Notes under the pieces: model-generated
The model's input: the letters and a program-made list of their open reading frames with translations, nothing else
What the model was told of the DNA's origin: nothing
Database searches by the model: none
In this document: positions 1 through 64,000 of the stretch, one piece after another
Layout: the number at the start of each line of letters is the position of its first letter
How positions within the stretch are numbered: position 1 is the stretch's first letter
Position numbers and translations under genes: made by a program
Assembly: GCF_000372525.1 (NCBI RefSeq)
Contig: NZ_AQUR01000107.1
Coordinates: forward strand, 186,001 to 250,000
Source: Cupriavidus neocaledonicus
Lineage (GTDB): Bacteria > Pseudomonadota > Gammaproteobacteria > Burkholderiales > Burkholderiaceae
Reading direction: 5' to 3'
Length of the DNA: 64,000 bases

Positions 1-1149
1 CGCCCCAAGCGCGCCCTGATCGTCGACGTGCCCATCGAACTCGATAACGGCACCATCGCCCATTTCGAGGGCTACCGGGTGCAGCACAACCTGTCGCGTG
101 GCCCGGGCAAGGGCGGCGTGCGCTTCCACCAGGACGTGACGCTGTCCGAGGTGATGGCGCTGTCGGCCTGGATGTCGGTGAAGAACGCGGCGGTCAACGT
201 GCCCTACGGCGGTGCCAAGGGCGGCATCCGCGTCGACCCGCGCACGCTGTCGCAGGCCGAGCTGGAACGCCTGACGCGCCGCTACACCAGCGAAATCAAC
301 ATCATCATCGGGCCGAGCAAGGACATCCCGGCGCCCGACGTCAACACCAACGCACAGGTGATGGCGTGGATGATGGACACCTATTCGATGAACTCGGGCA
401 GCACTTCGACCGGCGTCGTGACCGGCAAGCCGATCTCGCTGGGCGGCTCGCTGGGCCGCCACGAGGCCACCGGCCGGGGCGTGTTCGTGGTCGGCTCCGA
501 GGCCGCGCGCAATATCGGCCTCGAGGTCAAGGGCGCGCGCGTGGCGGTGCAGGGCTTCGGCAACGTCGGCGCGGTCGCCGCCAAGCTGTTCCATGAGGCC
601 GGCGCCAAGGTGGTGGCGGTGCAGGACCACCGCACCACGCTGTTCGATCCGGCCGGCCTGGACGTGCCGGCGATGATGGAATACGCCTCGCACAGCGGCA
701 CCATCGACGGTTTCCGCGGCGAAGTCCTGCGTAGCGAGCAATTCTGGGAAGTCGACTGCGACATCCTGATCCCGGCAGCGCTGGAAGGCCAGATTACCGC
801 CGAAAACGCGCCGAAGATCACGGCAAAGCTGGTGATCGAGGGCGCCAACGGCCCGACCACGCCGCAGGCCGACGACATCCTGCGCGAGCGCAATATCCTG
901 GTCTGCCCGGACGTCATCGCCAACGCCGGCGGCGTGACCGTGTCCTACTTCGAATGGGTGCAGGATTTCTCCAGCTTCTTCTGGACCGAGGAAGAGATCA
1001 ACCAGCGCCTGGTACGGATCATGCAAGAAGCCTTCCGGGCAATCTGGCAAGTGGCACAGGAAAACAAGGTGACGCTGCGCACGGCGGCGTTCATCGTGGC
1101 CTGTACGCGGATCCTGCAGGCGCGCGAGATGCGCGGCCTGTACCCCTGA
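1..1149 (+). CDS. gdhA: Glutamate dehydrogenase, 5'-truncated by the window edge
   Basis: Glu/Leu/Phe/Val dehydrogenase family; interconverts glutamate and 2-oxoglutarate with NAD(P). The frame is open from base 1 (it begins [10 protein letters not shown]), so the GTG at base 28 is internal and the true start lies upstream; 382 residues are visible against a usual 410-450. Seen in order: substrate-domain motif [10 protein letters not shown], the catalytic-lysine segment [17 protein letters not shown], a Rossmann motif VQGFGNVG, and the family C-terminal SYFEWVQDF. It lies just upstream of the glutamate/aspartate transporter gltIJKL in the same orientation but behind a strong hairpin, so the two are probably separate units serving glutamate catabolism. 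The cofactor specificity cannot be read reliably by eye. Confidence 0.93.
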
Positions 1150-1231
1150 TCGGGGCAGGCAGGCCCGGGGCGAGGCACTCGTATGGTGCAGCGCAATAAT
1201 TGCCCCGGACCCACGGCTCCATGACCGTCCG

Positions 1232-1263
1232 ACGCGGTCTCCGGCAAGCGCCGGAGACCGCGT
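1232..1263 (+). terminator. GC-rich hairpin after gdhA
   Basis: A perfect 14-bp stem (1232-1245 with 1250-1263) around a 4-nt loop sits about 80 bases after the gdhA stop. The stem is strong, but only a short T-poor stretch follows, so it may act as a terminator or as an mRNA 3' stabiliser. Confidence 0.55.
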
Positions 1264-1327
1264 TGTCGTATCCGGACGCGCTGCGCACGGATTGCCCCGA
1301 AGTGGGGTTCTAGGAGAAAACCCAGTT

Positions 1328-1353
1328 GTATTGCGGCGGATGCTGCGCAATAC
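1328..1353. promoter_or_regulatory. 26-bp dyad upstream of gltI
   Basis: GTATTGCG at 1328-1335 and its exact reverse complement CGCAATAC at 1346-1353 are separated by 10 bases. The site lies 65 bases before the gltI start in a 268-bp intergenic region and is the best operator candidate there. It could also fold as an RNA hairpin in the leader. No obvious sigma-54 box was seen nearby. Confidence 0.4.
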
Positions 1354-1417
1354 TGTTTCACCAGTGGGGGTTTTTATTCTCAGAATCCCGCTTTCTCTTC
1401 ATGGTCAAGGAGATGTT

Positions 1418-2317
1418 ATGAATTTCGCCAAGTTGGCTGCCCTGATGATCGCCGGGAGTGTAATGTGCGGGACGGCACAGGCAGCCGAACAACTGACGGG
1501 CACGCTGAAGAAGATCAAGGACACCGGCGTCATCACGCTCGGCGTGCGTGAGTCGTCGATTCCGTTCAACTACAACCTGGGCGGCGTGCGCCAGGTCGGC
1601 TATTCCTACGATATCAACATGAAGATCGTGGAAGCCATCAAGGACCAGCTGAAGCTGCCGACCCTGCAGGTCAAGGAAATTCCGATCACCTCGCAGAACC
1701 GCATCCCGCTGCTGCAGAACGGCACCATCGACATGGAGTGCGGTTCGACCACCAATAACCTGGAACGCCAGAAGCAGGTCGCCTTCACCAACTCCATCTT
1801 TATCATCGGCACGCGCATCATGGTGAAGAAGGATGCCGGCATCAAGGACTGGGCCGACCTGAAGGGCAAGAACGTCGTCACCACCGCCGGCACCACGTCG
1901 GAGCGCCTGCTGCGCAAGATGAACGACGACCAGAAGCTGGGCCTGAACATCATCAGCACCAAGGACCACGGCCAGTCGTTCCTGACGCTGGAATCGGGCC
2001 GCGCGGTCGCGTTCATGATGGACGACGCGCTGCTGTACGGCGAGCGCGCCAAGGCCAAGAACCCGGCTGACTGGATCGTGGTGGGCAAGCCCCAGTCGCG
2101 CGAGTCGTATGGCTGCATGATCCGCAAGGACGACCCGCAGTTCAAGAAGCTGGCCGACACGGTGATTGCAGGCATGATGAAGGACGGCTCGGTCAACACG
2201 CTGTACACCAAGTGGTTCATGCAACCGGTTCCGCCCAAGGGCCTGAACCTGGACTTCCCGCTGTCCGAAGACATGAAGGCCCTGATCAAGGCGCCCAACG
2301 ACAAGGCGCTGGACTGA
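1418..2317 (+). CDS. gltI: Glutamate/aspartate ABC transporter, periplasmic binding protein
   Basis: Solute-binding protein (SBP_bac_3 fold, 299 aa) that delivers glutamate/aspartate to GltJKL. The ATG at 1418 is chosen because AAGGAG lies 5 bases upstream and the protein then opens with a clean signal peptide (MNFAKLAALMIAGSVMCG, cleavage near AQA-AEQ at residue 22); a longer frame from 1292 has no such start. Family motifs GVRESSIPFNYN and MECGSTTNNLERQK match the GltI group. A terminator-like hairpin directly follows, so this gene is expected to be expressed more than the permease genes. Substrate is inferred from similarity and from the adjacent gdhA. Confidence 0.93.
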   Translation: MNFAKLAALMIAGSVMCGTAQAAEQLTGTLKKIKDTGVITLGVRESSIPFNYNLGGVRQVGYSYDINMKIVEAIKDQLKLPTLQVKEIPITSQNRIPLLQNGTIDMECGSTTNNLERQKQVAFTNSIFIIGTRIMVKKDAGIKDWADLKGKNVVTTAGTTSERLLRKMNDDQKLGLNIISTKDHGQSFLTLESGRAVAFMMDDALLYGERAKAKNPADWIVVGKPQSRESYGCMIRKDDPQFKKLADTVIAGMMKDGSVNTLYTKWFMQPVPPKGLNLDFPLSEDMKALIKAPNDKALD

Positions 2318-2337
2318 TCTGATCGGGACAGCAGTGC

Positions 2338-2369
2338 GAAACGGAAGGCATGTCCTTCCGTTTCTTTTT
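2338..2369 (+). terminator. Intercistronic terminator between gltI and gltJ
   Basis: An 11-bp perfect stem (2338-2348 with 2354-2364), 5-nt loop and five T residues form a classical intrinsic terminator in the 63-bp gap between gltI and gltJ. Inside an operon this usually acts as a partial terminator or 3' stabiliser, giving excess binding protein over membrane components. Confidence 0.8.
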
Positions 2370-2380
2370 GAGGACGCAAC

Positions 2381-3109
2381 ATGAACTACAACTGGCATTG
2401 GGGAGTTTTCCTCGAACAGGCCGCCCAGAACGAGACCTACCTGGACTGGATGATCTCCGGTCTCAAGGTCACGCTCGCGCTGGGCCTTTCGTCCTGGGTC
2501 ATTGCCCTGGTCATCGGGTCGGTGCTCGGCGTGCTGCGCACCGCGCCCAACAAGTGGCTGTCGGGGTTTGCCGCCACCTACGTCGAGATCTTCCGCAACA
2601 TCCCGCTGCTGGTGCAGCTGTTCATCTGGTATTTCGTCATGCCCGAGTTGCTGCCCGGCGGCGAGGCGATCAAGCAGATGAACCCCTTCGCGCAGCAGTT
2701 CCTGGCCGCGATGCTGTGCCTGGGCACCTTCACCGCCGCGCGGGTGTGCGAGCAGGTGCGCTCGGGCATCAACTCGCTGGCGCGCGGGCAGAAGAACGCG
2801 GGCCTGGCGATGGGCTTCACGCTGCCGCAGACCTACCGCCACGTGCTGCTGCCGATGGCGTTCCGCGTCATCGTGCCGCCGCTGACCTCCGAGTTCCTGA
2901 ATATCTTCAAGAACTCGGCGGTGGCGTCGACCATCGGCCTGCTCGAGCTGGCCGCGCAGGGGCGCCAGCTGGTGGACTACACCGCGCGTCCGTATGAATC
3001 GTTCATCGCGGTCACGCTGATGTACGCGCTGATCAACGTCACCGTGATGCTGCTGATGCGCTGGGTCGAGGCCCGCACGCGCGTGCCCGGCTTCATCGGC
3101 GGCAAGTAA
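2381..3109 (+). CDS. gltJ: Glutamate/aspartate ABC transporter permease GltJ
   Basis: Inner-membrane permease of the HisMQ family (242 aa, usual length). Hydrophobic segments are at about residues 25-50, 70-90, 105-125 and 200-230; the EAA coupling loop that contacts the ATPase is seen as ARGQKNAGLAMGFT. It pairs with GltK to form the membrane channel. The start ATG follows TGAGGACGCAAC, a reasonable ribosome-binding site. Nine bases separate its stop from gltK. Confidence 0.92.
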   Translation: MNYNWHWGVFLEQAAQNETYLDWMISGLKVTLALGLSSWVIALVIGSVLGVLRTAPNKWLSGFAATYVEIFRNIPLLVQLFIWYFVMPELLPGGEAIKQMNPFAQQFLAAMLCLGTFTAARVCEQVRSGINSLARGQKNAGLAMGFTLPQTYRHVLLPMAFRVIVPPLTSEFLNIFKNSAVASTIGLLELAAQGRQLVDYTARPYESFIAVTLMYALINVTVMLLMRWVEARTRVPGFIGGK

Positions 3110-3118
3110 GGGGGCGCC

Positions 3119-3802
3119 ATGGCTTATTCCTTCGATTTCACCTCGATCAACCCGGCCACGCTGCACGTGCTGGGCGAGGGCATGATGGTCTCGCTCAAGA
3201 TCACCGTCACCGCGGTGGTGGTCGGCATCATCTGGGGCACCATCCTGGCGATGATGCGGCTGTCGTCGTTCCGGCTGCTGAACTGGTTCGCGCAGGGGTA
3301 CGTGACCATCTTCCGCTCGATCCCGCTGGTGATGGTGCTGTTGTGGTTCTTCCTGATCATCCCGCAGGTATTGCAGGGCATCTTCAACCTGTCGCCGGCG
3401 ACCGACCTGCGCATGACCTCGGCGCTGGTGGCGTTCGCGCTGTTCGAGGCGGCGTACTACTCCGAGATCATCCGGGCGGGCATCCAGAGCGTGTCGCGCG
3501 GACAGATGTTCGCCGCGCAGGCGCTGGGCATGACCTACGGGCAGTCGATGCGGCTGGTGATCCTGCCGCAGGCGTTCCGCAACATGGTGCCGCTGCTGCT
3601 GACCCAGGGCATCATCCTGTTCCAGGATACGTCGCTGGTGTACGTGAGCGCGCTGGCGGACTTCTTCGGCCAGGCCTACGGCATCGGCGAGCGTGATGGC
3701 CGCATCGTCGAGATGCTGCTGTTCGCCGGCCTGGTGTACTTCATCATTTGTTTCTCCGCTTCGCTGCTGGTCAAGCGTTATCAGAAAAAGGTGGCTGTAT
3801 GA
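3119..3802 (+). CDS. gltK: Glutamate/aspartate ABC transporter permease GltK
   Basis: Second HisMQ-type permease (227 aa) of the glutamate/aspartate importer. The EAA loop reads [18 protein letters not shown]. Start ATG at 3119 follows AAGGGGGCGCC. Its TGA overlaps the gltL ATG in an ATGA junction, indicating translational coupling of permease and ATPase. Confidence 0.92.
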
Positions 3803-4533
3803 TCGAAATTAATAACGTTTCCAAGTGGTACGGCTCGTTCCAGGTGCTGACCGACTGCACCACCAAGGTTGCCAAGGGGGAAGTGGTGGTGGTGTGCGGA
3901 CCCTCGGGTTCGGGCAAGTCCACGCTGATCAAGACCGTCAACGCGCTCGAGCCGTTCCAGAAGGGTGACATCCTGGTCGATGGCACCTCGGTGGGCAATC
4001 CCAAGACCAACCTGCCCAAGCTGCGCTCGCGCGTCGGCATGGTGTTCCAGAACTTCGAGCTGTTCCCGCACCTGTCGATCACCGAAAACCTGACCATCGC
4101 GCAGATGAAGGTGCTGGGCCGCTCCAAGGACGAGGCCATGGCCAAGGGCCTGAAGTACCTCGAGCGCGTGGGCCTGAAGAGCCAGGCCGACAAGTACCCC
4201 GGCCAGCTGTCGGGCGGCCAGCAGCAGCGCGTGGCGATCGCGCGCGCGCTGTCGATGGACCCGATCTGCATGCTGTTCGACGAGCCTACCTCGGCGCTGG
4301 ACCCCGAGATGGTCAACGAAGTGCTGGACGTGATGGTGCAGCTGGCGCAGGAGGGCATGACCATGATGTGCGTGACCCATGAAATGGGCTTCGCGCGCAA
4401 GGTCGCCAACCGCGTGATCTTCATGGACCAGGGCAAGATCGTCGAGGACGCCGACAAGGAAGAGTTCTTCGGCAATATCGACGCGCGCTCGGAACGTGCG
4501 CGCCAGTTCCTGTCGAAGATCCTGCATCACTGA
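3799..4533 (+). CDS. gltL: Glutamate/aspartate ABC transporter ATP-binding protein
   Basis: Cytoplasmic ATPase (244 aa) of the polar amino-acid importer family. Walker [10 protein letters not shown] at residues 34-42, Q-loop [10 protein letters not shown], signature LSGGQQQR, Walker [11 protein letters not shown] and the switch histidine in CVTHEMGFA are all intact. The ATG at 3799 is preferred over an upstream ATG at 3748 because the family begins [10 protein letters not shown] and because it makes a 4-nt overlap with gltK. A bidirectional terminator follows. Confidence 0.95.
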
Positions 4534-4551
4534 GCGGATTGCCGACTCATG

Positions 4552-4580
4552 AAAAAGGGACGCCTCGGCGTCCCTTTTTT
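4552..4580. terminator. Bidirectional terminator between gltL and the amidotransferase gene
   Basis: An A-run, an 8-bp GC stem (4557-4564 with 4567-4574) and a T6 run give an intrinsic terminator readable on both strands. It separates gltL (plus) from the convergent class II amidotransferase gene (minus). Confidence 0.85.
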
Positions 4581-4611
4581 CCTGGTGCGGACCTGCTACG
4601 GTGCAGGCCGC

Positions 4612-5442
4612 TCAGGTACAGGCCGTATTGGCCGCGTTCTTGGCCTGGACCTCGGGCGGGATCGGCACGCTCAGCGTCATGGTCGGTCGTCCGTCCTCGA
4701 ACATGATCAGTTCGCCCGGGGCGAACTGGGTCCAGGTCTCGTTGTCGGTCAGCGGCGCGGTGGCGATCACGGCGACGCGGTCGTCCGGCGTGGTGACCTG
4801 CGCGAAGTCGATCGACAGGTCGGCATCGATCAGATGCGCGGTCGAGAACGGCCATTGCCGCACGATGTAGTAGAGGCGGGTCGAGCAGTGCGCGAACAGC
4901 GCCTGCCCGTTGCACAGCAGGTAGTTGAACACGCCATGCAGCGTGATTTCCCGGGTGATGTCGGCCAGCGCGTGGCCGAGTTCGTTCAGCGGCGGCTGCG
5001 AGCCCGGGAAGCGCTTGCGCAGGCCCTGCATCAGCGTACAGAAGGCCAGCTCGCTGTCGGTGTCGCCCACCGGCTGGTAGACCCCGGACAGGAACGGGGT
5101 AAAGCCGTGCAGGTCGCCGTTGTGCGCGAAGATCCAGTGCCGTCCCCACAGCTCGCGCATGAAGGGGTGGCAGTTCTCCAGCAGCACGGTGCCCTGCGTG
5201 GCCTTGCGGATATGCGAGATGACGTTCTTGGACTTGATCGGGTAGCGCTTGATCAGGTCCGCCACCGGCGAGGTGCCGGCGGACTGGTTGTCGATGAACA
5301 GGCGGCAGGCCTTGTCTTCGAAGAAGGCGACACCGAAGCCGTCGGCGTGGTGGTCGGTCAGGCCTCCGCGCGCGGCAAAGCCGGTGAAGGAGAACGTCAC
5401 GTCGGTCGGCGTGGCGCAGTTCATGCCTAGCAGCTGGCACAT
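4612..5442 (-). CDS. Class II glutamine amidotransferase, YafJ family
   Basis: 276 aa. Family members carry an N-terminal-nucleophile glutaminase domain that releases ammonia from glutamine. The catalytic cysteine would be Cys2 after Met removal (MCQLLGMNC). Conserved glutaminase landmarks are HHADGFG near residues 31-37 and FAHNGD at 105-110. The domain stands alone without a synthetase partner, as in YafJ, whose acceptor substrate is not established. It is divergent from ttuC across 156 bp and convergent with gltL. The specific role is unknown; the fold assignment is firm. Confidence 0.88.
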   Translation of the reverse strand: MCQLLGMNCATPTDVTFSFTGFAARGGLTDHHADGFGVAFFEDKACRLFIDNQSAGTSPVADLIKRYPIKSKNVISHIRKATQGTVLLENCHPFMRELWGRHWIFAHNGDLHGFTPFLSGVYQPVGDTDSELAFCTLMQGLRKRFPGSQPPLNELGHALADITREITLHGVFNYLLCNGQALFAHCSTRLYYIVRQWPFSTAHLIDADLSIDFAQVTTPDDRVAVIATAPLTDNETWTQFAPGELIMFEDGRPTMTLSVPIPPEVQAKNAANTACT

Positions 5443-5598
5443 GTCGGGGCACCGGTCGGCAGGGGGCTGCCGCTTTGCAATAGAATGCAGGCATTATCCC
5501 GCGCGCCCGCGCCGCTGCCAAGCAACCGCGGACGCTCCCCTGTGGTGTCAATGACGCCAGCCATGGCGCCACCATACCTTCCAGCCATCCCGAGAACG

Positions 5599-6672
5599 AT
5601 GAGCCAATACAAGATTGCCGTGATTCCCGGAGACGGAATCGGCACGGAAGTCATGCCCGAGGGCATCCGCGTGATGGACGCGGCGGCGCGCCGCTTCGGC
5701 ATTGATTTTCAGTGGGACCACTTCGATTTTTCCAGCTGCGACTACTACGCCCGCCACGGCAAGATGCTGCCCGACGACTGGTTCGACACGCTGGTCAAGT
5801 ACGACGCGATCTACTTCGGCGCGGTCGGCTGGCCGGACACGGTGCCCGACCATGTCTCGCTGTGGGGTTCGCTGCTGCAGTTCCGCCGGTCGTTCGACCA
5901 GTACGTGAACCTGCGCCCGGTGCGGCTGATGCCGGGCATCCGCAGCCCGCTGGCCGGACGCCAGCCCGGCGACATCGATTTCTACGTGGTGCGCGAGAAC
6001 ACCGAGGGCGAATACTCCAGCATCGGCGGGCGCATGTTCCCCGGCACCGAGCGCGAGATCGTGGTGCAGGAAACCGTGATGAGCCGCACCGGCGTCGACC
6101 GCATCCTGAAGTTCGCCTTCGATCTGGCCCAGAAGCGTCCGAAGAAGCACCTGACCTCGGCGACCAAGTCCAACGGCATCTCGATCACCATGCCGTACTG
6201 GGACGAGCGGGTCGAGGCGATGGCGGCGCATTACCCGGGCATCAAGGTCGACAAGTACCACATCGACATCCTGACCGCGCATTTCGTCCAGCATCCGGAC
6301 TGGTTCGACGTGGTGGTGGCGAGCAACCTGTTCGGCGACATCCTGTCCGACCTGGGCCCGGCCTGCACCGGCACCATCGGCATCGCGCCGTCGGGCAACA
6401 TCAATCCGGACCGCACCTTCCCCAGCCTGTTCGAGCCGGTGCACGGCTCGGCCCCGGACATTGCCGGACGCGGCGTGGCCAACCCGATCGGCCAGATCTG
6501 GTGCGGCGCCATGATGCTGGAGCACCTCGGCCATGACGAGGCCGGCGCCGCCGTGCTGGGCGCGATCGAGCGGGTGCTGGCGGCCGGGCCGGAGCACGCG
6601 CCGCTGACGCGCGACATCGGCGGCAAGGCCGGTACCGCCGACCTGGGCCGCGCCATCGCGGAGGCGCTGTGA
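5599..6672 (+). CDS. ttuC: Tartrate dehydrogenase/decarboxylase (beta-decarboxylating dehydrogenase family)
   Basis: NAD-dependent isocitrate/isopropylmalate dehydrogenase-type enzyme, 357 aa. It resembles the TtuC/YeaU (D-malate, tartrate) group: AVIPGDGIGTEV at the N terminus, RENTEGEYSSIGG, a catalytic Lys in ATKSNGISI, and metal-binding NLFGDILSDLGP. The ATG at 5599 fits the family start MSQYKIAVIPG; in-frame upstream ATGs (5485, 5554) would add an unconserved leader. A TAGAAT -10-like element is at 5481-5486. The stop overlaps the start of ttuD (GTGA). D-malate or tartrate as the real substrate cannot be decided from sequence alone. Confidence 0.87.
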   Translation: MSQYKIAVIPGDGIGTEVMPEGIRVMDAAARRFGIDFQWDHFDFSSCDYYARHGKMLPDDWFDTLVKYDAIYFGAVGWPDTVPDHVSLWGSLLQFRRSFDQYVNLRPVRLMPGIRSPLAGRQPGDIDFYVVRENTEGEYSSIGGRMFPGTEREIVVQETVMSRTGVDRILKFAFDLAQKRPKKHLTSATKSNGISITMPYWDERVEAMAAHYPGIKVDKYHIDILTAHFVQHPDWFDVVVASNLFGDILSDLGPACTGTIGIAPSGNINPDRTFPSLFEPVHGSAPDIAGRGVANPIGQIWCGAMMLEHLGHDEAGAAVLGAIERVLAAGPEHAPLTRDIGGKAGTADLGRAIAEAL

Positions 6673-7976
6673 GCGCCGGGTTCGCGGGGGACGCCCGCGC
6701 ACTGCTGCTCGAGACCTTCCACGCCGCGGTCGCGGCGGCCGACCCGCTGCGGATCGTCGCGCAGCACCTGCCGCCGCCGCACGCCGGCGGCCGCACGCTG
6801 GTGGTGGGCGCGGGCAAGGCCGCGGCCTCGATGGCCGCGGCGGTCGAGCGCGCCTACGCCGGCAAGGCCACCTTGGAGGGTGTGGTGGTCACGCGCTACG
6901 CGCACGGCATGCCGACCGACCATATACGCGTGATCGAGGCCGGCCATCCGGTGCCCGACGAGTCGGGCGAGCAGGCCGCGGCGGAGATCCTGGCCGCGGT
7001 GCAATCGCTGACGCCGCAGGACCGGCTGCTGGTGCTGGTCTCGGGCGGCGGCTCGAGCCTGCTGTCGCTGCCGGCCGAAGGCATCGCGATGGCCGACCTG
7101 AAGGCAACCACCCGGGAATTGCTGCGCTGTGGTGCGCCGATCACCGACATGAACATCGTGCGCAAGCACATCTCGCGCATCCAGGGCGGCCGGCTGGCAC
7201 AGGCCAGCCAGGCGCCGGTAACCACGCTGATCGTCTCGGACGTGGCCGGCGACGATCCCAGCGCAATCGCGTCGGGCCCGACCGTGGCCGACCCCAGCAG
7301 CTTCGATGACGCGCTGCAGATCCTGCGCCGCTATGGCGCGCAGGTGCCGGCCAGCGTGCAATTGCACCTGGAACGTGGCGCGCGCGGCGAGGTGGCGGAA
7401 ACGCCCAAGCCTGGCGATCCCTTGTTCGATCGCGTCGACAACATCATGATTGCCACCGCCCACGGCAGTCTCGAGGCCGCGGCCGCGCTGTTCCGCGAAC
7501 GCGGCATCACGCCGGTGGTCCTTGGCGATACCGTGACCGGCGAGGCGCGCGAAGTCGCGCGCGTCTATGCCGCGCTGGTGCGCGAGATTCGCGCGTACAA
7601 TGCGCCGTTTGCCACGCCGGTGGCGCTGATTTCCGGAGGTGAGTGCACGGTCACTTTGCCGGCCGGTGGTGGCGCCAGCCAGGCGCGCGGCGGGCGCTGC
7701 TCGGAGTTCCTGCTGTCGCTGGCGGTCGAACTGGCAGGCATGCCCGACGTGTATGCGATCGCCGCCGACACCGACGGCATCGACGGCTCCGAAGACAATG
7801 CCGGCGCGCTGGCCGACCCGACCACGCTGGCGCGCGCCGAAGCCGCCGGCCTGCCGGGCCAGCGCCAGCTCGACGCGCACGACGCCTGGGGCCTGTTCGA
7901 TGCCATCGGCGACCTGGTGGTCACCGGACCGACGCGCACCAACGTCAACGATTACCGCGCCATCCTGATTCTCTGA
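6669..7976 (+). CDS. ttuD: Glycerate 2-kinase / TtuD (MOFRL family)
   Basis: 435 aa; N-terminal DUF4147 domain plus C-terminal MOFRL domain. Seen motifs: [48 protein letters not shown], and the C-terminal DTDGIDG and GPTRTNVND. Older annotations call this family hydroxypyruvate reductase (TtuD), but biochemically characterised members phosphorylate glycerate. The GTG start at 6669 overlaps the ttuC TGA by 4 bases, so the pair is translationally coupled: TtuC converts tartrate (partly to D-glycerate) and this enzyme would feed glycerate into glycolysis. Confidence 0.88.
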
Positions 7977-8025
7977 TCCTGAAGACGTGCCCGCCGCCGT
8001 CCCCCGCGGCGAGCCCCAGCTAGCC

Positions 8026-9060
8026 ATGACCCAGAAGCTCACCATCACCCGCCCGGACGACTGGCACCTGCACCTGCGCGACGGCGCGGCACTGGCCGCC
8101 GTGCTGCCCGATACCGCACGCCAGTTTGCCCGCGCCATCATCATGCCCAACCTGAAGCCGCCGGTAACCACGGTGGCGCAGGCGCAGGCCTATCGCGCCC
8201 GCATCATGGCGGCGCTGCCGGCGGGCATGCAGTTCGAGCCACTGATGACGCTGTACCTGACCGACAACACCAGCCCCGAGGAAATCGCGGCGGCCAGGGC
8301 CAGCGGCTTCGTGCACGGCGTCAAGCTGTACCCGGCGGGCGCCACCACCAACAGCGACGCCGGCGTGACCGATATCCGCCGCTGCTACCCGGCGCTGGAA
8401 GCGATGCAGCGCGAAGGCCTGCCGCTGCTGGTGCACGGCGAAGTGACCGACCCGGCCATCGACATCTTCGACCGCGAGGCTGTGTTCATCGAGCAGGTGA
8501 TGACACCGCTGCGCCGCGACATGCCCGAGCTGAAGGTGGTGTTCGAGCACATCACCACCAGGGACGCGGCGCAGTACGTGCGCGACGCCAGCGGCCCGGT
8601 CGGCGCCACCATCACGGCCCACCACCTGCTCTACAACCGCAACGCCATCTTTACCGGTGGCATCCGCCCGCACTACTACTGCCTGCCGGTGCTCAAGCGT
8701 GAAACCCACCGCGAAGCACTGGTGGCGGCCGCCACATCGGGCAACGAGCGCTTCTTCCTGGGTACGGACAGCGCGCCGCACGCGCGCGGCCTGAAGGAGC
8801 ACGCCTGCGGCTGCGCCGGCTGCTACACCGCGCTGCATGCGATGGAGCTGTATGCCGAAGCCTTCGACGCCGCCGGCGCGCTCGACAAGCTGGAGGCCTT
8901 CGCCAGCTTCAACGGCCCGGCTTTCTACGGCCTGCCGCGCAATACCGGCACGCTGACGCTGGAGCGCGAGGACTGGGAACTGCCGGCCGAACTGCCCTAC
9001 GGCGACACCACGCTGGTGCCGCTGCGCGGCGGCGAGACGCTGCGCTGGAAGGCACGCTGA
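8026..9060 (+). CDS. pyrC: Dihydroorotase, PyrC type
   Basis: Third step of pyrimidine synthesis: carbamoyl-aspartate to dihydroorotate, cytoplasmic zinc enzyme. 344 aa, the length of the E. coli-type (class II) dihydroorotases. Metal ligands His14 and His16 in [10 protein letters not shown], the carbamylated lysine in [19 protein letters not shown], and the active-site Asp in LGTDSAPHA are all present. The ATG at 8026 gives the family N terminus [13 protein letters not shown]; the ATG-less longer frame from 7987 is rejected. It is 49 bases downstream of ttuD and 4 bases before the DUF3025 gene. Confidence 0.95.
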
Positions 9061-9064
9061 AGCC

Positions 9065-9901
9065 TTGCGCACGCAGCAGGCCGCGGTCGGCGAGCACTTC
9101 GCCGCCGCACTGGCCGGGATCGACTGGTCGCGGCCGTGGTTCCGGCCTTTTGCCGCACAGGGCGCCGCGCTGAGCGCGGCCGTGCAGGGCGGTGCCGACC
9201 TGCGCGGCGCGCTCGATGCCCGCGCCACGGCGCTCGGGCTGCGCAATGCGCGCGGGCTGCCGCTGCGCTTCGTCGCCCAGTACGCCTTGCCGGACGGCAG
9301 CGCCTATGAGGCGCATATCGACGCCACCGGCGCGGTCCCCACCCGCGACAATCTCCACGATTTCTTCAACGCGCTGATCTGGCTGCATTTCCCGCACGCC
9401 AAGCGCGCGCTCAACCAGATCCAGGCCGGAGTCATCGCCCGCGACGGCGTACGGACCACGCGCGGCGGCGTGCGCGACGCGGCGACGCTGTTCGACGAGA
9501 ACGCGGTGCTGTTCCTCAGCTCCGACGCTGGCATGAGCACGGCGCTCAGGGGCTTTGACTGGAAGTCGCTGTTTGTCGATGCCCGCTCCGCGTGGGGAAC
9601 GGGCTGCGCGGTGGTGCCGTTCGGCCACGCCTTGCTCGAAAAGCTGGTGCAGCCATACAAGTCGGTGACGGCGCACGCGTGGACACTGCCGCTCGCGCCC
9701 GGTGATCCCGCGCTCGATACGGTGCTTGCCGGGTCACTGCAGGCCGCGGCCGAGGCCGGCGCGTTGCGGGGCGGACGCAGCTTTGCGCCGCTGCCGGTGA
9801 TGGGCATTCCGGGCTGGTGCGAGGACAACGCAGCCCCGGACTTCTATGCCGATGTCACGGTATTCCGTCCCGGCCGGCGCCGCGACCGGCAGGCCGGCTG
9901 A
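9065..9901 (+). CDS. DUF3025 family protein
   Basis: 278 aa, recognised as the DUF3025 family by the central block DNLHDFFNALIWLHFPHAKRAL split over residues about 95-118 and the conserved VQPYKSVTAHAW region. No signal peptide or membrane segment is visible. Translation appears to start at TTG 9065, four bases after the pyrC stop, which implies coupling to pyrC. The function of the family is not known. Confidence 0.75.
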   Translation: MRTQQAAVGEHFAAALAGIDWSRPWFRPFAAQGAALSAAVQGGADLRGALDARATALGLRNARGLPLRFVAQYALPDGSAYEAHIDATGAVPTRDNLHDFFNALIWLHFPHAKRALNQIQAGVIARDGVRTTRGGVRDAATLFDENAVLFLSSDAGMSTALRGFDWKSLFVDARSAWGTGCAVVPFGHALLEKLVQPYKSVTAHAWTLPLAPGDPALDTVLAGSLQAAAEAGALRGGRSFAPLPVMGIPGWCEDNAAPDFYADVTVFRPGRRRDRQAG

Positions 9902-9942
9902 AGCGGCCGGCAAGCGGCAGCAATCGGTGTTAGACTGCGGGC

Positions 9943-10288
9943 CGCAAAGCAGGCTAGGCAACCGCTGCCTGCACCGCAAGGTGCAGGGGGAGGAAAGTCC
10001 GGACTCCACAGGGCAGGGTGTTGGCTAACAGCCATCCACGGCAACGTGCGGAATAGGGCCACAGAGACGAGTCTTGCCGCCGGGTTCGCCCGGCGGGAAG
10101 GGTGAAACGCGGTAACCTCCACCTGGAGCAATCCCAAATAGGCAGGCGATGAAGCGGCCCGCTGAGTCTGCGGGTAGGGAGCTGGAGCCGGCTGGTAACA
10201 GCCGGCCTAGAGGAATGGTTGTCACGCGCCGCGCGCCGCAAGGCGGGCGGGGCGCACAGAATCCGGCTTATCGGCCTGCTTTGCTTCA
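9943..10288 (+). ncRNA. rnpB: RNase P RNA, bacterial type A
   Basis: Catalytic RNA of RNase P, which trims tRNA 5' ends. The diagnostic 5' block GAGGAAAGTCCGGACTCC (9991-10008) and 3' block ACAGAATCCGGCTTATCGG (10256-10274) are present, with internal CTCCACCTGGAGCAA and CCAAATAGG. Helix P1 is an 11-bp perfect pairing of 9944-9954 with 10274-10284 and fixes both ends. TAGACT at 9931-9936 is a plausible -10 element placing the start near 9943. About 346 nt, within the normal range. Confidence 0.93.
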
Positions 10289-10341
10289 GTCATCGGCACG
10301 ACCCGGCGCCTTCGCGGCACACCGGGCCGGCCAAATCTCCA

Positions 10342-10764
10342 TCAGCCTTCGACGATTTCCAGCGTGTGCGTGATCTCGGCCGTCTTGGCCAGCATGATCG
10401 ACGCCGAGCAGTATTTCTCATGCGACAGCTTGATCGCGCGCTCGACCGTGGCGGGGTTGAGATTCTTGCCGGTGACCACAAAATGGAAGTTGATGCGGGT
10501 GAACACCTTGGGGTCTTCGCCGGCGCGCTCGGCCTGCAGCTGCACGCTGCAGCCGGTAACGTCCTGGCGGCCGCGCTTGAGAATCAGCACGACGTCATAG
10601 GCGGTGCAGCCGCCCGTGCCCAGCAGTACCATTTCCATCGGGCGCGGGGCCAGGTTGTGGCCGCCGCCTTCGGGGGCGCCGTCCATGGCAACGATGTGGC
10701 CGCTGCCGGTCTGGGCAACGAAGCTCATGCCGTCGGCGCCCATCCATGTTACTTTGCATTCCAT
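10342..10764 (-). CDS. OsmC family protein (YhfA-like)
   Basis: 140 aa OsmC/Ohr-fold protein. The two conserved cysteines that form the thiol peroxidase centre in this superfamily are present in GTGGCTAYDVV (near residue 53) and KYCSASIML (near 118). The length and MECKVTWMG N terminus resemble E. coli YhfA more than OsmC or Ohr. Start context on the minus strand is AGGAACGAACAAAATG. It is monocistronic, running toward rnpB and away from a large regulatory gap. Detoxification of organic hydroperoxides is an inference from the family. Confidence 0.88.
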   Translation of the reverse strand: MECKVTWMGADGMSFVAQTGSGHIVAMDGAPEGGGHNLAPRPMEMVLLGTGGCTAYDVVLILKRGRQDVTGCSVQLQAERAGEDPKVFTRINFHFVVTGKNLNPATVERAIKLSHEKYCSASIMLAKTAEITHTLEIVEG

Positions 10765-10989
10765 TTTGTTCGTTCCTGTGTTTTGTATTGTCGGTTTGCG
10801 ATCACAAGCGCGTGATCACGAATCTTGCATTTCCCAGTATATGGCACCGTGAAGTTTGGGGTATCGATGCCGATAACCTTAGAAAACCTGAGGGTTTCCT
10901 CTAGTATGTCGTTGGGGTGACACCTTCGATTGTTCTGTAAGTTATTGATTTTTAAGAGGTAGTCCCGAGGCGGGCGCGGCGCGATAACG

Positions 10990-11025
10990 TTTCGTAATAC
11001 GAAATCACATTTCGCAGTGCAAATT
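10990..11025. promoter_or_regulatory. Tandem 15-bp palindromes upstream of the small-RNA promoter
   Basis: TTTCGTA-A-TACGAAA at 10990-11004 is a perfect 7+1+7 palindrome. A degenerate second copy, TTTCGCA-G-TGCAAA, begins at 11010, 20 bases from the first centre to centre, about two helical turns. The pair ends just before the -35 element at 11030. The arrangement looks like a dimer-of-dimers operator; the TTCGNNNNNCGAA core resembles some IclR-family sites, which is only a resemblance. Confidence 0.5.
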
Positions 11026-11029
11026 TCCC

Positions 11030-11057
11030 TTGCATCCGGGCAAACCCTAGGTATAAT
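11030..11057 (+). promoter_or_regulatory. Sigma-70-type promoter for the small RNA
   Basis: TTGCAT (11030-11035), 16-bp spacer, perfect TATAAT (11052-11057). Predicted transcription start near 11064. It is preceded by the tandem palindromes and followed about 160 bases later by a strong intrinsic terminator. Confidence 0.65.
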
Positions 11058-11064
11058 TCGAATC

Positions 11065-11223
11065 ATTGAACGACGGCGCAGACAGCGCGCCAGAGTGCGA
11101 AAGCGAAGCCCACGGCCAAGCCCCCCGCACCGCCCGCATGTTCCTCCGTCGATCTCCAAGTGTCTCCTCCACCTTCCTCCTTTGGTGGATTCAAACCCAA
11201 GCTCAAACGCTTGGGTTTTTTTT
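11065..11223 (+). ncRNA. Candidate trans-acting small RNA with anti-Shine-Dalgarno loops
   Basis: A roughly 159-nt unit bounded by a good promoter and a strong intrinsic terminator (10-bp stem 11193-11202 with 11209-11218, T run 11216-11223), with no convincing ORF. Before the terminator is a hairpin with stem 11168-11173/11184-11189 presenting TTCCTCCTTT in its 10-nt loop. Two more CU-rich anti-SD motifs occur at 11141-11147 (TTCCTCC) and 11164-11170 (CTCCTCC). C-rich loops complementary to ribosome-binding sites are a hallmark of several small-RNA families that repress many mRNAs. Alternative: an attenuated long leader of rplM. I do not recognise the family. Confidence 0.6.
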
Positions 11224-11315
11224 CGCCTGAACAACCGCGCCGGCCCTGCAAGTGCGTTGGGCGGCGCAGAACCGCGCCGAACGGCGTCGATCTTGACGAA
11301 AACTTCAGTCTTTGC

Positions 11316-11345
11316 TTGTGCGCTCGCCGCGCCCGCCAGTATAAT
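11316..11345 (+). promoter_or_regulatory. Promoter of the rplM-rpsI operon
   Basis: TTGTGC (11316-11321), 18-bp spacer and perfect TATAAT (11340-11345). It would start transcription near 11352, giving a leader of about 130 nt before rplM. It lies downstream of the small-RNA terminator, so ribosomal protein expression should be independent of that unit. Confidence 0.6.
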
Positions 11346-11480
11346 CGAAGGCTTTTCCGTCATGCCCGCGGAAGAAAACAGCAGCACCCGGCCACTCTCT
11401 TGGGGCCACAAGACTTGCAGGGGCGAGCACAAGCCTTCGCGAGTCGGATTACGGGCACGAACCAATAGTCAGGAAAAATC

Positions 11481-11909
11481 ATGAAGACCTTTTCCGCCAA
11501 GCCTCATGAGGTAAAGCGCGACTGGTACGTGATTGACGCGACGGACAAAGTCCTCGGCCGTGTTGCCAGCGAAGTGGCACGCCGTCTGCGCGGCAAGCAC
11601 AAGCCGGAATTCACTCCGCACGTCGACACCGGTGATTACATCATCATCGTCAACGCAGCCAAGCTGCGTGTCACGGGTACCAAGGAAACGGACAAGAAGT
11701 ACTATCGCCATTCGGGCTACCCGGGCGGTATCTACGAAACGACGTTCGGCAAGATGCAGCAGCGTTTCCCGGGCCGTGCCCTGGAAAAGGCTGTCAAGGG
11801 CATGCTGCCGAAGGGTCCGCTGGGCTACGCGATGATCAAGAAGCTGAAGGTTTACGCCGAAGCCGAGCATCCGCACGAAGCGCAGCAGCCCAAGGCGCTG
11901 GAAATCTAA
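11481..11909 (+). CDS. rplM: 50S ribosomal protein L13
   Basis: 142 aa, the exact usual length. N terminus [20 protein letters not shown] and motifs [24 protein letters not shown] and MLPKGPLGY are those of L13, an early-assembly protein of the large subunit. AGGAAA lies upstream of the ATG. It is followed by rpsI after 12 bases, the conserved L13-S9 pair. Confidence 0.97.
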
Positions 11910-11921
11910 GGAGGCCAATCC

Positions 11922-12314
11922 ATGATCGGTAACTGGAATTACGGTACTGGCCGCCGCAAGAGCGCTGTGGCACGTGTCTTCATCAAGTCGGGCAAGGGCG
12001 ACATCGTCGTCAACGGCAAGCCCATCAAAGAGTATTTCGCTCGCGAAACCTCGCTGATGATCGTGCGCCAGCCGCTGGAACTGACCGCCCACGCTGAAAC
12101 GTTCGACATCAAGGTCAACGTGACCGGCGGCGGCGAAACCGGCCAGGCCGGCGCAGTGCGCCACGGCATCACCCGCGCCCTGATCGACTACGATGCGACC
12201 CTGAAGTCGGCCCTGTCGAAGGCTGGCTACGTCACGCGCGATGCCCGTGAAGTCGAGCGTAAGAAGGTCGGCTTCCACAAGGCGCGTCGTCGCAAGCAGT
12301 TCTCGAAGCGCTGA
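11922..12314 (+). CDS. rpsI: 30S ribosomal protein S9
   Basis: 130 aa; starts [20 protein letters not shown] and ends with the basic tail [11 protein letters not shown] that reaches the P-site tRNA on the small subunit. A strong AAGGAGG site precedes the ATG. Second gene of the L13-S9 operon, which ends at a double hairpin terminator. Confidence 0.97.
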
Positions 12315-12326
12315 TGCGTTTTCGCG

Positions 12327-12390
12327 GATCCGGCGCTGCCGGATCCTGCGAAACCAGAAAAACCGCACGCTGGCCGTGCGGTTTTTTTTC
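12327..12390 (+). terminator. Tandem hairpins ending the rplM-rpsI operon
   Basis: A 9-bp perfect stem (12327-12335 with 12339-12347), extendable by a flanking TTTCGC/GCGAAA pairing, is followed by a second hairpin (12360-12370 with 12376-12386) and a T8 run. The second is a classical intrinsic terminator. Confidence 0.88.
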
Positions 12391-12572
12391 GTCCGCGGGC
12401 TACGGAACCGGCGCGATGCTGCCGTCATAGCTGGCACGCCGCCATACTTTTGTGGGGTATCCGGCCACTCGCGGCTACAATCACGCCCTGTCGCCGAGGG
12501 CGAGTCCGGCTTGCCCGCGCGATGGCGCCACGGGCAGGCCAGCCTGGCACGAACGAGAGAGGAGCGAGAGTC

Positions 12573-13061
12573 ATGCTGTTTTCCAAGAAGAAGGGCCTTT
12601 CGATCGACACGCTGATTGGCGAAGACAGCGCCATCGACGGCGACCTGGTGTTTGCGGGCGGCCTGCGTCTGGACGGCCGCGTGCGCGGCAACGTGACCGC
12701 GGCGCCGGGCAAGGCCAGCATGCTGGTGGTCAGCGAGAAGGGCATGGTCGAGGGCGAGATCAGCGTCGGCCACCTGGTGCTGAACGGCACCGTCAAGGGC
12801 CCCGTGCACGCCGCCGACCTGCTGGAGCTGCAGCCGCAGGCGCGGGTGCTGGGCGACGTGCGCTACGCCGCGCTCGAAATGCACCAGGGCGCGCTGGTCG
12901 AGGGCCGGCTGATGCCGCTGGTGCAGGGCGAGGTCAAGGCGTTGCCGAACCTGGTCGAGGCGGCGCCGGCGGCCGAAGTGACCGAAGCGGCCGTCGCTGA
13001 CACCGCTGCTGCCGGCGAAACTCCCGCAGCCGATGCCAGTCCCACTGAAAAGGCCGCGTAG
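12573..13061 (+). CDS. Bactofilin (polymer-forming cytoskeletal protein)
   Basis: 162 aa DUF583/bactofilin. The core (about residues 12-115) is a right-handed beta-helix whose turns can be seen as short repeating hydrophobic/Gly units (GDLVFAGGLRLDGRVRGN, then LVVSEKGMVEGEI). The Ala/Glu-rich tail (116-162) is likely disordered. Bactofilins self-assemble without nucleotide and often scaffold peptidoglycan enzymes at the membrane. ATG at 12573 is chosen for its GAGAGGAG ribosome-binding site. A TACAAT at 12476-12481 is a possible -10. Downstream erpA is 100 bases away. Confidence 0.88.
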   Translation: MLFSKKKGLSIDTLIGEDSAIDGDLVFAGGLRLDGRVRGNVTAAPGKASMLVVSEKGMVEGEISVGHLVLNGTVKGPVHAADLLELQPQARVLGDVRYAALEMHQGALVEGRLMPLVQGEVKALPNLVEAAPAAEVTEAAVADTAAAGETPAADASPTEKAA

Positions 13062-13161
13062 CGGCGCTGTCGAGGCCGGGAACCCCTTGAAAACACAAGG
13101 TTTCGGCACGATTTCCCAGTAGCGCTTAGAATACAGGCGTATCTAAACAGGAGAACACCCC

Positions 13162-13530
13162 ATGAACGCAGTCGCAGAGGCACCCGTTACCGAGGACGTG
13201 CCGGCACCGTTCGTCTTTACCGACAGCGCCGCCGACAAGGTCAAGCAGTTGATCGAGGAAGAGGGCAATGCCGAGCTGAAACTGCGCGTGTTCGTGCAGG
13301 GCGGCGGCTGCTCCGGCTTCCAGTACGGCTTCACCTTCGACGAGGAAGTCAACGAAGACGACACCACCATGGTCAAGAACGGCGTCACCCTGCTGATCGA
13401 CTCGATGAGCTACCAGTACCTGGTGGGCGCCGAGATCGACTACAAGGAAGACATCAACGGCGCGCAGTTCGTGATCAAGAATCCGAATGCCTCGACCACC
13501 TGCGGTTGCGGCTCGTCGTTCTCGGTCTGA
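13162..13530 (+). CDS. erpA: Iron-sulfur cluster insertion protein ErpA
   Basis: A-type Fe-S carrier, 122 aa. The three cluster-binding cysteines are Cys50 (GGGCSGF), Cys114 and Cys116 ([10 protein letters not shown] at the C terminus). It delivers [4Fe-4S] clusters to apo-enzymes; MiaB, encoded in this window, is a plausible client. AGGAGA precedes the ATG, and TAGAAT at 13127-13132 is a possible -10. A UUCG-capped terminator follows. Confidence 0.94.
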
Positions 13531-13548
13531 GCGATCCCGGTATTACAG

Positions 13549-13575
13549 AAAAACGCACCTTCGGGTGCGTTTTTT
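13549..13575 (+). terminator. Intrinsic terminator after erpA
   Basis: Stem 13549-13559 with 13564-13574, TTCG tetraloop, T run to 13575. The A-run on the left also allows it to work for the convergent PhyH gene. Confidence 0.88.
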
Positions 13576-13590
13576 GTTTGCCGCGCCGGC

Positions 13591-14388
13591 CTACTGCGTG
13601 GCGCGCCAGACCACCGGGAACCAGTCTTCGCGCAGGCGCTCGCCGGTCTGCTGGCCGATGCCGGGGAACGGCGGCGAGGTCCGCCCGGGCCGCTGCATGA
13701 AGCGCACGTCGTCGCCGACGAAACGGGCCGAGAACGCCCGCCGCCGCCCGCTGCCGGTATTGCCGGCGGCACCGTGCACGGTGCGGAAGTCGAATACCAC
13801 CGCATCGCCCGGCTCCAGCTCAGGGGCCAGCAGGGTATGGCTGCCGTCCTCCACGTCCGGCATCTCCATGAAGGCGTCGTCGCCGCCATAGAAGTTCTCG
13901 TTGCTGGCCCAGCGCTTGGGCCGCACCAGCCGCGGCCAGCGATGCGAGCCGGCCACCACGCGCAGCGTGTTGGCCTGCGTGACCGGATCCAGCGGAATCC
14001 AGTAGCTCGCGGTCTGGCTGCCGTCGACGCAGTAGTAGGGCAGGTCCTGGTGCCATGGCGTGGGCTTGGCGGTGCCCGGCTCCTTGACCAGGATGTGCTC
14101 GTGGAACACCTGCACCGCCTGCGACTGCATGATCCGCCCGGCGATCCCGGCCGCAGCAGACTCGCGGATAAACGCGGCGAACGGGGCGATGCGCTGCCAG
14201 TTGCAATAGTCCTCGAAGAAGCGCCCGCCCTCGCCGGCGCGCACGTTCTCGATGGCGAAGGGGCCGGGCTCGGCCAGGTTCTGCGCGAAGCCTTCGCGCA
14301 GGCGTTCGACCCAGTCGGTAAAGGCGCCGCGCAAGACCAGCACGCCGTCGCGCTGATAGGTGTCGATCTGTTCCCGGGTGATGTCCAT
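13591..14388 (-). CDS. Phytanoyl-CoA dioxygenase (PhyH) family protein
   Basis: 265-aa Fe(II)/2-oxoglutarate oxygenase fold. The metal triad is seen as His113-x-Asp115 (TPWHQDLPYY) and His205 (FRTVHGAAGN), with a 2OG-binding Arg in RRRAFSARF. ATG at 14388 gives MDITREQIDTYQRDGV, the family N terminus; the long upstream extension is non-coding. Divergent from a LysR gene across 90 bp containing repeats typical of a shared operator, so the regulator probably controls it. The substrate is unknown; PhyH relatives hydroxylate small molecules of many kinds. Confidence 0.85.
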   Translation of the reverse strand: MDITREQIDTYQRDGVLVLRGAFTDWVERLREGFAQNLAEPGPFAIENVRAGEGGRFFEDYCNWQRIAPFAAFIRESAAAGIAGRIMQSQAVQVFHEHILVKEPGTAKPTPWHQDLPYYCVDGSQTASYWIPLDPVTQANTLRVVAGSHRWPRLVRPKRWASNENFYGGDDAFMEMPDVEDGSHTLLAPELEPGDAVVFDFRTVHGAAGNTGSGRRRAFSARFVGDDVRFMQRPGRTSPPFPGIGQQTGERLREDWFPVVWRATQ

Positions 14389-14436
14389 GGCGTCAGGTGT
14401 GAGGTGGGATGGGCCCAGTATCGCCATGCGCGAGGG

Positions 14437-14477
14437 ATAGGAAAAGCATATATTTCCTATGTTGCGATATAGGAAAT
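14437..14477. promoter_or_regulatory. Likely LysR operator between phyH and lysR
   Basis: ATTTCCTAT (14452-14460) and ATAGGAAAT (14469-14477) form a perfect 9-bp inverted repeat with an 8-base centre, and a further ATAGGAAA lies at 14437-14444. The repeats end two bases before the lysR ATG, overlapping its ribosome-binding site, which fits negative autoregulation together with control of the divergent dioxygenase gene. Confidence 0.6.
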
Positions 14478-14478
14478 C

Positions 14479-15393
14479 ATGATCCCTTTCTCCTTCCGCC
14501 AGCTCGAGTACTTCGTTGCCGCCGCCGAGCACGGCAGCATCAGCGCCGCGGCCCGGGCGCGCCATGTGTCGCAGCCGTCGGTATCGACTGCGATCGCGCA
14601 GCTGGAGGACTCGCTGGGCGAGCCGCTGTTCAGGCGGCAGGTCAGCCGCGGGCTGTCGCTGACCCCGGCCGGGCAGCGCCTGCTGGGCAAGGCCCGCGAT
14701 GTGCTGGCGCTGGCCGCGGGGCTTGCGGTCGACGATGGCGCCGGCCGCGGCCTGAGCGGCCAGCTGTCGCTGACCTGCTTCCAGGACCTGGGCCCGTACT
14801 TCGTGCCGCGCCTGCTGGCGGGATTGCGCCAGCGCCATCCCGGCATCTCGGTGACGCTGTTCGAGGCCGACCTCGCCACCGTCCATCGCACCTTGCAGGC
14901 CGGCAAGGCAGAGCTGGCGGTGACCTATGAACTGGGACTCGATGCCCGCACCGGGCGCCGCACGCTGGCGGAGCTGGCGCCTTACGCGCTGCTGCCGGCC
15001 ACCCATCCGCTGGCAAACAGCGCCGAGGTCAGCCTGGCCGACCTTGCCGCCGAGCGGCTGATCCTCGAGGACATCCCCCAGACCCGCGAATACTTCCTGT
15101 CCTTGTTCTGGGCCCATGGGCTGCACCCGGCGCTGCACCAGTACACGCAGACCTTCGAGATGCAGCGCGGACTGGTGGCGCATGGCTATGGCGTGGCGCT
15201 GTCATGCACGCGCCCCGCGGGCGACCGCAGCTACGATGGCGTGCCGATCGCCTGCCGGCCGCTGCGCGAGCCGGTGACGCCGCAGCGCGTGGTGCTGGCG
15301 CACTCGCCGGCCATGCGGGCATCGCCGCTGGCGCAGGCGTTCATGGATTGGGTCGATGCAGGAGAGGGCGTTGCCGCGGTTCAGCGCGGGTAG
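14479..15393 (+). CDS. LysR-family transcriptional regulator
   Basis: 304 aa. N-terminal winged helix-turn-helix (about residues 5-65: [20 protein letters not shown], then [12 protein letters not shown]) and a periplasmic-binding-like effector domain (about 95-295). The ATG is immediately preceded by the repeat-containing ATAGGAAATC. Divergent from phyH, which is the obvious target. Its 3' end overlaps the convergent anmK by 13 bases. The effector is not predictable. Confidence 0.9.
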
Positions 15394-16508
15394 AGCGCGC
15401 CCAGCACGCGCGGCCCGGCGGCGCCGGTCACGGTGGGCACGTTGCCGGGCCGGCGCAGCAGGCACTGGCGCGCGAGCCAGGCAAAGGCGATGGCTTCGAC
15501 CTGCGACACCGGCACGCCGTAATCGTCGGAGGTCTCGATCGCCACGCCAGGCAGGGCCTGCGCCAGCCGCGCCATCACGAAGGCATTGCGGGCGCCGCCG
15601 CCGCAGACGATCAGCCGCCGCGCGGCGGGCGCGCTGGTGCGCACGTCGCGCGCGATGGCCTCGGCGGTCAGCGCCGCCAGGGTGGCCTGCACGTCGGCCG
15701 GCTCCAGGTGCGGGAATGCCGCCAGCCGCGCTTCCAGCCAGCCGGGATGGAACAGGTCGCGCCCGGTGCTCTTGGGCGGCGCCGCGCTGAAATAGGGCTC
15801 GGCCAGGCACTGCGCCAGCAGCGCGGCGTCGACGCGCCCGCTGGCGGCCCAGTCGCCGTTGGCGTCGAAGGCCAGGCCGCGGTGGCGGCCGATCCAGTAG
15901 TCGAGCAGCGCATTGCCCGGCCCGCAGTCGAAGCCGCTGATGGCCCCGCCCGCTGCCGGCAGGATGCTGATGTTGGAGATGCCGCCGATATTGCAGGCCA
16001 CGCGGGTCTCGGCGTCGCTGCCGAACAGCGCGTGATGGAGCGCCGGCACCAGCGGCGCACCCTGTCCGCCGGCGGCGAGGTCGCGGCTGCGGAAGTCCGC
16101 CACCACGTCGATGCCGGCCAGCTCCGCCAGCCGCGCCGGATGCTGGCTCTGGCGGGTATAGCCGATGCCGTCGTAGAGGCCGGGCCGGTGGCGGATGGTC
16201 TGGCCGTGGGCGCCGATCGCGGCCACCGAGGCGGCATCGATGCGCGCTTCGCGCAGCAGCGCGGCGACGCAGTCGGCGTACACCTGCGCCAGCGCATTGG
16301 CCGCCAGGGCCTCGCGGTGGATCTCGTCCTCGCCTGGCTGCTGCAATGCGCCGAAGGCCGCGCGCAGCGTGTCGGGGAAGGGCTGGCTGGCGGCCGCCAG
16401 CACCACCGGGCGGGCGCCGCCCAAATCCACCAGTACCGCATCGGCACCGTCCATGCTGGTGCCGGACATGATGCCGATGTAGCGTTCGCTGGCGCGCGCG
16501 GGGATCAC
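15381..16508 (-). CDS. anmK: Anhydro-N-acetylmuramic acid kinase
   Basis: 375 aa sugar kinase of peptidoglycan recycling: cleaves and phosphorylates 1,6-anhydro-MurNAc to MurNAc-6-P. Motifs [41 protein letters not shown] and VCGGGARN follow the ASKHA-type family order. Ten bases downstream of the M23 endopeptidase gene, so the two likely form an operon for cell-wall turnover. The window also encodes AmgK and MurU, the salvage branch for free MurNAc. Confidence 0.94.
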
Positions 16509-16518
16509 GATGGACGCG

Positions 16519-17913
16519 TCAGTTGGCGGCGGTCAGCACGTTATAGGTGCGCAGCGCGTTGATGCGGCTGAGCAGCCCGCTGGTGTAGGTCAGGAATTCC
16601 TGGCGCGACTTGCCGGTCAGCGGCGGCGATTCCATCAGCGTGACGGTCAGCGGGTTCTGCGGCACGTCGTTGAAGCGGAACTCGTAGTGCAGGTGCGGGC
16701 CGGTGGCCCAGCCGGTCGCGCCGACATAGCCGATCAGCTGGCCCTGGCGCACCGTCTGCCCCTGGCGCATGCCGGCAAAGCCGGACAGGTGCGCGTAGTA
16801 GGTGGAGTAGCCGTTGGGGTGCGACAGGATGACGATGTTGCCGTAGCCGTTCTGCTGGCCGACGAACTCGACCACGCCGTCGCCGGTGGCCAGCACCTTG
16901 GTGCCGGTGGGGGCGGCGAAGTCGACGCCCTTGTGCTGGGCCCAGTCATGATGCAGCGGATGCTCGCGGCCGCCAAAGCCCGACGACACGCGCGAGAACT
17001 CCACCGGCGAGCGCAGGAACGGCCGCTTCATGCTGCGCCCGTCGAAGGTGTAATAGGCGCCGCCGTCCTTGCTGCCCTCGGGCGCGAACCACAGCGCCTG
17101 GTGCAGCTGGTTTCGGTTGATCAGCTCGAGCGCGACCACGCGGCCGTTGCGCACGAAGGTGCCGTCGCGGAAGCCCGCTTCATAAATGATGCGGAACCGG
17201 TCGCCGGCGGCGATGTCGTGGTGGAAGTCGATCACGCCGGAGAAGATCGACAGCATCTGCTGCACCACTTCGTCGGGCACGTTGGCGGCGTCCATGGCCT
17301 TGAAGAATCCGCCCGCGGAAATCGCGCCCGAGGCCATCTCGTAGTGCACGTCGTTGTCGACACGCTGCACCTTGGCCTTGTACGCGGCGGCGGTGTCGCC
17401 TCTGGCGGCGCGCACGCGCTCGATCACCAGCTCGCGCGAGGCCGCGGCGTCGCCGCCGAGGTTGGCCTGCAGCGACACCAGCGTGTTGCTCTCGTCGATT
17501 TCCGCCTGCACCGCCTGGCCCGGGTTCAGGTTGAACAGGCCGCGCGCGGTGGGGTTCTTGACGATGAACGCCTGCGCGTCGGCATCGTCCACGCCCAGGC
17601 GCTTGAGCAGGCTGGCAATGGTGTCGCCGCGCTGCATGCGCTCTTCGCGCACGTACACGGCCTGGCTGTCGGTGAGCTGTTCAAGCTGTTCGCGCACGTC
17701 GGGCATGCGCAGGGCCTGCTGGGTGCGGGGCGCGCGCGGATCATCGTAGGCGCTGCGGGGTGCGACACCCATGGCCGCGGCCATGCCGAGCGTGAAGATC
17801 GCACCGACCGAGGCCGTCAGTTGTTTGCGCCGCCGCGCATGCTGGGGGTTGGTCGGATCGACCAGCACCACCAGCTCACGCGCGAAAACTTCGCGGAGTC
17901 TGGACCACATCAC
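16519..17913 (-). CDS. M23 family murein DD-endopeptidase, MepM-like
   Basis: 464 aa. An N-terminal transmembrane helix (about residues 33-50) anchors it to the inner membrane; an Opacity-associated/LysM-like region follows (about 70-140), and the C-terminal LytM domain (about 310-420) carries the zinc ligands in HKGVDFAAP and HLHYE. Such enzymes cut peptide cross-links to allow wall expansion. Promoter on the minus strand near 18088-18096, leaving a leader of about 170 nt. Co-transcribed with anmK, linking cutting and recycling. Confidence 0.88.
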
Positions 17914-18087
17914 GTAAAATTCAACCTTGGTCTGAGCCCGCTGCCGGGGACGATGTGTCTCGTCTGCCTTCCTCCCCCGAGGTGCGGCGCGTGCTGTTCA
18001 GTATTCAGTAATTTTGGCCGCCTGCCTTGCTGTGCAAAGTGACGGATGGCGCACCGGAAAGGCTTCCGCAGGCGCCCGGAAACGCGG

Positions 18088-18096
18088 ATTATACCA
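18088..18096 (-). promoter_or_regulatory. Extended -10 promoter for the mepM-like/anmK operon
   Basis: On the minus strand TGG-TATAAT (TATAAT at 18093-18088) is an extended -10 element. The -35 region is poor. It sits in the 247-bp divergent gap with tyrS; a weaker plus-strand TAAAAT at 18130-18135 may serve tyrS. Confidence 0.5.
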
Positions 18097-18160
18097 AAAT
18101 CCGGCCCTGGCGGCTGTCGGCAGATTTCCTAAAATTTCAAGTATTTCAAAGACTTACGTG

Positions 18161-19402
18161 ATGACTGAAGTTGCCTCGGCCGCACCGGCCAAATACCCCC
18201 TGACGCCCTCGGTGATGCAGGCCCTGGAGATCTCCAAACGCGGCTGCGACGAGCTGCTGATCGAAGCGGAGTGGGCGCAGAAGCTGGCGCGCAGCGAGGC
18301 CACCGGCGTGCCGCTGCGCATCAAGCTGGGGCTGGACCCGACCGCGCCCGACATCCATATCGGCCATACCGTGGTGCTGAACAAGCTGCGCCAGCTGCAG
18401 GACCTTGGCCACCAGGTGATCTTCCTGATCGGCGACTTCACCTCGACCATCGGCGACCCGTCGGGCCGCAACAGCACGCGCCCGCCGCTCACGCGGGAGC
18501 AGATCGAGGCCAACGCCCAGACCTACTATCGCCAGGCCAGCCTGGTGCTCGACCCGGCCCGCACCGAGATCCGCTACAACAGCGAATGGTGCGATCCGCT
18601 CGGCGCGCGCGGCATGATCCAGCTGGCGGCCAAGTACACCGTGGCGCGCATGATGGAGCGTGACGACTTCACCAAGCGCTTTCGTTCCGGGATCCCGATT
18701 TCCGTGCACGAGTTCCTCTACCCGCTGATGCAGGGCTACGACTCGGTGGCGCTGAAGTCCGACCTGGAACTGGGCGGCACCGACCAGAAGTTCAACCTGC
18801 TGGTGGGGCGCGAGCTGCAGAAGGAATACGGCCAGGAGCCGCAGTGCATCCTGACCATGCCGCTGCTGGTGGGGCTGGACGGTGTCGAGAAGATGTCCAA
18901 GTCCAAGGGCAACTACGTGGGCGTGACCGAGGCCCCGAACGAGATGTTCGGCAAGCTGATGAGCATCTCGGACGACCTGATGTGGCAGTACTTCACGCTG
19001 CTGTCGTTCCGTCCGATGAGCGAGATCGACCTGATGAGGCAGGAGATCGCCGCCGGCCGCAACCCGCGCGACTGCAAGGTGCTGCTGGCGCAGGAGATCG
19101 TCGCGCGCTTCCACAGCCAGGCCGATGCCGAAAAGGCGCTGGAAGACTTCAACCACCGCGCCCGCGGCGGCGTGCCGGACGATATCCCGGCGGTGAGCCT
19201 GGCCGGCGCCCCGCTGGGCATCGCGCAGCTGCTCAAGCAGGCCAATTTGGTGCCGTCGACCTCGGAAGCCAACCGCAATATCGAGCAGGGCGGCGTCAAG
19301 ATCGACGGTGCCACCGTGACCGACAAGGCCACCAAGGTGGCCGCGGGCACCTACGTCGTGCAGGTCGGCAAGCGCCGCTTCGCGCGCGTGACGCTGGCCT
19401 GA
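18161..19402 (+). CDS. tyrS: Tyrosyl-tRNA synthetase
   Basis: 413 aa class I synthetase. HIGH motif at residues 66-69 (PDIHIGHT), KMSKS motif in [10 protein letters not shown], and a C-terminal S4 RNA-binding domain (about 345-410). ATG at 18161 is taken as start; an adjacent GTG at 18158 is possible. Seven bases before dtd, a sensible pairing because Dtd removes D-tyrosine mischarged by this enzyme. This is the longer TyrRS type common in betaproteobacteria. Confidence 0.95.
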
Positions 19403-19409
19403 GGCGGCG

Positions 19410-19871
19410 ATGATCGCGCTGATCCAGCGGGTGGCCCAGGCCCGCGTCACGGTCGCAGGCCGCACCACCGGCGAGATCGGCGCCGGCCTGCTGGCACTGG
19501 TCTGCGCCGAGCGCGGCGACACCGAGGCCCAGGCCGAGCGGCTGCTGGCCAAGCTGCTGTCGTACCGGGTGTTTTCCGATGCGGACGGCAAGATGAACCT
19601 GCCGGTGCAGAACATCGACGGCAACGGCAATCCGGGCGGGCTGCTGGTGGTGTCGCAGTTCACGCTGGCGGCCGATACCAACAGCGGCACGCGGCCGAGC
19701 TTCACCCCCGCGGCCGCGCCCGAGGACGGCCGGCGCCTGTACGAGCATTTCGTCGCGCGGGCACGCGCGGCGCATCCGCAGGTGCAGACCGGCGAGTTCG
19801 GCGCGATGATGCAGGTCAGCCTGGTCAACGACGGTCCGGTCACGTTCTGGCTGCGCGTGGCACCGTCCTGA
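19410..19871 (+). CDS. dtd: D-aminoacyl-tRNA deacylase
   Basis: 153 aa. Hydrolyses D-aminoacyl-tRNA, protecting translation from D-amino acids. The two signature motifs are present: SQFTLAAD and, near the C terminus, the NDGPVTFWL block. ATG follows GAGGCGG seven bases after tyrS, so the two are co-translated. Confidence 0.95.
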
Positions 19872-19923
19872 ACCGATTCGAAGCTGCCGCGTCCCCGGCG
19901 CGGCATCAAGACAGGAGAGACAA

Positions 19924-20583
19924 ATGAAACTCTGGAGCAAGTCCTTCAACGACAACGCGCCGATCCCCGGCGAGTTCGCCTTCTGCGTACCCGACGCCGC
20001 CGCCCACGTAGCCCTGTCGAACAACCGCAATCCCGACCTGCACTGGGAAGACGCGCCGGCCGAGACGCGCTCGTTCGTGCTGATCTGCCACGACCGCGAC
20101 GTCCCCAGCAAGGGCGACGACGTCAACCAGGAAGGGCGCGAAGTGCCGGCCTCGCTGCCGCGCGTGGACTTCTTCCACTGGGTGCTGGTCGATATCCCGC
20201 CCGGCCTGACCTCGATCGCCGCGGGCTCGCATAGCGACGGTGTGATCGCGCGCGGCAAGCCGGGCCCGGAAGCGACCGGCGGCACCGCCGCCGCGGGCGG
20301 CCTGCGCCACGGCATCAACGACTACACCGGCTGGTTTGCCGGCGATGCCGACATGAAGGGCGACTACTACGGCTATGACGGCCCGTGCCCGCCGTGGAAC
20401 GACACGCTGCTGCACCACTACGTGTTCACGCTGTATGCGCTGGACATCGACCGGCTGCCGCTGGAAGGGACCTTTACCGGCACCCAGGTGCGCGACGCGA
20501 TCCAGGGGCATGTGCTGGCGCAGGCCAGCCTGACCGGCACCTATACGCTCAACCCGAAACTGGCAAAGTCATCGGCGGCCTGA
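19924..20583 (+). CDS. YbhB/YbcL family Raf-kinase-inhibitor-like (PEBP) protein
   Basis: 219 aa PEBP-fold protein. The ligand-pocket motifs are seen as DFFHWVLVDIP and YDGPCPPWNDTLLHHY. No signal peptide, so cytoplasmic, unlike YbcL. AGGAGAGACAA precedes the ATG. The bacterial family has no settled function. It lies between dtd and the histidine phosphatase in the same direction. Confidence 0.85.
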   Translation: MKLWSKSFNDNAPIPGEFAFCVPDAAAHVALSNNRNPDLHWEDAPAETRSFVLICHDRDVPSKGDDVNQEGREVPASLPRVDFFHWVLVDIPPGLTSIAAGSHSDGVIARGKPGPEATGGTAAAGGLRHGINDYTGWFAGDADMKGDYYGYDGPCPPWNDTLLHHYVFTLYALDIDRLPLEGTFTGTQVRDAIQGHVLAQASLTGTYTLNPKLAKSSAA

Positions 20584-20665
20584 AGCCGGGCCGGTGCCGC
20601 GTCCCGCGCGGTGCCGGGCCCGCCCGGCCCAAGCAAGCCCCCGCAGCAACCCCGAAGGAAACGGC

Positions 20666-21340
20666 ATGTCGCAAAGCCCCGGGCCGCATTCGCTGGCCTT
20701 TACCCACCTGATCGTGATCCGCCACGGCGAAACGGCCTGGAACCGGGAGCGCCGGCTGCAGGGCCAGCTCGATATTCCGCTGAACGAGACCGGCCATGCC
20801 CAGGCCCGCGCGCTGGCAGATGCGCTGGCGGGCGAGCCGATCGATGCGGTGTATTCCAGCGACCTGTCGCGCGCGATGGCCACGGCCGCGCCGCTGGCCC
20901 AGGCGCTGGGGTTGCAAGTGCGTGCCGATGCGCGGCTGCGCGAGCGCAGCTATGGCGCGCTGCAGGGCAAGACCTACGCCGAGGTGGCCGAGCACCTGCC
21001 GGAAGACTTCGCCCGCTGGCAGGCGCGCGTGCCCGATTACGCGCCGCCCGAGGGCGAGTCGCTGCTGGGCTTCCACGAACGCGCGGTCGACGCGGTGCTG
21101 GCGCTGTCGCGCCGGCATCCGGGCGAACGCATCGCGCTGGTCGCGCACGGCGGCGTGCTCGACTGCCTCTACCGCGAGGCTACCGGCATGACGCTGGAAG
21201 CGCCACGCCAGCACGAACTGCTCAACGCCAGCGTCAACCGCCTGCGCAGCGACAGCACCCACCTGACCCTGGCCCAGTGGGGCGACGTCAGCCACCTGGA
21301 AAACCTGGCGCTGGACGAGGTGGACCGGCGCGTGCCGTAG
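20666..21340 (+). CDS. Histidine phosphatase family protein (GpmB-like)
   Basis: 224 aa. Phosphohistidine motif VIRHGETAWN near residue 17 and the second catalytic histidine in LVAHGGVLDCLY. Resembles cofactor-dependent phosphoglycerate mutase/GpmB and CobC-type phosphatases; true mutase activity is uncertain because many relatives are broad phosphatases. ATG at 20666 with GAAGGAAA upstream is preferred to a start at 20594. Ends 8 bases from the convergent transporter gene. Confidence 0.87.
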   Translation: MSQSPGPHSLAFTHLIVIRHGETAWNRERRLQGQLDIPLNETGHAQARALADALAGEPIDAVYSSDLSRAMATAAPLAQALGLQVRADARLRERSYGALQGKTYAEVAEHLPEDFARWQARVPDYAPPEGESLLGFHERAVDAVLALSRRHPGERIALVAHGGVLDCLYREATGMTLEAPRQHELLNASVNRLRSDSTHLTLAQWGDVSHLENLALDEVDRRVP

Positions 21341-21348
21341 CGCGGGCG

Positions 21349-22074
21349 CTAGACCCGGATGCGGAACGGCGTGAAGTCGGTATGCCGGTCGAAGTAATCT
21401 TCGTTCTCGGCCCGTTTCAGGAAGCCCACCACCTTGTACGTGACCGGCGTCATCACCACCTCCCAGCCGGTCTTCAGCACGTACTGCGCCACCGCCACCT
21501 GGATCACCTGCTCCAGCGGCCAGATGCCGTAGAAGGCGATCACGTAGAACAGTGACGAGTCGACCAGCTCGCCGGCCAGCGTCGATCCGATGGTGCGCGT
21601 CCACAGCCAGCGGCCGCCGGTCCACAGCTTCATCTTGGCCAGCACATAGCTGTTGGCAAAGCTGCCACAGCAGAATGCCACCAGCGAGCCGAGCGCGATG
21701 CGCCAGGTATTGCCGAACACGTCCTGCAGGCTCTGCTGATAGTCCGCCATGAACGGTGCGACCGGCATGTTCAGCACCACCACGCTCATGAAGGTGGCGA
21801 AGGCCAGCGCGGCAAAACCCGCCCAGACCACGCGCCGGTCGCGCCCGTAGCCGTAGACTTCGGTCAGCACGTCGCCGAAGATGTATGAGATCGGGAAGAA
21901 CAGCACGCCGGCGCCGAAGGTGACCGTGCCGATCACCGGCAGCGTTACCTGCGCCGCCTTGGCCGCGCCGATCAGGTTCGAGCACAGCAGCACGGTGACG
22001 AACGCCACCATGACGAAGTCGTAGTAGCGGTAGACGCGGCCGGCGTGGGGCGGGCTGGCGGTGGTGGCAGTCAT
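21349..22074 (-). CDS. Queuosine precursor transporter (YhhQ/QPTR family)
   Basis: 241 aa inner-membrane protein with about six hydrophobic segments. Family blocks FGDVLTEVYGYGRDRR and CCGSFANSYVLAKMK match the ECF-like VUT family that imports preQ0/preQ1 for the tRNA modification queuosine. ATG at 22074 is preceded on the minus strand by GGGAGCCCCC; the ORF could be extended upstream but without conserved sequence. A promoter (TGGCATAAT) lies about 45 bases upstream. Confidence 0.85.
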   Translation of the reverse strand: MTATTASPPHAGRVYRYYDFVMVAFVTVLLCSNLIGAAKAAQVTLPVIGTVTFGAGVLFFPISYIFGDVLTEVYGYGRDRRVVWAGFAALAFATFMSVVVLNMPVAPFMADYQQSLQDVFGNTWRIALGSLVAFCCGSFANSYVLAKMKLWTGGRWLWTRTIGSTLAGELVDSSLFYVIAFYGIWPLEQVIQVAVAQYVLKTGWEVVMTPVTYKVVGFLKRAENEDYFDRHTDFTPFRIRV

Positions 22075-22120
22075 TGGGGGCTCCCGGTCGCGTGCGCGCT
22101 GGCGCAGTGAGTTGGGCGCG

Positions 22121-22129
22121 ATTATGCCA
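22121..22129 (-). promoter_or_regulatory. Extended -10 element for the queuosine precursor transporter
   Basis: Minus strand TGG-CATAAT (22129-22121), expected to start transcription about 40 nt before the ATG at 22074. I looked for a preQ1 riboswitch in this short leader and see no room for one. Confidence 0.45.
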
Positions 22130-22184
22130 GCAGGCGGCGCGTTCGCGCACACAGGGTGGCCCGGCATGGCGCAGCCACGGGTGC

Positions 22185-22216
22185 CCGAAAAGTAAATTCC
22201 CGGCCTGGACCGGGAA
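22185..22216 (-). terminator. Terminator downstream of the SYLF lipoprotein gene
   Basis: On the minus strand a 7-bp stem (22216-22210 with 22203-22197) with a 6-nt loop is followed by the T-rich stretch TTTACTTTT. It separates the SYLF-domain gene from the transporter gene. Confidence 0.55.
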
Positions 22217-22261
22217 CCATGTCAGAGAGGGCGGCGCCGCCGGAGCGGCATCGCCGTTGCG

Positions 22262-22846
22262 TCAGATGTCAAGCTTGCTGATCTTGGACCCGTTCACCGA
22301 GACATCGAACATCAGGCCGGCGTTGGTTTGCACGAAGGCGATCACCGGCTGCTGGCTGGTCAGCGTGTCGAGCCTGCCGTCCGCGCCGATCTTCGCCACT
22401 GCCACGTTGGCATCCGCGCCGGCGGTCCAGCCCTTGCTGGCCACGAACTTGTTGTAAGCCTCCGGCGTCATGAACATGATGATGATCGCCTTGGACTGTC
22501 CGCCGGCGGTCAGCCCGACCGAGGCCTGCGTCGTGCTGTAGTAGCCGACCGTCGAGCCCTTGGAGCGCAACGCGCCTTCGCCGTATTCGGCGCCCACGAT
22601 AAAGCCGCCGGCCAGCACGCGCGGGAACACCAGGATGCCCTGCGCGCGCTGGGCCAGCTCGCGGGATCCGTTGGCCGAGGAGTACAGCCGGTTCAGCGCG
22701 CCATCGACTCCCGCATCGATCTCTTGCTTCTTGGCGACCGGGTCCTTGGACGCGCCGGTGCCGGTGGTGGTACAGCCCGCGGCCATCGCGGTCGCAACGA
22801 GCAGGCCCGATCCGGCAACCCGGGTAACAAAGTGGCGACGATTCAT
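22262..22846 (-). CDS. SYLF (YSC84-like) domain lipoprotein
   Basis: 194 aa. The N terminus MNRRHFVTRVAGSGLL reads like a twin-arginine signal and ends in a lipobox (AMAAGC, Cys25), so it is probably a Tat- or Sec-exported lipoprotein. The rest is a SYLF/Ysc84 lipid-binding domain: ILVFPRVLAGGFIVG and GYYSTTQASVGLTAG are its conserved blocks. Similar to the BPSL1445-type proteins common in Burkholderiales. Role unknown; phosphoinositide binding is known only for eukaryotic relatives. Confidence 0.82.
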   Translation of the reverse strand: MNRRHFVTRVAGSGLLVATAMAAGCTTTGTGASKDPVAKKQEIDAGVDGALNRLYSSANGSRELAQRAQGILVFPRVLAGGFIVGAEYGEGALRSKGSTVGYYSTTQASVGLTAGGQSKAIIIMFMTPEAYNKFVASKGWTAGADANVAVAKIGADGRLDTLTSQQPVIAFVQTNAGLMFDVSVNGSKISKLDI

Positions 22847-22890
22847 AGGTAACCTCCTGATGGGAAAAGTACCGCGCCTGATTCAGTGGC

Positions 22891-23484
22891 TCAGTTTGCC
22901 GCGGCTGCCGCTGGCGCCCTGACCGTAATGGCCACGACTTCACGGTAGACGATCTTGGCCATCTGCCCTTGCTTGATGCCCTTCAGGTCGATGGCGGGGT
23001 CCTGTACCGTGACCGTGCGCAGTGTCTCGCGCGGGCCGCGGAAGGTGATCTGGCGCTTGGCCGGGTCGACCCTGGTGATCTGGGCGGTCACCGTGGTGGT
23101 GATCTCGCGCATGATGCCCGGCTTGCCGCCCTCGGCCGCGCGCGTGGTGCGGTCGACCGACTCGGCCAGGGCCGTCGCCTTGCTGTCGACCGGCTCGAGC
23201 GCCGCGACCAGCGCGGCGCCGCGCGCCACGGTCAGGATATCGCCCTTGCGGATCTGGCCGAAATTGCGGACCTCGTCGCCGCCCACCAGCTCGACCACGT
23301 TGCCGCGCGGGCCCTGCACCAGCACCGCCTTGGTTTCGGGATCGATATCGACGATCTTGCCGCTGATGACGGCTTCTTCCGCCACGCCGACCGGCGCCGG
23401 CGGGCGCTGGGCGTTGGCACTGCCGGCGCTGAACGCGGCCAGGGCGAGAAGTGCGGCGAGCATGCTGGAACACTGGCGGATCAT
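22891..23484 (-). CDS. Exported protein of unknown function
   Basis: 197 aa with a Sec signal peptide (MIRQCSSMLAALLALAAFS, cleavage near SANA-QR). The mature part shows two similar beta-rich halves: GKIVDIDPETKAVLVQGPRG and ITRVDPAKRQITFRGPRE, each followed by a valine-rich strand and a D/G turn, suggesting an internal duplication of a small barrel. No catalytic motif seen. It lies 44 bases upstream of the SYLF lipoprotein gene in the same direction, so both may form an envelope operon. Confidence 0.7.
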   Translation of the reverse strand: MIRQCSSMLAALLALAAFSAGSANAQRPPAPVGVAEEAVISGKIVDIDPETKAVLVQGPRGNVVELVGGDEVRNFGQIRKGDILTVARGAALVAALEPVDSKATALAESVDRTTRAAEGGKPGIMREITTTVTAQITRVDPAKRQITFRGPRETLRTVTVQDPAIDLKGIKQGQMAKIVYREVVAITVRAPAAAAAN

Positions 23485-23640
23485 GGCTTTCCTTGACAGG
23501 TTTGCGAAGGCGCCGTGCCACGGCGGACACAGCCGTCATGGCACTGGGCGGGTGCCGTGAAGCCATTGTGGACAATCGGCCACCGGCCAGCAATCCACTT
23601 CGAAAAAATTTGGGATGGGAATTTAAAACGTTTAATTGAT

Positions 23641-23672
23641 CGCGAGGTGTGCGCCATGGCACACATCTCGCG
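23641..23672 (-). terminator. Hairpin downstream of ruvB
   Basis: CGCGAG (23641-23646) pairs with CTCGCG (23667-23672) with GTGTGC/GCACAC-type pairing inside, 12 bases beyond the ruvB stop. No T-run follows on the minus strand, so a Rho-independent role is uncertain. The rest of the 199-bp gap is AT-rich and probably holds the promoter of the exported-protein gene. Confidence 0.4.
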
Positions 23673-23683
23673 CCGGCACCGGT

Positions 23684-24748
23684 TCAGGCGTCGCCGAACA
23701 GTTCGTCGGCGCCGCCGGCCAGGCCTTGCGGGCTGGCCAGGCCGAAATGCCGGTAGGCCGCGGCGGTGGCGACACGCCCGCGCGGGGTGCGCTGCAGGTA
23801 GCCCTGCTGGATCAGGTAGGGCTCGAGCACGTCCTCGATGGTGTCGCGCTCTTCGCCGATCGCGGCGGCGAGGTTGTCCACGCCGACCGGGCCGCCGCCG
23901 AACTTGTGCAGCACCGCCTCGAGCAGCTTGCGGTCCATCAGGTCGAAGCCGACGCGGTCGACATCGAGCATGGCCAGTGCGGCATCCGCCATCTCGCGCG
24001 TGATGGTGCCGTCGCCCTTGACCTCGGCATAGTCGCGCACGCGGCGCAGCAGCCGGTTGGCGATGCGGGGCGTGCCGCGCGCGCGCCGGGCGATTTCCAG
24101 CGCGCCTTGCGGATCGATGCAGGCGTGCAGCAGCTGTGCCGAGCGACTGACGATGCGGGCCAGTTCCTCGGCGGTGTAGAACTCCAGCCGCGCGACGATG
24201 CCGAAGCGGTCGCGCAGCGGGTTGGTCAGCATGCCGGCGCGCGTGGTCGCGCCCACCAGCGTGAACGGCTGCAGGTCCAGCTTGACCGAGCGCGCCGCCG
24301 GGCCTTCGCCGATCATGATGTCGATCTGGTAGTCCTCGAGCGCCGGGTACAGGATTTCCTCGACCACCGGCGAGAGCCGGTGGATCTCGTCGATGAAGAG
24401 GACGTCGTTGGCTTCCAGGTTGGTCAGCAGCGCGGCGAGGTCGCCGGGGCGCTCGAGCACCGGGCCGGAGGTCTGGCGCAGGCTGACCCCCATCTCGCGC
24501 GCGATGATGTGGGCCAGCGTGGTCTTGCCCAGCCCGGGCGGGCCGAACAGCAGCACGTGGTCGAGCGCCTCGCGGCGCTTGCGTGCCGCGTGCATGAAGA
24601 TGTCCAGCTGGCCGCGCACCTTTTCCTGGCCGACGTACTCGTCCAGCAGCTTGGGCCGCAGTGCGCGCTCGAACGCCTCCTCCTGCGACGAGGCGGGGGT
24701 GGCGGCGATCACGCGGGCGGGGGCGGCAAGCTTGTCTGTTTCGATCAT
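23684..24748 (-). CDS. ruvB: Holliday junction branch migration ATPase RuvB
   Basis: 354 aa AAA+ helicase motor. Walker [11 protein letters not shown], Walker [11 protein letters not shown], sensor GATTRAG and the arginine finger in LRDRFGIV are present; C-terminal winged helix ends [16 protein letters not shown] at 24748 ([10 protein letters not shown]) chosen over an upstream frame. TAGAAT on the minus strand at 24790-24785 may be a local promoter in the 58-bp gap to ruvA. Confidence 0.96.
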
Positions 24749-24806
24749 GGTGGTCAGGGGCCCGGACTGCGGCAACAAAGCGCCATTCTACGCGCCAATC
24801 CGAAGC

Positions 24807-25388
24807 TCAGCCCTTGGACAGCGCCTTCAGCGCCAGCTTGATGCCCTCCGACACCCCGGTGCCGGCCGGCACCTGCTTGATCGCTGCGGCGGCTTCCTTC
24901 TCCGAATAGCCGAGCGCCAGCAGCGCATTGAGCACGTCGACGGCACTGTCGGGCACCGCCGGCGCGCCGGGCGCATGGCCCAGCTCCGCGCCCAGCTTGC
25001 CCTTGAGCTCCAGCAGCAGGCGCTCGGCGGTCTTCTTGCCGATGCCGGGAATGCGCGTCAGGCGCCCGGCTTCCTGCAGCGTGATCGCCTGCGCCAGCTC
25101 GGGCACCGACATGCCCGACAGCACCGCCAGCGCCATGCGCGCGCCGATGCCGGTGATCTTGATCAGCTCGCGAAAGGTGTTGCGCTCGGCCGCGCTGCCG
25201 AAGCCGTACAGCAGGTGCGCATCCTCGCGCACGATCAGCTGCGTCAGCAGGGTCACCGGCTGGCCCACCGCGGGCAGGTTGTAGAAGGTGCTCATCGGCA
25301 CGTCGACCTCGTAGCCGACGCCGTGGCAGTCGACCAGCAGGTGCGGGGGATTCTTCTCGATAAGGGTGCCGGCGATGCGTCCGATCAT
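24807..25388 (-). CDS. ruvA: Holliday junction DNA-binding protein RuvA
   Basis: 193 aa. Domain I OB-fold from [16 protein letters not shown], two helix-hairpin-helix motifs ([15 protein letters not shown] and [19 protein letters not shown]), and a C-terminal domain III (about 145-193) that contacts RuvB. Tetramer holds the junction open while RuvB pumps DNA. The glpQ-like gene interrupts the usual ruvC-ruvA-ruvB order. Confidence 0.96.
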
Positions 25389-25458
25389 GGTGCGGGAAAA
25401 AAACTGGGGGTCAGGAAAGAGGCGGCCGCCAGTGTAGCGCGGCGGCCGCCCGGCCGGC

Positions 25459-26703
25459 TCAGCGCGCCGGCGTGTCGACGGCGCGCCGGCCCAGCGCGGG
25501 GTCGTCGGTGAAGAAGCCGTCGATGCCGGCCGCGACGAAGGCCTGCACCTCGCGCTCCATGCCCGCCGGGCTGCGCGTGGCCTCGTCGCCGCCGCTCTGC
25601 AGCGCCTTGGGCAGGAAGCTGTTTTCCGGGCGGAAGGTGTACGGATGCACGAACAGGCCGGCGGCATGGGCCTGCTGCACCACCGTGGTCGGTGCGCCCA
25701 GCGCGCCCTGCGCATCGCGAGGCACCACGCTGCTTTTCTCGGGGCCGATGCCGTCGGCGTAGGCCGCGACTTCGCGCAGGCCGGCCGCGCTCAGCATGTC
25801 GCCGAAGGTGCGGCCGTCGCCGGCCAGCTTCCAGTCGGCCGGGCCCTTGCGCGGGTTGCCGATCAGCTGGACCAGCTTGACGTTGGGCAGGCCGTGGCCC
25901 AGCGTGCGCCGCAGCGCGCGCAGGCTGCCGCTCTCGAAACACTGGATGAACACCGGCGCATTGCGCAGGTACGGCTGCGCCCGCACCGCCGCGGCGAGCT
26001 TGTCTTCGAGCGGCAGGCCGATGCCGCGGAAGTAGCTGGGATGCTTGAGTTCGGCGTAGATGCCGACGGGTTTGCCGGTGCGCAGCGCGGCCTGCTCGGC
26101 CAGGCGCACGATCTCGTCGAAGGATGGCACCTCGAACTGGTCGTTCAGGCGCGCATTGGCCGGGCGCAGGCGCGGAATGCGCTCGCGCGCGCGCAGCGTC
26201 TTGAGTTCGGCCAGCGTGAAGTCTTCGGTGAACCAGCCGGTCAGCCGCTCGCCGTCGATCACCTTGGTGCGCTTGCGCTCGGCGAACTGGGGCAGTTCGG
26301 CGACGTTGGTGGTGCCGGTGATGTCGTTCTCGTGGCGCGCCACCAGCACGCCGTCGCGGGTCATGACGAGGTCGGGCTCGATCGCGTCGGCGCCATCCTC
26401 GATCGCCTTGGCATAGGCCGCCAGCGTATGTTCCGGACGCAGCGCGCTGGCACCGCGATGGGCGATTACCAGCGGCCTGGGCTGCGGCTCCGCCACGGTG
26501 GCCGGAGCGCTCGCGGCGGGCGCGGGCGCGGGCGGAGCCGGCGCTGCGGCGCGCTTGGGGCGCGGCGCGGTAGCGCAGCCGGCGGCCAGCACCGCGCACG
26601 CCGCGGCGGCAACGGTCGGCAACAGCCAGCGACGGCAGGCGGCAACGACACGGGTGAGGCAGGCGCGCGGGCGCGGCGCGCGCAGTCGGGACTGGCTAGG
26701 CAT
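25459..26703 (-). CDS. glpQ: Glycerophosphodiester phosphodiesterase, lipoprotein
   Basis: 414 aa GDPD-fold enzyme that splits glycerophosphodiesters to glycerol-3-phosphate and an alcohol. Catalytic His and Glu/Asp in [14 protein letters not shown] and [13 protein letters not shown] terminus has an arginine-rich stretch, a hydrophobic segment and lipobox LAAGC near residue 43, then a Pro/Ala linker, so it is likely lipid-anchored in the periplasm. ATG at 26703 has CAGGAAC upstream. Sits between ruvC and ruvA, an insertion into the ruv cluster. Confidence 0.9.
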
Positions 26704-26792
26704 GCAGCGTTCCTGTGGTGGGACCAAGCCCCGATTGTAAAAGACGCGCAAGCGTGCAGGCGGCAGTGGCGGCGCTGCGCGGCCCGGTGTGT

Positions 26793-27338
26793 TCAGCCGA
26801 CCAGGCGACCACGCCGCACGCGCATGCCCTTGCGCACCAGCTCAGGGGCCAGTCCGGCCAGCGTGCCCAGGGTATCGCCGCCGTTGGCATGGCAGATCGC
26901 CACGCCCAGCGCATCGGCCGCGTCGCTGCCGGGCTGGCCGGGCAGCATCAGCAGCCGCGTCACCATTTCCTGCACCTGCGCCTTGTTGGCGCGGCCATAG
27001 CCGACCACCGCCACCTTGAGCTGCAGCGCGGTGTATTCGAACACCGGCAGGCCATAGCCGACCAGCCCGCAGATCGCCGCGCCGCGGGCCTGGCCGAGCA
27101 GCAGCGTGGACTGCGGGTTGACGTTGACGAAAACCTTCTCAATCGCCGCGCAGTCGGGCGCATAGGTGCGCGACACCTCGCTGATGCCGTCGTACAGCGT
27201 CTTCAGCCGCTCCGGCAGGTTGGCATTGCCGTCGCTCTTGATCGTGCCCGAGGCGATGTAGGCAAGCTTGTTGCCCTGCTTCTCGATCACGCCGAAGCCG
27301 GTGGTGCGCAGGCCGGGGTCGATGCCTAGGATTCGCAT
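26793..27338 (-). CDS. ruvC: Crossover junction endodeoxyribonuclease RuvC
   Basis: 181 aa Holliday-junction resolvase. The four acidic metal ligands are at Asp7 (GIDPGLRT), Glu67 (AIEKVF), Asp139 and Asp142 ([11 protein letters not shown]). ATG at 27338 gives the family N terminus MRILGIDPG; the longer open frame runs into a repeat. It works with RuvA and RuvB, encoded just downstream. Confidence 0.96.
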
Positions 27339-27454
27339 GAGGATGGGGTAGGGAGGACGCCGACTAGTGTATTGCTTTTTGCGCAGCCGGTTGCGGCGCT
27401 GGCGTCCATGAGTCGTTTGCGAGCGCCGCCAAGGTGCGGCCTGCTGCCGGTGTA

Positions 27455-27577
27455 CTCCCTCTCCCGCTTGCGGGAGAGGGTTGGGGTGAGGGCGGGGAGA
27501 GTCCACGCAGCACAGCCGGTGGTACCCGCGCCTGCCCTCAGCCCCGGCTCCTGTCCCGCAGGCGGGAGAAGGGAGCA
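27455..27577. repeat. Inverted pair of CCCTCTCCC-type intergenic repeats
   Basis: The left copy (27455-27495) has an 11-bp near-perfect hairpin CCCTCTCCCGC/GCGGGAGAGGG (27457-27467 with 27470-27480) followed by GGGTGAGGG. A degenerate copy in opposite orientation occupies about 27535-27577. They fill most of the 264-bp gap between ruvC and purH. A third copy lies at 44227-44270. The pattern is that of REP/BIME-like elements scattered in proteobacterial genomes. Confidence 0.75.
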
Positions 27578-27602
27578 AACAAGCGCGAGAGACGCCGCCC
27601 GC

Positions 27603-29177
27603 TTAGTGGCGGAAGTGCCGCGTGCCGGTCAGCACCATGGCAATGCCGCGCTCGTCGGCGGCGGCGATCACTTCGTCATCGCGCACCGAGCCGCCCGGCT
27701 GGATCACGCAGGTCGCGCCCGCATCGACCACCACGTCGAGGCCGTCGCGGAACGGGAAGAACGCGTCCGATGCCACCGCCGAGCCGGCCAGGGTCAGGCC
27801 GGCGTTCTGCGCCTTGATGCTGGCGATGCGGGCCGAATCGACGCGGCTCATCTGGCCGGCGCCCACGCCCAGCGTCATGCCGCCGCCGCAGAACACGATG
27901 GCGTTGGACTTGACGAACTTGGCCACGCGCCAGGCGAACATCAGGTCGTCCATTTCCTTCGGCGTCGGGTGGCGACGCGTCACCACGCGCAGCTCCGACG
28001 GCTGCACGTTCTTGGCGTCGGGGCTCTGCACCAGCAGGCCGCCGCCGACGCGCTTGAAGTCATACTGGTTGATCCCCTTGCCCAGCGGAATCTCCAGCAG
28101 CCGCACGTTCTGCTTGGCCGCGAACACGGCGCGCGCGGCGGCGCTGAACGACGGCGCGATCAGCACCTCGACGAACTGCCTGGCCACCGCCTGCGCGGCG
28201 GCTTCGTCCAGTTCCACGTTGAAAGCGATGATGCCGCCGAAGGCCGAGGTCGAGTCGGTCTTGAAGGCCTTGTCGTACGCTTCCAGCGCGCTGGCGCCCA
28301 GCGCCACGCCGCACGGGTTGGCGTGCTTGATGATGACGCAGGCAGCCCCGCTGGCGGCGTCGAACGATTTCACGCACTCCCACGCGGCATCGGCGTCGGC
28401 GATGTTGTTGTACGACAGTTCCTTGCCTTGCAGCTGCACGTAGTTGGCGAGCGCGCCGTCGACCGCCTTCAGGTCGCGGTAGAACGCCGCCGACTGGTGC
28501 GGATTCTCGCCGTAGCGCATTTCCTGGACCTTGTCGAAGGCCAGGTTCAGCGTCTGCGGGTAGGCGCTGCGGGCCTGGTGCGACTTGTCGGTGCCGAGGC
28601 TGGTCAGGTAGTTGGTGATGGCGCCGTCGTACTGCGCGGTGTGCGCGAACACCTTGGTGGCCAGGCGGAAGTTGGTGTCGTAGCCGACGCTGTTGCCGTT
28701 GGCGCGCATTTCGTCGAGCACCACGGCGTAGTCGGCCGGGTCGACGATCACGGTCACGTCACGGTGGTTCTTGGCCGCCGAGCGCAGCATGGTCGGGCCG
28801 CCGATGTCGATGTTCTCGATCGCGTCCGGCAGCGTGCAGTCATCCTTGGCCACGGTCTGCTGGAACGGATACAGGTTCACCACCAGCAGGTCGATGGTGG
28901 GGATGTTGTGCTCGGCCAGCGCGGCCATGTGCTCGGGCAGGTCGCGGCGCGCCAGGATGCCGCCGTGGACCTTGGGGTGCAGCGTCTTGACGCGGCCGTC
29001 GAGCATTTCCGGGAAGCCGGTGTAGTCGGCCACCTCCGTCACGGGCAGGCCGCTGTCGGCCAGCAGCTTGGCGGTGCCGCCGGTGGAAAGCAGCGTGACG
29101 CCGAGCGCGTTCAGTTCGCGCGCGAATTCGACGATGCCGGTCTTGTCGGAAACGGAAAGTAGGGCTTGCTTGATCAT
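27603..29177 (-). CDS. purH: Bifunctional AICAR transformylase / IMP cyclohydrolase
   Basis: 524 aa, last two steps of IMP synthesis. N-terminal MGS-like cyclohydrolase domain ([20 protein letters not shown], to about residue 150; [12 protein letters not shown] seen) and C-terminal AICARFT domain ([32 protein letters not shown]). ATG at 29177. It follows fis after 22 bases, giving the order dusB-fis-purH. Confidence 0.97.
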
Positions 29178-29199
29178 GGCTGTGGGAAACGCTTCAAAT

Positions 29200-29433
29200 T
29201 CAAAGTAAACCGTGCTGCTGCAGCTTCTTGCGCAGCGTATTGCGATTGATGCCCAGGTAGGCGGCCGCCAGCGACTGGTTGCGCTCGGCGCGCACCATCA
29301 CGGCTTCCAGCAGCGGCCGTTCGACCGCCTCGAGCACCATGTTGTACATGTTCGACGGCTCTTCGCCGTCCAGGTCGCGAAAGTACGTATCCAGGCTTTC
29401 CCGGATGCACTGGTCGATAGCGTTGCGGCTCAT
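29200..29433 (-). CDS. fis: DNA-binding protein Fis
   Basis: 77 aa, shorter than the 98-aa E. coli Fis because it lacks most of the N-terminal arm, as usual in betaproteobacteria. The C-terminal helix-turn-helix is seen as [20 protein letters not shown]. Nucleoid-associated factor that bends DNA and activates stable RNA genes. Its ATG overlaps the dusB stop by 4 bases, the conserved dusB-fis operon. Confidence 0.95.
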
Positions 29434-30545
29434 GCGGCAAGCAACTCCCCGTTTTTGTTGTTGTTCGCTTCGTCTTTATCTTGTCTGCCCGGCTCGTCTT
29501 CCACGTACACCAGCCGGTCCGAGAACTGCGCCTGCTCGTCGAAGAAGGCGTTGACCGCCGCCAGTTGCTCGGTGGTGGATTCCAGCGTGTTCATGCGGTG
29601 CCGGAACAGGTTGGCGCCGCGCAGCCCGCGCGTGTACCAGGCAATGTGCTTGCGCGCGGTGCGCACGCCGGTGAACTCGCCGTAGAAGGCATAGTGGTCT
29701 TCCAGGTGCGCGTTCATGATGGCGCGGATCTCGGCCACTTCGGGCGACGGCAGCATCTCGCCGGTCTTCAGGAAGTGCTCGATCTCGCGGAACAGCCAGG
29801 GCCGGCCCTGCGCCGCGCGGCCGATCATGAGCGCGTCGGCGCCGGTCAGCGCCAGCACCTGCCGGGCCTTCTGCGGCGTGGTGATGTCGCCGTTGGCGAC
29901 CACCGGGATCGAGAGCTCTGCCTTGACCGCGGCAATGGTCTCGTACTCGGCGTCGCCGTGGTACAGGTCGGCGCGGGTGCGGCCGTGGATGGTCAGCATG
30001 CTGATGCCCGCGTCTTCGACCATGCGCGCGATGCGCAGCGCATTGCGGTTTTCGCGGTTCCAGCCGGTGCGGATTTTCAGCGTCACCGGCACGCGCTCGC
30101 CGACCGCGGCGACCACCGCCTCGACGATGCGCACCACCAGCGGCTCGTTCTGCAGCAGCGCCGAGCCGGCGGCGACGTTGCACACCTTCTTGGCCGGGCA
30201 GCCCATGTTGATGTCGATGATCTGCGCGCCGCGGTCGACGTTGTAGCGCGCGGCCTCGGCCATCATCGACGGCTCGGCGCCGGCGATCTGCACCGCGATC
30301 GGCTCGACCTCGCCGGCGTGGTTGGCGCGGCGCATGGTCTTCTCGCTCTTCCACAGCTGGGCGTTGGACGCGACCATCTCCGACACCGCGTAGCCCGCGC
30401 CGAGCTGCTTGCACAGCTGGCGGAAGGGCCGGTCCGTCACGCCCGCCATCGGGGCGACAAACAGGTTGTTGCGGAGTTGGTGAGGTCCGATCTGCACGGC
30501 GGTGGTGGCGGTTGTGGCGGTGAAGCGGCGGTTCTGGTGACCCAT
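29430..30545 (-). CDS. dusB: tRNA-dihydrouridine synthase B
   Basis: 371 aa flavoenzyme reducing uridines in the tRNA D-loop. FMN/tRNA motifs: FVAPMAGVTDRPFR, DINMGCPAKKVCN (catalytic Cys), KIRTGWN, TIHGRTR and MIGRAAQGRPW. Start placed at ATG 30545 (MGHQNRRF); about 30 N-terminal residues before the conserved core make the exact start uncertain. TAGAAT on the minus strand at 30699-30694 with a TTGGGC upstream is a plausible promoter. First gene of dusB-fis. Confidence 0.93.
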   Translation of the reverse strand: MGHQNRRFTATTATTAVQIGPHQLRNNLFVAPMAGVTDRPFRQLCKQLGAGYAVSEMVASNAQLWKSEKTMRRANHAGEVEPIAVQIAGAEPSMMAEAARYNVDRGAQIIDINMGCPAKKVCNVAAGSALLQNEPLVVRIVEAVVAAVGERVPVTLKIRTGWNRENRNALRIARMVEDAGISMLTIHGRTRADLYHGDAEYETIAAVKAELSIPVVANGDITTPQKARQVLALTGADALMIGRAAQGRPWLFREIEHFLKTGEMLPSPEVAEIRAIMNAHLEDHYAFYGEFTGVRTARKHIAWYTRGLRGANLFRHRMNTLESTTEQLAAVNAFFDEQAQFSDRLVYVEDEPGRQDKDEANNNKNGELLAA

Positions 30546-30693
30546 CCCGATGGCCCGGTGTCGCCGCACGACATGCGCCGCGACGGATCGGGACAGTCTG
30601 CGTCGGGGCGGGAACGAAACAGAGACGAAACGGAAAAACATGGCCCTGCCGAAACTGCTGCCGGCGGTGGATCGGGACATGTGCGAGGGCAGG

Positions 30694-30724
30694 ATTCTAC
30701 CGCCAATCGGTCGCCGTTGCCCAA
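30694..30724 (-). promoter_or_regulatory. Candidate promoter of dusB-fis
   Basis: Minus strand TTGGGC (30724-30719), 19-base spacer, TAGAAT (30699-30694). The -10 is embedded in GGCGGTAGAATC, a 12-mer found also upstream of pepP (33953-33966 region). Predicted leader of about 140 nt. Confidence 0.4.
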
Positions 30725-30772
30725 GATTTGAGCATCCGCAGCGCGGCGCGGCAGGGACTGTGGCGCCATGAC

Positions 30773-30808
30773 GCCGCCGCCAGTGGCGCAAGCGCCACTG
30801 GCGGCGGC
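30773..30808. repeat. 17-bp perfect inverted repeat after ubiH
   Basis: 30773-30789 is exactly complementary to 30792-30808 with a 2-base centre. It lies 11 bases beyond the ubiH stop, so it likely ends or stabilises that transcript; there is no T-run. Nothing else is seen in the 274-bp ubiH-dusB gap except the dusB promoter. Confidence 0.6.
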
Positions 30809-30819
30809 AAGCCGGCGGT

Positions 30820-32058
30820 TCAGCGGCGCATGCCGAACATCATGTGGCGCGCCAGCGCATGCCGCAGCGGCGGCAGGCATGCCAGCGCCGCCAGCGACGC
30901 GCCGCGGGCATGGGCCGCGAGCGGATAGGCCACGCCGAACACGCGCGGCAGCAGGTCGGTGACGCCGATGGTGACGGCGCGGTCGAGGCGATGGCGGGCG
31001 GCAAACGCCTGCAGCGCTTGGGCGGTGCAGGCGCCGCGCAGCGAGTCGGCCAGCGCAAAGGCATCGCGCAGCCCCAGGTTCAGCCCCTGTCCGGCCACCG
31101 GATGCAGCGTCTGCGCGGCATTGCCGACCGCCACCACGCGCCCGTTGACCGTGACCGGCGCGGCGTTCAGCCCCAGCGGGAAGGCATGGCGCTTGCCCGC
31201 CAGCGTGAACTCGCCCATGCGATCGCCGAAAGCGCGGCCCAGCTCGGCGGCAAACTGCGCTTCTGGCAGCGCGATGCGGCGCGCGGCCTGCTCCGGCGGG
31301 CAGCACCACACCAGCGCGTAACCGGGCGTGCCGTGTTCCTCGTGCGGCAGCAGCGCCAGCGGGCCTTCCTCGGTAAAGCGCTCCCAGGCCCAGCCGGGTT
31401 GCGGACGCGAGCAGGTCACATGGGCGATCACCGCGGTCTGGCGATAGTCGCGCGTACGCGCGCCGCGGCCCTGGTGCGCGGCCTGTTCATGGAACAGCCC
31501 GCCCTCGGCCTGCACCGCCAGGCGTGCGGCAAACCGTGCCGCCAGGCCGTCGTGGCCGGTGCCCTCCAGATGCACGAGGCCGGCGTCCGCCACGTCCGCC
31601 CCGCGCGGCAGCGGATCCTGCTCGATCCGCTCGATGCGGGTTTCGAAGACGCGGCGCAGCCGGACCGCGCCGGCGGCCTGCGCCGCTTGCGCCAGCGCGC
31701 GCTCCAGCACGTTGCACAGCTCGCCGTAGCGCACCACGTAGCCGAGCGCGGGCACGCCGTAGTCGTCATGGTGCAGGCGGACATGGCCGAAGCGGCCGCG
31801 CTGCGACACATGGATATGCTCGATCGGGCTGCCCGGCACCGGCCAGGCGCCGATCTGCTCGAGCAACTGGCGGCTGCCGTGCGACAGCGCGATCGCGCGC
31901 GGGTCGCGCGCCGCGCGCGCCGGCGTGGCGGCGTCGACCAGCGCGATGCGCCAGCCGGTGGTGCGCAACAGCTGGCACGCCAGCGCCAGCCCGACCGGGC
32001 CGCCGCCGACGATGGCGATATCGGCCGGGCCCGTGAAATCAGGCTGCGGGGCCGGCAT
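30820..32058 (-). CDS. ubiH: UbiH/UbiF/VisC-type FAD-dependent hydroxylase (ubiquinone biosynthesis)
   Basis: 412 aa aromatic-ring hydroxylase. Dinucleotide fold IVGGGPVGLALACQLL near residue 15, the DG-like motif region, and the FAD-binding block GNAAQTLHPVAGQGLNLGLRD near 305 identify the UbiH-type family. Which ubiquinone carbon it hydroxylates (UbiH, UbiF or UbiI role) cannot be settled by eye. ATG 32058 lies inside the 3' end of the upstream unknown gene (20-base overlap). Follows pepP and the unknown gene, an arrangement reminiscent of the E. coli pepP-ubiH-ubiI (visC) cluster. Confidence 0.88.
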   Translation of the reverse strand: MPAPQPDFTGPADIAIVGGGPVGLALACQLLRTTGWRIALVDAATPARAARDPRAIALSHGSRQLLEQIGAWPVPGSPIEHIHVSQRGRFGHVRLHHDDYGVPALGYVVRYGELCNVLERALAQAAQAAGAVRLRRVFETRIERIEQDPLPRGADVADAGLVHLEGTGHDGLAARFAARLAVQAEGGLFHEQAAHQGRGARTRDYRQTAVIAHVTCSRPQPGWAWERFTEEGPLALLPHEEHGTPGYALVWCCPPEQAARRIALPEAQFAAELGRAFGDRMGEFTLAGKRHAFPLGLNAAPVTVNGRVVAVGNAAQTLHPVAGQGLNLGLRDAFALADSLRGACTAQALQAFAARHRLDRAVTIGVTDLLPRVFGVAYPLAAHARGASLAALACLPPLRHALARHMMFGMRR

Positions 32059-32518
32059 GGTCGCTGCCTCCTGCACGGTCTGCGTCGCCTTCGGGCCGGG
32101 CTTCAGTGCCGCGCTTCCAGCAGATCGCGTCGGAGCGCGACTTGCCCGCCGCGGCGTCGCGCAGCGCGTTGTCGAGCTTTTGCTGGTTGAAGCCCGGCAG
32201 CGCGCGCAGCTGCTGCAGCAACGCGGCATGGTTGGCGGCGTCGAACGGCACCACGCAACCCTGGCCCGAGTCCGGCGCGCCGATCAGGATCAGCCAGGCC
32301 TTGCCGGCCCAGGGCGCGCGTTCGGAGACCCGCACCACCACGCGCTCGAGCACGTTCCAGGCGAGCTCCTCGCGCTGGCCGTCGGGGCGGTGCACCACCA
32401 CGCGATCGTCGTACAGGTTGACGATGAACGGTTCGGACGGATCGGGCCGCCGGGCGCTGCCAGCCTGGTCACGGGCGCCGCCCTGTCCCGGCAGGATCCT
32501 GCGCAGCCAGCCGATCAT
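32039..32518 (-). CDS. Hypothetical protein between pepP and ubiH
   Basis: 159 aa, no signal peptide. Residues about 30-120 look like a compact beta-rich domain (FIVNLYDDRVVVHRPDG, then WNVLERVVVRVSE and GKAWLILIGA); the C-terminal 35 residues are charged and low-complexity. The ATG overlaps the pepP stop by 4 bases and its end overlaps ubiH by 20, so it is certainly translated within the operon. I do not recognise a family; a PH-like fold is a guess. Confidence 0.7.
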   Translation of the reverse strand: MIGWLRRILPGQGGARDQAGSARRPDPSEPFIVNLYDDRVVVHRPDGQREELAWNVLERVVVRVSERAPWAGKAWLILIGAPDSGQGCVVPFDAANHAALLQQLRALPGFNQQKLDNALRDAAAGKSRSDAICWKRGTEARPEGDADRAGGSDHAGPAA

Positions 32519-33915
32519 CGCTGGCCTCCGGCGGTGGCGCGCTCGCGCATCAGCGCTTCGATCTCGTCGGCCAGCACCGGCACGCCGCGCGTGATCAGCT
32601 CGCAGTCGCCCTCGGTGACCACGGCGTCGTCCTCGATGCGGATGCCGATATGCCAGTAGCGCTCGGGCACGTCCTCCGCCGGGCGCACGTAGATGCCGGG
32701 CTCGATGGTCAGCACCATGCCGGGCTGCAGCGGCCGCCACGGCCGCTCGCCCTCGCCGCTGTGGCTGGCCACGCGGTATTCGCCTACGTCATGGACATCC
32801 ATGCCGAGCCAGTGGCCGGTGCGGTGCATGTAGAAGCGGCGATAGCTGCCGCTGGCCAGCACGTCGTCGAGCGTGCCTTCCTTGTTGCGGTCGAGCAGGC
32901 CGGTGTCGAGCATGCCCTGGGCCAGCACGCGCACGGCGGCGTCATGCGGCACGTTGTACGGTACCCCGGCGCGGGTCTCGGCGATGGCGGCCTGCTGCGC
33001 GGCCACCACCAGGTCATACAGCTCGCGCTGCGCCGGCGAAAAGCGGCCCGAGACCGGGAAGGTGCGGGTGATGTCGGAGGCGTAGCCATCGAGTTCGCAG
33101 CCGGCGTCGATCAGGCACAGGTCGCCGTCCTTCAGCTCGGCCGGGCCGGCGCGGTAATGCAGCACGCAGGCGTTGGGGCCGGTGGCGACGATCGAGTTGT
33201 AGGCCACGCTCTGCGCGCCATGTCGGCGGAATTCATAGAGCAGCTCGGCCTCGAGGTGGTATTCGCGCAGGCCGGCGCGGGTGGCCTGCATCGCGCGCAC
33301 ATGGGCGCCGGCGGAAATCGCCGCGGCGCGGCGCATGATGGCCAGCTCGCCGGCGTCCTTGAACAGCCGCATTTCATCTAGCAGCGTGCGGATGTCGAGC
33401 GCCACCGACGGCGCGGCCACGCCGGCGCGGCCCTGCAAGCGCACCGCGTCGAGCCAGCGCCGCATCTGCATGTCGGTGCGGATCGAATCGGCCAGCGGGT
33501 ACGCCAGCTGCGCGCGGTTGGCCAGCAGCGGCGGCAGCGTGGCGTCGATCTCTTCGACCGAATAGGCCTGGTCGAAGCCGAACGCGGCGCGCGCGCCTTC
33601 CGGGCCGAAGCGGAAGCCGTCCCAGATCTCGCGCTCTTCATGCTTGGGGCGGCAGAACAGGATGCTGCGGTCGGCCTCGGCCGGCTCGCCGGGCGCGCCG
33701 GCCACCAGCACCAGCACCGCTTCGGGCTCGGTGAAGCCGCTCAGGTAATAGAAATAGCTGTCGTGCCGGTACGGGTAGTCGCTGTCGCGGTTGCGCATCG
33801 CTTCCGGCGCCGTGGGCAGGATCGCCACGCCGCCGCCGCCGGCGCGCAAGTGCTGCAGCACACGGGCGCGGCGTTCGCGGCAGGCGGCGAGGAGGGCAGT
33901 GTCGGGTGCGGACAT
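32515..33915 (-). CDS. pepP: Xaa-Pro aminopeptidase P
   Basis: 466 aa, pita-bread metallopeptidase removing N-terminal residues before proline. N-terminal AMP_N domain (RNRDSDYPYRHDSYFYYLSG) and catalytic domain with metal ligands in LIDAGCELDGYASDITRTF (two Asp), HRTGHWLGMDVHD (His), TIEPGIYV and RIEDDAVVTEGD (two Glu). ATG at 33915. TAGAAT on the minus strand at 33961-33956 gives a possible local promoter within the 81-bp gap to murU. Confidence 0.95.
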   Translation of the reverse strand: MSAPDTALLAACRERRARVLQHLRAGGGGVAILPTAPEAMRNRDSDYPYRHDSYFYYLSGFTEPEAVLVLVAGAPGEPAEADRSILFCRPKHEEREIWDGFRFGPEGARAAFGFDQAYSVEEIDATLPPLLANRAQLAYPLADSIRTDMQMRRWLDAVRLQGRAGVAAPSVALDIRTLLDEMRLFKDAGELAIMRRAAAISAGAHVRAMQATRAGLREYHLEAELLYEFRRHGAQSVAYNSIVATGPNACVLHYRAGPAELKDGDLCLIDAGCELDGYASDITRTFPVSGRFSPAQRELYDLVVAAQQAAIAETRAGVPYNVPHDAAVRVLAQGMLDTGLLDRNKEGTLDDVLASGSYRRFYMHRTGHWLGMDVHDVGEYRVASHSGEGERPWRPLQPGMVLTIEPGIYVRPAEDVPERYWHIGIRIEDDAVVTEGDCELITRGVPVLADEIEALMRERATAGGQR

Positions 33916-33996
33916 GGTCTGGCCTGGAGAAGAAGGATCAGGCCGATTCTACCGCCGCCGGCGGCGCCGCTGCGCCAGTGGCGCGAAAGTCGCGCG

Positions 33997-34722
33997 CTAG
34001 CGGCCTTGTGCGGCCGACAGCATGACGTCCAGCTCGGCGAGCTGCGCCGGTGTGCCGACGTTCTCCCAGCGCCCGTCGAAGCGCTCGCCGGTGGCGGTGC
34101 CGGCGGCGATGCCGGCATGGAAGATCGGCGTCATCGCCAGCCGCGTGCCCGGCACGATATCGGTAAACAGCCGGGTGTCGTACAGGCCGATATTGCCGAA
34201 GGTCAGGCGCGCCCCGCTGGCCGGCTCGGCGTCGAGCGAAAGCCGGCCGTGCGCGTCGAGCGTGAAATCGCCGCGCGCATGGAACGGCGGATTCGGCACC
34301 ATCACCAGGTGCATGTGCGGCGCGGCCGCACCCGCCAGCGCCTGCGCGCGCGGCAGCAGCGCGCGGAAATCGTAGTCGCAGAAGATGTCGCCGGATACCG
34401 CCAGGAAGATCTCGCCGCGGACCGGGTCATGCGACAGCAGCGGCAGGGCCTTGGCGATGCCGCCCGCCGTTTCCAGCGCCTCGCCTTCGGCCGAGTAGGC
34501 GATGCGCACGCCGAAGCGGCTGCCGTCGCCCAGCGCGGCTTCGATCTGCGCGCCCAGCCAGGCGTGGTTGATGACGATGTCGCGCAGCCCGGCGCGCGCC
34601 AGCGCCTCGATCTTCCAGACGATCAGCGGCTTGCCGCCCACCGCCAGCAGCGGCTTGGGGCAGGCATCGGTCAGCGGGCGCATGCGGTCGCCGCGGCCGG
34701 CGGCAAAGATCATCACCTTCAT
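33997..34722 (-). CDS. murU: N-acetylmuramate alpha-1-phosphate uridylyltransferase (MurU)
   Basis: 241 aa nucleotidyltransferase. N-terminal signature FAAGRGDRMRPLTDACPKPL, the metal-binding VSGDIFCDYDF, and INHAWLGAQIEAALGDGSRF closely follow Pseudomonas MurU. It makes UDP-MurNAc from MurNAc-1-P, bypassing MurA, which in pseudomonads lowers fosfomycin sensitivity. The gene overlaps azlD by 4 bases and shares an operon with amgK, whose product provides MurNAc-1-P. Alternative: a generic sugar-1-P nucleotidyltransferase, but the amgK linkage and adjacent lptD argue for MurU. Confidence 0.88.
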   Translation of the reverse strand: MKVMIFAAGRGDRMRPLTDACPKPLLAVGGKPLIVWKIEALARAGLRDIVINHAWLGAQIEAALGDGSRFGVRIAYSAEGEALETAGGIAKALPLLSHDPVRGEIFLAVSGDIFCDYDFRALLPRAQALAGAAAPHMHLVMVPNPPFHARGDFTLDAHGRLSLDAEPASGARLTFGNIGLYDTRLFTDIVPGTRLAMTPIFHAGIAAGTATGERFDGRWENVGTPAQLAELDVMLSAAQGR

Positions 34723-35045
34723 CGGAACAGGGCCTCCAGGGCAAGCAGCGTGGCCATGCCGCCGGCAATGGTCCAGCCCACGCTGCGGGTACGTGCGGCA
34801 ATCAGGATGGCGACCACGCCGGCCACCAGCCGGGCGTTGGTCGGGGTCAGGGCAAGCTCGCCCTGCTGCATCAGCAGGTCGGGCGCGATCAGCGCCGACA
34901 GCATCGCGGCCGGCACGAACTGCAGCGCGGTGCGAAACCACGACGGCAGCCGCACCCGGCCTTCGACGGCGATGAACGACAGGCGGATCAGGAAGGTGGC
35001 CAGGCCCGCGGCCAGGAACACCCACAGCAGCGTCAGCGCACTCAT
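34719..35045 (-). CDS. azlD: AzlD family branched-chain amino acid exporter subunit
   Basis: 108 aa, small hydrophobic protein with three to four membrane segments (about residues 5-22, 38-57, 70-84, 90-106). Family start MSALTLLWVFLAAGLATFLIR, and the RLPSWFRTALQFVPAAML block. Acts with AzlC as an amino-acid efflux pair. ATGA overlaps on both sides: with azlC upstream and murU downstream. Confidence 0.88.
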   Translation of the reverse strand: MSALTLLWVFLAAGLATFLIRLSFIAVEGRVRLPSWFRTALQFVPAAMLSALIAPDLLMQQGELALTPTNARLVAGVVAILIAARTRSVGWTIAGGMATLLALEALFR

Positions 35046-35845
35046 GCGGCCTCCTTGCCGGCGGTGCCGGCAGTGCCGGCGTCGGTGGCGTGGCTGGTGG
35101 CGCGGGGGCCGGGGCGGTTGCCGCGGCCCAGCACCAGCATGCCCACGGCGATGCCGCCGAGCGCCGCCACCATCAGGCCGAGCTTGTGCGGCAGGCTGTA
35201 GCAGGCCACCGCCAGCGCGCTGGCCGCGAGCGCCGCGGCGACATGCGAGCGGTGCCTGAGGCCCGGCACGATGATGCCGATGAAGGTCAGCGGCAGGAAG
35301 AAGTCCAGCGGCCAGTGGCGCGGCACCTGGGCGCCGACCAGCACGCCGGCCAGCGTCGACAGCTGCCAGCTGGCCCACAGCGCGAAGCCGCCGCCAAAGT
35401 AATACCAGTGGCGGTAGCGGGCGCGCGCGCCGCTGTCGCCCAGCCGGTGCGTCATCGCGGCAAAGGCCTCGTCGGTCAGCAGGTAGGCGATCAGCGCCTT
35501 CCAGCGCCGCGGCAGGTGCGCCAGCGTCGGCGCGATGGTGGCCGAGTACAGCGCGTGGCGCAGGTTGACCATGGCCACCGTCAGCGTGATCACCACCGCC
35601 GGGGTGCCGGCGGTCCACAGCTGGGTCAGGATCATCTGCGAGGCGCCGCCGAACACGATCGCACTCATGGCGCAGGCCAGCCACGCGGGCATGCCGGCGC
35701 CGACCGCCAGCACGCCGTAGATCAGCCCGAACGGCACCACGCCCAGCAGCATCGGCGCGAGCGCGCGCGCCCCCGCCAGCCATTCGCCGGCGGCGGTGAT
35801 GGCGGGCGCGGTACTGTCGTCCGGACCGGAGGCGTCGGCGCGCAT
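35042..35845 (-). CDS. azlC: AzlC family branched-chain amino acid permease/exporter
   Basis: 267 aa inner-membrane protein with about seven or eight hydrophobic segments. AzlC/YgaZ landmarks LGVVPFGLIYGVLA, VFGGASQMI and VNLRHALYSA are clear. With AzlD it exports valine/leucine analogues or related compounds in other bacteria. ATG at 35845 is 4 bases after the amgK stop. Its place inside the MurNAc salvage operon is unexpected; the substrate here is not known. Confidence 0.9.
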   Translation of the reverse strand: MRADASGPDDSTAPAITAAGEWLAGARALAPMLLGVVPFGLIYGVLAVGAGMPAWLACAMSAIVFGGASQMILTQLWTAGTPAVVITLTVAMVNLRHALYSATIAPTLAHLPRRWKALIAYLLTDEAFAAMTHRLGDSGARARYRHWYYFGGGFALWASWQLSTLAGVLVGAQVPRHWPLDFFLPLTFIGIIVPGLRHRSHVAAALAASALAVACYSLPHKLGLMVAALGGIAVGMLVLGRGNRPGPRATSHATDAGTAGTAGKEAA

Positions 35846-35849
35846 GGCG

Positions 35850-36884
35850 TCAGAACGTATAGCCGGCCGGGCTGGCCACGCCTTCGAGCGCGTCCAGCAG
35901 GCGGATCAGCTTGCGCAGTTCGGTATAGCGCCCGGCCACCTGGCGGGTGTACTTCATCACCAGCGGCAGGTTGGCCAGGTAGCCGTCCTTGCCGTCGCGG
36001 TGGTACAGGCGGGCGAAGATCCCCAGCACCTTGAGGTGGCGCTGCAGCCCCATCCACTCGAAGTCGCGGTAGAACTCGCCGAAGTCCGGGTTGACCGGCA
36101 GCGCGGCCTTGCGCGCGCGTTCCCAGTAGCGGATCAGCCAGTCGAGCTGCTGCTCTTCATCCCATTCGATATAGGCATCGCGCCACAGCGAGACCGCATC
36201 GTAGGTGATCGGGCCCGTCACCGCGTCCTGGAAGTCCAGCACGCCCGGGTTGGCGGCGCCGTCGAGCACCATCAGGTTGCGCGAGTGGAAGTCGCGGTGC
36301 ACGTAGACCTGGGGCTGGGCGAGGTTGTTGGCAAGCAGCGCCTCGGTCACTTCGTGCCAGTCGGCCTGCTGGGCCTCGGTCAGGGTCGCGCCCACATGCC
36401 GGGCCACGTACCACTGCGGGAACAGGTCGAGTTCGCGCTGCAGCAGCGCGCGGTCATAGGCGGGCAGTTCGCCGGGGCGCGTGGCGGCCTGGATGCGGAC
36501 CAGCGCGGCGGCGGCGTCGGTGTACAGGCCGTGCGCCGAGGAATCGTCCAGCTTCGACAGGTAGGTCTGGTTGCCAAGGTCGGCCAGCAGGAGAAAGCCC
36601 TGGTCCAGGTCCTGCGCCAGCACCGTCGGCACGGTCACGCCGGCGGCGCCGAACAGCCCGCAGACATGGATGAACGGGCGGCAGTCTTCGTGCGCCGGCG
36701 GGGCGTCCATCACGATCGCGGTCGGATGCGCGCGATGGCCGGTGCGGACGCGGAAATAGCGCCGGAAGCTGGCATCGGCGGAAGCCGGCACGCAGGAGTC
36801 GGGATCGGCGGACCATGCCGGTCCGAGTCCGGCCACCCAGGCCTTGAGCTGGTCCAGGCGCGGGTCGTGGGGAAGAGCTGCCAT
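35850..36884 (-). CDS. amgK: N-acetylmuramate/N-acetylglucosamine kinase (AmgK)
   Basis: 344 aa kinase of the aminoglycoside phosphotransferase fold. Catalytic loop VYVHRDFHSRNLM and metal motif GVLDFQDAVTGP. Size and the neighbouring murU, with divergent lptD, match the Pseudomonas amgK-murU locus: AmgK phosphorylates MurNAc or GlcNAc at the anomeric carbon. ATG at 36884 (MAALPHDPRLDQL). An APH label alone would suggest drug resistance, which the context does not support. First gene of a seven-gene operon down to ubiH. Confidence 0.88.
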   Translation of the reverse strand: MAALPHDPRLDQLKAWVAGLGPAWSADPDSCVPASADASFRRYFRVRTGHRAHPTAIVMDAPPAHEDCRPFIHVCGLFGAAGVTVPTVLAQDLDQGFLLLADLGNQTYLSKLDDSSAHGLYTDAAAALVRIQAATRPGELPAYDRALLQRELDLFPQWYVARHVGATLTEAQQADWHEVTEALLANNLAQPQVYVHRDFHSRNLMVLDGAANPGVLDFQDAVTGPITYDAVSLWRDAYIEWDEEQQLDWLIRYWERARKAALPVNPDFGEFYRDFEWMGLQRHLKVLGIFARLYHRDGKDGYLANLPLVMKYTRQVAGRYTELRKLIRLLDALEGVASPAGYTF

Positions 36885-37003
36885 ACAGGTACTTGTCGGA
36901 GGTACGCGTGAGGATGGGGCGCGGGGGCGTAACCAAAGTGAAAGCCCTCGATGACCGGAAATGAAACCGGAAGTAAGCGGCAAGAGCACCCCGGGTTGCC
37001 CCG

Positions 37004-37009
37004 TATAAT
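37004..37009 (+). promoter_or_regulatory. -10 element of the lptD operon
   Basis: Perfect TATAAT at 37004-37009 in the 249-bp gap divergent from amgK; no good -35 at 16-18 bases, so an activator or a sigma-E-type promoter could be involved. Predicted leader of about 120 nt is very GC-rich and structured. No other feature seen in the gap. Confidence 0.5.
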
Positions 37010-37133
37010 ACCCGACCAGACCGGGGCGCCGGTGGCCTCCGGGAGGGGCCGCGTTGCCCCGCAGCCTGCCCCGGCGGGGCCTGGCGGCCTGCAGGCGAGC
37101 CGCTGCCCGTGCCGAGACTGACAACCCGTGCGC

Positions 37134-39575
37134 ATGACCGAACCACAACGATCACCGAACAACAGGGCCTTGCCTTCGCCTGCTTCCCCCCGCGCCCCGG
37201 CCCGAGCCAGGCGCGGCGGCAGCCTGCACGCAGGCGCGCTGCGCCCGCTGGTGCTGGCCATGGCCGGCCTGTCGGCCGGCGCCCAGGCGCAGATGACCGG
37301 CTCGGCGATCCCCGACCTCGACCAGGTCGAGCCGGTGTTCGAAGCCGCGCCGCCGGCGCCGCCGCTGCCGGTGGAGTCCGGCGAACTGGTGCCGCGCCTG
37401 GCCGAGCCGGCCGCGAAGGGCGAGTCCAATCCCGACGCCCCCACCTTTATCGAAGCCGACCGCATGACCGGCTACAGCGAGCGCGGCGTCGAGCTGGAAG
37501 GCCATGCCGAACTGCGTCGCGACGGCGGCGTGGTCAAGGGCGACAAGCTCACCTACGACCAGGACACCGACGAGGCCTTCGCGCAGGGCAACGTGCGCAT
37601 GTCGCGCGGCGGCACGCTGGCGGTGGGCCCCGAAGCGCGGCTCAGGGTCGAGGCCAACGAAGGCTACATGCTGTCGCCGGACTACTATTTCCAGCAGACC
37701 GGCGGCACCGGCAAGGCCGAGCGCATCGACTTCCTCGACCAGAACCGCAGCACGGCCCGGCAGGCGTCGTACACCACCTGCTCGCCCGACAATGCCGACT
37801 GGTATTTCAGCGCGAACCGGATCGACCTGGACAGCGACCGCCAGGTGGGCGTGGCCTACGGCGGCGTGCTGAACTTCTTCGGCGTGCCGGTCGCGGCCGC
37901 GCCCGCGTTCAGCTTCCCGCTGAACGACGACCGCCGCAGCGGCTTCCTGCCGCCGCTGATGGGGTACAGCTCGAAGTCGGGTTTCGACGTGACCGCGCCG
38001 TACTACGTCAATATCGCGCCCAACCGCGACCTGACCATCTACCCGCGGCTGATGACCGAGCGCGGCCTGCAGCTCGGCGGCGAATACCGCTACCTGAGCG
38101 AGACCTACTCCGGGCGCGTGCGCGCCGAGTTCCTGCCGGACGACAAGAAGACCAACTCGAACCGCTGGGCCTATTCGCTGCAGCATACCCAGCGACTGGC
38201 GCCGGGGCTGGGGGCGTACCTGAACCTGAACCGCGTCTCGGATGACCGCTACCCGGACGACTTCAACCGCACCGTGTCGCAATCGACGCTGCGGCAGTAC
38301 ACGCAGGAAGGCGGCGTCACCTACAACTGGCAGGACTTCACCCTGCTGGCGCGGGTGCAGAAGTTCCAGACGCTGCGCCCCAGCGAGCCCTCGTACGAAC
38401 GCGTGCCGCAGCTGAACGGCAAATACATCCGCTATGACCTGGGCGGCTTCGACGTGCAGATGGAAGCCGACTACACCCGTTTCCGCATTCCGCTGACGTC
38501 CACCGGCTTCCAGCAGCCGCAGGGCGAGCGCATGTATTTCCAGCCCAGCATCAGCTACCCGATCGTGCGCGCCGGCTGGTACGTGACGCCCAAGGTGTCG
38601 TTCAACGCCGCGCAGTACCAGATGGAAGCGGCCACCAACACGCCGACTGCGCAGAACAACCTGTCGCGCGCGATCCCGACCGTCAGCCTGGATTCGGGCA
38701 TGACCTTCGAGCGCGACGCGCCCACCATCAGCCGCCTGTTCGGGGTCAACTACGTGCAGACGCTCGAGCCGCGCCTGTTCTACGTCTACACGCCGTTCCG
38801 CGACCAGAGCCAGTTCCCGCTGTTCGACACGGTGCAGTCCGACTTCGGCTACGGGCAGATCTTCAGCGAAAACCCGTTCACCGGCTACGACCGCATCGCC
38901 GACAACAACAAGCTGACCGGCGGCGTGACCACGCGCCTGATCGAGTCCGATACCGGCATCGAGCGCTTCCGCGGCACCATTGCCCAGCGCTATGACTTCA
39001 CCGGGCAGCGCGTGCAGCTCAACGGCACGCTGGCCGATCCCAAGTCGGGCTCGTCGGATTTGCTGGCCGCCACCACGATCCAGCTGTTCCGCGGCTATTA
39101 CCTGGATGCGGGGGTGCAGTTCAACCCGGATTCAGACCGGATCAACTACGGCAACGTGGCTTTTACCTACCGCCCCGAGTCGCGCAAGGTGATCAACGCC
39201 GGCTACCGCTATCGCCGGCCCACCTCGGTAACCGACAATACCGCGATCGACCAGTTCGAGGTGTCGAGCCAGTGGCCGATCACGCGCCGCGCCTACGGCA
39301 TCGCGCGCTTCGCTTTCGACCTGACCGCCAGCCAGATGGTCGATGCGCTTGCCGGCGTCGAGTACGCCGCGGATTGCTGGGTCGGCCGGGTGGTCTACCA
39401 GCGCTTCCGCAACACCACGCAGGGCTACACCGGGCGGGTCTTCCTGCAGGTGGAGTTCCGTGGCCTTTCCAAGATCGGGTCCAACCCGTTGAACATCCTG
39501 CGCCTGAACGTGCCGGGCTACGAGCCGGTCTCGGCCAAGCCGGTGCCGACGACCCAGTTCGATCACTATGAATGA
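37134..39575 (+). CDS. lptD: LPS assembly outer membrane protein LptD
   Basis: 813 aa. Signal peptide region up to about residue 52 (SAGAQAQ cleavage), then a long Pro-rich stretch, an OstA/LptA-like domain (about 100-210) and the beta-barrel LptD domain (about 300-750). LptD with LptE inserts lipopolysaccharide in the outer leaflet. Only two cysteines are present (YTTCSPD and AADCWVG), compared with four in E. coli. ATG at 37134 used; GTG at 37128 would add two residues. Starts the classic lptD-surA-pdxA-rsmA cluster. Confidence 0.95.
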   Translation: MTEPQRSPNNRALPSPASPRAPARARRGGSLHAGALRPLVLAMAGLSAGAQAQMTGSAIPDLDQVEPVFEAAPPAPPLPVESGELVPRLAEPAAKGESNPDAPTFIEADRMTGYSERGVELEGHAELRRDGGVVKGDKLTYDQDTDEAFAQGNVRMSRGGTLAVGPEARLRVEANEGYMLSPDYYFQQTGGTGKAERIDFLDQNRSTARQASYTTCSPDNADWYFSANRIDLDSDRQVGVAYGGVLNFFGVPVAAAPAFSFPLNDDRRSGFLPPLMGYSSKSGFDVTAPYYVNIAPNRDLTIYPRLMTERGLQLGGEYRYLSETYSGRVRAEFLPDDKKTNSNRWAYSLQHTQRLAPGLGAYLNLNRVSDDRYPDDFNRTVSQSTLRQYTQEGGVTYNWQDFTLLARVQKFQTLRPSEPSYERVPQLNGKYIRYDLGGFDVQMEADYTRFRIPLTSTGFQQPQGERMYFQPSISYPIVRAGWYVTPKVSFNAAQYQMEAATNTPTAQNNLSRAIPTVSLDSGMTFERDAPTISRLFGVNYVQTLEPRLFYVYTPFRDQSQFPLFDTVQSDFGYGQIFSENPFTGYDRIADNNKLTGGVTTRLIESDTGIERFRGTIAQRYDFTGQRVQLNGTLADPKSGSSDLLAATTIQLFRGYYLDAGVQFNPDSDRINYGNVAFTYRPESRKVINAGYRYRRPTSVTDNTAIDQFEVSSQWPITRRAYGIARFAFDLTASQMVDALAGVEYAADCWVGRVVYQRFRNTTQGYTGRVFLQVEFRGLSKIGSNPLNILRLNVPGYEPVSAKPVPTTQFDHYE

Positions 39576-39584
39576 CGGATTACG

Positions 39585-41057
39585 ATGAAACGTCAAGAAT
39601 TCGCCGTGTTTTCCTTTTTGCTGACGTCCTGGCACCGGCTGCTGCTACCGGCCGTGCTGGCCGCGATGGCAGTGCCCGCCGCCGCGCAACTGAAGGCGCC
39701 AGGCACGCCGCGCGCCAGCGGCATCTTCGTGCCGCAGGCATCCGACGTCAGCGCGCCGTCCAGCCAGCCCAAGCTGGGCGTGCCGCAGGCGGGCGGGCAG
39801 AAGCGCTCGCAGCTGATCGACGAAGTGGTGGCGGTGGTCAACAACAGCGTGATCACGCGGCGCGAACTGCTTGACCGCGCCGACGAGATCGAGGGCCAGC
39901 TGCGTGCCGGCGGCCGTCCGGTGCCCGCGCGCGCCGACCTGCTGGGCGAGGTGCTCGAGCGCCTGGTGATGGAGCGCGTGCAGACCCAGGCCGCGCAGGA
40001 CGCCGGCATCCGCGTCACCGACCAGGAGGTCGACCGCGCCATCGAATCGGTGGCCCAGCAGAACCAGATGAACGCGGCCGAGCTGCGCCGCCGGGTCGAG
40101 GGCAGCGGCATGACCTGGACCAAGTACCGCGACGAGCTGCGCAAGCAGGTGCAGGTGATCCGCCTGCGCGAGCGCGAGGTCGATTCCAAGGTGCAGGTCT
40201 ACGACGGCGAGATCGACAACTACCTGGCGGCGCGTGGCGGCCAGGGCGCGGCCGGCGGCCCGACCGAATACAACATGGCGCAGATCCTCGTGCGCGTGCC
40301 CGAGAATGCCTCGGACGAGCAGAAGCAGGCGCTGCGCGCCAAGGCCGAGGGGCTGCTCAGGCAGGCCCAGGGCGGCGCCGACTTCGCGCAGCTGGCGCAA
40401 ACCAGTTCCGAAGGCCCCGAAGCGGCCCAGGGCGGTGCCATGGGCTTCCGCGAAATCGGCCGCCTGCCGGCGCTGTTCGCCAATGCCGTGGTCGACCTGC
40501 AGCCGGGCGCGGTGGCGCCGCAGGTGGTCGAGAGCGCGGCCGGCTTCCATGTGATCAAGCTGGTGGCCAAGCGCGCGGCGCCGGCTTCGGGCCCGGCCGC
40601 GGCCGGCAAGATCACGCAGACCCAGGTGCGCCACATCCTGATCCGCACCGGCCCCAACATGCCCGAGGCCGAGGCGCGCCGCCAGCTCGGCACGCTGCGC
40701 GACCGCATCACCCATGGCGGCGACTTTGCCGATGCGGCCAGGCGTTTCTCGCAGGACGGCTCGGCGCAGAACGGTGGCGACCTGGGCTGGGTGTCGCCGG
40801 GCGAGCTGGTGCCCGAGTTCGAGCAGGCCATGAGCCGGCTGCGCCCGAACGAGATCTCCGAGCCGGTGGTCACGCAGTTCGGCGTGCACCTGATCCAGGT
40901 CCTGAACCGCCGCGAGACCGAGCTGTCGCCGGAGAAGCAGCGCGACTTCGCCCGTGCCGAAGTGCGCGAACAGAAGCTGCGCGCAGCCTATGATGACTGG
41001 GTGCGCCAGCTGCGCTCGCAGGCGTACGTGGAGTACCGGGTCAACCGCCAGCGCTGA
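39585..41057 (+). CDS. surA: Periplasmic chaperone/peptidyl-prolyl isomerase SurA
   Basis: 490 aa. Signal peptide (hydrophobic segment residues 15-35, AAAQ cleavage), SurA N-terminal helical domain (about 75-215: DEVVAVVNNSVITRREL), and two parvulin domains (about 225-325 with YNMAQILVRVP; about 345-440 with VRHILIRTGPNMPE). Longer than E. coli SurA (428 aa) owing to an Ala/Pro-rich stretch after the signal. Chaperones outer-membrane proteins such as LptD, encoded 9 bases upstream. Confidence 0.95.
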   Translation: MKRQEFAVFSFLLTSWHRLLLPAVLAAMAVPAAAQLKAPGTPRASGIFVPQASDVSAPSSQPKLGVPQAGGQKRSQLIDEVVAVVNNSVITRRELLDRADEIEGQLRAGGRPVPARADLLGEVLERLVMERVQTQAAQDAGIRVTDQEVDRAIESVAQQNQMNAAELRRRVEGSGMTWTKYRDELRKQVQVIRLREREVDSKVQVYDGEIDNYLAARGGQGAAGGPTEYNMAQILVRVPENASDEQKQALRAKAEGLLRQAQGGADFAQLAQTSSEGPEAAQGGAMGFREIGRLPALFANAVVDLQPGAVAPQVVESAAGFHVIKLVAKRAAPASGPAAAGKITQTQVRHILIRTGPNMPEAEARRQLGTLRDRITHGGDFADAARRFSQDGSAQNGGDLGWVSPGELVPEFEQAMSRLRPNEISEPVVTQFGVHLIQVLNRRETELSPEKQRDFARAEVREQKLRAAYDDWVRQLRSQAYVEYRVNRQR

Positions 41058-41106
41058 CGCGCCGGTCCCGTCCGCCCGCCCGTCAGCCCCTCAGCGCCAC
41101 GCCGAC

Positions 41107-42192
41107 ATGCCCGAACCGCTAGCCCTCGCCATTTCCACCGGAGAACCCGCCGGCATCGGCCCCGATATCACCATCGGGGCGCTGCTGCAGCTGGCGGGCG
41201 CCAACCATGGCGCCGAGGGCGCGGCCTACCGCTTCCATGTGCTGGGGGATGCCCGCCTGCTGGCCGAACGGGCCGAGGCGCTGGGCGTCACCCACGCCTG
41301 GGAGCGGCGCCTTGCCGACGGTGACGTGGTGATCGACGACATCGCGCTGGCGGTGGCGTGCGAGGCCGGACGGCTCGACGCGCGCAACGGCCGCTATGTG
41401 CTGAAGCTGCTCGATGCCGCCATCGACGGCTGCCGCGCGCGGGGCGGCGCCGCGCCGCGCTATGCCGCGATGGTCACGGCGCCGGTGCAGAAGAGCACCA
41501 TCAACGACGCCGGGGTGTCCTTCACCGGCCATACCGAATACCTTGCCGACCGCGCCGGCGTGCCGCGCGTGGTGATGATGCTGGCCGGCCCGCAGCCGGC
41601 GCACGACCACGCCATGCTGCGCGTGGCGCTGGCCACCACCCATCTGCCGCTGCGCGCGGTGCCCGATGCGCTGTCGGTGCCGCTGCTGGTGCAGACGCTG
41701 GCCATCATCGATGCCGACCTGCGCCGCTGCTTCGGCATCGCGCGGCCGCGCATCCTGGTCACGGGCCTGAACCCGCACGCCGGCGAAAGCGGCCACATGG
41801 GCCGCGAAGAGATCGACATCATCGCGCCAGCGCTGGCGCAGGCCAAGGATGCCGGCATCGATGCGCGCGGGCCGTTCCCGGCCGACACGCTGTTCCAGCC
41901 GCGCCACCTGCGCGATGCCGACTGCGTGCTGGCGATGTACCATGACCAGGGGCTGGCGCCGCTCAAGTACGGCACCTTCGGCCACGGCGTGAACATCACG
42001 CTGGGGCTGCCCTTCATCCGCACGTCGGTGGACCATGGCACCGCGCTCGAGCTCGCCGGCACCGGCCAGGCCGAGCACGGCAGCATGATCGAGGCCATCC
42101 GCACGGCGGTTATCATGTCTGGCCACGCCAACGGCCGCCGACCCGGCAACGGCCCGGGCCATACCCCTTCCGGCACGCAGCCGCCATGCTGA
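41107..42192 (+). CDS. pdxA: 4-hydroxythreonine-4-phosphate dehydrogenase
   Basis: 361 aa enzyme of pyridoxal-phosphate synthesis. Motifs ISTGEPAGIGPDI, TAPVQKSTINDAG, FTGHTEYLA and the metal-binding AMYHDQGLAPLKY. ATG at 41107 fits the family; the open frame extends upstream into surA without conservation. Follows surA by 49 bases; the E. coli order surA-pdxA-rsmA is preserved. Confidence 0.95.
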   Translation: MPEPLALAISTGEPAGIGPDITIGALLQLAGANHGAEGAAYRFHVLGDARLLAERAEALGVTHAWERRLADGDVVIDDIALAVACEAGRLDARNGRYVLKLLDAAIDGCRARGGAAPRYAAMVTAPVQKSTINDAGVSFTGHTEYLADRAGVPRVVMMLAGPQPAHDHAMLRVALATTHLPLRAVPDALSVPLLVQTLAIIDADLRRCFGIARPRILVTGLNPHAGESGHMGREEIDIIAPALAQAKDAGIDARGPFPADTLFQPRHLRDADCVLAMYHDQGLAPLKYGTFGHGVNITLGLPFIRTSVDHGTALELAGTGQAEHGSMIEAIRTAVIMSGHANGRRPGNGPGHTPSGTQPPC

Positions 42193-42209
42193 CGCCGGAC
42201 TAATACATC

Positions 42210-43043
42210 ATGCGTTCTAACGTGCACCAGGGCCATGTGGCCCGCAAACGATTCGGGCAGAACTTCCTGGTCGACGACACCATCATCCACGGCATCGTCA
42301 ATGCCATCAGCCCGCAGGCCGGCGACGTGCTGGTCGAGATCGGGCCGGGGCTGGGCGCGCTGACCGACCCGCTGCTCGAGCGGATTGCGCAGATGCAGGT
42401 GGTCGAACTGGACCGCGACCTGGTCGAACGGCTGCGCCGCCGCTATGGCGAGCGCCTGCAGGTCCACGCCGGCGACGCGCTCGACTTCGACTTCGACAAG
42501 CTCGCCGTGCCCGGCCGACCGCTGCGCATCGTCGGCAACCTGCCGTACAACATTTCGAGCCCGCTGCTGTTCCACCTGATGGAGTTTGCCGACCACGTGC
42601 ACGACCAGCACTTCATGCTGCAGAAGGAGGTGGTCGAGCGCATGGTCGCCGAGCCCGGCAGCAAGGCCTTCGGCCGGCTGTCGATCATGCTGCAGGTGCG
42701 CTACTACATGGAGCATGTGCTGGACGTGCCGCCGGGCGCCTTCAACCCGCCGCCCAAGGTCGACTCCGCCGTGGTCCGCATGATCCCGTGGCCGCGCCAC
42801 GGCGACGGCCGGCTGCGTTCGCCGCATGCCGATTGCGACATTACCGTGCTCGGCGACGTGGTCACGGCGGCGTTCTCGCAGCGGCGCAAGGTGCTGCGCA
42901 ACACGCTCTCGTTCCTGCGCGACCAGGTCGACTTCGAAGCCATGGGCTTCGACCTGGGCCGGCGCGCCGAGGAAGTGCCGGTCGGCGAGTATGTCGAGCT
43001 GGCCCGGCGCCTGGGCGACAAGGCTTCGGGCCAGGCCGCCTGA
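42210..43043 (+). CDS. rsmA: 16S rRNA (adenine1518/1519-N6) dimethyltransferase
   Basis: 277 aa. SAM-binding [17 protein letters not shown], catalytic [14 protein letters not shown] (NLPY), and a C-terminal helical domain. Dimethylates two adjacent adenines in helix 45 of 16S rRNA late in 30S assembly; loss gives kasugamycin resistance in other bacteria (ksgA). Start ATG 17 bases after pdxA. Confidence 0.96.
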
Positions 43044-43113
43044 GCCCGCGCCGACTTCCCGCATTCCCTGGCATCCAGATTCTCCCGCGACTATTTCCGT
43101 GCAAGACCGTCCC

Positions 43114-44151
43114 ATGACAGCCCAAACCAGCCAAACCAACCGGCGTCCCGTGATCCTGACCGGCGACCGTCCCACCGGCCCGCTGCACCTCGGCCACTTC
43201 GTCGGCTCGCTCAAGAGCCGCGTCGCGCTGCAGGATTCGCACGAGCAATACCTGCTGCTGGCCGACACCCAGGCCATGACCGACAACGCGCACGATCCCG
43301 ACAAGGTGCGCCGCAACGTGCTGGAGGTGGCGCTGGACTACCTGGCGGTCGGCATCGACCCGGCCAAGACCACCATCACGGTGCAGTCGCACCTGCCCGC
43401 GCTGGCCGAGCTGACGCTGATGTACCTGAACTTCGTCACGGTGGCGCGGCTCGAGCGCAACCCGACCATCAAGGAAGAGATCCAGGCGCGCGGCTTTGGC
43501 CGCGACATCCCGGCCGGCTTCCTGTGCTATCCGGCCTCGCAGGCCGCCGACATCACCGGCTTCAAGGCCGAGGTGGTGCCGGTGGGCGAGGACCAGGCCC
43601 CGCTGATCGAGCAGACCAACGAGATCGTGCGCCGCATCAACCACCAGGTCGGCCGCGACGTGCTGCCCGAGTGCAAGGCGATGATTCCGCAGTTCGGCCG
43701 TCTGCCCGGCGTCGACGGCAAGGCCAAGATGAGCAAGTCGATGGGCAACGCGATCGCGCTGGGGGCCGCGCCCGAGCAGATCAAGGCCGCGGTGCACAGC
43801 ATGTACACCGACCCCAACCACCTGCGCGTGTCCGATCCCGGCCAGGTCGAGGGCAACGTGGTGTTCACCTATCTCGATGCGTTCGATCCGAACACCGAGG
43901 AAGTCCAGGCGCTGAAGGAACACTACCAGCGCGGCGGGCTCGGCGACATGGTGCTCAAGCGCCGCATCGAGGGCGTGCTGCAAGACATGCTGGGCCCGAT
44001 CCGCGAGCGCCGCGAAGCGCTGGCCAAGGATCCGGACTATGTCTTCGACATCCTGCGCCAGGGCACCGCGAAGGCGCGCGAACTGACCCAGCAGACGCTG
44101 GAAGAAGTGCGCGACGCGCTCGGCATGTTCTCGTTCGAGGCACGGCGCTGA
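43114..44151 (+). CDS. trpS: Tryptophanyl-tRNA synthetase
   Basis: 345 aa class I synthetase. HLGH variant of HIGH at residues 25-28 (PTGPLHLGHF) and KMSKS in GKAKMSKSMGN. ATG at 43114 chosen; the frame is open well upstream inside rsmA. The protein differs from the short E. coli type in details (VILTGDRPTG), as in the second TrpRS clade common in betaproteobacteria and Gram-positives. Confidence 0.94.
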   Translation: MTAQTSQTNRRPVILTGDRPTGPLHLGHFVGSLKSRVALQDSHEQYLLLADTQAMTDNAHDPDKVRRNVLEVALDYLAVGIDPAKTTITVQSHLPALAELTLMYLNFVTVARLERNPTIKEEIQARGFGRDIPAGFLCYPASQAADITGFKAEVVPVGEDQAPLIEQTNEIVRRINHQVGRDVLPECKAMIPQFGRLPGVDGKAKMSKSMGNAIALGAAPEQIKAAVHSMYTDPNHLRVSDPGQVEGNVVFTYLDAFDPNTEEVQALKEHYQRGGLGDMVLKRRIEGVLQDMLGPIRERREALAKDPDYVFDILRQGTAKARELTQQTLEEVRDALGMFSFEARR

Positions 44152-44226
44152 ACTTGGGACAGCGCTCAAGGGCACCACTGGTGTTTGGTGCTCCCAAGCC
44201 GCCCGAACTCGCCTGAGCAAGGTGTT

Positions 44227-44270
44227 CTCCCTCTCCCCTCATGGGGAGAGGGACCGGGGTGAGGGGTGGG
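44227..44270. repeat. CCCTCTCCC-type intergenic repeat (third copy)
   Basis: CCCTCTCCCC (44229-44238) and GGGGAGAGGG (44243-44252) form a perfect 10-bp hairpin with loop TCAT, followed by ACCGGGGTGAGGGG, the same tail as in the copies near 27.5 kb. It lies in the convergent gap between trpS and the EamA gene and may serve as a bidirectional transcript end. Confidence 0.75.
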
Positions 44271-44330
44271 CCAGCAAGGCGCCACACCAAGCAAGGCCAA
44301 CGGTTTTCAAGCCCAACCGTGGCGCGCCAC

Positions 44331-45236
44331 TCACGCCCGCCGGTTCACCAGCACAATCCCCGCCAGCACCAGCACCGCCGCCACCGCAAAGCGCGGGCCC
44401 ACGGCGTCGTGCATCAGCACCACGCCGAAGGCGACCCCGAACAGCGGCGTCAGGAAGGAAAACACCGACAGCCGCGACGCCAGGTAGCGCTGCAGCAGCC
44501 AGAACCAGGCCAGGTAGCTGGCAAAGGCGATCAGCACCGACTGGTAGAACAGGCTCGCCAGCACCACGCCGTCGATCTGCACGGCGGCGGTCTGGCCGCC
44601 CGCCAGCGCCATGCCCAGCAGCATCACCGCGGACACCGCCAGCTGGTACAGCAGGGTCTTGCTGGCCGGTGCGCCGGCCAGCGGGCTGGCGCGCACCACC
44701 ACGGTGGTGGCTGCCCACAGCGCGCCGGCGAGGATGCCGAGCGCATCGCCCAGCAGCGTGCTGCCCTGCGCCGACGGCGCGGCGATGCCATCGGCAAAGG
44801 CCAGCGCCATGCCCGCGAATGCCAGTGCCACGCCCAGCCATTGTCCGGGGCGCAGCCGTTCGCCCGGCACCACCGCATGCAGTCCCAGCGCGGTGAAGAT
44901 CGGCGCGGTGTACAGGAACACCGCCATGCGCGAGGCCGTGGTGTGCCCCAGGCCGACGAAGATGCAGAAGAACTCCGCCCCGAACAGCAGCCCAGCCAGC
45001 AGGCCGGCGTTGAGCGTACCGTCGCGCCGCCACAGCGGGGTGCCGCGCCACGCCGCGAAGCCGAATACCAGCAGCCCCGCGACCGCCGAGCGCACGCCGG
45101 CCTGCAGCACCGCGCCCATCAGCGGCGCGGTCACCTTGATCACCACCTGCTGCAGTCCCCAGGCGGCGCACAGCACCACCATCAGGCCGATGGCGGTGCC
45201 GTCGAGCGGCTGGCGCGCGACGCCCTGCGTGCTCAC
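44331..45236 (-). CDS. EamA family (DMT superfamily) transporter
   Basis: 301 aa with about ten hydrophobic segments in two EamA repeats (residues about 15-140 and 155-298). LCAAWGLQQVVIK and FSFLTPLFGVAFGV are family-like. Metabolite exporter by analogy; substrate unknown. ATG at 45236 lies 11 bases after the gloA stop on the minus strand, so the two may be co-transcribed. Confidence 0.88.
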   Translation of the reverse strand: MSTQGVARQPLDGTAIGLMVVLCAAWGLQQVVIKVTAPLMGAVLQAGVRSAVAGLLVFGFAAWRGTPLWRRDGTLNAGLLAGLLFGAEFFCIFVGLGHTTASRMAVFLYTAPIFTALGLHAVVPGERLRPGQWLGVALAFAGMALAFADGIAAPSAQGSTLLGDALGILAGALWAATTVVVRASPLAGAPASKTLLYQLAVSAVMLLGMALAGGQTAAVQIDGVVLASLFYQSVLIAFASYLAWFWLLQRYLASRLSVFSFLTPLFGVAFGVVLMHDAVGPRFAVAAVLVLAGIVLVNRRA

Positions 45237-45247
45237 GGCGCAGGCCT

Positions 45248-45655
45248 TCAGGGACGGCTCGCGTCGCGGGTGGAATGGCGCTCGATCAGCTCGATCTTGT
45301 AGCCGTCCGGGTCTTCGACGAAGGCGATCACGGTGGTGCCGCCCTTGACCGGGCCGGCTTCGCGCGTGACCTTGCCGCCGGCGGCGCGGATGCGCTCGCA
45401 GGCGGCCGCGGCATCGTCGGTCTCCAGCGCGATGTGGCCGTAGGCGGTGCCGAGGTCGTAGCTGTCGACGCCGTAGTTGTAGGTCAGCTCCAGCACCGCG
45501 GTTTCGCTCTCGGGGCCGTAGCCGACAAAGGCGAGGCGGTACTTGTACTCGGGGTTGTCGCTCTGGCGCAGCAGCTGCATGCCGAGTACGCGGGTGTAGA
45601 AGTCGATGGAGCGCTGCATGTCGCCGACGCGCAGCATGGTGTGGAGGAGTCGCAT
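45248..45655 (-). CDS. gloA: Lactoylglutathione lyase (glyoxalase I)
   Basis: 135 aa, the usual GloA length. Converts the methylglyoxal-glutathione hemithioacetal to S-lactoylglutathione. Four metal ligands are intact: His5 ([10 protein letters not shown]), Glu56 (AVLELTYN), His74 (YGHIALE) and Glu122 (YKIELIE), the arrangement of nickel-type GloA. ATG at 45655 on the minus strand; preceded by a 95-bp gap to the YgjP-type gene. Confidence 0.95.
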
Positions 45656-45750
45656 GGGAGGGCCTTCAACTGTTATCGGTATGGGAAGGCGCCATTTTAG
45701 TGCCTTTGGCCGAAACCCACCGGGCCCAGTCCCAGTACCGGTAGCGGCCC

Positions 45751-46620
45751 TCAGAACGTCGGCAGCAGCTCGGGCGGATGCGCGCGCAATTGCGCGCGGG
45801 CGTCGCGGAACTCGGGAAAGATCGACTCCACGGTTTCCCAGAAGCGGGGGCCGTGGTTCATTTCCTTCAGGTGCGCCAGCTCGTGCGCGGCGACATAGTC
45901 GATCATCGACAGTGGGAAATGCATCAGGCGCCAGTTCAGCCGGATCTTGCCGTCGGCGGTGCAGCTGCCCCAGCGGGTCGCGGCCGAGGTCAGCGCGAAG
46001 CCGGTGTGGCGCACGCCCAGCCTGGCGGCATAGAGATCCAGCCGTTCGGCCAGCAGGCGGCGCGCCTGCTGCTGCAGCCAGCCCTGCACGCGGTCCTTGA
46101 TCTGCTGCTCGTCGGCATGGGCCGGCAGCGCCAGGTGCAGCACGCGGCGGTCGGCATCGAACAGCAGCGCGCCGATCGGGGACTCCAGCGCCAGCGTCAG
46201 CGGCTGGCCGAGGAAGGGCAGGGCCGCGCCCTCGCGCCACTGCACCGTCGGCAGTACCCGGCGCGCTTCGCGGTGGCGCCACTCGCCCAGCTTGTTGAAG
46301 ATCCAGCGCTGCTTTTCCAGGATCGCCGCCTCGATATCGGCCAGCGTGACCCAGCGCGGCGCGGTGATCGACAGGCCGCGGTCGTCGATGGTGAAGCCGA
46401 TGGTGCGGCGCGCCGAACGCTTGACGGTGTAGTGCAGCGGCCGCTCGCCGATCTGCAGCAGGCGCGCATTGGGCTGCGGCACCGGCCACGCCGGCGCGTG
46501 CTGCGGAAGCTCCGGCTGCGGGGCCAGCGGCGCCGCCGGCTGCGGCTCGTGGGCGGGTTCCGCCAGCGGCAGCTCCAGCTGCGCGCCGTCGGCCTCCGCC
46601 GCGGGTCGCAAGAGCTTCAT
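45751..46620 (-). CDS. YgjP-like (DUF45) metal-dependent hydrolase
   Basis: 289 aa. C-terminal zincin-like domain with HELAH at residues 246-250 and a third ligand His256 (EMNHGPRFW), plus [18 protein letters not shown], the family core. The N-terminal 50 residues are Pro/Ala-rich and probably disordered, an extension compared with the usual about 230 aa. The ATG overlaps the plsC stop by 4 bases. Substrate is unknown. Confidence 0.87.
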
Positions 46621-47381
46621 GCGGCGGACTCGCTGCGCTGCGCAGCGCGGTAGCTTTCCGGGTCGATGCGGCGCATGTCGCGTTCGATCCAGTCGGCCAC
46701 TTCCTGGTTGAGCTGGTCGGCGGTCTTGTTGGCCGAGGCGATCGGCGGGCCGACCGAGATCGTCACCATGCCCGGGTATTTCAGGAAGGAATTGCGCGGC
46801 CAGACCCGGCCCGAATTGACCGCCATCGGCAGTACCCAGGCCCCGGTTTCCACCGCCAGGCGCGCGCCGCCGCTCTTGTAGCGCGGCTTTTCCAGGCCCG
46901 AGGGCGTGCGCGTGCCTTCCGGAAACATGATGATCCAGGCGCCTTCGGCCAGCCGCTCGCGGCCCTGGCGCGCGGCCGACGCAAACGCGCGCGTGCCTTC
47001 CTTGCGGTTGATATGGACCATCTTCAGCATGCCCAGCGCCCAGCCGAAGAACGGCACCAGCAGCAGCTCGCGCTTGAACACGAAGCACAGCGGCTTGGGC
47101 ATCAGCGCCACGTAGGCCACGGTTTCCCAGGCCGACTGGTGCTTGGACAGCAGCACCACCGGCTTGTCGAGCATGCCGTCCATGTGCTCATGGCCCTCGA
47201 TGCGGTACTGGATGCCGCAGATGACGCGCGCGGCGCCGATGACCAGCCGCGGCCAGCCGCGCACGAAGCGGAAGCGCTGGTCGGCATTCATGAACGGGAA
47301 CACCAGGAAGCAGGCGCAGGCGTAGGGCGGCGTCAGCACCAGCAGGTACAGCGCGAACAACAGGGAACGAAGGAACGTCAT
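46617..47381 (-). CDS. plsC: 1-acyl-sn-glycerol-3-phosphate acyltransferase
   Basis: 254 aa membrane-associated acyltransferase that makes phosphatidic acid. Hydrophobic N-terminal segment (residues 3-30). Motif I reads SKHQSAWE: His81 is present but the usual Asp is Glu86 (HX4E), a variant I recall in related betaproteobacterial proteins. Motif III FPEGTR at 153-158 is intact. ATG at 47381 on the minus strand; 50 bases after gmhB. Genome neighbours (gmhB, glyS) match the Burkholderiales order. Confidence 0.9.
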
Positions 47382-47431
47382 GCGGGGGCGCAAATAGGGA
47401 ATGGGTGCGGACGCGTGGGCCGCAGGCTCGG

Positions 47432-48067
47432 TCAGCCGGCGGCGGCATGCCCGCCGTGGCCGGAGGGGCCGCTCGGGCCGCCCGGACCGCTCTGGGCCGG
47501 CTGGCGTTGGCCGCCGTCGTTGCCGGTCAGCCAGCGGGCAAAGGCGCGCAGGTCGTCGTGGACTTGCGTGCCGGGAGGCAGCCCGCCCTGGTCGAGCGTC
47601 TTCAGGCCCTTGCCGCTGCGCACCAGGTGCGGGGCGCAGCCGACCGCCACGCCGGCTTCGAGGTCGCGCAGCGAATCGCCGACGATCGGCACGCCGCGCA
47701 GCTCGATGCCGAAGCGCTCGCTGATCTGTTCCAGCATGCCCGGGCGCGGCTTGCGGCATTCGCAGGCGTCCGCGGCGGTATGGGGGCAGAAGAACACCGC
47801 CTCGACCCGCCCGCCCAGCCGTGCCAGCGCCGTATGCATCTTCTCGTGCATGGCATTGAGCGCGCTCATCTCGAACAACCCGCGGCCGATGCCGGACTGG
47901 TTGCTGGCGATGACCACGCGGTAGCCCGCCTGGTTGAGCGCGGCGATGGCTTCGAGGCTGCCGTCGATCGGCACCCATTCATCGGGGGTCTTGATGAACT
48001 GGTCGCTGTCGAGGTTGACCACCCCGTCGCGGTCGAGAATGACAAACTTGGGCGGTGTCTGCGGCAT
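47432..48067 (-). CDS. gmhB: D-glycero-beta-D-manno-heptose 1,7-bisphosphate 7-phosphatase
   Basis: 211 aa HAD phosphatase of LPS inner-core heptose synthesis. Nucleophile and acid Asp12/Asp14 in LDRDGVVN; zinc site Cys94, His96, Cys102, Cys104 (CPHTAADACEC); second HAD motif VIASNQSGIGRG and third VGDSLRDLEAG. The last 25 residues (QPAQSGPGGPSGPSGHGG) are a Gly/Pro/Ser-rich tail absent from E. coli GmhB and probably disordered. Between glyS and plsC. Confidence 0.93.
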   Translation of the reverse strand: MPQTPPKFVILDRDGVVNLDSDQFIKTPDEWVPIDGSLEAIAALNQAGYRVVIASNQSGIGRGLFEMSALNAMHEKMHTALARLGGRVEAVFFCPHTAADACECRKPRPGMLEQISERFGIELRGVPIVGDSLRDLEAGVAVGCAPHLVRSGKGLKTLDQGGLPPGTQVHDDLRAFARWLTGNDGGQRQPAQSGPGGPSGPSGHGGHAAAG

Positions 48068-48105
48068 GTGCGGCTCCGGCGCTTGCTGGGATTTGCGTCA
48101 ACCGC

Positions 48106-50229
48106 TCAGGCGGCCAGCTTGGAGATGTCGGCGACGCGGTTGGCCAGCGCATGCAGCGAGGCCAGCAGCGCCAGCCGGTTGGCGCGCAGCTGCGCGTCCT
48201 CGGCCATCACCATCACGTCGTTGAAGAACTGGTCGACGGCGTCGCGCAGCTGGGCCAGGTCGCGCAGAGCGGCGGTGAAGTCGCCGCTGGCGAAGGCAGC
48301 CTCGACGGCCGGGCGCACGCGCTCGATGGCGGTGTGCAGCGCGCCTTCGGCGCCTTCCTGGAACAGCGCCGGGTTCACCGCGCCGACCGGCTCGGTGTTC
48401 TTGCGCAGGATGTTGGTGATGCGCTTGTTGGCGGCGGCCAGGGCCTCGGCCTCGGGCAGCGCGGCGAAGGTGCGCACCGCTTCCATGCGGCCCAGGATGT
48501 CATGCAGCTGGTCCGGGCGCAGGCTGACCACGGCCTCGACTTCATTGGTGGTGTAGCCCTTGTCCTTCAGGTAGCCGCGCACGCGGTCGTACAGGAAGTC
48601 GAGGATGGCCTCGGGCGCCGGCTTGACCGCGGCGATGCCGGCAAAGGCGTGCTGCGTCTGCGCCAGCAGCGACGCCAGCGACAGCGCCAGCGGCTTTTCG
48701 ATCAGCATGCGCAGGATGCCCAGCGCGTGGCGGCGCAGCGCGAACGGGTCCTTCTCGCCGGTGGGCTGCAGGCCGATGCCCCAGATCCCCACCAGGGTCT
48801 CGAGCTTGTCGGCCAGCGCCACCGCGGTGCTGACCGCGCTTGCCGGCAGTGCATCGCCGGCGAAGCGCGGGCGGTAGTGCTCCGAGCAGGCCAGCGCCAC
48901 GTCCTCGGCTTCGTCGTCGTGGCGGGCGTAGTAGGTGCCCATGGTGCCTTGCAACTCGGGGAACTCGCCCACCATGTCGGTCAGCAGGTCGGCCTTGGCC
49001 AGCTCCGCGCCGCGCATCGCCGCGGCCTTGTCGGTGGCCACGCCGGCGGCGTTGAGCGCATCGGCGACATGGCCGGCGATCTGCTGCAGGCGCTGCACGC
49101 GGTCCAGCTGCGTGCCGATCTTGTTGTGGTAGACCACGCTGGCCAGTTGCGGCACGCGCGAGGCCAGGGTCTTCTTGCGGTCCTGGTCGAAGAAGAACTT
49201 GGCGTCGGCCAGGCGCGGGCGCACCACGCGCTCGTTGCCGCTGATGATCGATTGCGGCGTCTCGGTGGCCAGGTTCGACACGATCAGGAAGCGGTTGCGC
49301 AGGTGGCCGTCGGCATCGGTCAGTGCAAAGTACTTCTGGTTGGTCTGCATGGTCAGGATCAGGCATTCCTGCGGCACCGCCAGGAAGGCTTCCTCGAAAT
49401 GGCAGGCGTACACCACCGGCCATTCCACCAGCGAGTTGACTTCATCGAGCAGCGCCTCGGGCATGATCACCTGGTCGGCGCCGGCTTCCTGCAGCAGCGC
49501 GCTGCGCATGCGCTCGCGGCGCTCGGCATAGCTGGCCACCACGCGGCCGGCGGACTCGAGCTGCTGCGCATAGTCGTTGGCATGGCGGATCTCGATCGCG
49601 CCATGCGAAAGGAAGCGGTGGCCCTGGGTCAGGTTGCTGGCCTGCAGCCCCAGCAGCGTCACCGGCAGGATCTCGCTGCCGAACAGCGCGATCAGGCTGT
49701 GCGCCGGGCGCACGAAATGCACCGTGCTGCCGTCGGGGCGCTGGTAGCTCATGACCTTGGGGATCGGCAGCTTCGCCACGGTGTCTTCGAGCGTGGCCTG
49801 CAGCCCCGCGGCCAGTTCGGCGCCGCGCGCGGTATAGCGGTAGAAGAAGGCCTCGGCCTTGCCGTCGGAGGCGCGCTCCAGCGACTGCCAGTCGATCTCG
49901 GCCACGCCGACCGCTTTGGCCAGCGCGGCCAGTTTCTTGGCCAGCGGGGCGGTCGGCTCGCCGTTGGCGTCCAGCGCCACCGACAGCGGCAGGACCTTCT
50001 CGCGCTGCTCGCGGTCCGGCGCGTTGCGGCGCACGCCGCTGACCAGCGCCGCCAGGCGGCGCGGGGTGGCGAACGGCGTCACGGTGGCGCCCGGCTCAAG
50101 CAGGTCGCGCTCGCCCAGGCCGGCGAACAGGCCCTGCGCGAAGGCGTCGCCCAGGCGCGCCAGCGCCTTGGGGGGCAGCTCTTCGGTGAACAGTTCGATC
50201 AGCAGCGAGTCGGTCATGGGTTGCGACAT
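48106..50229 (-). CDS. glyS: Glycyl-tRNA synthetase beta subunit
   Basis: 707 aa, full length. N-terminal [15 protein letters not shown], tRNA-binding and HD-like middle, and C-terminal anticodon-binding DALR-like domain (about 590-700). Works as alpha2beta2 with GlyQ. ATG at 50229 or at 50217 (MTDSLLIE); the first is kept. Separated from glyQ by an exported-protein gene, unlike the adjacent pair in E. coli. Confidence 0.96.
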
Positions 50230-50267
50230 GAATCGTATCCAACAGGTTGTAGCGCGCGCAGCCTGGC

Positions 50268-50906
50268 TCAGCAGCGCGGCGAAAGATTAGGTTCGACTCC
50301 GGACAGCAGCCACAGGCCGTTCTGTTGCCGGAATTGCAGCGTGGTGTAGGCGCATTGCGCTGCCGCCGCGGCCGCCGCGGCGCTGGCGGCGCCATTGCTG
50401 CCGCCGCGGCTGCCCGCCGCCGGGAAGCGCGCGTCGATGCGGCGCAGGCGCTTGTCGTAGCGGATCTCGTCGATGCGCCCGCCCACCCAGAAATCGATCT
50501 TCGGCGGCAGCTGCGCCGCCGAGTAGTAGGTCTTGACCTTGCGCCGGGTGCGGCCGTTGTGGGTTTCCGTCTCGACCCACGTCAGCGGGTAGCGGATCGC
50601 GCTTTCATAGGCGCGCAGCGGCACCCGGTGCCAGCCCAGGTCGCGCTGGCCGGACAGGTCGCACGAGAACGAGCGCACCAGCTGCGTCCACTGGTCGAGC
50701 GCGTTCAGCGATGGCCGCCACTGGCGCGCCATCGCCAGCTGCAGCGCCTGCGCGTCGGCCTCGCACACGTTGCTCAGTTCGGCCGGCAGCATCAGCACCT
50801 GCGCGCTGGGAGCGGCCTGCGCGCGTGCGCCCGCGGCATTGCCAGCCGCGGCCAGCGTGGCGAGGGCCAGGGCGCAGCCCAGCGCGCTGCGCGCCGGCAG
50901 CCTCAT
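50268..50906 (-). CDS. Exported protein of unknown function between glyQ and glyS
   Basis: 212 aa. Signal peptide at the N terminus ([20 protein letters not shown], cleavage near ARAQA). Mature part contains two or three cysteines ([24 protein letters not shown] and C-terminal PRC) that may pair in the periplasm, a central [17 protein letters not shown] block and an Ala run near residue 180. ATG overlaps the glyQ stop by 4 bases, so it is translated with the synthetase subunits. No family recognised. Confidence 0.75.
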
Positions 50907-51853
50907 GCCCGCGCTCCGTCGCGCTGGCCGCACATCGGGAAGCCGAGGGCCTCGCGCGAGTCGTAGTAGGCCTGCGCCACCTGGCGCGACAGGTTGCGGA
51001 TACGGCCGATATAAGCCGCGCGCTCGGTGACCGAGATCGCGCCGCGCGCATCGAGCAGGTTGAAGGTGTGCGCGGCCTTGAGCACCTGTTCGTAGGCCGG
51101 CAGTGCCAGGCGCGTGCCGCCGTCCTGGCCAGGCTCGGCACCGTCGCCGTTGCCCATCAGCCGCTTGGCCTCGCCCTCGTGCTCGGCGAAATGGCGGAAC
51201 AGGATTTCGGTGTTGCTGTGCTCGAAGTTGTAGGTGGATTGCTCCACCTCGTTCTGGTGGTACACGTCGCCGTAGGTCAGGCGGCGGGTCTCGCCGTTCT
51301 CGACCCACTCGGTCCAGACCAGGTCGTAGACGTTCTCGACCTTCTGCAGGTACATCGCCAGGCGTTCGATGCCGTAGGTGATTTCACCGGTGATGGGCTT
51401 GCAGTCGATGCCGCCCACCTGCTGGAAGTAGGTGAACTGGGTCACCTCCATGCCGTTGAGCCAGACTTCCCAGCCCAGGCCCCAGGCGCCCAGCGTGGGG
51501 TTTTCCCAGTCGTCCTCGACGAAGCGGATGTCGTTCTGCTTCAGGTCCAGGCCGAGCGCCTCGAGCGAGCCCAGGTACAGCTCCAGGATGTTCTCCGGCG
51601 CGGGCTTGAGCACCACCTGGTATTGGTAGTAGTGCTGCAGCCGGTTCGGGTTCTCGCCGTAGCGGCCGTCCTTGGGCCGCCGCGACGGCTGCACGTAGGC
51701 GGCACGCCAGGGCTCGGGGCCGATCGCGCGCAGGAAGGTATGTACGTGGGAAGTGCCGGCGCCGACCTCCAGATCGATGGGTTGCAACAGCGCGCAGCCC
51801 TGCCGGTCCCAGTAGGCCTGCAGGGTCAGAATCATTTGTTGGAAGGTCAGCAT
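50903..51853 (-). CDS. glyQ: Glycyl-tRNA synthetase alpha subunit
   Basis: 316 aa catalytic class II subunit. Start [19 protein letters not shown]; signature blocks [38 protein letters not shown] and [13 protein letters not shown] are family-specific. ATG at 51853. The promoter should lie in the large gap upstream. Confidence 0.97.
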
Positions 51854-52147
51854 AGGAAGACTAGGTAGAGGCAAGCGGAGGCAAGCCGAGGCCGCGCAGC
51901 GCGTGCCGGAGCCGCCGCATACGGATTTTGCCAAACCCTGAATTCTATCGGCTTTTTGGCGCGGCGCCCCGATTGGCAGGGCCGCAAGGGGCACGCACCG
52001 GTGGCCGGTCCGGCGCGCCGATGTCGGCCCGGCGCAACGCATCGGGAAAATACTGACGCCGATTTCAGGTTGTGCCGCTGCTTGCCGATAACGTTTTTGT
52101 ATACAGTATGAGTAAGCAACCCGTTTCAGAGCGTTGCGATTGACGGT

Positions 52148-52169
52148 CCGTGCCGATAGGCAGGCACGG
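52148..52169 (+). repeat. Leader hairpin upstream of the small ORF
   Basis: CCGTGCC (52148-52154) pairs perfectly with GGCACGG (52163-52169) around an 8-nt loop, in the 559-bp gap between glyQ and lnt. A weak promoter-like TTGCCG (52082-52087) lies upstream with AT-rich sequence around 52095-52112. The rest of the gap (51854-52080) shows only the likely glyQ promoter region. Confidence 0.35.
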
Positions 52170-52234
52170 CGGCTGCCGGGCCTTGCCGCGCAGCCGTATG
52201 TCAGGAATGGATTATTGATGGGGACATACGGATC

Positions 52235-52327
52235 ATGGCACTTCTTTCTCGCAAACCTTATCTGGTCGCAATCGCGGTCATGATCGCCGCGGCCACCGTG
52301 TCCGTGGTGACCGGACTGCTGAACTGA
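52235..52327 (+). CDS. Putative 30-aa single-span membrane protein
   Basis: ATG at 52235 opens a 30-codon ORF ([10 protein letters not shown], then a hydrophobic stretch [19 protein letters not shown] and Asn). Positive residues at the N terminus and one 18-20-residue hydrophobic segment are typical of small inner-membrane proteins. GGGGA at 52220-52224 is a possible but distant ribosome-binding site. A competing 21-codon frame starts at 52218 with AGGAATGG upstream. Not recognised; could be spurious. Confidence 0.4.
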
Positions 52328-52412
52328 ACCTGCCCGCGCGCCGCTGACGCGCCTGCGGCACCGGGGCTGCGGCGGTGATCCGCCGCGCCCGGGGCCTGCC
52401 AGTCATGCACCT

Positions 52413-54020
52413 TCAGCCGCGGTTGCGCGCCTGGCGCGCGCGCCAGGCCGCCATCCCCAGCACCAGCGCAATCAGCGCCAGCACCGGCGCGTTACCCCAG
52501 CGGATATAGGGCGTCAGCCCCTGCATGCCCTGCACCTCGGCCGTCAGCGTGCCGACGGTGAAGGTCGGCAGGCGCTGCTGCACGGTGCCGTCCGGGCGCA
52601 CCACCGCGGTCATGCCGGTATTGGTCGAGCGCAGCATCGGCCGGCGCGTTTCCAGCGCCCGCATGCGCGAGATCTGCAGGTGCTGGTCCAGTGCGATGGT
52701 GTCGCCGAACCACGCCAGGTTGGTCAGGTTGGCCAGCAGGTTGGCCGGCGCCGGCTGCTGGCGCAGCGTCTGCGCGATTTCTTCGCCGAACAAATCCTCG
52801 TAGCAGATGTTTGGCGCCACGCGCACGCCCCGCACCGGCAGCGAGGCCTGGTCCAGCCCGCCGCGGCGGAAGTCGCCCAGCGGCATCTTCATCATGTCGA
52901 CGAACCAGCGGAAGCCCAGCGGGATGAATTCGCCGAACGGGACCAGGTGATGCTTGTTGTAGCGGTACAGCCGTTCGGTTTCCGGGCCCAGGCCGAACAC
53001 GCTGTTGGTGAAGTCGACCGGGGAATCGGCGCCGGCGGCGCCGAACAGCACCGTGGTGCCGCTCGCCAGCGCGAAGTCGCGCACGGCGACGGCGACGTCG
53101 ACCGGCAGTTCCTGCAGGATCACCGGGAACGCGGTTTCGGGCGTCACCACCAGGTCGGCCGGTGTCGCGGTGATCATGTCGCGGTACAGCTCGATCGAGC
53201 GCTGGATGCCGGCGGGCTCGAACTTGATGTCCTGCGCCACGTTGCCCTGCAGCAGCCGCACGGTCAGCGGCTTGCCCGCGGGCGTGGTCCAGGCCAGCGG
53301 CGCCAGCGCCGCGCCGGCGGCGGGCACCAGCAGCGCCAGCGCCAGCGCAGCCAGCGCGCGGCGCCGTTGGCCGCGGCCGAGCCCGCGCACCGCCGCCGCC
53401 AGCAGCGCCGCCACCGCGGCGGCCAGCGCGCCGATGCCGTACACGCCGAGCACCGGCGCGAAGCCCGCCAGCGGTCCGTCGGCATGGGCATAGCCGCCCG
53501 ACAGCCACGGGAAGCCGGTGAACACCACGCCGCGCAGCCATTCGCTCAGGCCCCACGCCGCGCCGAACGCCAGCGGCGCGAGCAGCGTGCCCGCGCGCAG
53601 GCGCGCCGTGAGCCGGTGCCAGAGCGCGCCGGCCAGCGCGGGGTAGAGCGACAGGAAGCCCGAGAACAGCACCACCGCCAGCGCCGCCATCCACGACGGC
53701 ATCTCGCCGTACACGTGCATGCTGATATAGAGCCACCAGATACCGGACAGGAACCAGCCCAGCCCGAAGGCATAGCCGATCGCGCCGGCCGCGCGCGCGC
53801 GCGGCGCGTCGGCGATCAGCGCGGCCAGACCGGCCAGCGACAGGATCTGCAGCCACCACCAGTCGTGCGGCGCGAAGGCCTGGGTATGGGCGATGCCGAG
53901 CACGCCGGCCAGCAGCAGGCGCGCCAGCGTCGCGGCGCGCGACCGCGCACGCGTGCCGGGCACGCCGGTGGCGCCGGCGTCGGCAGCGGCGCCGTCGGGG
54001 AGCGGGGCGGGGAGCTTCAT
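52413..54020 (-). CDS. lnt: Apolipoprotein N-acyltransferase
   Basis: 535 aa inner-membrane enzyme adding the third acyl chain to lipoproteins. About six to eight N-terminal membrane segments (residues 35-245), then a periplasmic nitrilase domain with the Glu-Lys-Cys triad at Glu295 (TPETAFP), Lys356 (YNKHHLVPFGE) and Cys406 (NICYEDLF), and a last C-terminal helix. Clients in this window include the SYLF and GlpQ lipoproteins. ATG overlaps the corC stop by 4 bases, as in E. coli ybeX-lnt. Confidence 0.95.
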   Translation of the reverse strand: MKLPAPLPDGAAADAGATGVPGTRARSRAATLARLLLAGVLGIAHTQAFAPHDWWWLQILSLAGLAALIADAPRARAAGAIGYAFGLGWFLSGIWWLYISMHVYGEMPSWMAALAVVLFSGFLSLYPALAGALWHRLTARLRAGTLLAPLAFGAAWGLSEWLRGVVFTGFPWLSGGYAHADGPLAGFAPVLGVYGIGALAAAVAALLAAAVRGLGRGQRRRALAALALALLVPAAGAALAPLAWTTPAGKPLTVRLLQGNVAQDIKFEPAGIQRSIELYRDMITATPADLVVTPETAFPVILQELPVDVAVAVRDFALASGTTVLFGAAGADSPVDFTNSVFGLGPETERLYRYNKHHLVPFGEFIPLGFRWFVDMMKMPLGDFRRGGLDQASLPVRGVRVAPNICYEDLFGEEIAQTLRQQPAPANLLANLTNLAWFGDTIALDQHLQISRMRALETRRPMLRSTNTGMTAVVRPDGTVQQRLPTFTVGTLTAEVQGMQGLTPYIRWGNAPVLALIALVLGMAAWRARQARNRG

Positions 54021-54904
54021 GCGCTGGACGCGCTGGCGCTGTCGGCGCTGGCTTCGCGGTGCACCTGCAGCAGGTGCACCTGGCGCGCGTCGGCGCGCAA
54101 CACCTCGAAGCGGATCGGCGGCAGCGTGATGACCTCGCCGCGATGGGGCACGTGGCCCACGTGGTTGGACAACAGCCCGCCGACGGTATCGACATCGTGG
54201 TCGGAGAAGGCCGTGCCAAAGGCTTCGTTGAACTGCGCGATCTCGGTCAGGCCGTGCACGCGCCAGCTGCCGTCGGGCATCGGCAGGATATTGTCCTGGT
54301 CTTCGTCGAGGTCGAACTCGTCCTCGATATCGCCCACGATCTGTTCCAGCACGTCCTCGATCGTCACCAGCCCGGCCACGCCGCCGTATTCGTCGACGAC
54401 CATGGCGATATGGTTGCGGTTGATGCGGAACTCGCGCAGCAGGATGTTCAGGCGCTTGGATTCGGGGATGAACACCGCCGGGCGCAGGGTCTCGCGCAGG
54501 TCGAAGGCGGGATCGGTGTAGTAGCGCAGCAGGTCCTTGGCCAGCAGGATGCCGATGATGTTGTCGCGGCTGCCTTCGTAGACCGGGAAGCGCGAGTGCG
54601 CGGTCTGCTGCATGAAGGGGATAAAGGTCTCCGGCGCGTCGGCGATATTGACCATATCCATCTGCGCGCGCGGCACCATGATGTCCGCGGCGGTCAGTTC
54701 GGAAACCTGGAACACGCCCTCGATCATCGACAGGGAATCGGCATCGATCAGGCTGCGCTCATGCGCTTCCTGGAGCACTTCAAGCAATTCCGCGCGGGTG
54801 TCCGGCTCGGGGGAGATCAGGTCTGACAGGCGTTCGAGCAGCGATCGGGGCCGATCGGCCTGCTTCAGGTAAGCGGGCTTCGAACTGGGATAGGGGTCGT
54901 TCAT
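54017..54904 (-). CDS. corC: CorC/YbeX family CBS-domain protein
   Basis: 295 aa. Two CBS domains (about residues 75-190: ADIMVPRAQMDMV and VDEYGGVAGLVTIEDVLEQ) and a C-terminal CorC_HlyC domain (about 210-290, DTVGGLLSNHVGHVP). Linked with magnesium/cobalt efflux and with ribosome or phospholipid homeostasis in enterics; exact role here unknown. A TATCCT on the minus strand at 54942-54937 may give an internal promoter in the 132-bp gap to ybeY. Confidence 0.92.
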   Translation of the reverse strand: MNDPYPSSKPAYLKQADRPRSLLERLSDLISPEPDTRAELLEVLQEAHERSLIDADSLSMIEGVFQVSELTAADIMVPRAQMDMVNIADAPETFIPFMQQTAHSRFPVYEGSRDNIIGILLAKDLLRYYTDPAFDLRETLRPAVFIPESKRLNILLREFRINRNHIAMVVDEYGGVAGLVTIEDVLEQIVGDIEDEFDLDEDQDNILPMPDGSWRVHGLTEIAQFNEAFGTAFSDHDVDTVGGLLSNHVGHVPHRGEVITLPPIRFEVLRADARQVHLLQVHREASADSASASSA

Positions 54905-55036
54905 TTCGCGGCGAGCGCGTGGTGGAGATCGTCTGAAGGATACACTAAAAGCCTGTCGGTCCCGTGACGGCCGGCCGCGGCCGGGCTTTGCATGTGCCGC
55001 AGGAGACGCTCGCCGGCGCCGCCTGCGGCAGCCGCA

Positions 55037-55792
55037 TCACGCGGCCCGGTCGGCCTTTTCCGCCCGGTAAGGATCGGCATAGCCGAGCGCCTGCAGCGTC
55101 TCGGTCTCGATCGCTTCCATTTCCTCGGCCTCGGCATCGTCCTCGTGCTCGTAGCCCTGCGCGTGCAGCACGCCGTGCACGACCAGGTGGGCGTAATGGG
55201 CCTCGAGCGGCTTGCGCTGCTCGCGCGCCTCGGCTTCCACCACCGGGCAGCACAGTACGATGTCGCCGGTGACGGGATCTTCCTCGCGCTCGGCATAGGC
55301 GAAGGTCAGCACATTGGTGGCGTAGTCCTTGCCACGATAGGTGCGGTTCAGCGTGCGCCCCTCTTTCTCGCCGACGAAGCGGATGGTCAGCGCGGCGTCG
55401 GCGTACAGCGCCGACTTGACCCAGGTCTCCAGCTTGCGCCGCGCCGGCAGGCCGTTGCCCTTGCCGATGCCGTCGCCGTGCTGGACCTCCAGCTCCAGTG
55501 CCGGCGGCGTGGCCGGAGTGCCGGTGGTGGTGGTCAGCGGCGCGGCGGTCACCGCCACCGACAGCGCGTCATGGTTGTCCGGGCGCACCAGCAGGCCGGC
55601 CTGCTGGTTGGTATCGGTGTGCTCGGCCAGCAGCGCGACCACGCCGTCGGCGGCCTGCGTCAGGTCCAGCGTCAGGCTGCGGCCGTCGGGCAGCTGCACG
55701 CGCAGCGCATGCGCGGCGCTCTTGCGCGCGCGGCCTTCGCCGTCGAACAGGGTCAGGCTGACGCCGGAAGACTGGGATTTCTGCGATTTCAA
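55037..55792 (-). CDS. ybeY: Endoribonuclease YbeY, with N-terminal extension
   Basis: 251 aa. The catalytic zinc site His206-x3-His210-x5-His216 ([11 protein letters not shown]) and [19 protein letters not shown] identify the rRNA-maturation endonuclease. The YbeY domain occupies about residues 98-245; the first 97 residues form an extra region not present in the 155-aa E. coli protein. The start is a TTG at 55792, immediately after the phoH TAA with AAGGA upstream, so coupling is likely. A later GTG inside the extension cannot be excluded. Confidence 0.9.
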
Positions 55793-56800
55793 TTAAGCGT
55801 CCTTGTGCTGGGCGTGATATTCGTCATAGGCATCGACGATGCGCGCCACCAGCGGATGGCGCACCACGTCGATGCTGGTAAAGCGGGTGCAGGCGATGCC
55901 GCGCACGTCGCGCAGCACGTGCTGCGCTTCGACCAGGCCGCTCTTCTGGCCCTTGGGCAGGTCGATCTGCGTGGTGTCGCCGGTGATCACCGCCTTGGAG
56001 CCGAAGCCGATCCGGGTCAGGAACATCTTCATCTGCTCGGGCGTGGTGTTCTGCGCCTCGTCCAGGATGATGAAGGCATGGTTCAGCGTGCGTCCGCGCA
56101 TGTACGCCAGCGGCGCGATCTCGATCATCTGGCGCTCGAACATCTTCTGCGTGCGGTCGAAGCCGAGCAGGTCGTACAGCGCGTCGTACAGCGGGCGCAG
56201 GTAGGGGTCGACCTTCTGCGCCAGGTCGCCGGGCAGGAAGCCCAGGCGCTCGCCGGCTTCCACCGCCGGGCGCGTCAGCACGATGCGCTTGACCGCGTCG
56301 CGCTCGAGCGCGTCGACCGCGCACGCCACCGCCAGGTAGGTCTTGCCGGTGCCGGCCGGGCCGATGCCCATGGTCAGGTCGTGCGACAGGATATTGCGCA
56401 GGTAGTCGCGCTGCGCCACGGTGCGGCCCTGCAGGCCGGTGCGGCGCGTATGCAGCACCGGCGATTCGTCGCCTTCCTCGCGCTCGGCCTCGTCGTCATC
56501 GCCGTTGCCGTTGCCGGGCAGGTAGCTGCCATGCGCGCTGAGCTGGCGCGTCTCGACCAGGCCCAGCTGCACGTCGTCGATCGACAGCGGCGTGCGCGCC
56601 TGGTTGTAGAAGCGCTCCAGCGCCAGCGCGGCATCCTGCGCGTGGCCGCCGCGGATGGTCATGCGATGGCCGCGGCGCTGGATGGTCACGTCCAGCGCCT
56701 GCTCGATCTGGCGCAGGTTTTCGTCGAGCGGGCCGCACAGGTTCTGCAGCCGGGTGTTGTCGTCCCGCGGGGCGACAAATTCTGCGGAAGGGATTTTCAT
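55793..56800 (-). CDS. phoH: PhoH-like ATPase (YbeZ)
   Basis: 335 aa. N-terminal KH-like RNA-binding region (about 15-75), then the P-loop domain with Walker [11 protein letters not shown] and Walker [16 protein letters not shown]. Partner of YbeY in 16S rRNA processing in E. coli. ATG at 56800. A charged stretch [15 protein letters not shown] at about 97-111 separates the domains. Order miaB-phoH-ybeY-corC-lnt matches E. coli miaB-ybeZ-ybeY-ybeX-lnt. Confidence 0.93.
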
Positions 56801-56849
56801 CGTTGGGCGATGGCCTCGCTGGAAGCTGCTGGGTGGATGGTTCGGCGCG

Positions 56850-58202
56850 TTACTGGCGCACCACGATCTCGCCGCGCAGCGAGTGCGGGAACGCCTGCGT
56901 GATGCTGACATCGACCAGCTGGCCGACCAGCCGGTCGCGGCCCGCCTGCGGTACCCCCGGCAGGGCGAAGTTGACCACGCGGTTGTTCTCGGTGCGGCCA
57001 TGCAGCTCGGTCGGGTCCTTGCGCGCCGGGCCTTCGACCAGGATGCGCTGCACCGTGCCGACCATGTTCCGGCTGATGCGCTGCACGTTTTCCTCGATCG
57101 TGGCCTGCAGCCGCTGCAGGCGCTGCAGCTTGACCTCGCGCGGGGTGTCGTCGTGCAGGTTGGCCGCGGGGGTGCCGGGGCGCGGGCTGAAGATGAACGA
57201 GAACGAGGTGTCGTAGCCGATCTCCTCGATCATCGCCATCAGCTTGTCGAAGTCGGCATCGGTCTCGCCGGGGAAGCCGACGATAAAGTCCGACGACATC
57301 GACATGTCGGGGCGCAGCGCGCGTAGCCTGCGGATGATGCTCTTGTATTCCAGCACGCTGTAGCCGCGCTTCATCGCCATCAGGATGCGGTCGGACGCAT
57401 GCTGCACCGGCAGGTGCAGGTGGTTGACCAGCTTGTCGCAGCGGCCGTACAGCTCGACCAGGCGCGAGGTGAATTCCTTCGGGTGGCTGGTGGTGTAGCG
57501 GATGCGCTCGATGCCGGGGATCTCGGCCACGTACTCGATCAGCAGCGCGAAGTCGGCGATCTCCGCGGTGTCGCCCATCTTGCCGCGATAGGCATTGACG
57601 TTCTGGCCCAGCAGCGTGACTTCGCGCACGCCTTGCTCGGCCAGGCCAGCCACTTCGGCCAGCACGTCCTCGAACGGGCGCGACACTTCCTCGCCGCGCG
57701 TGTACGGCACCACGCAATAGCTGCAGTACTTGGAGCAGCCCTCCATGATCGACACGAACGCGCTCGGGCCCTCGACGCGCGCGGGCGGCAGGTGGTCGAA
57801 CTTCTCGATCTCGGGGAAGGAGATGTCCACCTGCGACTGGCCGGTGCGCTGGCGGCGTGCGATCAGGTCAGGCAGCCGGTGCAGCGTCTGCGGGCCGAAC
57901 ACCACGTCGACATAGGGCGCGCGCGAGACGATGCTGGCGCCTTCCTGGCTGGCCACGCAGCCGCCCACGCCGATCACCAGGTCGGGCTTGGCGGCCTTGA
58001 GCGCCTTCATCCGGCCCAGCTCCGAGAACACCTTCTCCTGCGCCTTCTCGCGCACCGAGCAGGTGTTGAACAGGATCACGTCGGCGTCTTCGACGTTGTC
58101 GGTGGGTTCCAGCCCCTGGCTGGCGTTGAGGACGTCGACCATCTTGTCCGAGTCGTACTCGTTCATCTGGCAGCCGTACGTCTTGACGAAAACTTTCTTC
58201 AT
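56850..58202 (-). CDS. miaB: tRNA-2-methylthio-N6-isopentenyladenosine synthase
   Basis: 450 aa radical SAM methylthiotransferase acting on A37. UPF0004 cluster ligands Cys11, Cys48, Cys82; radical SAM cluster Cys156, Cys160, Cys163 (GCSKYCSYC); C-terminal TRAM domain (about 380-448). Two [4Fe-4S] clusters are expected. ATG at 58202. First gene of the miaB-phoH-ybeY unit; phoH begins 49 bases after its stop. Confidence 0.96.
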
Positions 58203-58293
58203 ATGCCGATCTCAGTGGTTGACCTGGGGGCATCAGGGTGTTGCAACAACACGGCCGGCGCGTGGGGGCACGCCGGTCGCACTTCGGGGGTGG

Positions 58294-58704
58294 CTATTTT
58301 TTCAGCGCCTGCTGTTCGGCCTCGCTCAGTACCCATGCGGTCAGGAGCTGGCCGTACAGGTCCAGCTTGTACCGCACCGGCAGCTTCTGTCCCGCCACCG
58401 CGGCGCTGGCCAGCAACTGGTTGTCGGTGCCGAACAGGCGCAGGCCCGGCGCCACGCCGACGCGCTTGCCGTCGAGCGTGGCAGTCTGCGGCGCGCCGGC
58501 CGACGGCGCGGCGATGACCAGCCTGGCCGCCACGGCATCGTCCGGGATCACACGCACCGGCTGGGCCGCAGCGGCCGCCGCGCCCAGCAGCAGCGCCGCG
58601 CCGCACCCCAGTCCGGCCCAACGCTGGCGCAGGCGCCGAAATGGCACGGACTCCGGCGCCTCAAGGCGCGTATCACGACCTGCTGGCATGGCGAACTCCG
58701 ACAA
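58294..58704 (-). CDS. Exported protein of unknown function
   Basis: 136 aa (ATG 58704; an in-frame ATG at 58689 gives 131). A basic N-region (FRRLRQRWAG) leads to a hydrophobic stretch (CGAALLLGAAAAAAQ) that reads as a signal peptide with cleavage after AAAQ. The mature 85 residues hold a short beta-rich block (LDGKRVGVAPGLRLFG, VRYKLDLYGQLLTAWVL). No family recognised, possibly a conserved Burkholderiales periplasmic protein. 91 bases upstream of miaB, same direction. Confidence 0.65.
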   Translation of the reverse strand: MSEFAMPAGRDTRLEAPESVPFRRLRQRWAGLGCGAALLLGAAAAAAQPVRVIPDDAVAARLVIAAPSAGAPQTATLDGKRVGVAPGLRLFGTDNQLLASAAVAGQKLPVRYKLDLYGQLLTAWVLSEAEQQALKK

Positions 58705-58805
58705 TTAGGGATGCGGTGGGTGGATGGCCGGCGAGCGGGCAACCGCGCATTTTACCTCGCCGGCGCCGGTTCGGTACGGCCGGCGGTGTGGCACGCAAGC
58801 GGCCT

Positions 58806-60491
58806 TCAGAACAGGCAGGATGCCTCTTGCAGCACGCGCTGCTTGGAGACCGTGCCCATCAGTTCGCGGCCGGCCAGGTCGCGCACCAGCGGGATCCGGT
58901 TGATGCCGTGCCCGGCGAACACGGCCAGGGCGTCGCGCAGCCGCGAATCCGGCGTCAGCGCCGGGAAGTCGCGCTCGGCCAGCGCCAGCACGTCGTCAGG
59001 TGCGCCTTCGCGCTGGGCGCGCTGCAGCGCATGGATCGACAGCGCGCCCAGCAGGCGGCCGTCGGCCTGCACCAGGTAGAGGTAGCGCGTGCCGGTCTCG
59101 GCAAACTTGTCGGCGGCCGCGGCCAGCGTGGCGTTGGGATCCAGCACCGTGTCGGTCGGGTCGCACAGGCCCGCCAGCGTCAGCGCGCGGGCATGTTCGG
59201 CGGCGGCCGATGCCTGCGCGCGCTCGGCAATCACGCTGTACAGCGACAGCGTCTGGCAGCGCGACGCGGTGTAGTACGCCGCGACCGCGCCGATCATCGA
59301 CGGCAGCAGCAGCGCCGGCGCCAGCGTCATCTCGAACACCATCAGCACCGACATCAGCGGCGCCTGGCTGGTGGCCGCGAGGAACGCGCTCATGCCCACC
59401 AGCGGCAGCAGCGGCGCCGCGCCCGCCGCCGCGCCCTGCATGCCCAGCGCCAGCAACTGGCCCAGCGCCGCACCGACGAACAGCGACGGCGTGAACACCC
59501 CGCCGACCGCGCCCGAGCCCATGCTGATCACCGTCGCCGCCAGCTTGGCCAGCAGCACGGCCGCCACCGGCACGCTCAGCGGCTGCTCCTGCAGCAGGGT
59601 CTGGATGGTGGAAAAGCCGTTGCCGACCACCTCCGGCACCGCCATCGCCAGCACGCCGACCAGCGCGCCGCCCAGCGCCAGCCGCGCCACCGGCCCGCCC
59701 GGCAGCGCCGCGAAGCGGCTGCGCGCGAAGCCGGCCGCGCGCAGGAACAGCGCGCCCGCGATGCCGGCGGCCACCCCCAGCGCCGCCGCGGCCAGCAGGA
59801 TCTGCGGACGCAGGTCCGGGGCGATATCGAGGCCGGGGTAGAGCGGCTGCAGCCCGCCGTGCCACTGGCTGACCATGGCGCCGGCGACCGAGGCCAGGAA
59901 CAGCGGCATCAGGCGCTGCACCGCGAGCGCGCCGAACACGACTTCGGCGACGAAGACCGCGGCGGAAAACGGGGTGTGGTAGACGGTGGCCAGGCCGGCC
60001 GCGGCGCCGCAGGCGGTCAGCATGCGGCGCATGTTGGAGCCGCCGCCGCGCTCGATCCGGGTCGAGGGGAACAGCGACCCGCACAGCGCCGCCAGCTGGA
60101 TCATCGCGCCTTCCTTGCCGACCGAGCTGCCGCTGACGATCGAGAAGAACGAGGACAGCGCGCGCAGCAGGGTGATGCGCACCGGCAGCCGGCCGCTGCC
60201 GCTGGCGACCGCTTCCATATAGTCGGTGGCGCCCGGATGGGAACTGGCCAGGCGGTTGGCCAGCACCAGCAGGCCGCCCGCGAGCGCGCCGCCGATGGCC
60301 GGCACCGCCACGCGCCACGCCAGCGCCAGCGCCGCGAACACCGTGACCACATCGGCATGGCTGGCAAACAGCACGAAGCCCGCGCCGTCCAGCGCTTCCT
60401 TGAACAGCGTGGTGGCGATGGCGGCGACGATCCCGACCGGGATGGCCGCGAGCAGTGTGACTTCCTGGTCTTCGAGGAAATGCAAGCGCAT
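58806..60491 (-). CDS. clcB: ClcB-type CLC chloride channel/antiporter with CBS domains
   Basis: 561 aa. Membrane part (residues about 10-415) follows E. coli ClcB: TDYMEA where ClcA has GSGIP, SVGKEGAMIQL carrying the gating glutamate, and GGVFTPSLFVG. Two CBS domains follow (about 440-490 and 505-555; LYLVQADGRLLGALS and RIPLVRDLAGRELMG), absent from E. coli ClcA/ClcB. ATG at 60491. TATCAT on the minus strand at 60561-60556 is a weak -10. Whether it is a channel or a proton antiporter is not clear. Confidence 0.88.
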   Translation of the reverse strand: MRLHFLEDQEVTLLAAIPVGIVAAIATTLFKEALDGAGFVLFASHADVVTVFAALALAWRVAVPAIGGALAGGLLVLANRLASSHPGATDYMEAVASGSGRLPVRITLLRALSSFFSIVSGSSVGKEGAMIQLAALCGSLFPSTRIERGGGSNMRRMLTACGAAAGLATVYHTPFSAAVFVAEVVFGALAVQRLMPLFLASVAGAMVSQWHGGLQPLYPGLDIAPDLRPQILLAAAALGVAAGIAGALFLRAAGFARSRFAALPGGPVARLALGGALVGVLAMAVPEVVGNGFSTIQTLLQEQPLSVPVAAVLLAKLAATVISMGSGAVGGVFTPSLFVGAALGQLLALGMQGAAAGAAPLLPLVGMSAFLAATSQAPLMSVLMVFEMTLAPALLLPSMIGAVAAYYTASRCQTLSLYSVIAERAQASAAAEHARALTLAGLCDPTDTVLDPNATLAAAADKFAETGTRYLYLVQADGRLLGALSIHALQRAQREGAPDDVLALAERDFPALTPDSRLRDALAVFAGHGINRIPLVRDLAGRELMGTVSKQRVLQEASCLF

Positions 60492-60799
60492 GGCGGCTTT
60501 CCGGGCAGGCGGGACGACATGCCGGCGGTGGCGGCCGGGCGGCCCGAGAGCCGTCATGATAGCGCAGCGCCACCCGCGCCTATCACCATGTGCGCCGGCG
60601 CGCATGCGTTGCCGGATGCGTACCGGTGGGTGCATAACCCGCCCGCGCCGGACTGGTACACTACCGCTCTTTCCTTCGCGGGCGGGCCATGGCCTGCCAG
60701 GCCGGCTTCCCGGCGTTCGCGTTCCGATTCCGATCGATTACAAGGAGCCATCCGGCGTCTGGCGCTCTGCGCGCGCAGCGATGGCCCAAGCAGCAATTC

Positions 60800-62365
60800 A
60801 TGTCTTTTTCTGAACTCGGCTTGTCCGAAAAGATTGTGCGTGCCGTAGCCGAACAGGGCTACACCACCCCGACTCCCATCCAGGCCCAGGCAATTCCCGC
60901 CATCCTCAAGGGCGGCGACCTGCTTGCCGGCGCCCAGACCGGCACCGGCAAGACCGCCGGCTTTACCCTGCCGATGCTGCAGTTGCTGTCCGAAACCGCG
61001 GCCCGCCATGCCGGCGGCGCCCCGCGCGGCGGCCGCGTGGCGGTGCGAGCGCTGGTGCTGACGCCCACGCGCGAACTGGCGGCGCAGGTCGAGGAGAGCG
61101 TGCGCAACTACGGCAAGTACCTGCGCCTGCGCTCGATGGTGATGTTCGGCGGGGTCGGCATCAACCCGCAGATCGAGCAGCTCAAGCGCGGCGTGGAGAT
61201 CGTCGTGGCCACCCCGGGCCGCCTGCTGGACCATGTGTCTCAACGCACCATCGACCTGTCGCAGGTAGAACTGCTGGTGCTCGATGAAGCCGACCGCATG
61301 CTCGACATGGGCTTCATCCACGATATCCGCAAGATCCTCAACGTGCTGCCGGCCAAGCGCCAGAACCTGCTGTTCTCGGCGACGTTCTCGGACGATATCC
61401 GCGCGCTGGCCGACCGCCTGCTGAACAATCCCGCCTCGATCGAAGTCGCGCGGCGCAATACCACCGCCGAAACCGTGGACCAGCGCGTCTACCCAGTCGA
61501 CCGCGAACGCAAGCGCGAACTGCTGGCCCACCTGGTGCGCCAGCACGACTGGCACCAGGTGCTGGTGTTCACGCGCACCAAGCATGGCGCCAACCGGCTG
61601 GCCGAGCAGCTGACCAAGGACGGCCTGTCGGCGCTGGCGATCCACGGCAACAAGAGCCAGTCGGCACGCACGCGCGCGCTGTCCGAATTCAAGGCCGGCA
61701 CGCTGCGGCTGCTGGTGGCGACCGATATCGCCGCGCGCGGCATCGACATCGACCAGCTGCCGCACGTGGTCAACTTCGACCTGCCCAACGTGCCCGAGGA
61801 CTACGTCCACCGCATCGGCCGCACCGGCCGCGCGGGCGCCGAGGGCGAGGCGATCTCGCTGGTGTGCGTGGACGAGCTGGGGCTGCTGCGCGATATCGAA
61901 CGCCTGATCAAGCGCAAGCTCGAACAGACCGTGCTGCCGGGCTTCGAGGTCGACCCCAGCATCGCGCCCGAGCCGATCCAGAAGGGCCGCCAGCAGCGCG
62001 GCGGTGGCGGCCAGGGCCAGGGCCGCGGACGGGCCGAGGCGCGTCCGGCCGGCGACGGCGACGGCGCGCAGCGCCAGCGTCCCGCGCGCCAGGGGCAGGG
62101 CGCGCCGCGCCAGGGTCAAGGTCAAGGCCAAGGCCAAAGCCAGGGCCAGCGTGGCAACGGCGCCGCCAACGGCAACCGTGCCGCCCAGCCCGCCGGCGCG
62201 CGCAACCCGGCGCCACGACGCGACGGCCAGGAACCGGCGCGCCCGCAACGGGCCGCGGCCCAGCCCGCGCGCCAGCCGAATGACGCGGCGCCGGCACCGG
62301 CGCGCAACCGCCGTCCGGCGCCGCAGGCGGCGCTGCTGGGCGGCAACCGCAAGCCGGCGCGCTAA
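60800..62365 (+). CDS. rhlE: DEAD-box RNA helicase, RhlE-like
   Basis: 521 aa. Complete motif set: Q-motif [19 protein letters not shown], Ia [43 protein letters not shown]. After about residue 395 a basic Gly/Gln/Arg/Pro-rich tail of some 125 residues follows, including a QGQ run coded by a hexanucleotide repeat at 62111-62150; such tails bind RNA and may promote condensates. ATG at 60800 ([11 protein letters not shown]). The 308-bp gap upstream, divergent from clcB, shows a TACACT (60657-60662) but no clear promoter. Confidence 0.93.
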
Positions 62366-62384
62366 CGCGGACCCGGCCGGCACC

Positions 62385-63443
62385 ATGCATGCGTCCGACG
62401 CCCCCGCCGACTCCGGTTTGTCCTCCGGTATCCCATACGCCGGCCTGACGCCGGAGCTGATGCTGGACGCGCTCGAGAGCGCCGGCCTGCGCCCCGACGG
62501 GCGCCTGCTGGCGCTCAACAGCTACGAGAACCGCGTCTGGCAGGTGGGCATCGAGGACGCCGCGCCGGTCATCGCCAAGTTCTATCGCCCCGGCCGCTGG
62601 ACCGACGCGGCCATCCTGGAAGAGCATGCGTTCGTGCAGCAGCTGGCCGACGCCGAGATCCCCGCCGTGCCGGCCATGGCGCTGGCGCCGGGCGAGGCCG
62701 GTACGCTGCTGCATCATGCGGGCTTCCGTTTTGCGGTCTTCCCCCGCTGCGGCGGCCGCGAGCCGGCGCTGGACCGCGCCGATACGCTGACCTGGCTGGG
62801 CCGGTTCATCGGCCGCATCCATGCCCTGGGCGCGGCCCAACCCTACCAGGCGCGCCCCGCGCTGGATGCCGACACCTTCGGCATTGCCCCGCGCGACTGG
62901 CTGCTCGCCAGCGGCTGCATTCCGGCCGATCTGCTGCCCGCGTGGCAGTCGGTGGCGCAACTGGCGCTGGACGGCGTCCAGCGCTGCTATGAGCGCGCCG
63001 GCGACGTACGGTTGCTGCGCGTCCATGGCGACTGCCATCGCGGCAATGTGCTGTGGATCGACGAGGACGACGCCCGCGGCGGCGCCCATGGCGAGCCGGG
63101 CCCGCACTTCGTCGACTTCGACGACAGCCGCATGGCCCCGGCGATCCAGGACATCTGGATGCTGCTCGAGGGCGACCGCGCGGCGATGCAAGGCCAGCTT
63201 GCCGACATCGTCGCCGGCTATGAGGATTTTGCGGAATTCCCCACGCGCGAACTGTGGCTGGTGGAAGCGCTGCGCACGCTGCGGCTGCTGCATTACAGCG
63301 CCTGGCTGGCCAGCCGCTGGACCGACCCGGCCTTTCCGGCCGCCTTCCCGTGGTTCGGCACGGCGCGTTACTGGCAGGACCGCATCCTGGAGCTGCGCGA
63401 GCAGGTCGCGCTGATGGACGAAGCGCCCCTGTGGGGCGCCTGA
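62385..63443 (+). CDS. srkA: Serine/threonine protein kinase SrkA (YihE/RdoA) family
   Basis: 352 aa. Choline-kinase-like fold: LNSYENRVWQVG (nucleotide loop), VIAKFYRPGRW (ATP Lys), catalytic VHGDCHRGNVLW and DFG-like FVDFDDSRMAPA. In E. coli YihE (SrkA) protects stressed cells and counters MazEF-mediated death. ATG at 62385, 20 bases after rhlE, so likely co-transcribed with the helicase. Confidence 0.9.
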   Translation: MHASDAPADSGLSSGIPYAGLTPELMLDALESAGLRPDGRLLALNSYENRVWQVGIEDAAPVIAKFYRPGRWTDAAILEEHAFVQQLADAEIPAVPAMALAPGEAGTLLHHAGFRFAVFPRCGGREPALDRADTLTWLGRFIGRIHALGAAQPYQARPALDADTFGIAPRDWLLASGCIPADLLPAWQSVAQLALDGVQRCYERAGDVRLLRVHGDCHRGNVLWIDEDDARGGAHGEPGPHFVDFDDSRMAPAIQDIWMLLEGDRAAMQGQLADIVAGYEDFAEFPTRELWLVEALRTLRLLHYSAWLASRWTDPAFPAAFPWFGTARYWQDRILELREQVALMDEAPLWGA

Positions 63444-63455
63444 AGCTTGCCGCAA

Positions 63456-63478
63456 GGCGGCGCCGTTGCGGCACCGCC
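63456..63478. terminator. Convergent hairpin between srkA and uspA
   Basis: GGCGG/CCGCC plus GCCG/CGGC (63456-63465 with 63469-63478, one mismatch, 3-nt loop) lies in the 48-bp gap between the convergent genes. No T-run, so termination is only a suggestion. Confidence 0.35.
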
Positions 63479-63491
63479 GTCAGTTGGGGGC

Positions 63492-63935
63492 TTAACCCTT
63501 CTTTTCCGGGGTCTTGACCAGCACCACCGGGCAGTCCGACTGGGCCAGCACCCGGCCCGCCACCGAACCGATCACGGCATCGAAGAACGAGCCGCGCCCG
63601 TGCGTGCCCATCACGATGGCCGCCGCATCCACTGACTTCGCGTAGGCGACGATGCGCTCGGGCGCGAAGCCGTGCAGCGGGTGCCGCTCGAACGGCACAT
63701 TGGCCGCGGCGAGGATGTCGCAGACCGCCGCCATCGCCTTGTCGCTGGCTTCCCTGTGCCAGTCGTCGATGGTTTCCTTGCTGACAAAGGCGCGCACCTG
63801 GCCGCTGACTTCTGGCGCGACATGGACGACATGCACGGTGAAGCCGTTCTGCAGCAGCTTGCCTTCGGCGATAAAGCGCGCCGCGGCGTCGCTGAAGGCC
63901 GAGCCGTCGGTGGCGAGGACGATATTGGTCATGGC
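63492..63935 (-). CDS. Universal stress protein, UspA family
   Basis: 147 aa single Usp domain. N-terminal NIVLATDGSAFSDAA and the ATP-binding motif GTHGRG-x8-GS-x9 (residues about 109-125, ending CPVVLV) place it in the ATP-binding subgroup. ATG at 63935 with AGGAGAT upstream on the minus strand; an open frame continues upstream to the window edge but lacks conservation. Upstream region is only partly inside the window. Confidence 0.93.
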   Translation of the reverse strand, partial: AMTNIVLATDGSAFSDAAARFIAEGKLLQNGFTVHVVHVAPEVSGQVRAFVSKETIDDWHREASDKAMAAVCDILAAANVPFERHPLHGFAPERIVAYAKSVDAAAIVMGTHGRGSFFDAVIGSVAGRVLAQSDCPVVLVKTPEKKG

Positions 63936-64000
63936 GGGATCTCCTGGATGGGGGCTGTCGGAAGCGCCGCGGCGATGTGGCCGCAACGCCATCTGGAACC

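Follow-up and report, generated by a model that had tools for sequence, protein, structure and literature searches.

The window analysed here, 64,000 nucleotides of Cupriavidus neocaledonicus DNA, contains between osmC and rplM a small RNA, a newly found member of a family already listed in Rfam. Positions 11161-11224 of the plus strand, the expected short form, match the Rfam family RF02278, Betaproteobacteria toxic sRNA, with 68.8 bits (E 8.8e-12) against a gathering cut-off of 50. Very probably it is a trans-acting RNA of the RF02278 type, repressing the mRNAs of uptake and catabolic genes through occlusion of their ribosome-binding sites. The present work established its family membership, its conserved anatomy and an enrichment of complementary sites. 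A previous sequence-only reading of the locus, which proposed an undescribed small RNA, is partly supported by these data. Its discrete sRNA gene with an exposed anti-Shine-Dalgarno sequence is borne out by the RF02278 match, the conserved promoter and terminator, and published relatives. The label "undescribed" had to be dropped, because the RNA belongs to RF02278, relatives of which have been studied in Burkholderia and Bordetella.

The coordinates given in that reading for promoter, motifs, loop and terminator were correct on direct inspection. A -35-like element, TTGCAT (11030-11035), is separated by 16 nt from the -10 element TATAAT (11052-11057), both on the plus strand as are all parts of the RNA. 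The start of the primary transcript, as judged from this promoter, would fall at about 11064, followed by a partly conserved leader (11064-11159) containing the CU motif TTCCTCC (11141-11147). The anti-Shine-Dalgarno seed at the 5' end of the short form, UGUCUCCUCC (site 1, 11161-11170), includes the motif CTCCTCC (11164-11170), and its last bases enter hairpin 1 of the predicted fold (11168-11189). The loop of this hairpin, UUCCUCCUUU (site 2, 11174-11183), reads TTCCTCCTTT in the DNA and is closed by the stem CCACC/GGTGG. As in RF02278, there are two hairpins, the second being an intrinsic terminator with a U tract, and alignment to the model consensus places UGUCUCCUCC ahead of hairpin 1. 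The terminator (11193-11223) has 10 pairs and a T8 tail (stem 11193-11218, T8 11216-11223) and was found by reading, by folding and by the promoter/terminator scan, in which both this promoter and the TATAAT before rplM fell below the 9-of-12 promoter threshold. Both the long form (11064-11223, z -4.53) and the short form (11160-11223, z -5.82) fold better than all of 200 shuffled sequences, and none of the frames overlapping the RNA in a mechanical ORF listing was judged credible. The gene for an OsmC family protein (PF02566; 10342-10764, minus strand) is the divergent neighbour, while rplM (ribosomal protein L13, PF00572; 11481-11909) and rpsI (ribosomal protein S9, PF00380; 11922-12314) follow on the plus strand. 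Corresponding to the separate promoter attributed to the rplM operon, there is a promoter-like TATAAT at 11340-11345 (plus strand) with a weak -35. Also on the plus strand, the window carries a bacterial class A RNase P RNA at 9946-10286 (246 bits) and, downstream of rpsI, a bactofilin gene at 12450-13061.

TTGC, TATAAT and the core GTGTCTCCTCCACC.TCCTCCTTTGGTGGATTCAAACCCA do not vary among 25 distinct sequences (the window plus 24 relatives), and neither does the 5' end UGUCUCCUCC. The single open base of the core, position 11174 in the loop of hairpin 1, is T in the window and C in the other 24. Of the three anti-Shine-Dalgarno motifs originally proposed, two are conserved, and the third, 11141-11147, was rejected as a conserved site: it belongs to variable leader sequence, is exact in just two of the 25 rows (the window and L091), and has five of its seven bases paired in the predicted fold of the long form. 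Among the best 80 of 592 osmC loci, 49 carry TCTCCTCCA upstream of osmC and the other 31 lack this string there. Selection of the 49 by TCTCCTCCA left variation possible at just the first two positions of the 10-mer TGTCTCCTCC, and these are TG in 46 of the 49. The expected conservation of the loop was also observed, CCTCC or CTCCT being kept in 44 of the 49 osmC-linked copies. In 39 of these loci rplM comes next in the same orientation, and in the remaining 10 it was not found within the fetched flank. Cupriavidus lacunae has an identical OsmC protein. At the osmC locus of Candidatus Protistobacter heckmanni, one of the 49, the 5' motif is kept but hairpin 1 and the terminator are lost, and RF02278 has no match anywhere in that genome; this stretch possibly represents decay of the RNA gene.

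The C. neocaledonicus genome has five RF02278 matches, two above the cut-off and three below. All five begin with UGUCUCC, and four have the complete UGUCUCCUCC, the exception being a minus-strand copy (L006) that ends in UCG. The 1.5-kb flanks of the other copies include a PaaA/PaaC-type gene, and a purine-type permease gene directly adjoins one of them. Matches to RF02278 were found in all 23 genomes of the same genus that were searched (two to eight each) and, at least one per genome, in 10 of 16 others of the same order. A set of 49 genomes traced from named loci, partly overlapping the other two sets, has matches in 48, with a maximum of 16 matches in Noviherbaspirillum autotrophicum. Six listed copies lie within about 30 kb in Janthinobacterium sp. 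LM6 (G071 C1:4138297-4168509, L052) and six within about 13 kb in the genome of L046 (G069 C42:193860-207223); these clusters are local amplifications of the sRNA gene.

RF02278 relatives in Burkholderia cenocepacia include ncS03, ncS05, ncS27 and ncS62 (PMC5688073, PMC4603805), which, like the window RNA, have two hairpins, a CU-rich 5' end and loop, a terminator with a U tail, and several copies per genome. For ncS27, published work describes processing to a short form, slower growth upon overexpression, an effect from which the name of the family derives, and predicted targets concentrated at ribosome-binding regions (PMC5688073); a 2024 review adds effects on genes for amino-acid catabolism and carbohydrate transport (PMC10987360). 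We infer a probable orthology between the window copy and ncS27, because the osmC-rplM copy is also present in Burkholderia (L013). The length given for ncS27 is 92 nt; the primary transcript predicted here has about 160 nt. S17 of Bordetella pertussis (PMC11722255) has, as in our reading, a long form and a short one that begins with the CU-rich stretch. Repression there is direct, at ribosome-binding sites, and a sigma-54 activator is among the targets, as it is among the candidate genes below. In the absence of S17, 70 of 92 raised genes had complementary sites at or near the ribosome-binding site. The S17 gene, however, lies between a glycosyltransferase gene and coq7 and not beside rplM. 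In exponentially growing E. coli no toxicity of S17 was seen under the conditions tried, so the family name "toxic" is a poor guide to function. Herbaspirillum seropedicae, another betaproteobacterium, has the RF02278 members Hsnc059, 063, 086 and 107 with transcript data, and in that paper the family is termed exclusive to betaproteobacteria (PMC7011215). Our searches of open-licence literature found nothing on a toxic small RNA in Cupriavidus, on an sRNA upstream of rplM or the sister core sequence described below, or joining sRNA, tripartite tricarboxylate, Shine-Dalgarno and Betaproteobacteria.

The exclusivity of RF02278 is put in question by related RNAs in other Gammaproteobacteria. A class-wide search at E 0.001 gave matches in 37 of 143 genomes, above the cut-off only in the window's own genome and one other of the same order, and weaker (about 29-49 bits) in 35. 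Scanning of 19 weak-match loci gave no RF02278 match at the cut-off, so they are not counted as members, and no Rfam family at cut-off on the sister RNA itself; their flanks hold tRNAs and one RtT element. These weak matches are not noise, because the 19 fetched loci have in common, small variations aside, CTCCTCCATCCTCCTTTGGTGG, the terminator and the T tract. TTGACA lies upstream in 14 of the 19, and 16 have rplM on the same strand, 95-365 nt further downstream. A model built from 11 of the loci matched 163 of 369 class genomes, a count that includes seed and same-order genomes, takes weaker matches uninspected and has rough E-values and no control set; it also recovers the window copy (43.7 bits). 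At the 30 best places of this model, nine of them shared with the earlier 19, rplM is downstream in 20. Combining both sets (L197-L215 and L287-L316), 29 of 40 distinct places are upstream of rplM on the same strand, as in the window, and 11 have no rplM in the stretch examined. In the sister terminator helix, two-sided changes occur at five of eight pairs, a value matched by none of 500 shuffles, which supports this helix; for further pair types, however, 89 of the 500 shuffles did as well as the real alignment. Hairpin 1 hardly varies. Common descent of the sister RNAs and RF02278 is likely, because they share both anatomy and gene order. The occurrence of such an RNA beside rplM outside Burkholderiales seems to be new.

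The RNA 5' end UGUCUCC is exactly complementary to GGAGACA, and genome-wide the arrangement GGAGACA-N3-9-ATG occurs 218 times, a modest excess of 1.6 and 3 fold over the permuted sites GGAGAAC (138) and GGAGCAA (73). Thirty places of each of GGAGACA and GGAGAAC were examined for a frame of 100 codons or more starting at the ATG: GGAGACA had one in 25 of 30, and GGAGAAC in 14 of the 27 places that were located. Of the 25 GGAGACA genes of such length, 20 were submitted to Pfam: 14 are transport or catabolic genes (among them an aldehyde dehydrogenase, a tannase, two AMP-binding enzymes, a dienelactone hydrolase, three MFS carriers and two TctC receptors), one encodes a sigma-54 activator, and the remaining five have other or unknown roles. 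The families of ten GGAGAAC genes were more mixed, in a small and purely descriptive comparison. In a 464-kb sample the count for GGAG+ACA before ATG was 9 of 26, which is not outstanding among A-rich triplets (AGA, 6 of 15); the signal, weak in this sample, is clear only when genes are sorted by family. A pattern for the 16S 3' end had no match in this draft genome.

Sorting by family singled out the TctC receptors, with 114 matches in this genome. Among the best 70 of them, GGAGACA lies 3-9 nt before a possible start in 29, and GGAGAC lies 3-10 nt before one in 45. The preceding base is A in 21 of the 29, so that these matches extend to the 8-mer AGGAGACA. The site was present in 15 of the first 30 TctC genes, compared with 5 of 311 baseline genes (Fisher p 3.5e-14), the baseline consisting of frames 150 codons or longer from a 464-kb portion of this genome, TctC genes included. 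The clearest target signal is that of the single-stranded 5' UGUCUCC, which reaches past a plain Shine-Dalgarno complement. The earlier suggestion that the RNA could repress many mRNAs agrees with this enrichment and with the published relatives, and what seems to be new is the number of genes of this bacterium with a matching site.

As TctC is a paralog family and AGGAG is itself a Shine-Dalgarno sequence, the GGAGACA sites might have nothing to do with the sRNA and be simply sequence inherited among paralogs, or a strong ribosome-binding site of a generic kind. We regard this as improbable. The sequence preceding the motif (columns -15 to -2) is close to random, with a pairwise identity of 0.23-0.32, and two genomes of the same order without a detected RF02278 copy (no hit at E 0.001 among the candidates scored, 98 of 337 in one and 98 of 203 in the other) have GGAGACA in none of 29 TctC genes (p 4.6e-6). 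GGAG is present in 20 of these genes and GGAGAC in one. The 29 were 14 of 29 matches in one genome and 15 of 141 in the other, of at least 170 in the two. A third genome without an RF02278 match has no TctC gene, and one RNA-bearing genome has a single TctC match, which was unscored. This is the pattern to expect where sites are maintained for their match to the sRNA; it is a correlation between one RNA-bearing genome and two without.

The position of the RNA raises a different alternative, namely that the hairpin-terminator is a cis-acting attenuator of rplM-rpsI and the short RNA a by-product of termination. A ribosomal protein operon is a plausible target of attenuation, and the RNA lies near rplM in the same orientation in both beta and gamma relatives. 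Nevertheless, this is highly improbable given the four further matches elsewhere in this genome (one above the cut-off, three below), the up to 16 matches in some Burkholderiales, the second promoter-like TATAAT between terminator and rplM in the window, and the discrete transcripts reported from Burkholderia. A trans-acting sRNA might also be coupled to ribosomal protein transcription through limited read-through, since the link to rplM is widely kept (29 of the 40 inspected gamma places and 39 of the 49 beta loci). This dual use is rather unlikely: synteny alone is no proof of read-through, the gene order of ribosomal operons is conserved for other reasons, and rplM is missing from the fetched stretch at 11 gamma places and 10 beta loci.

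For a trans-acting repressor of the RF02278 type, the following mechanism may be proposed. Transcription from the sigma-70-type promoter at 11030-11057 would begin at about 11064 and stop at the terminator at 11223, giving about 160 nt in all, and processing would probably remove the leader 11064-11159 and leave about 64 nt starting at UGUCUCC. The unpaired 5' end UGUCUCCU would pair with AGGAGACA at ribosome-binding sites, the CU-rich loop would do so with plain Shine-Dalgarno sequence there, and the start of translation would be blocked. The targets would be many mRNAs for uptake and peripheral catabolism, foremost the large set of TctC (Bug) receptors. Expression, processing and target repression are known from relatives and by analogy may carry over to this organism; after the findings on ncS27 and S17, the same device in the window is the simplest reading. 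The loop may act on its own, and Hfq may take part.

We give an even chance to a broader proposal, in which an ancient, unnamed anti-Shine-Dalgarno double-hairpin RNA upstream of rplM is common to many Gammaproteobacteria and Betaproteobacteria, RF02278 is its amplified betaproteobacterial branch, and the ribosome-binding sites of Burkholderiales TctC genes evolved to match its 5' seed. If this is true, one sRNA family would be a common brake on dozens of uptake systems. The matched sites define a concrete, testable and large candidate regulon among TctC receptors. With the sister RNA beside rplM, a family so far called betaproteobacterial would reach into many other families of Gammaproteobacteria and be linked to a ribosomal operon. 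At some loci two or three sister RNAs are found in tandem within about 300 bases (G372 C3:141779-142057; G265 C27:1129-1336; G233 C83:5201-5390).
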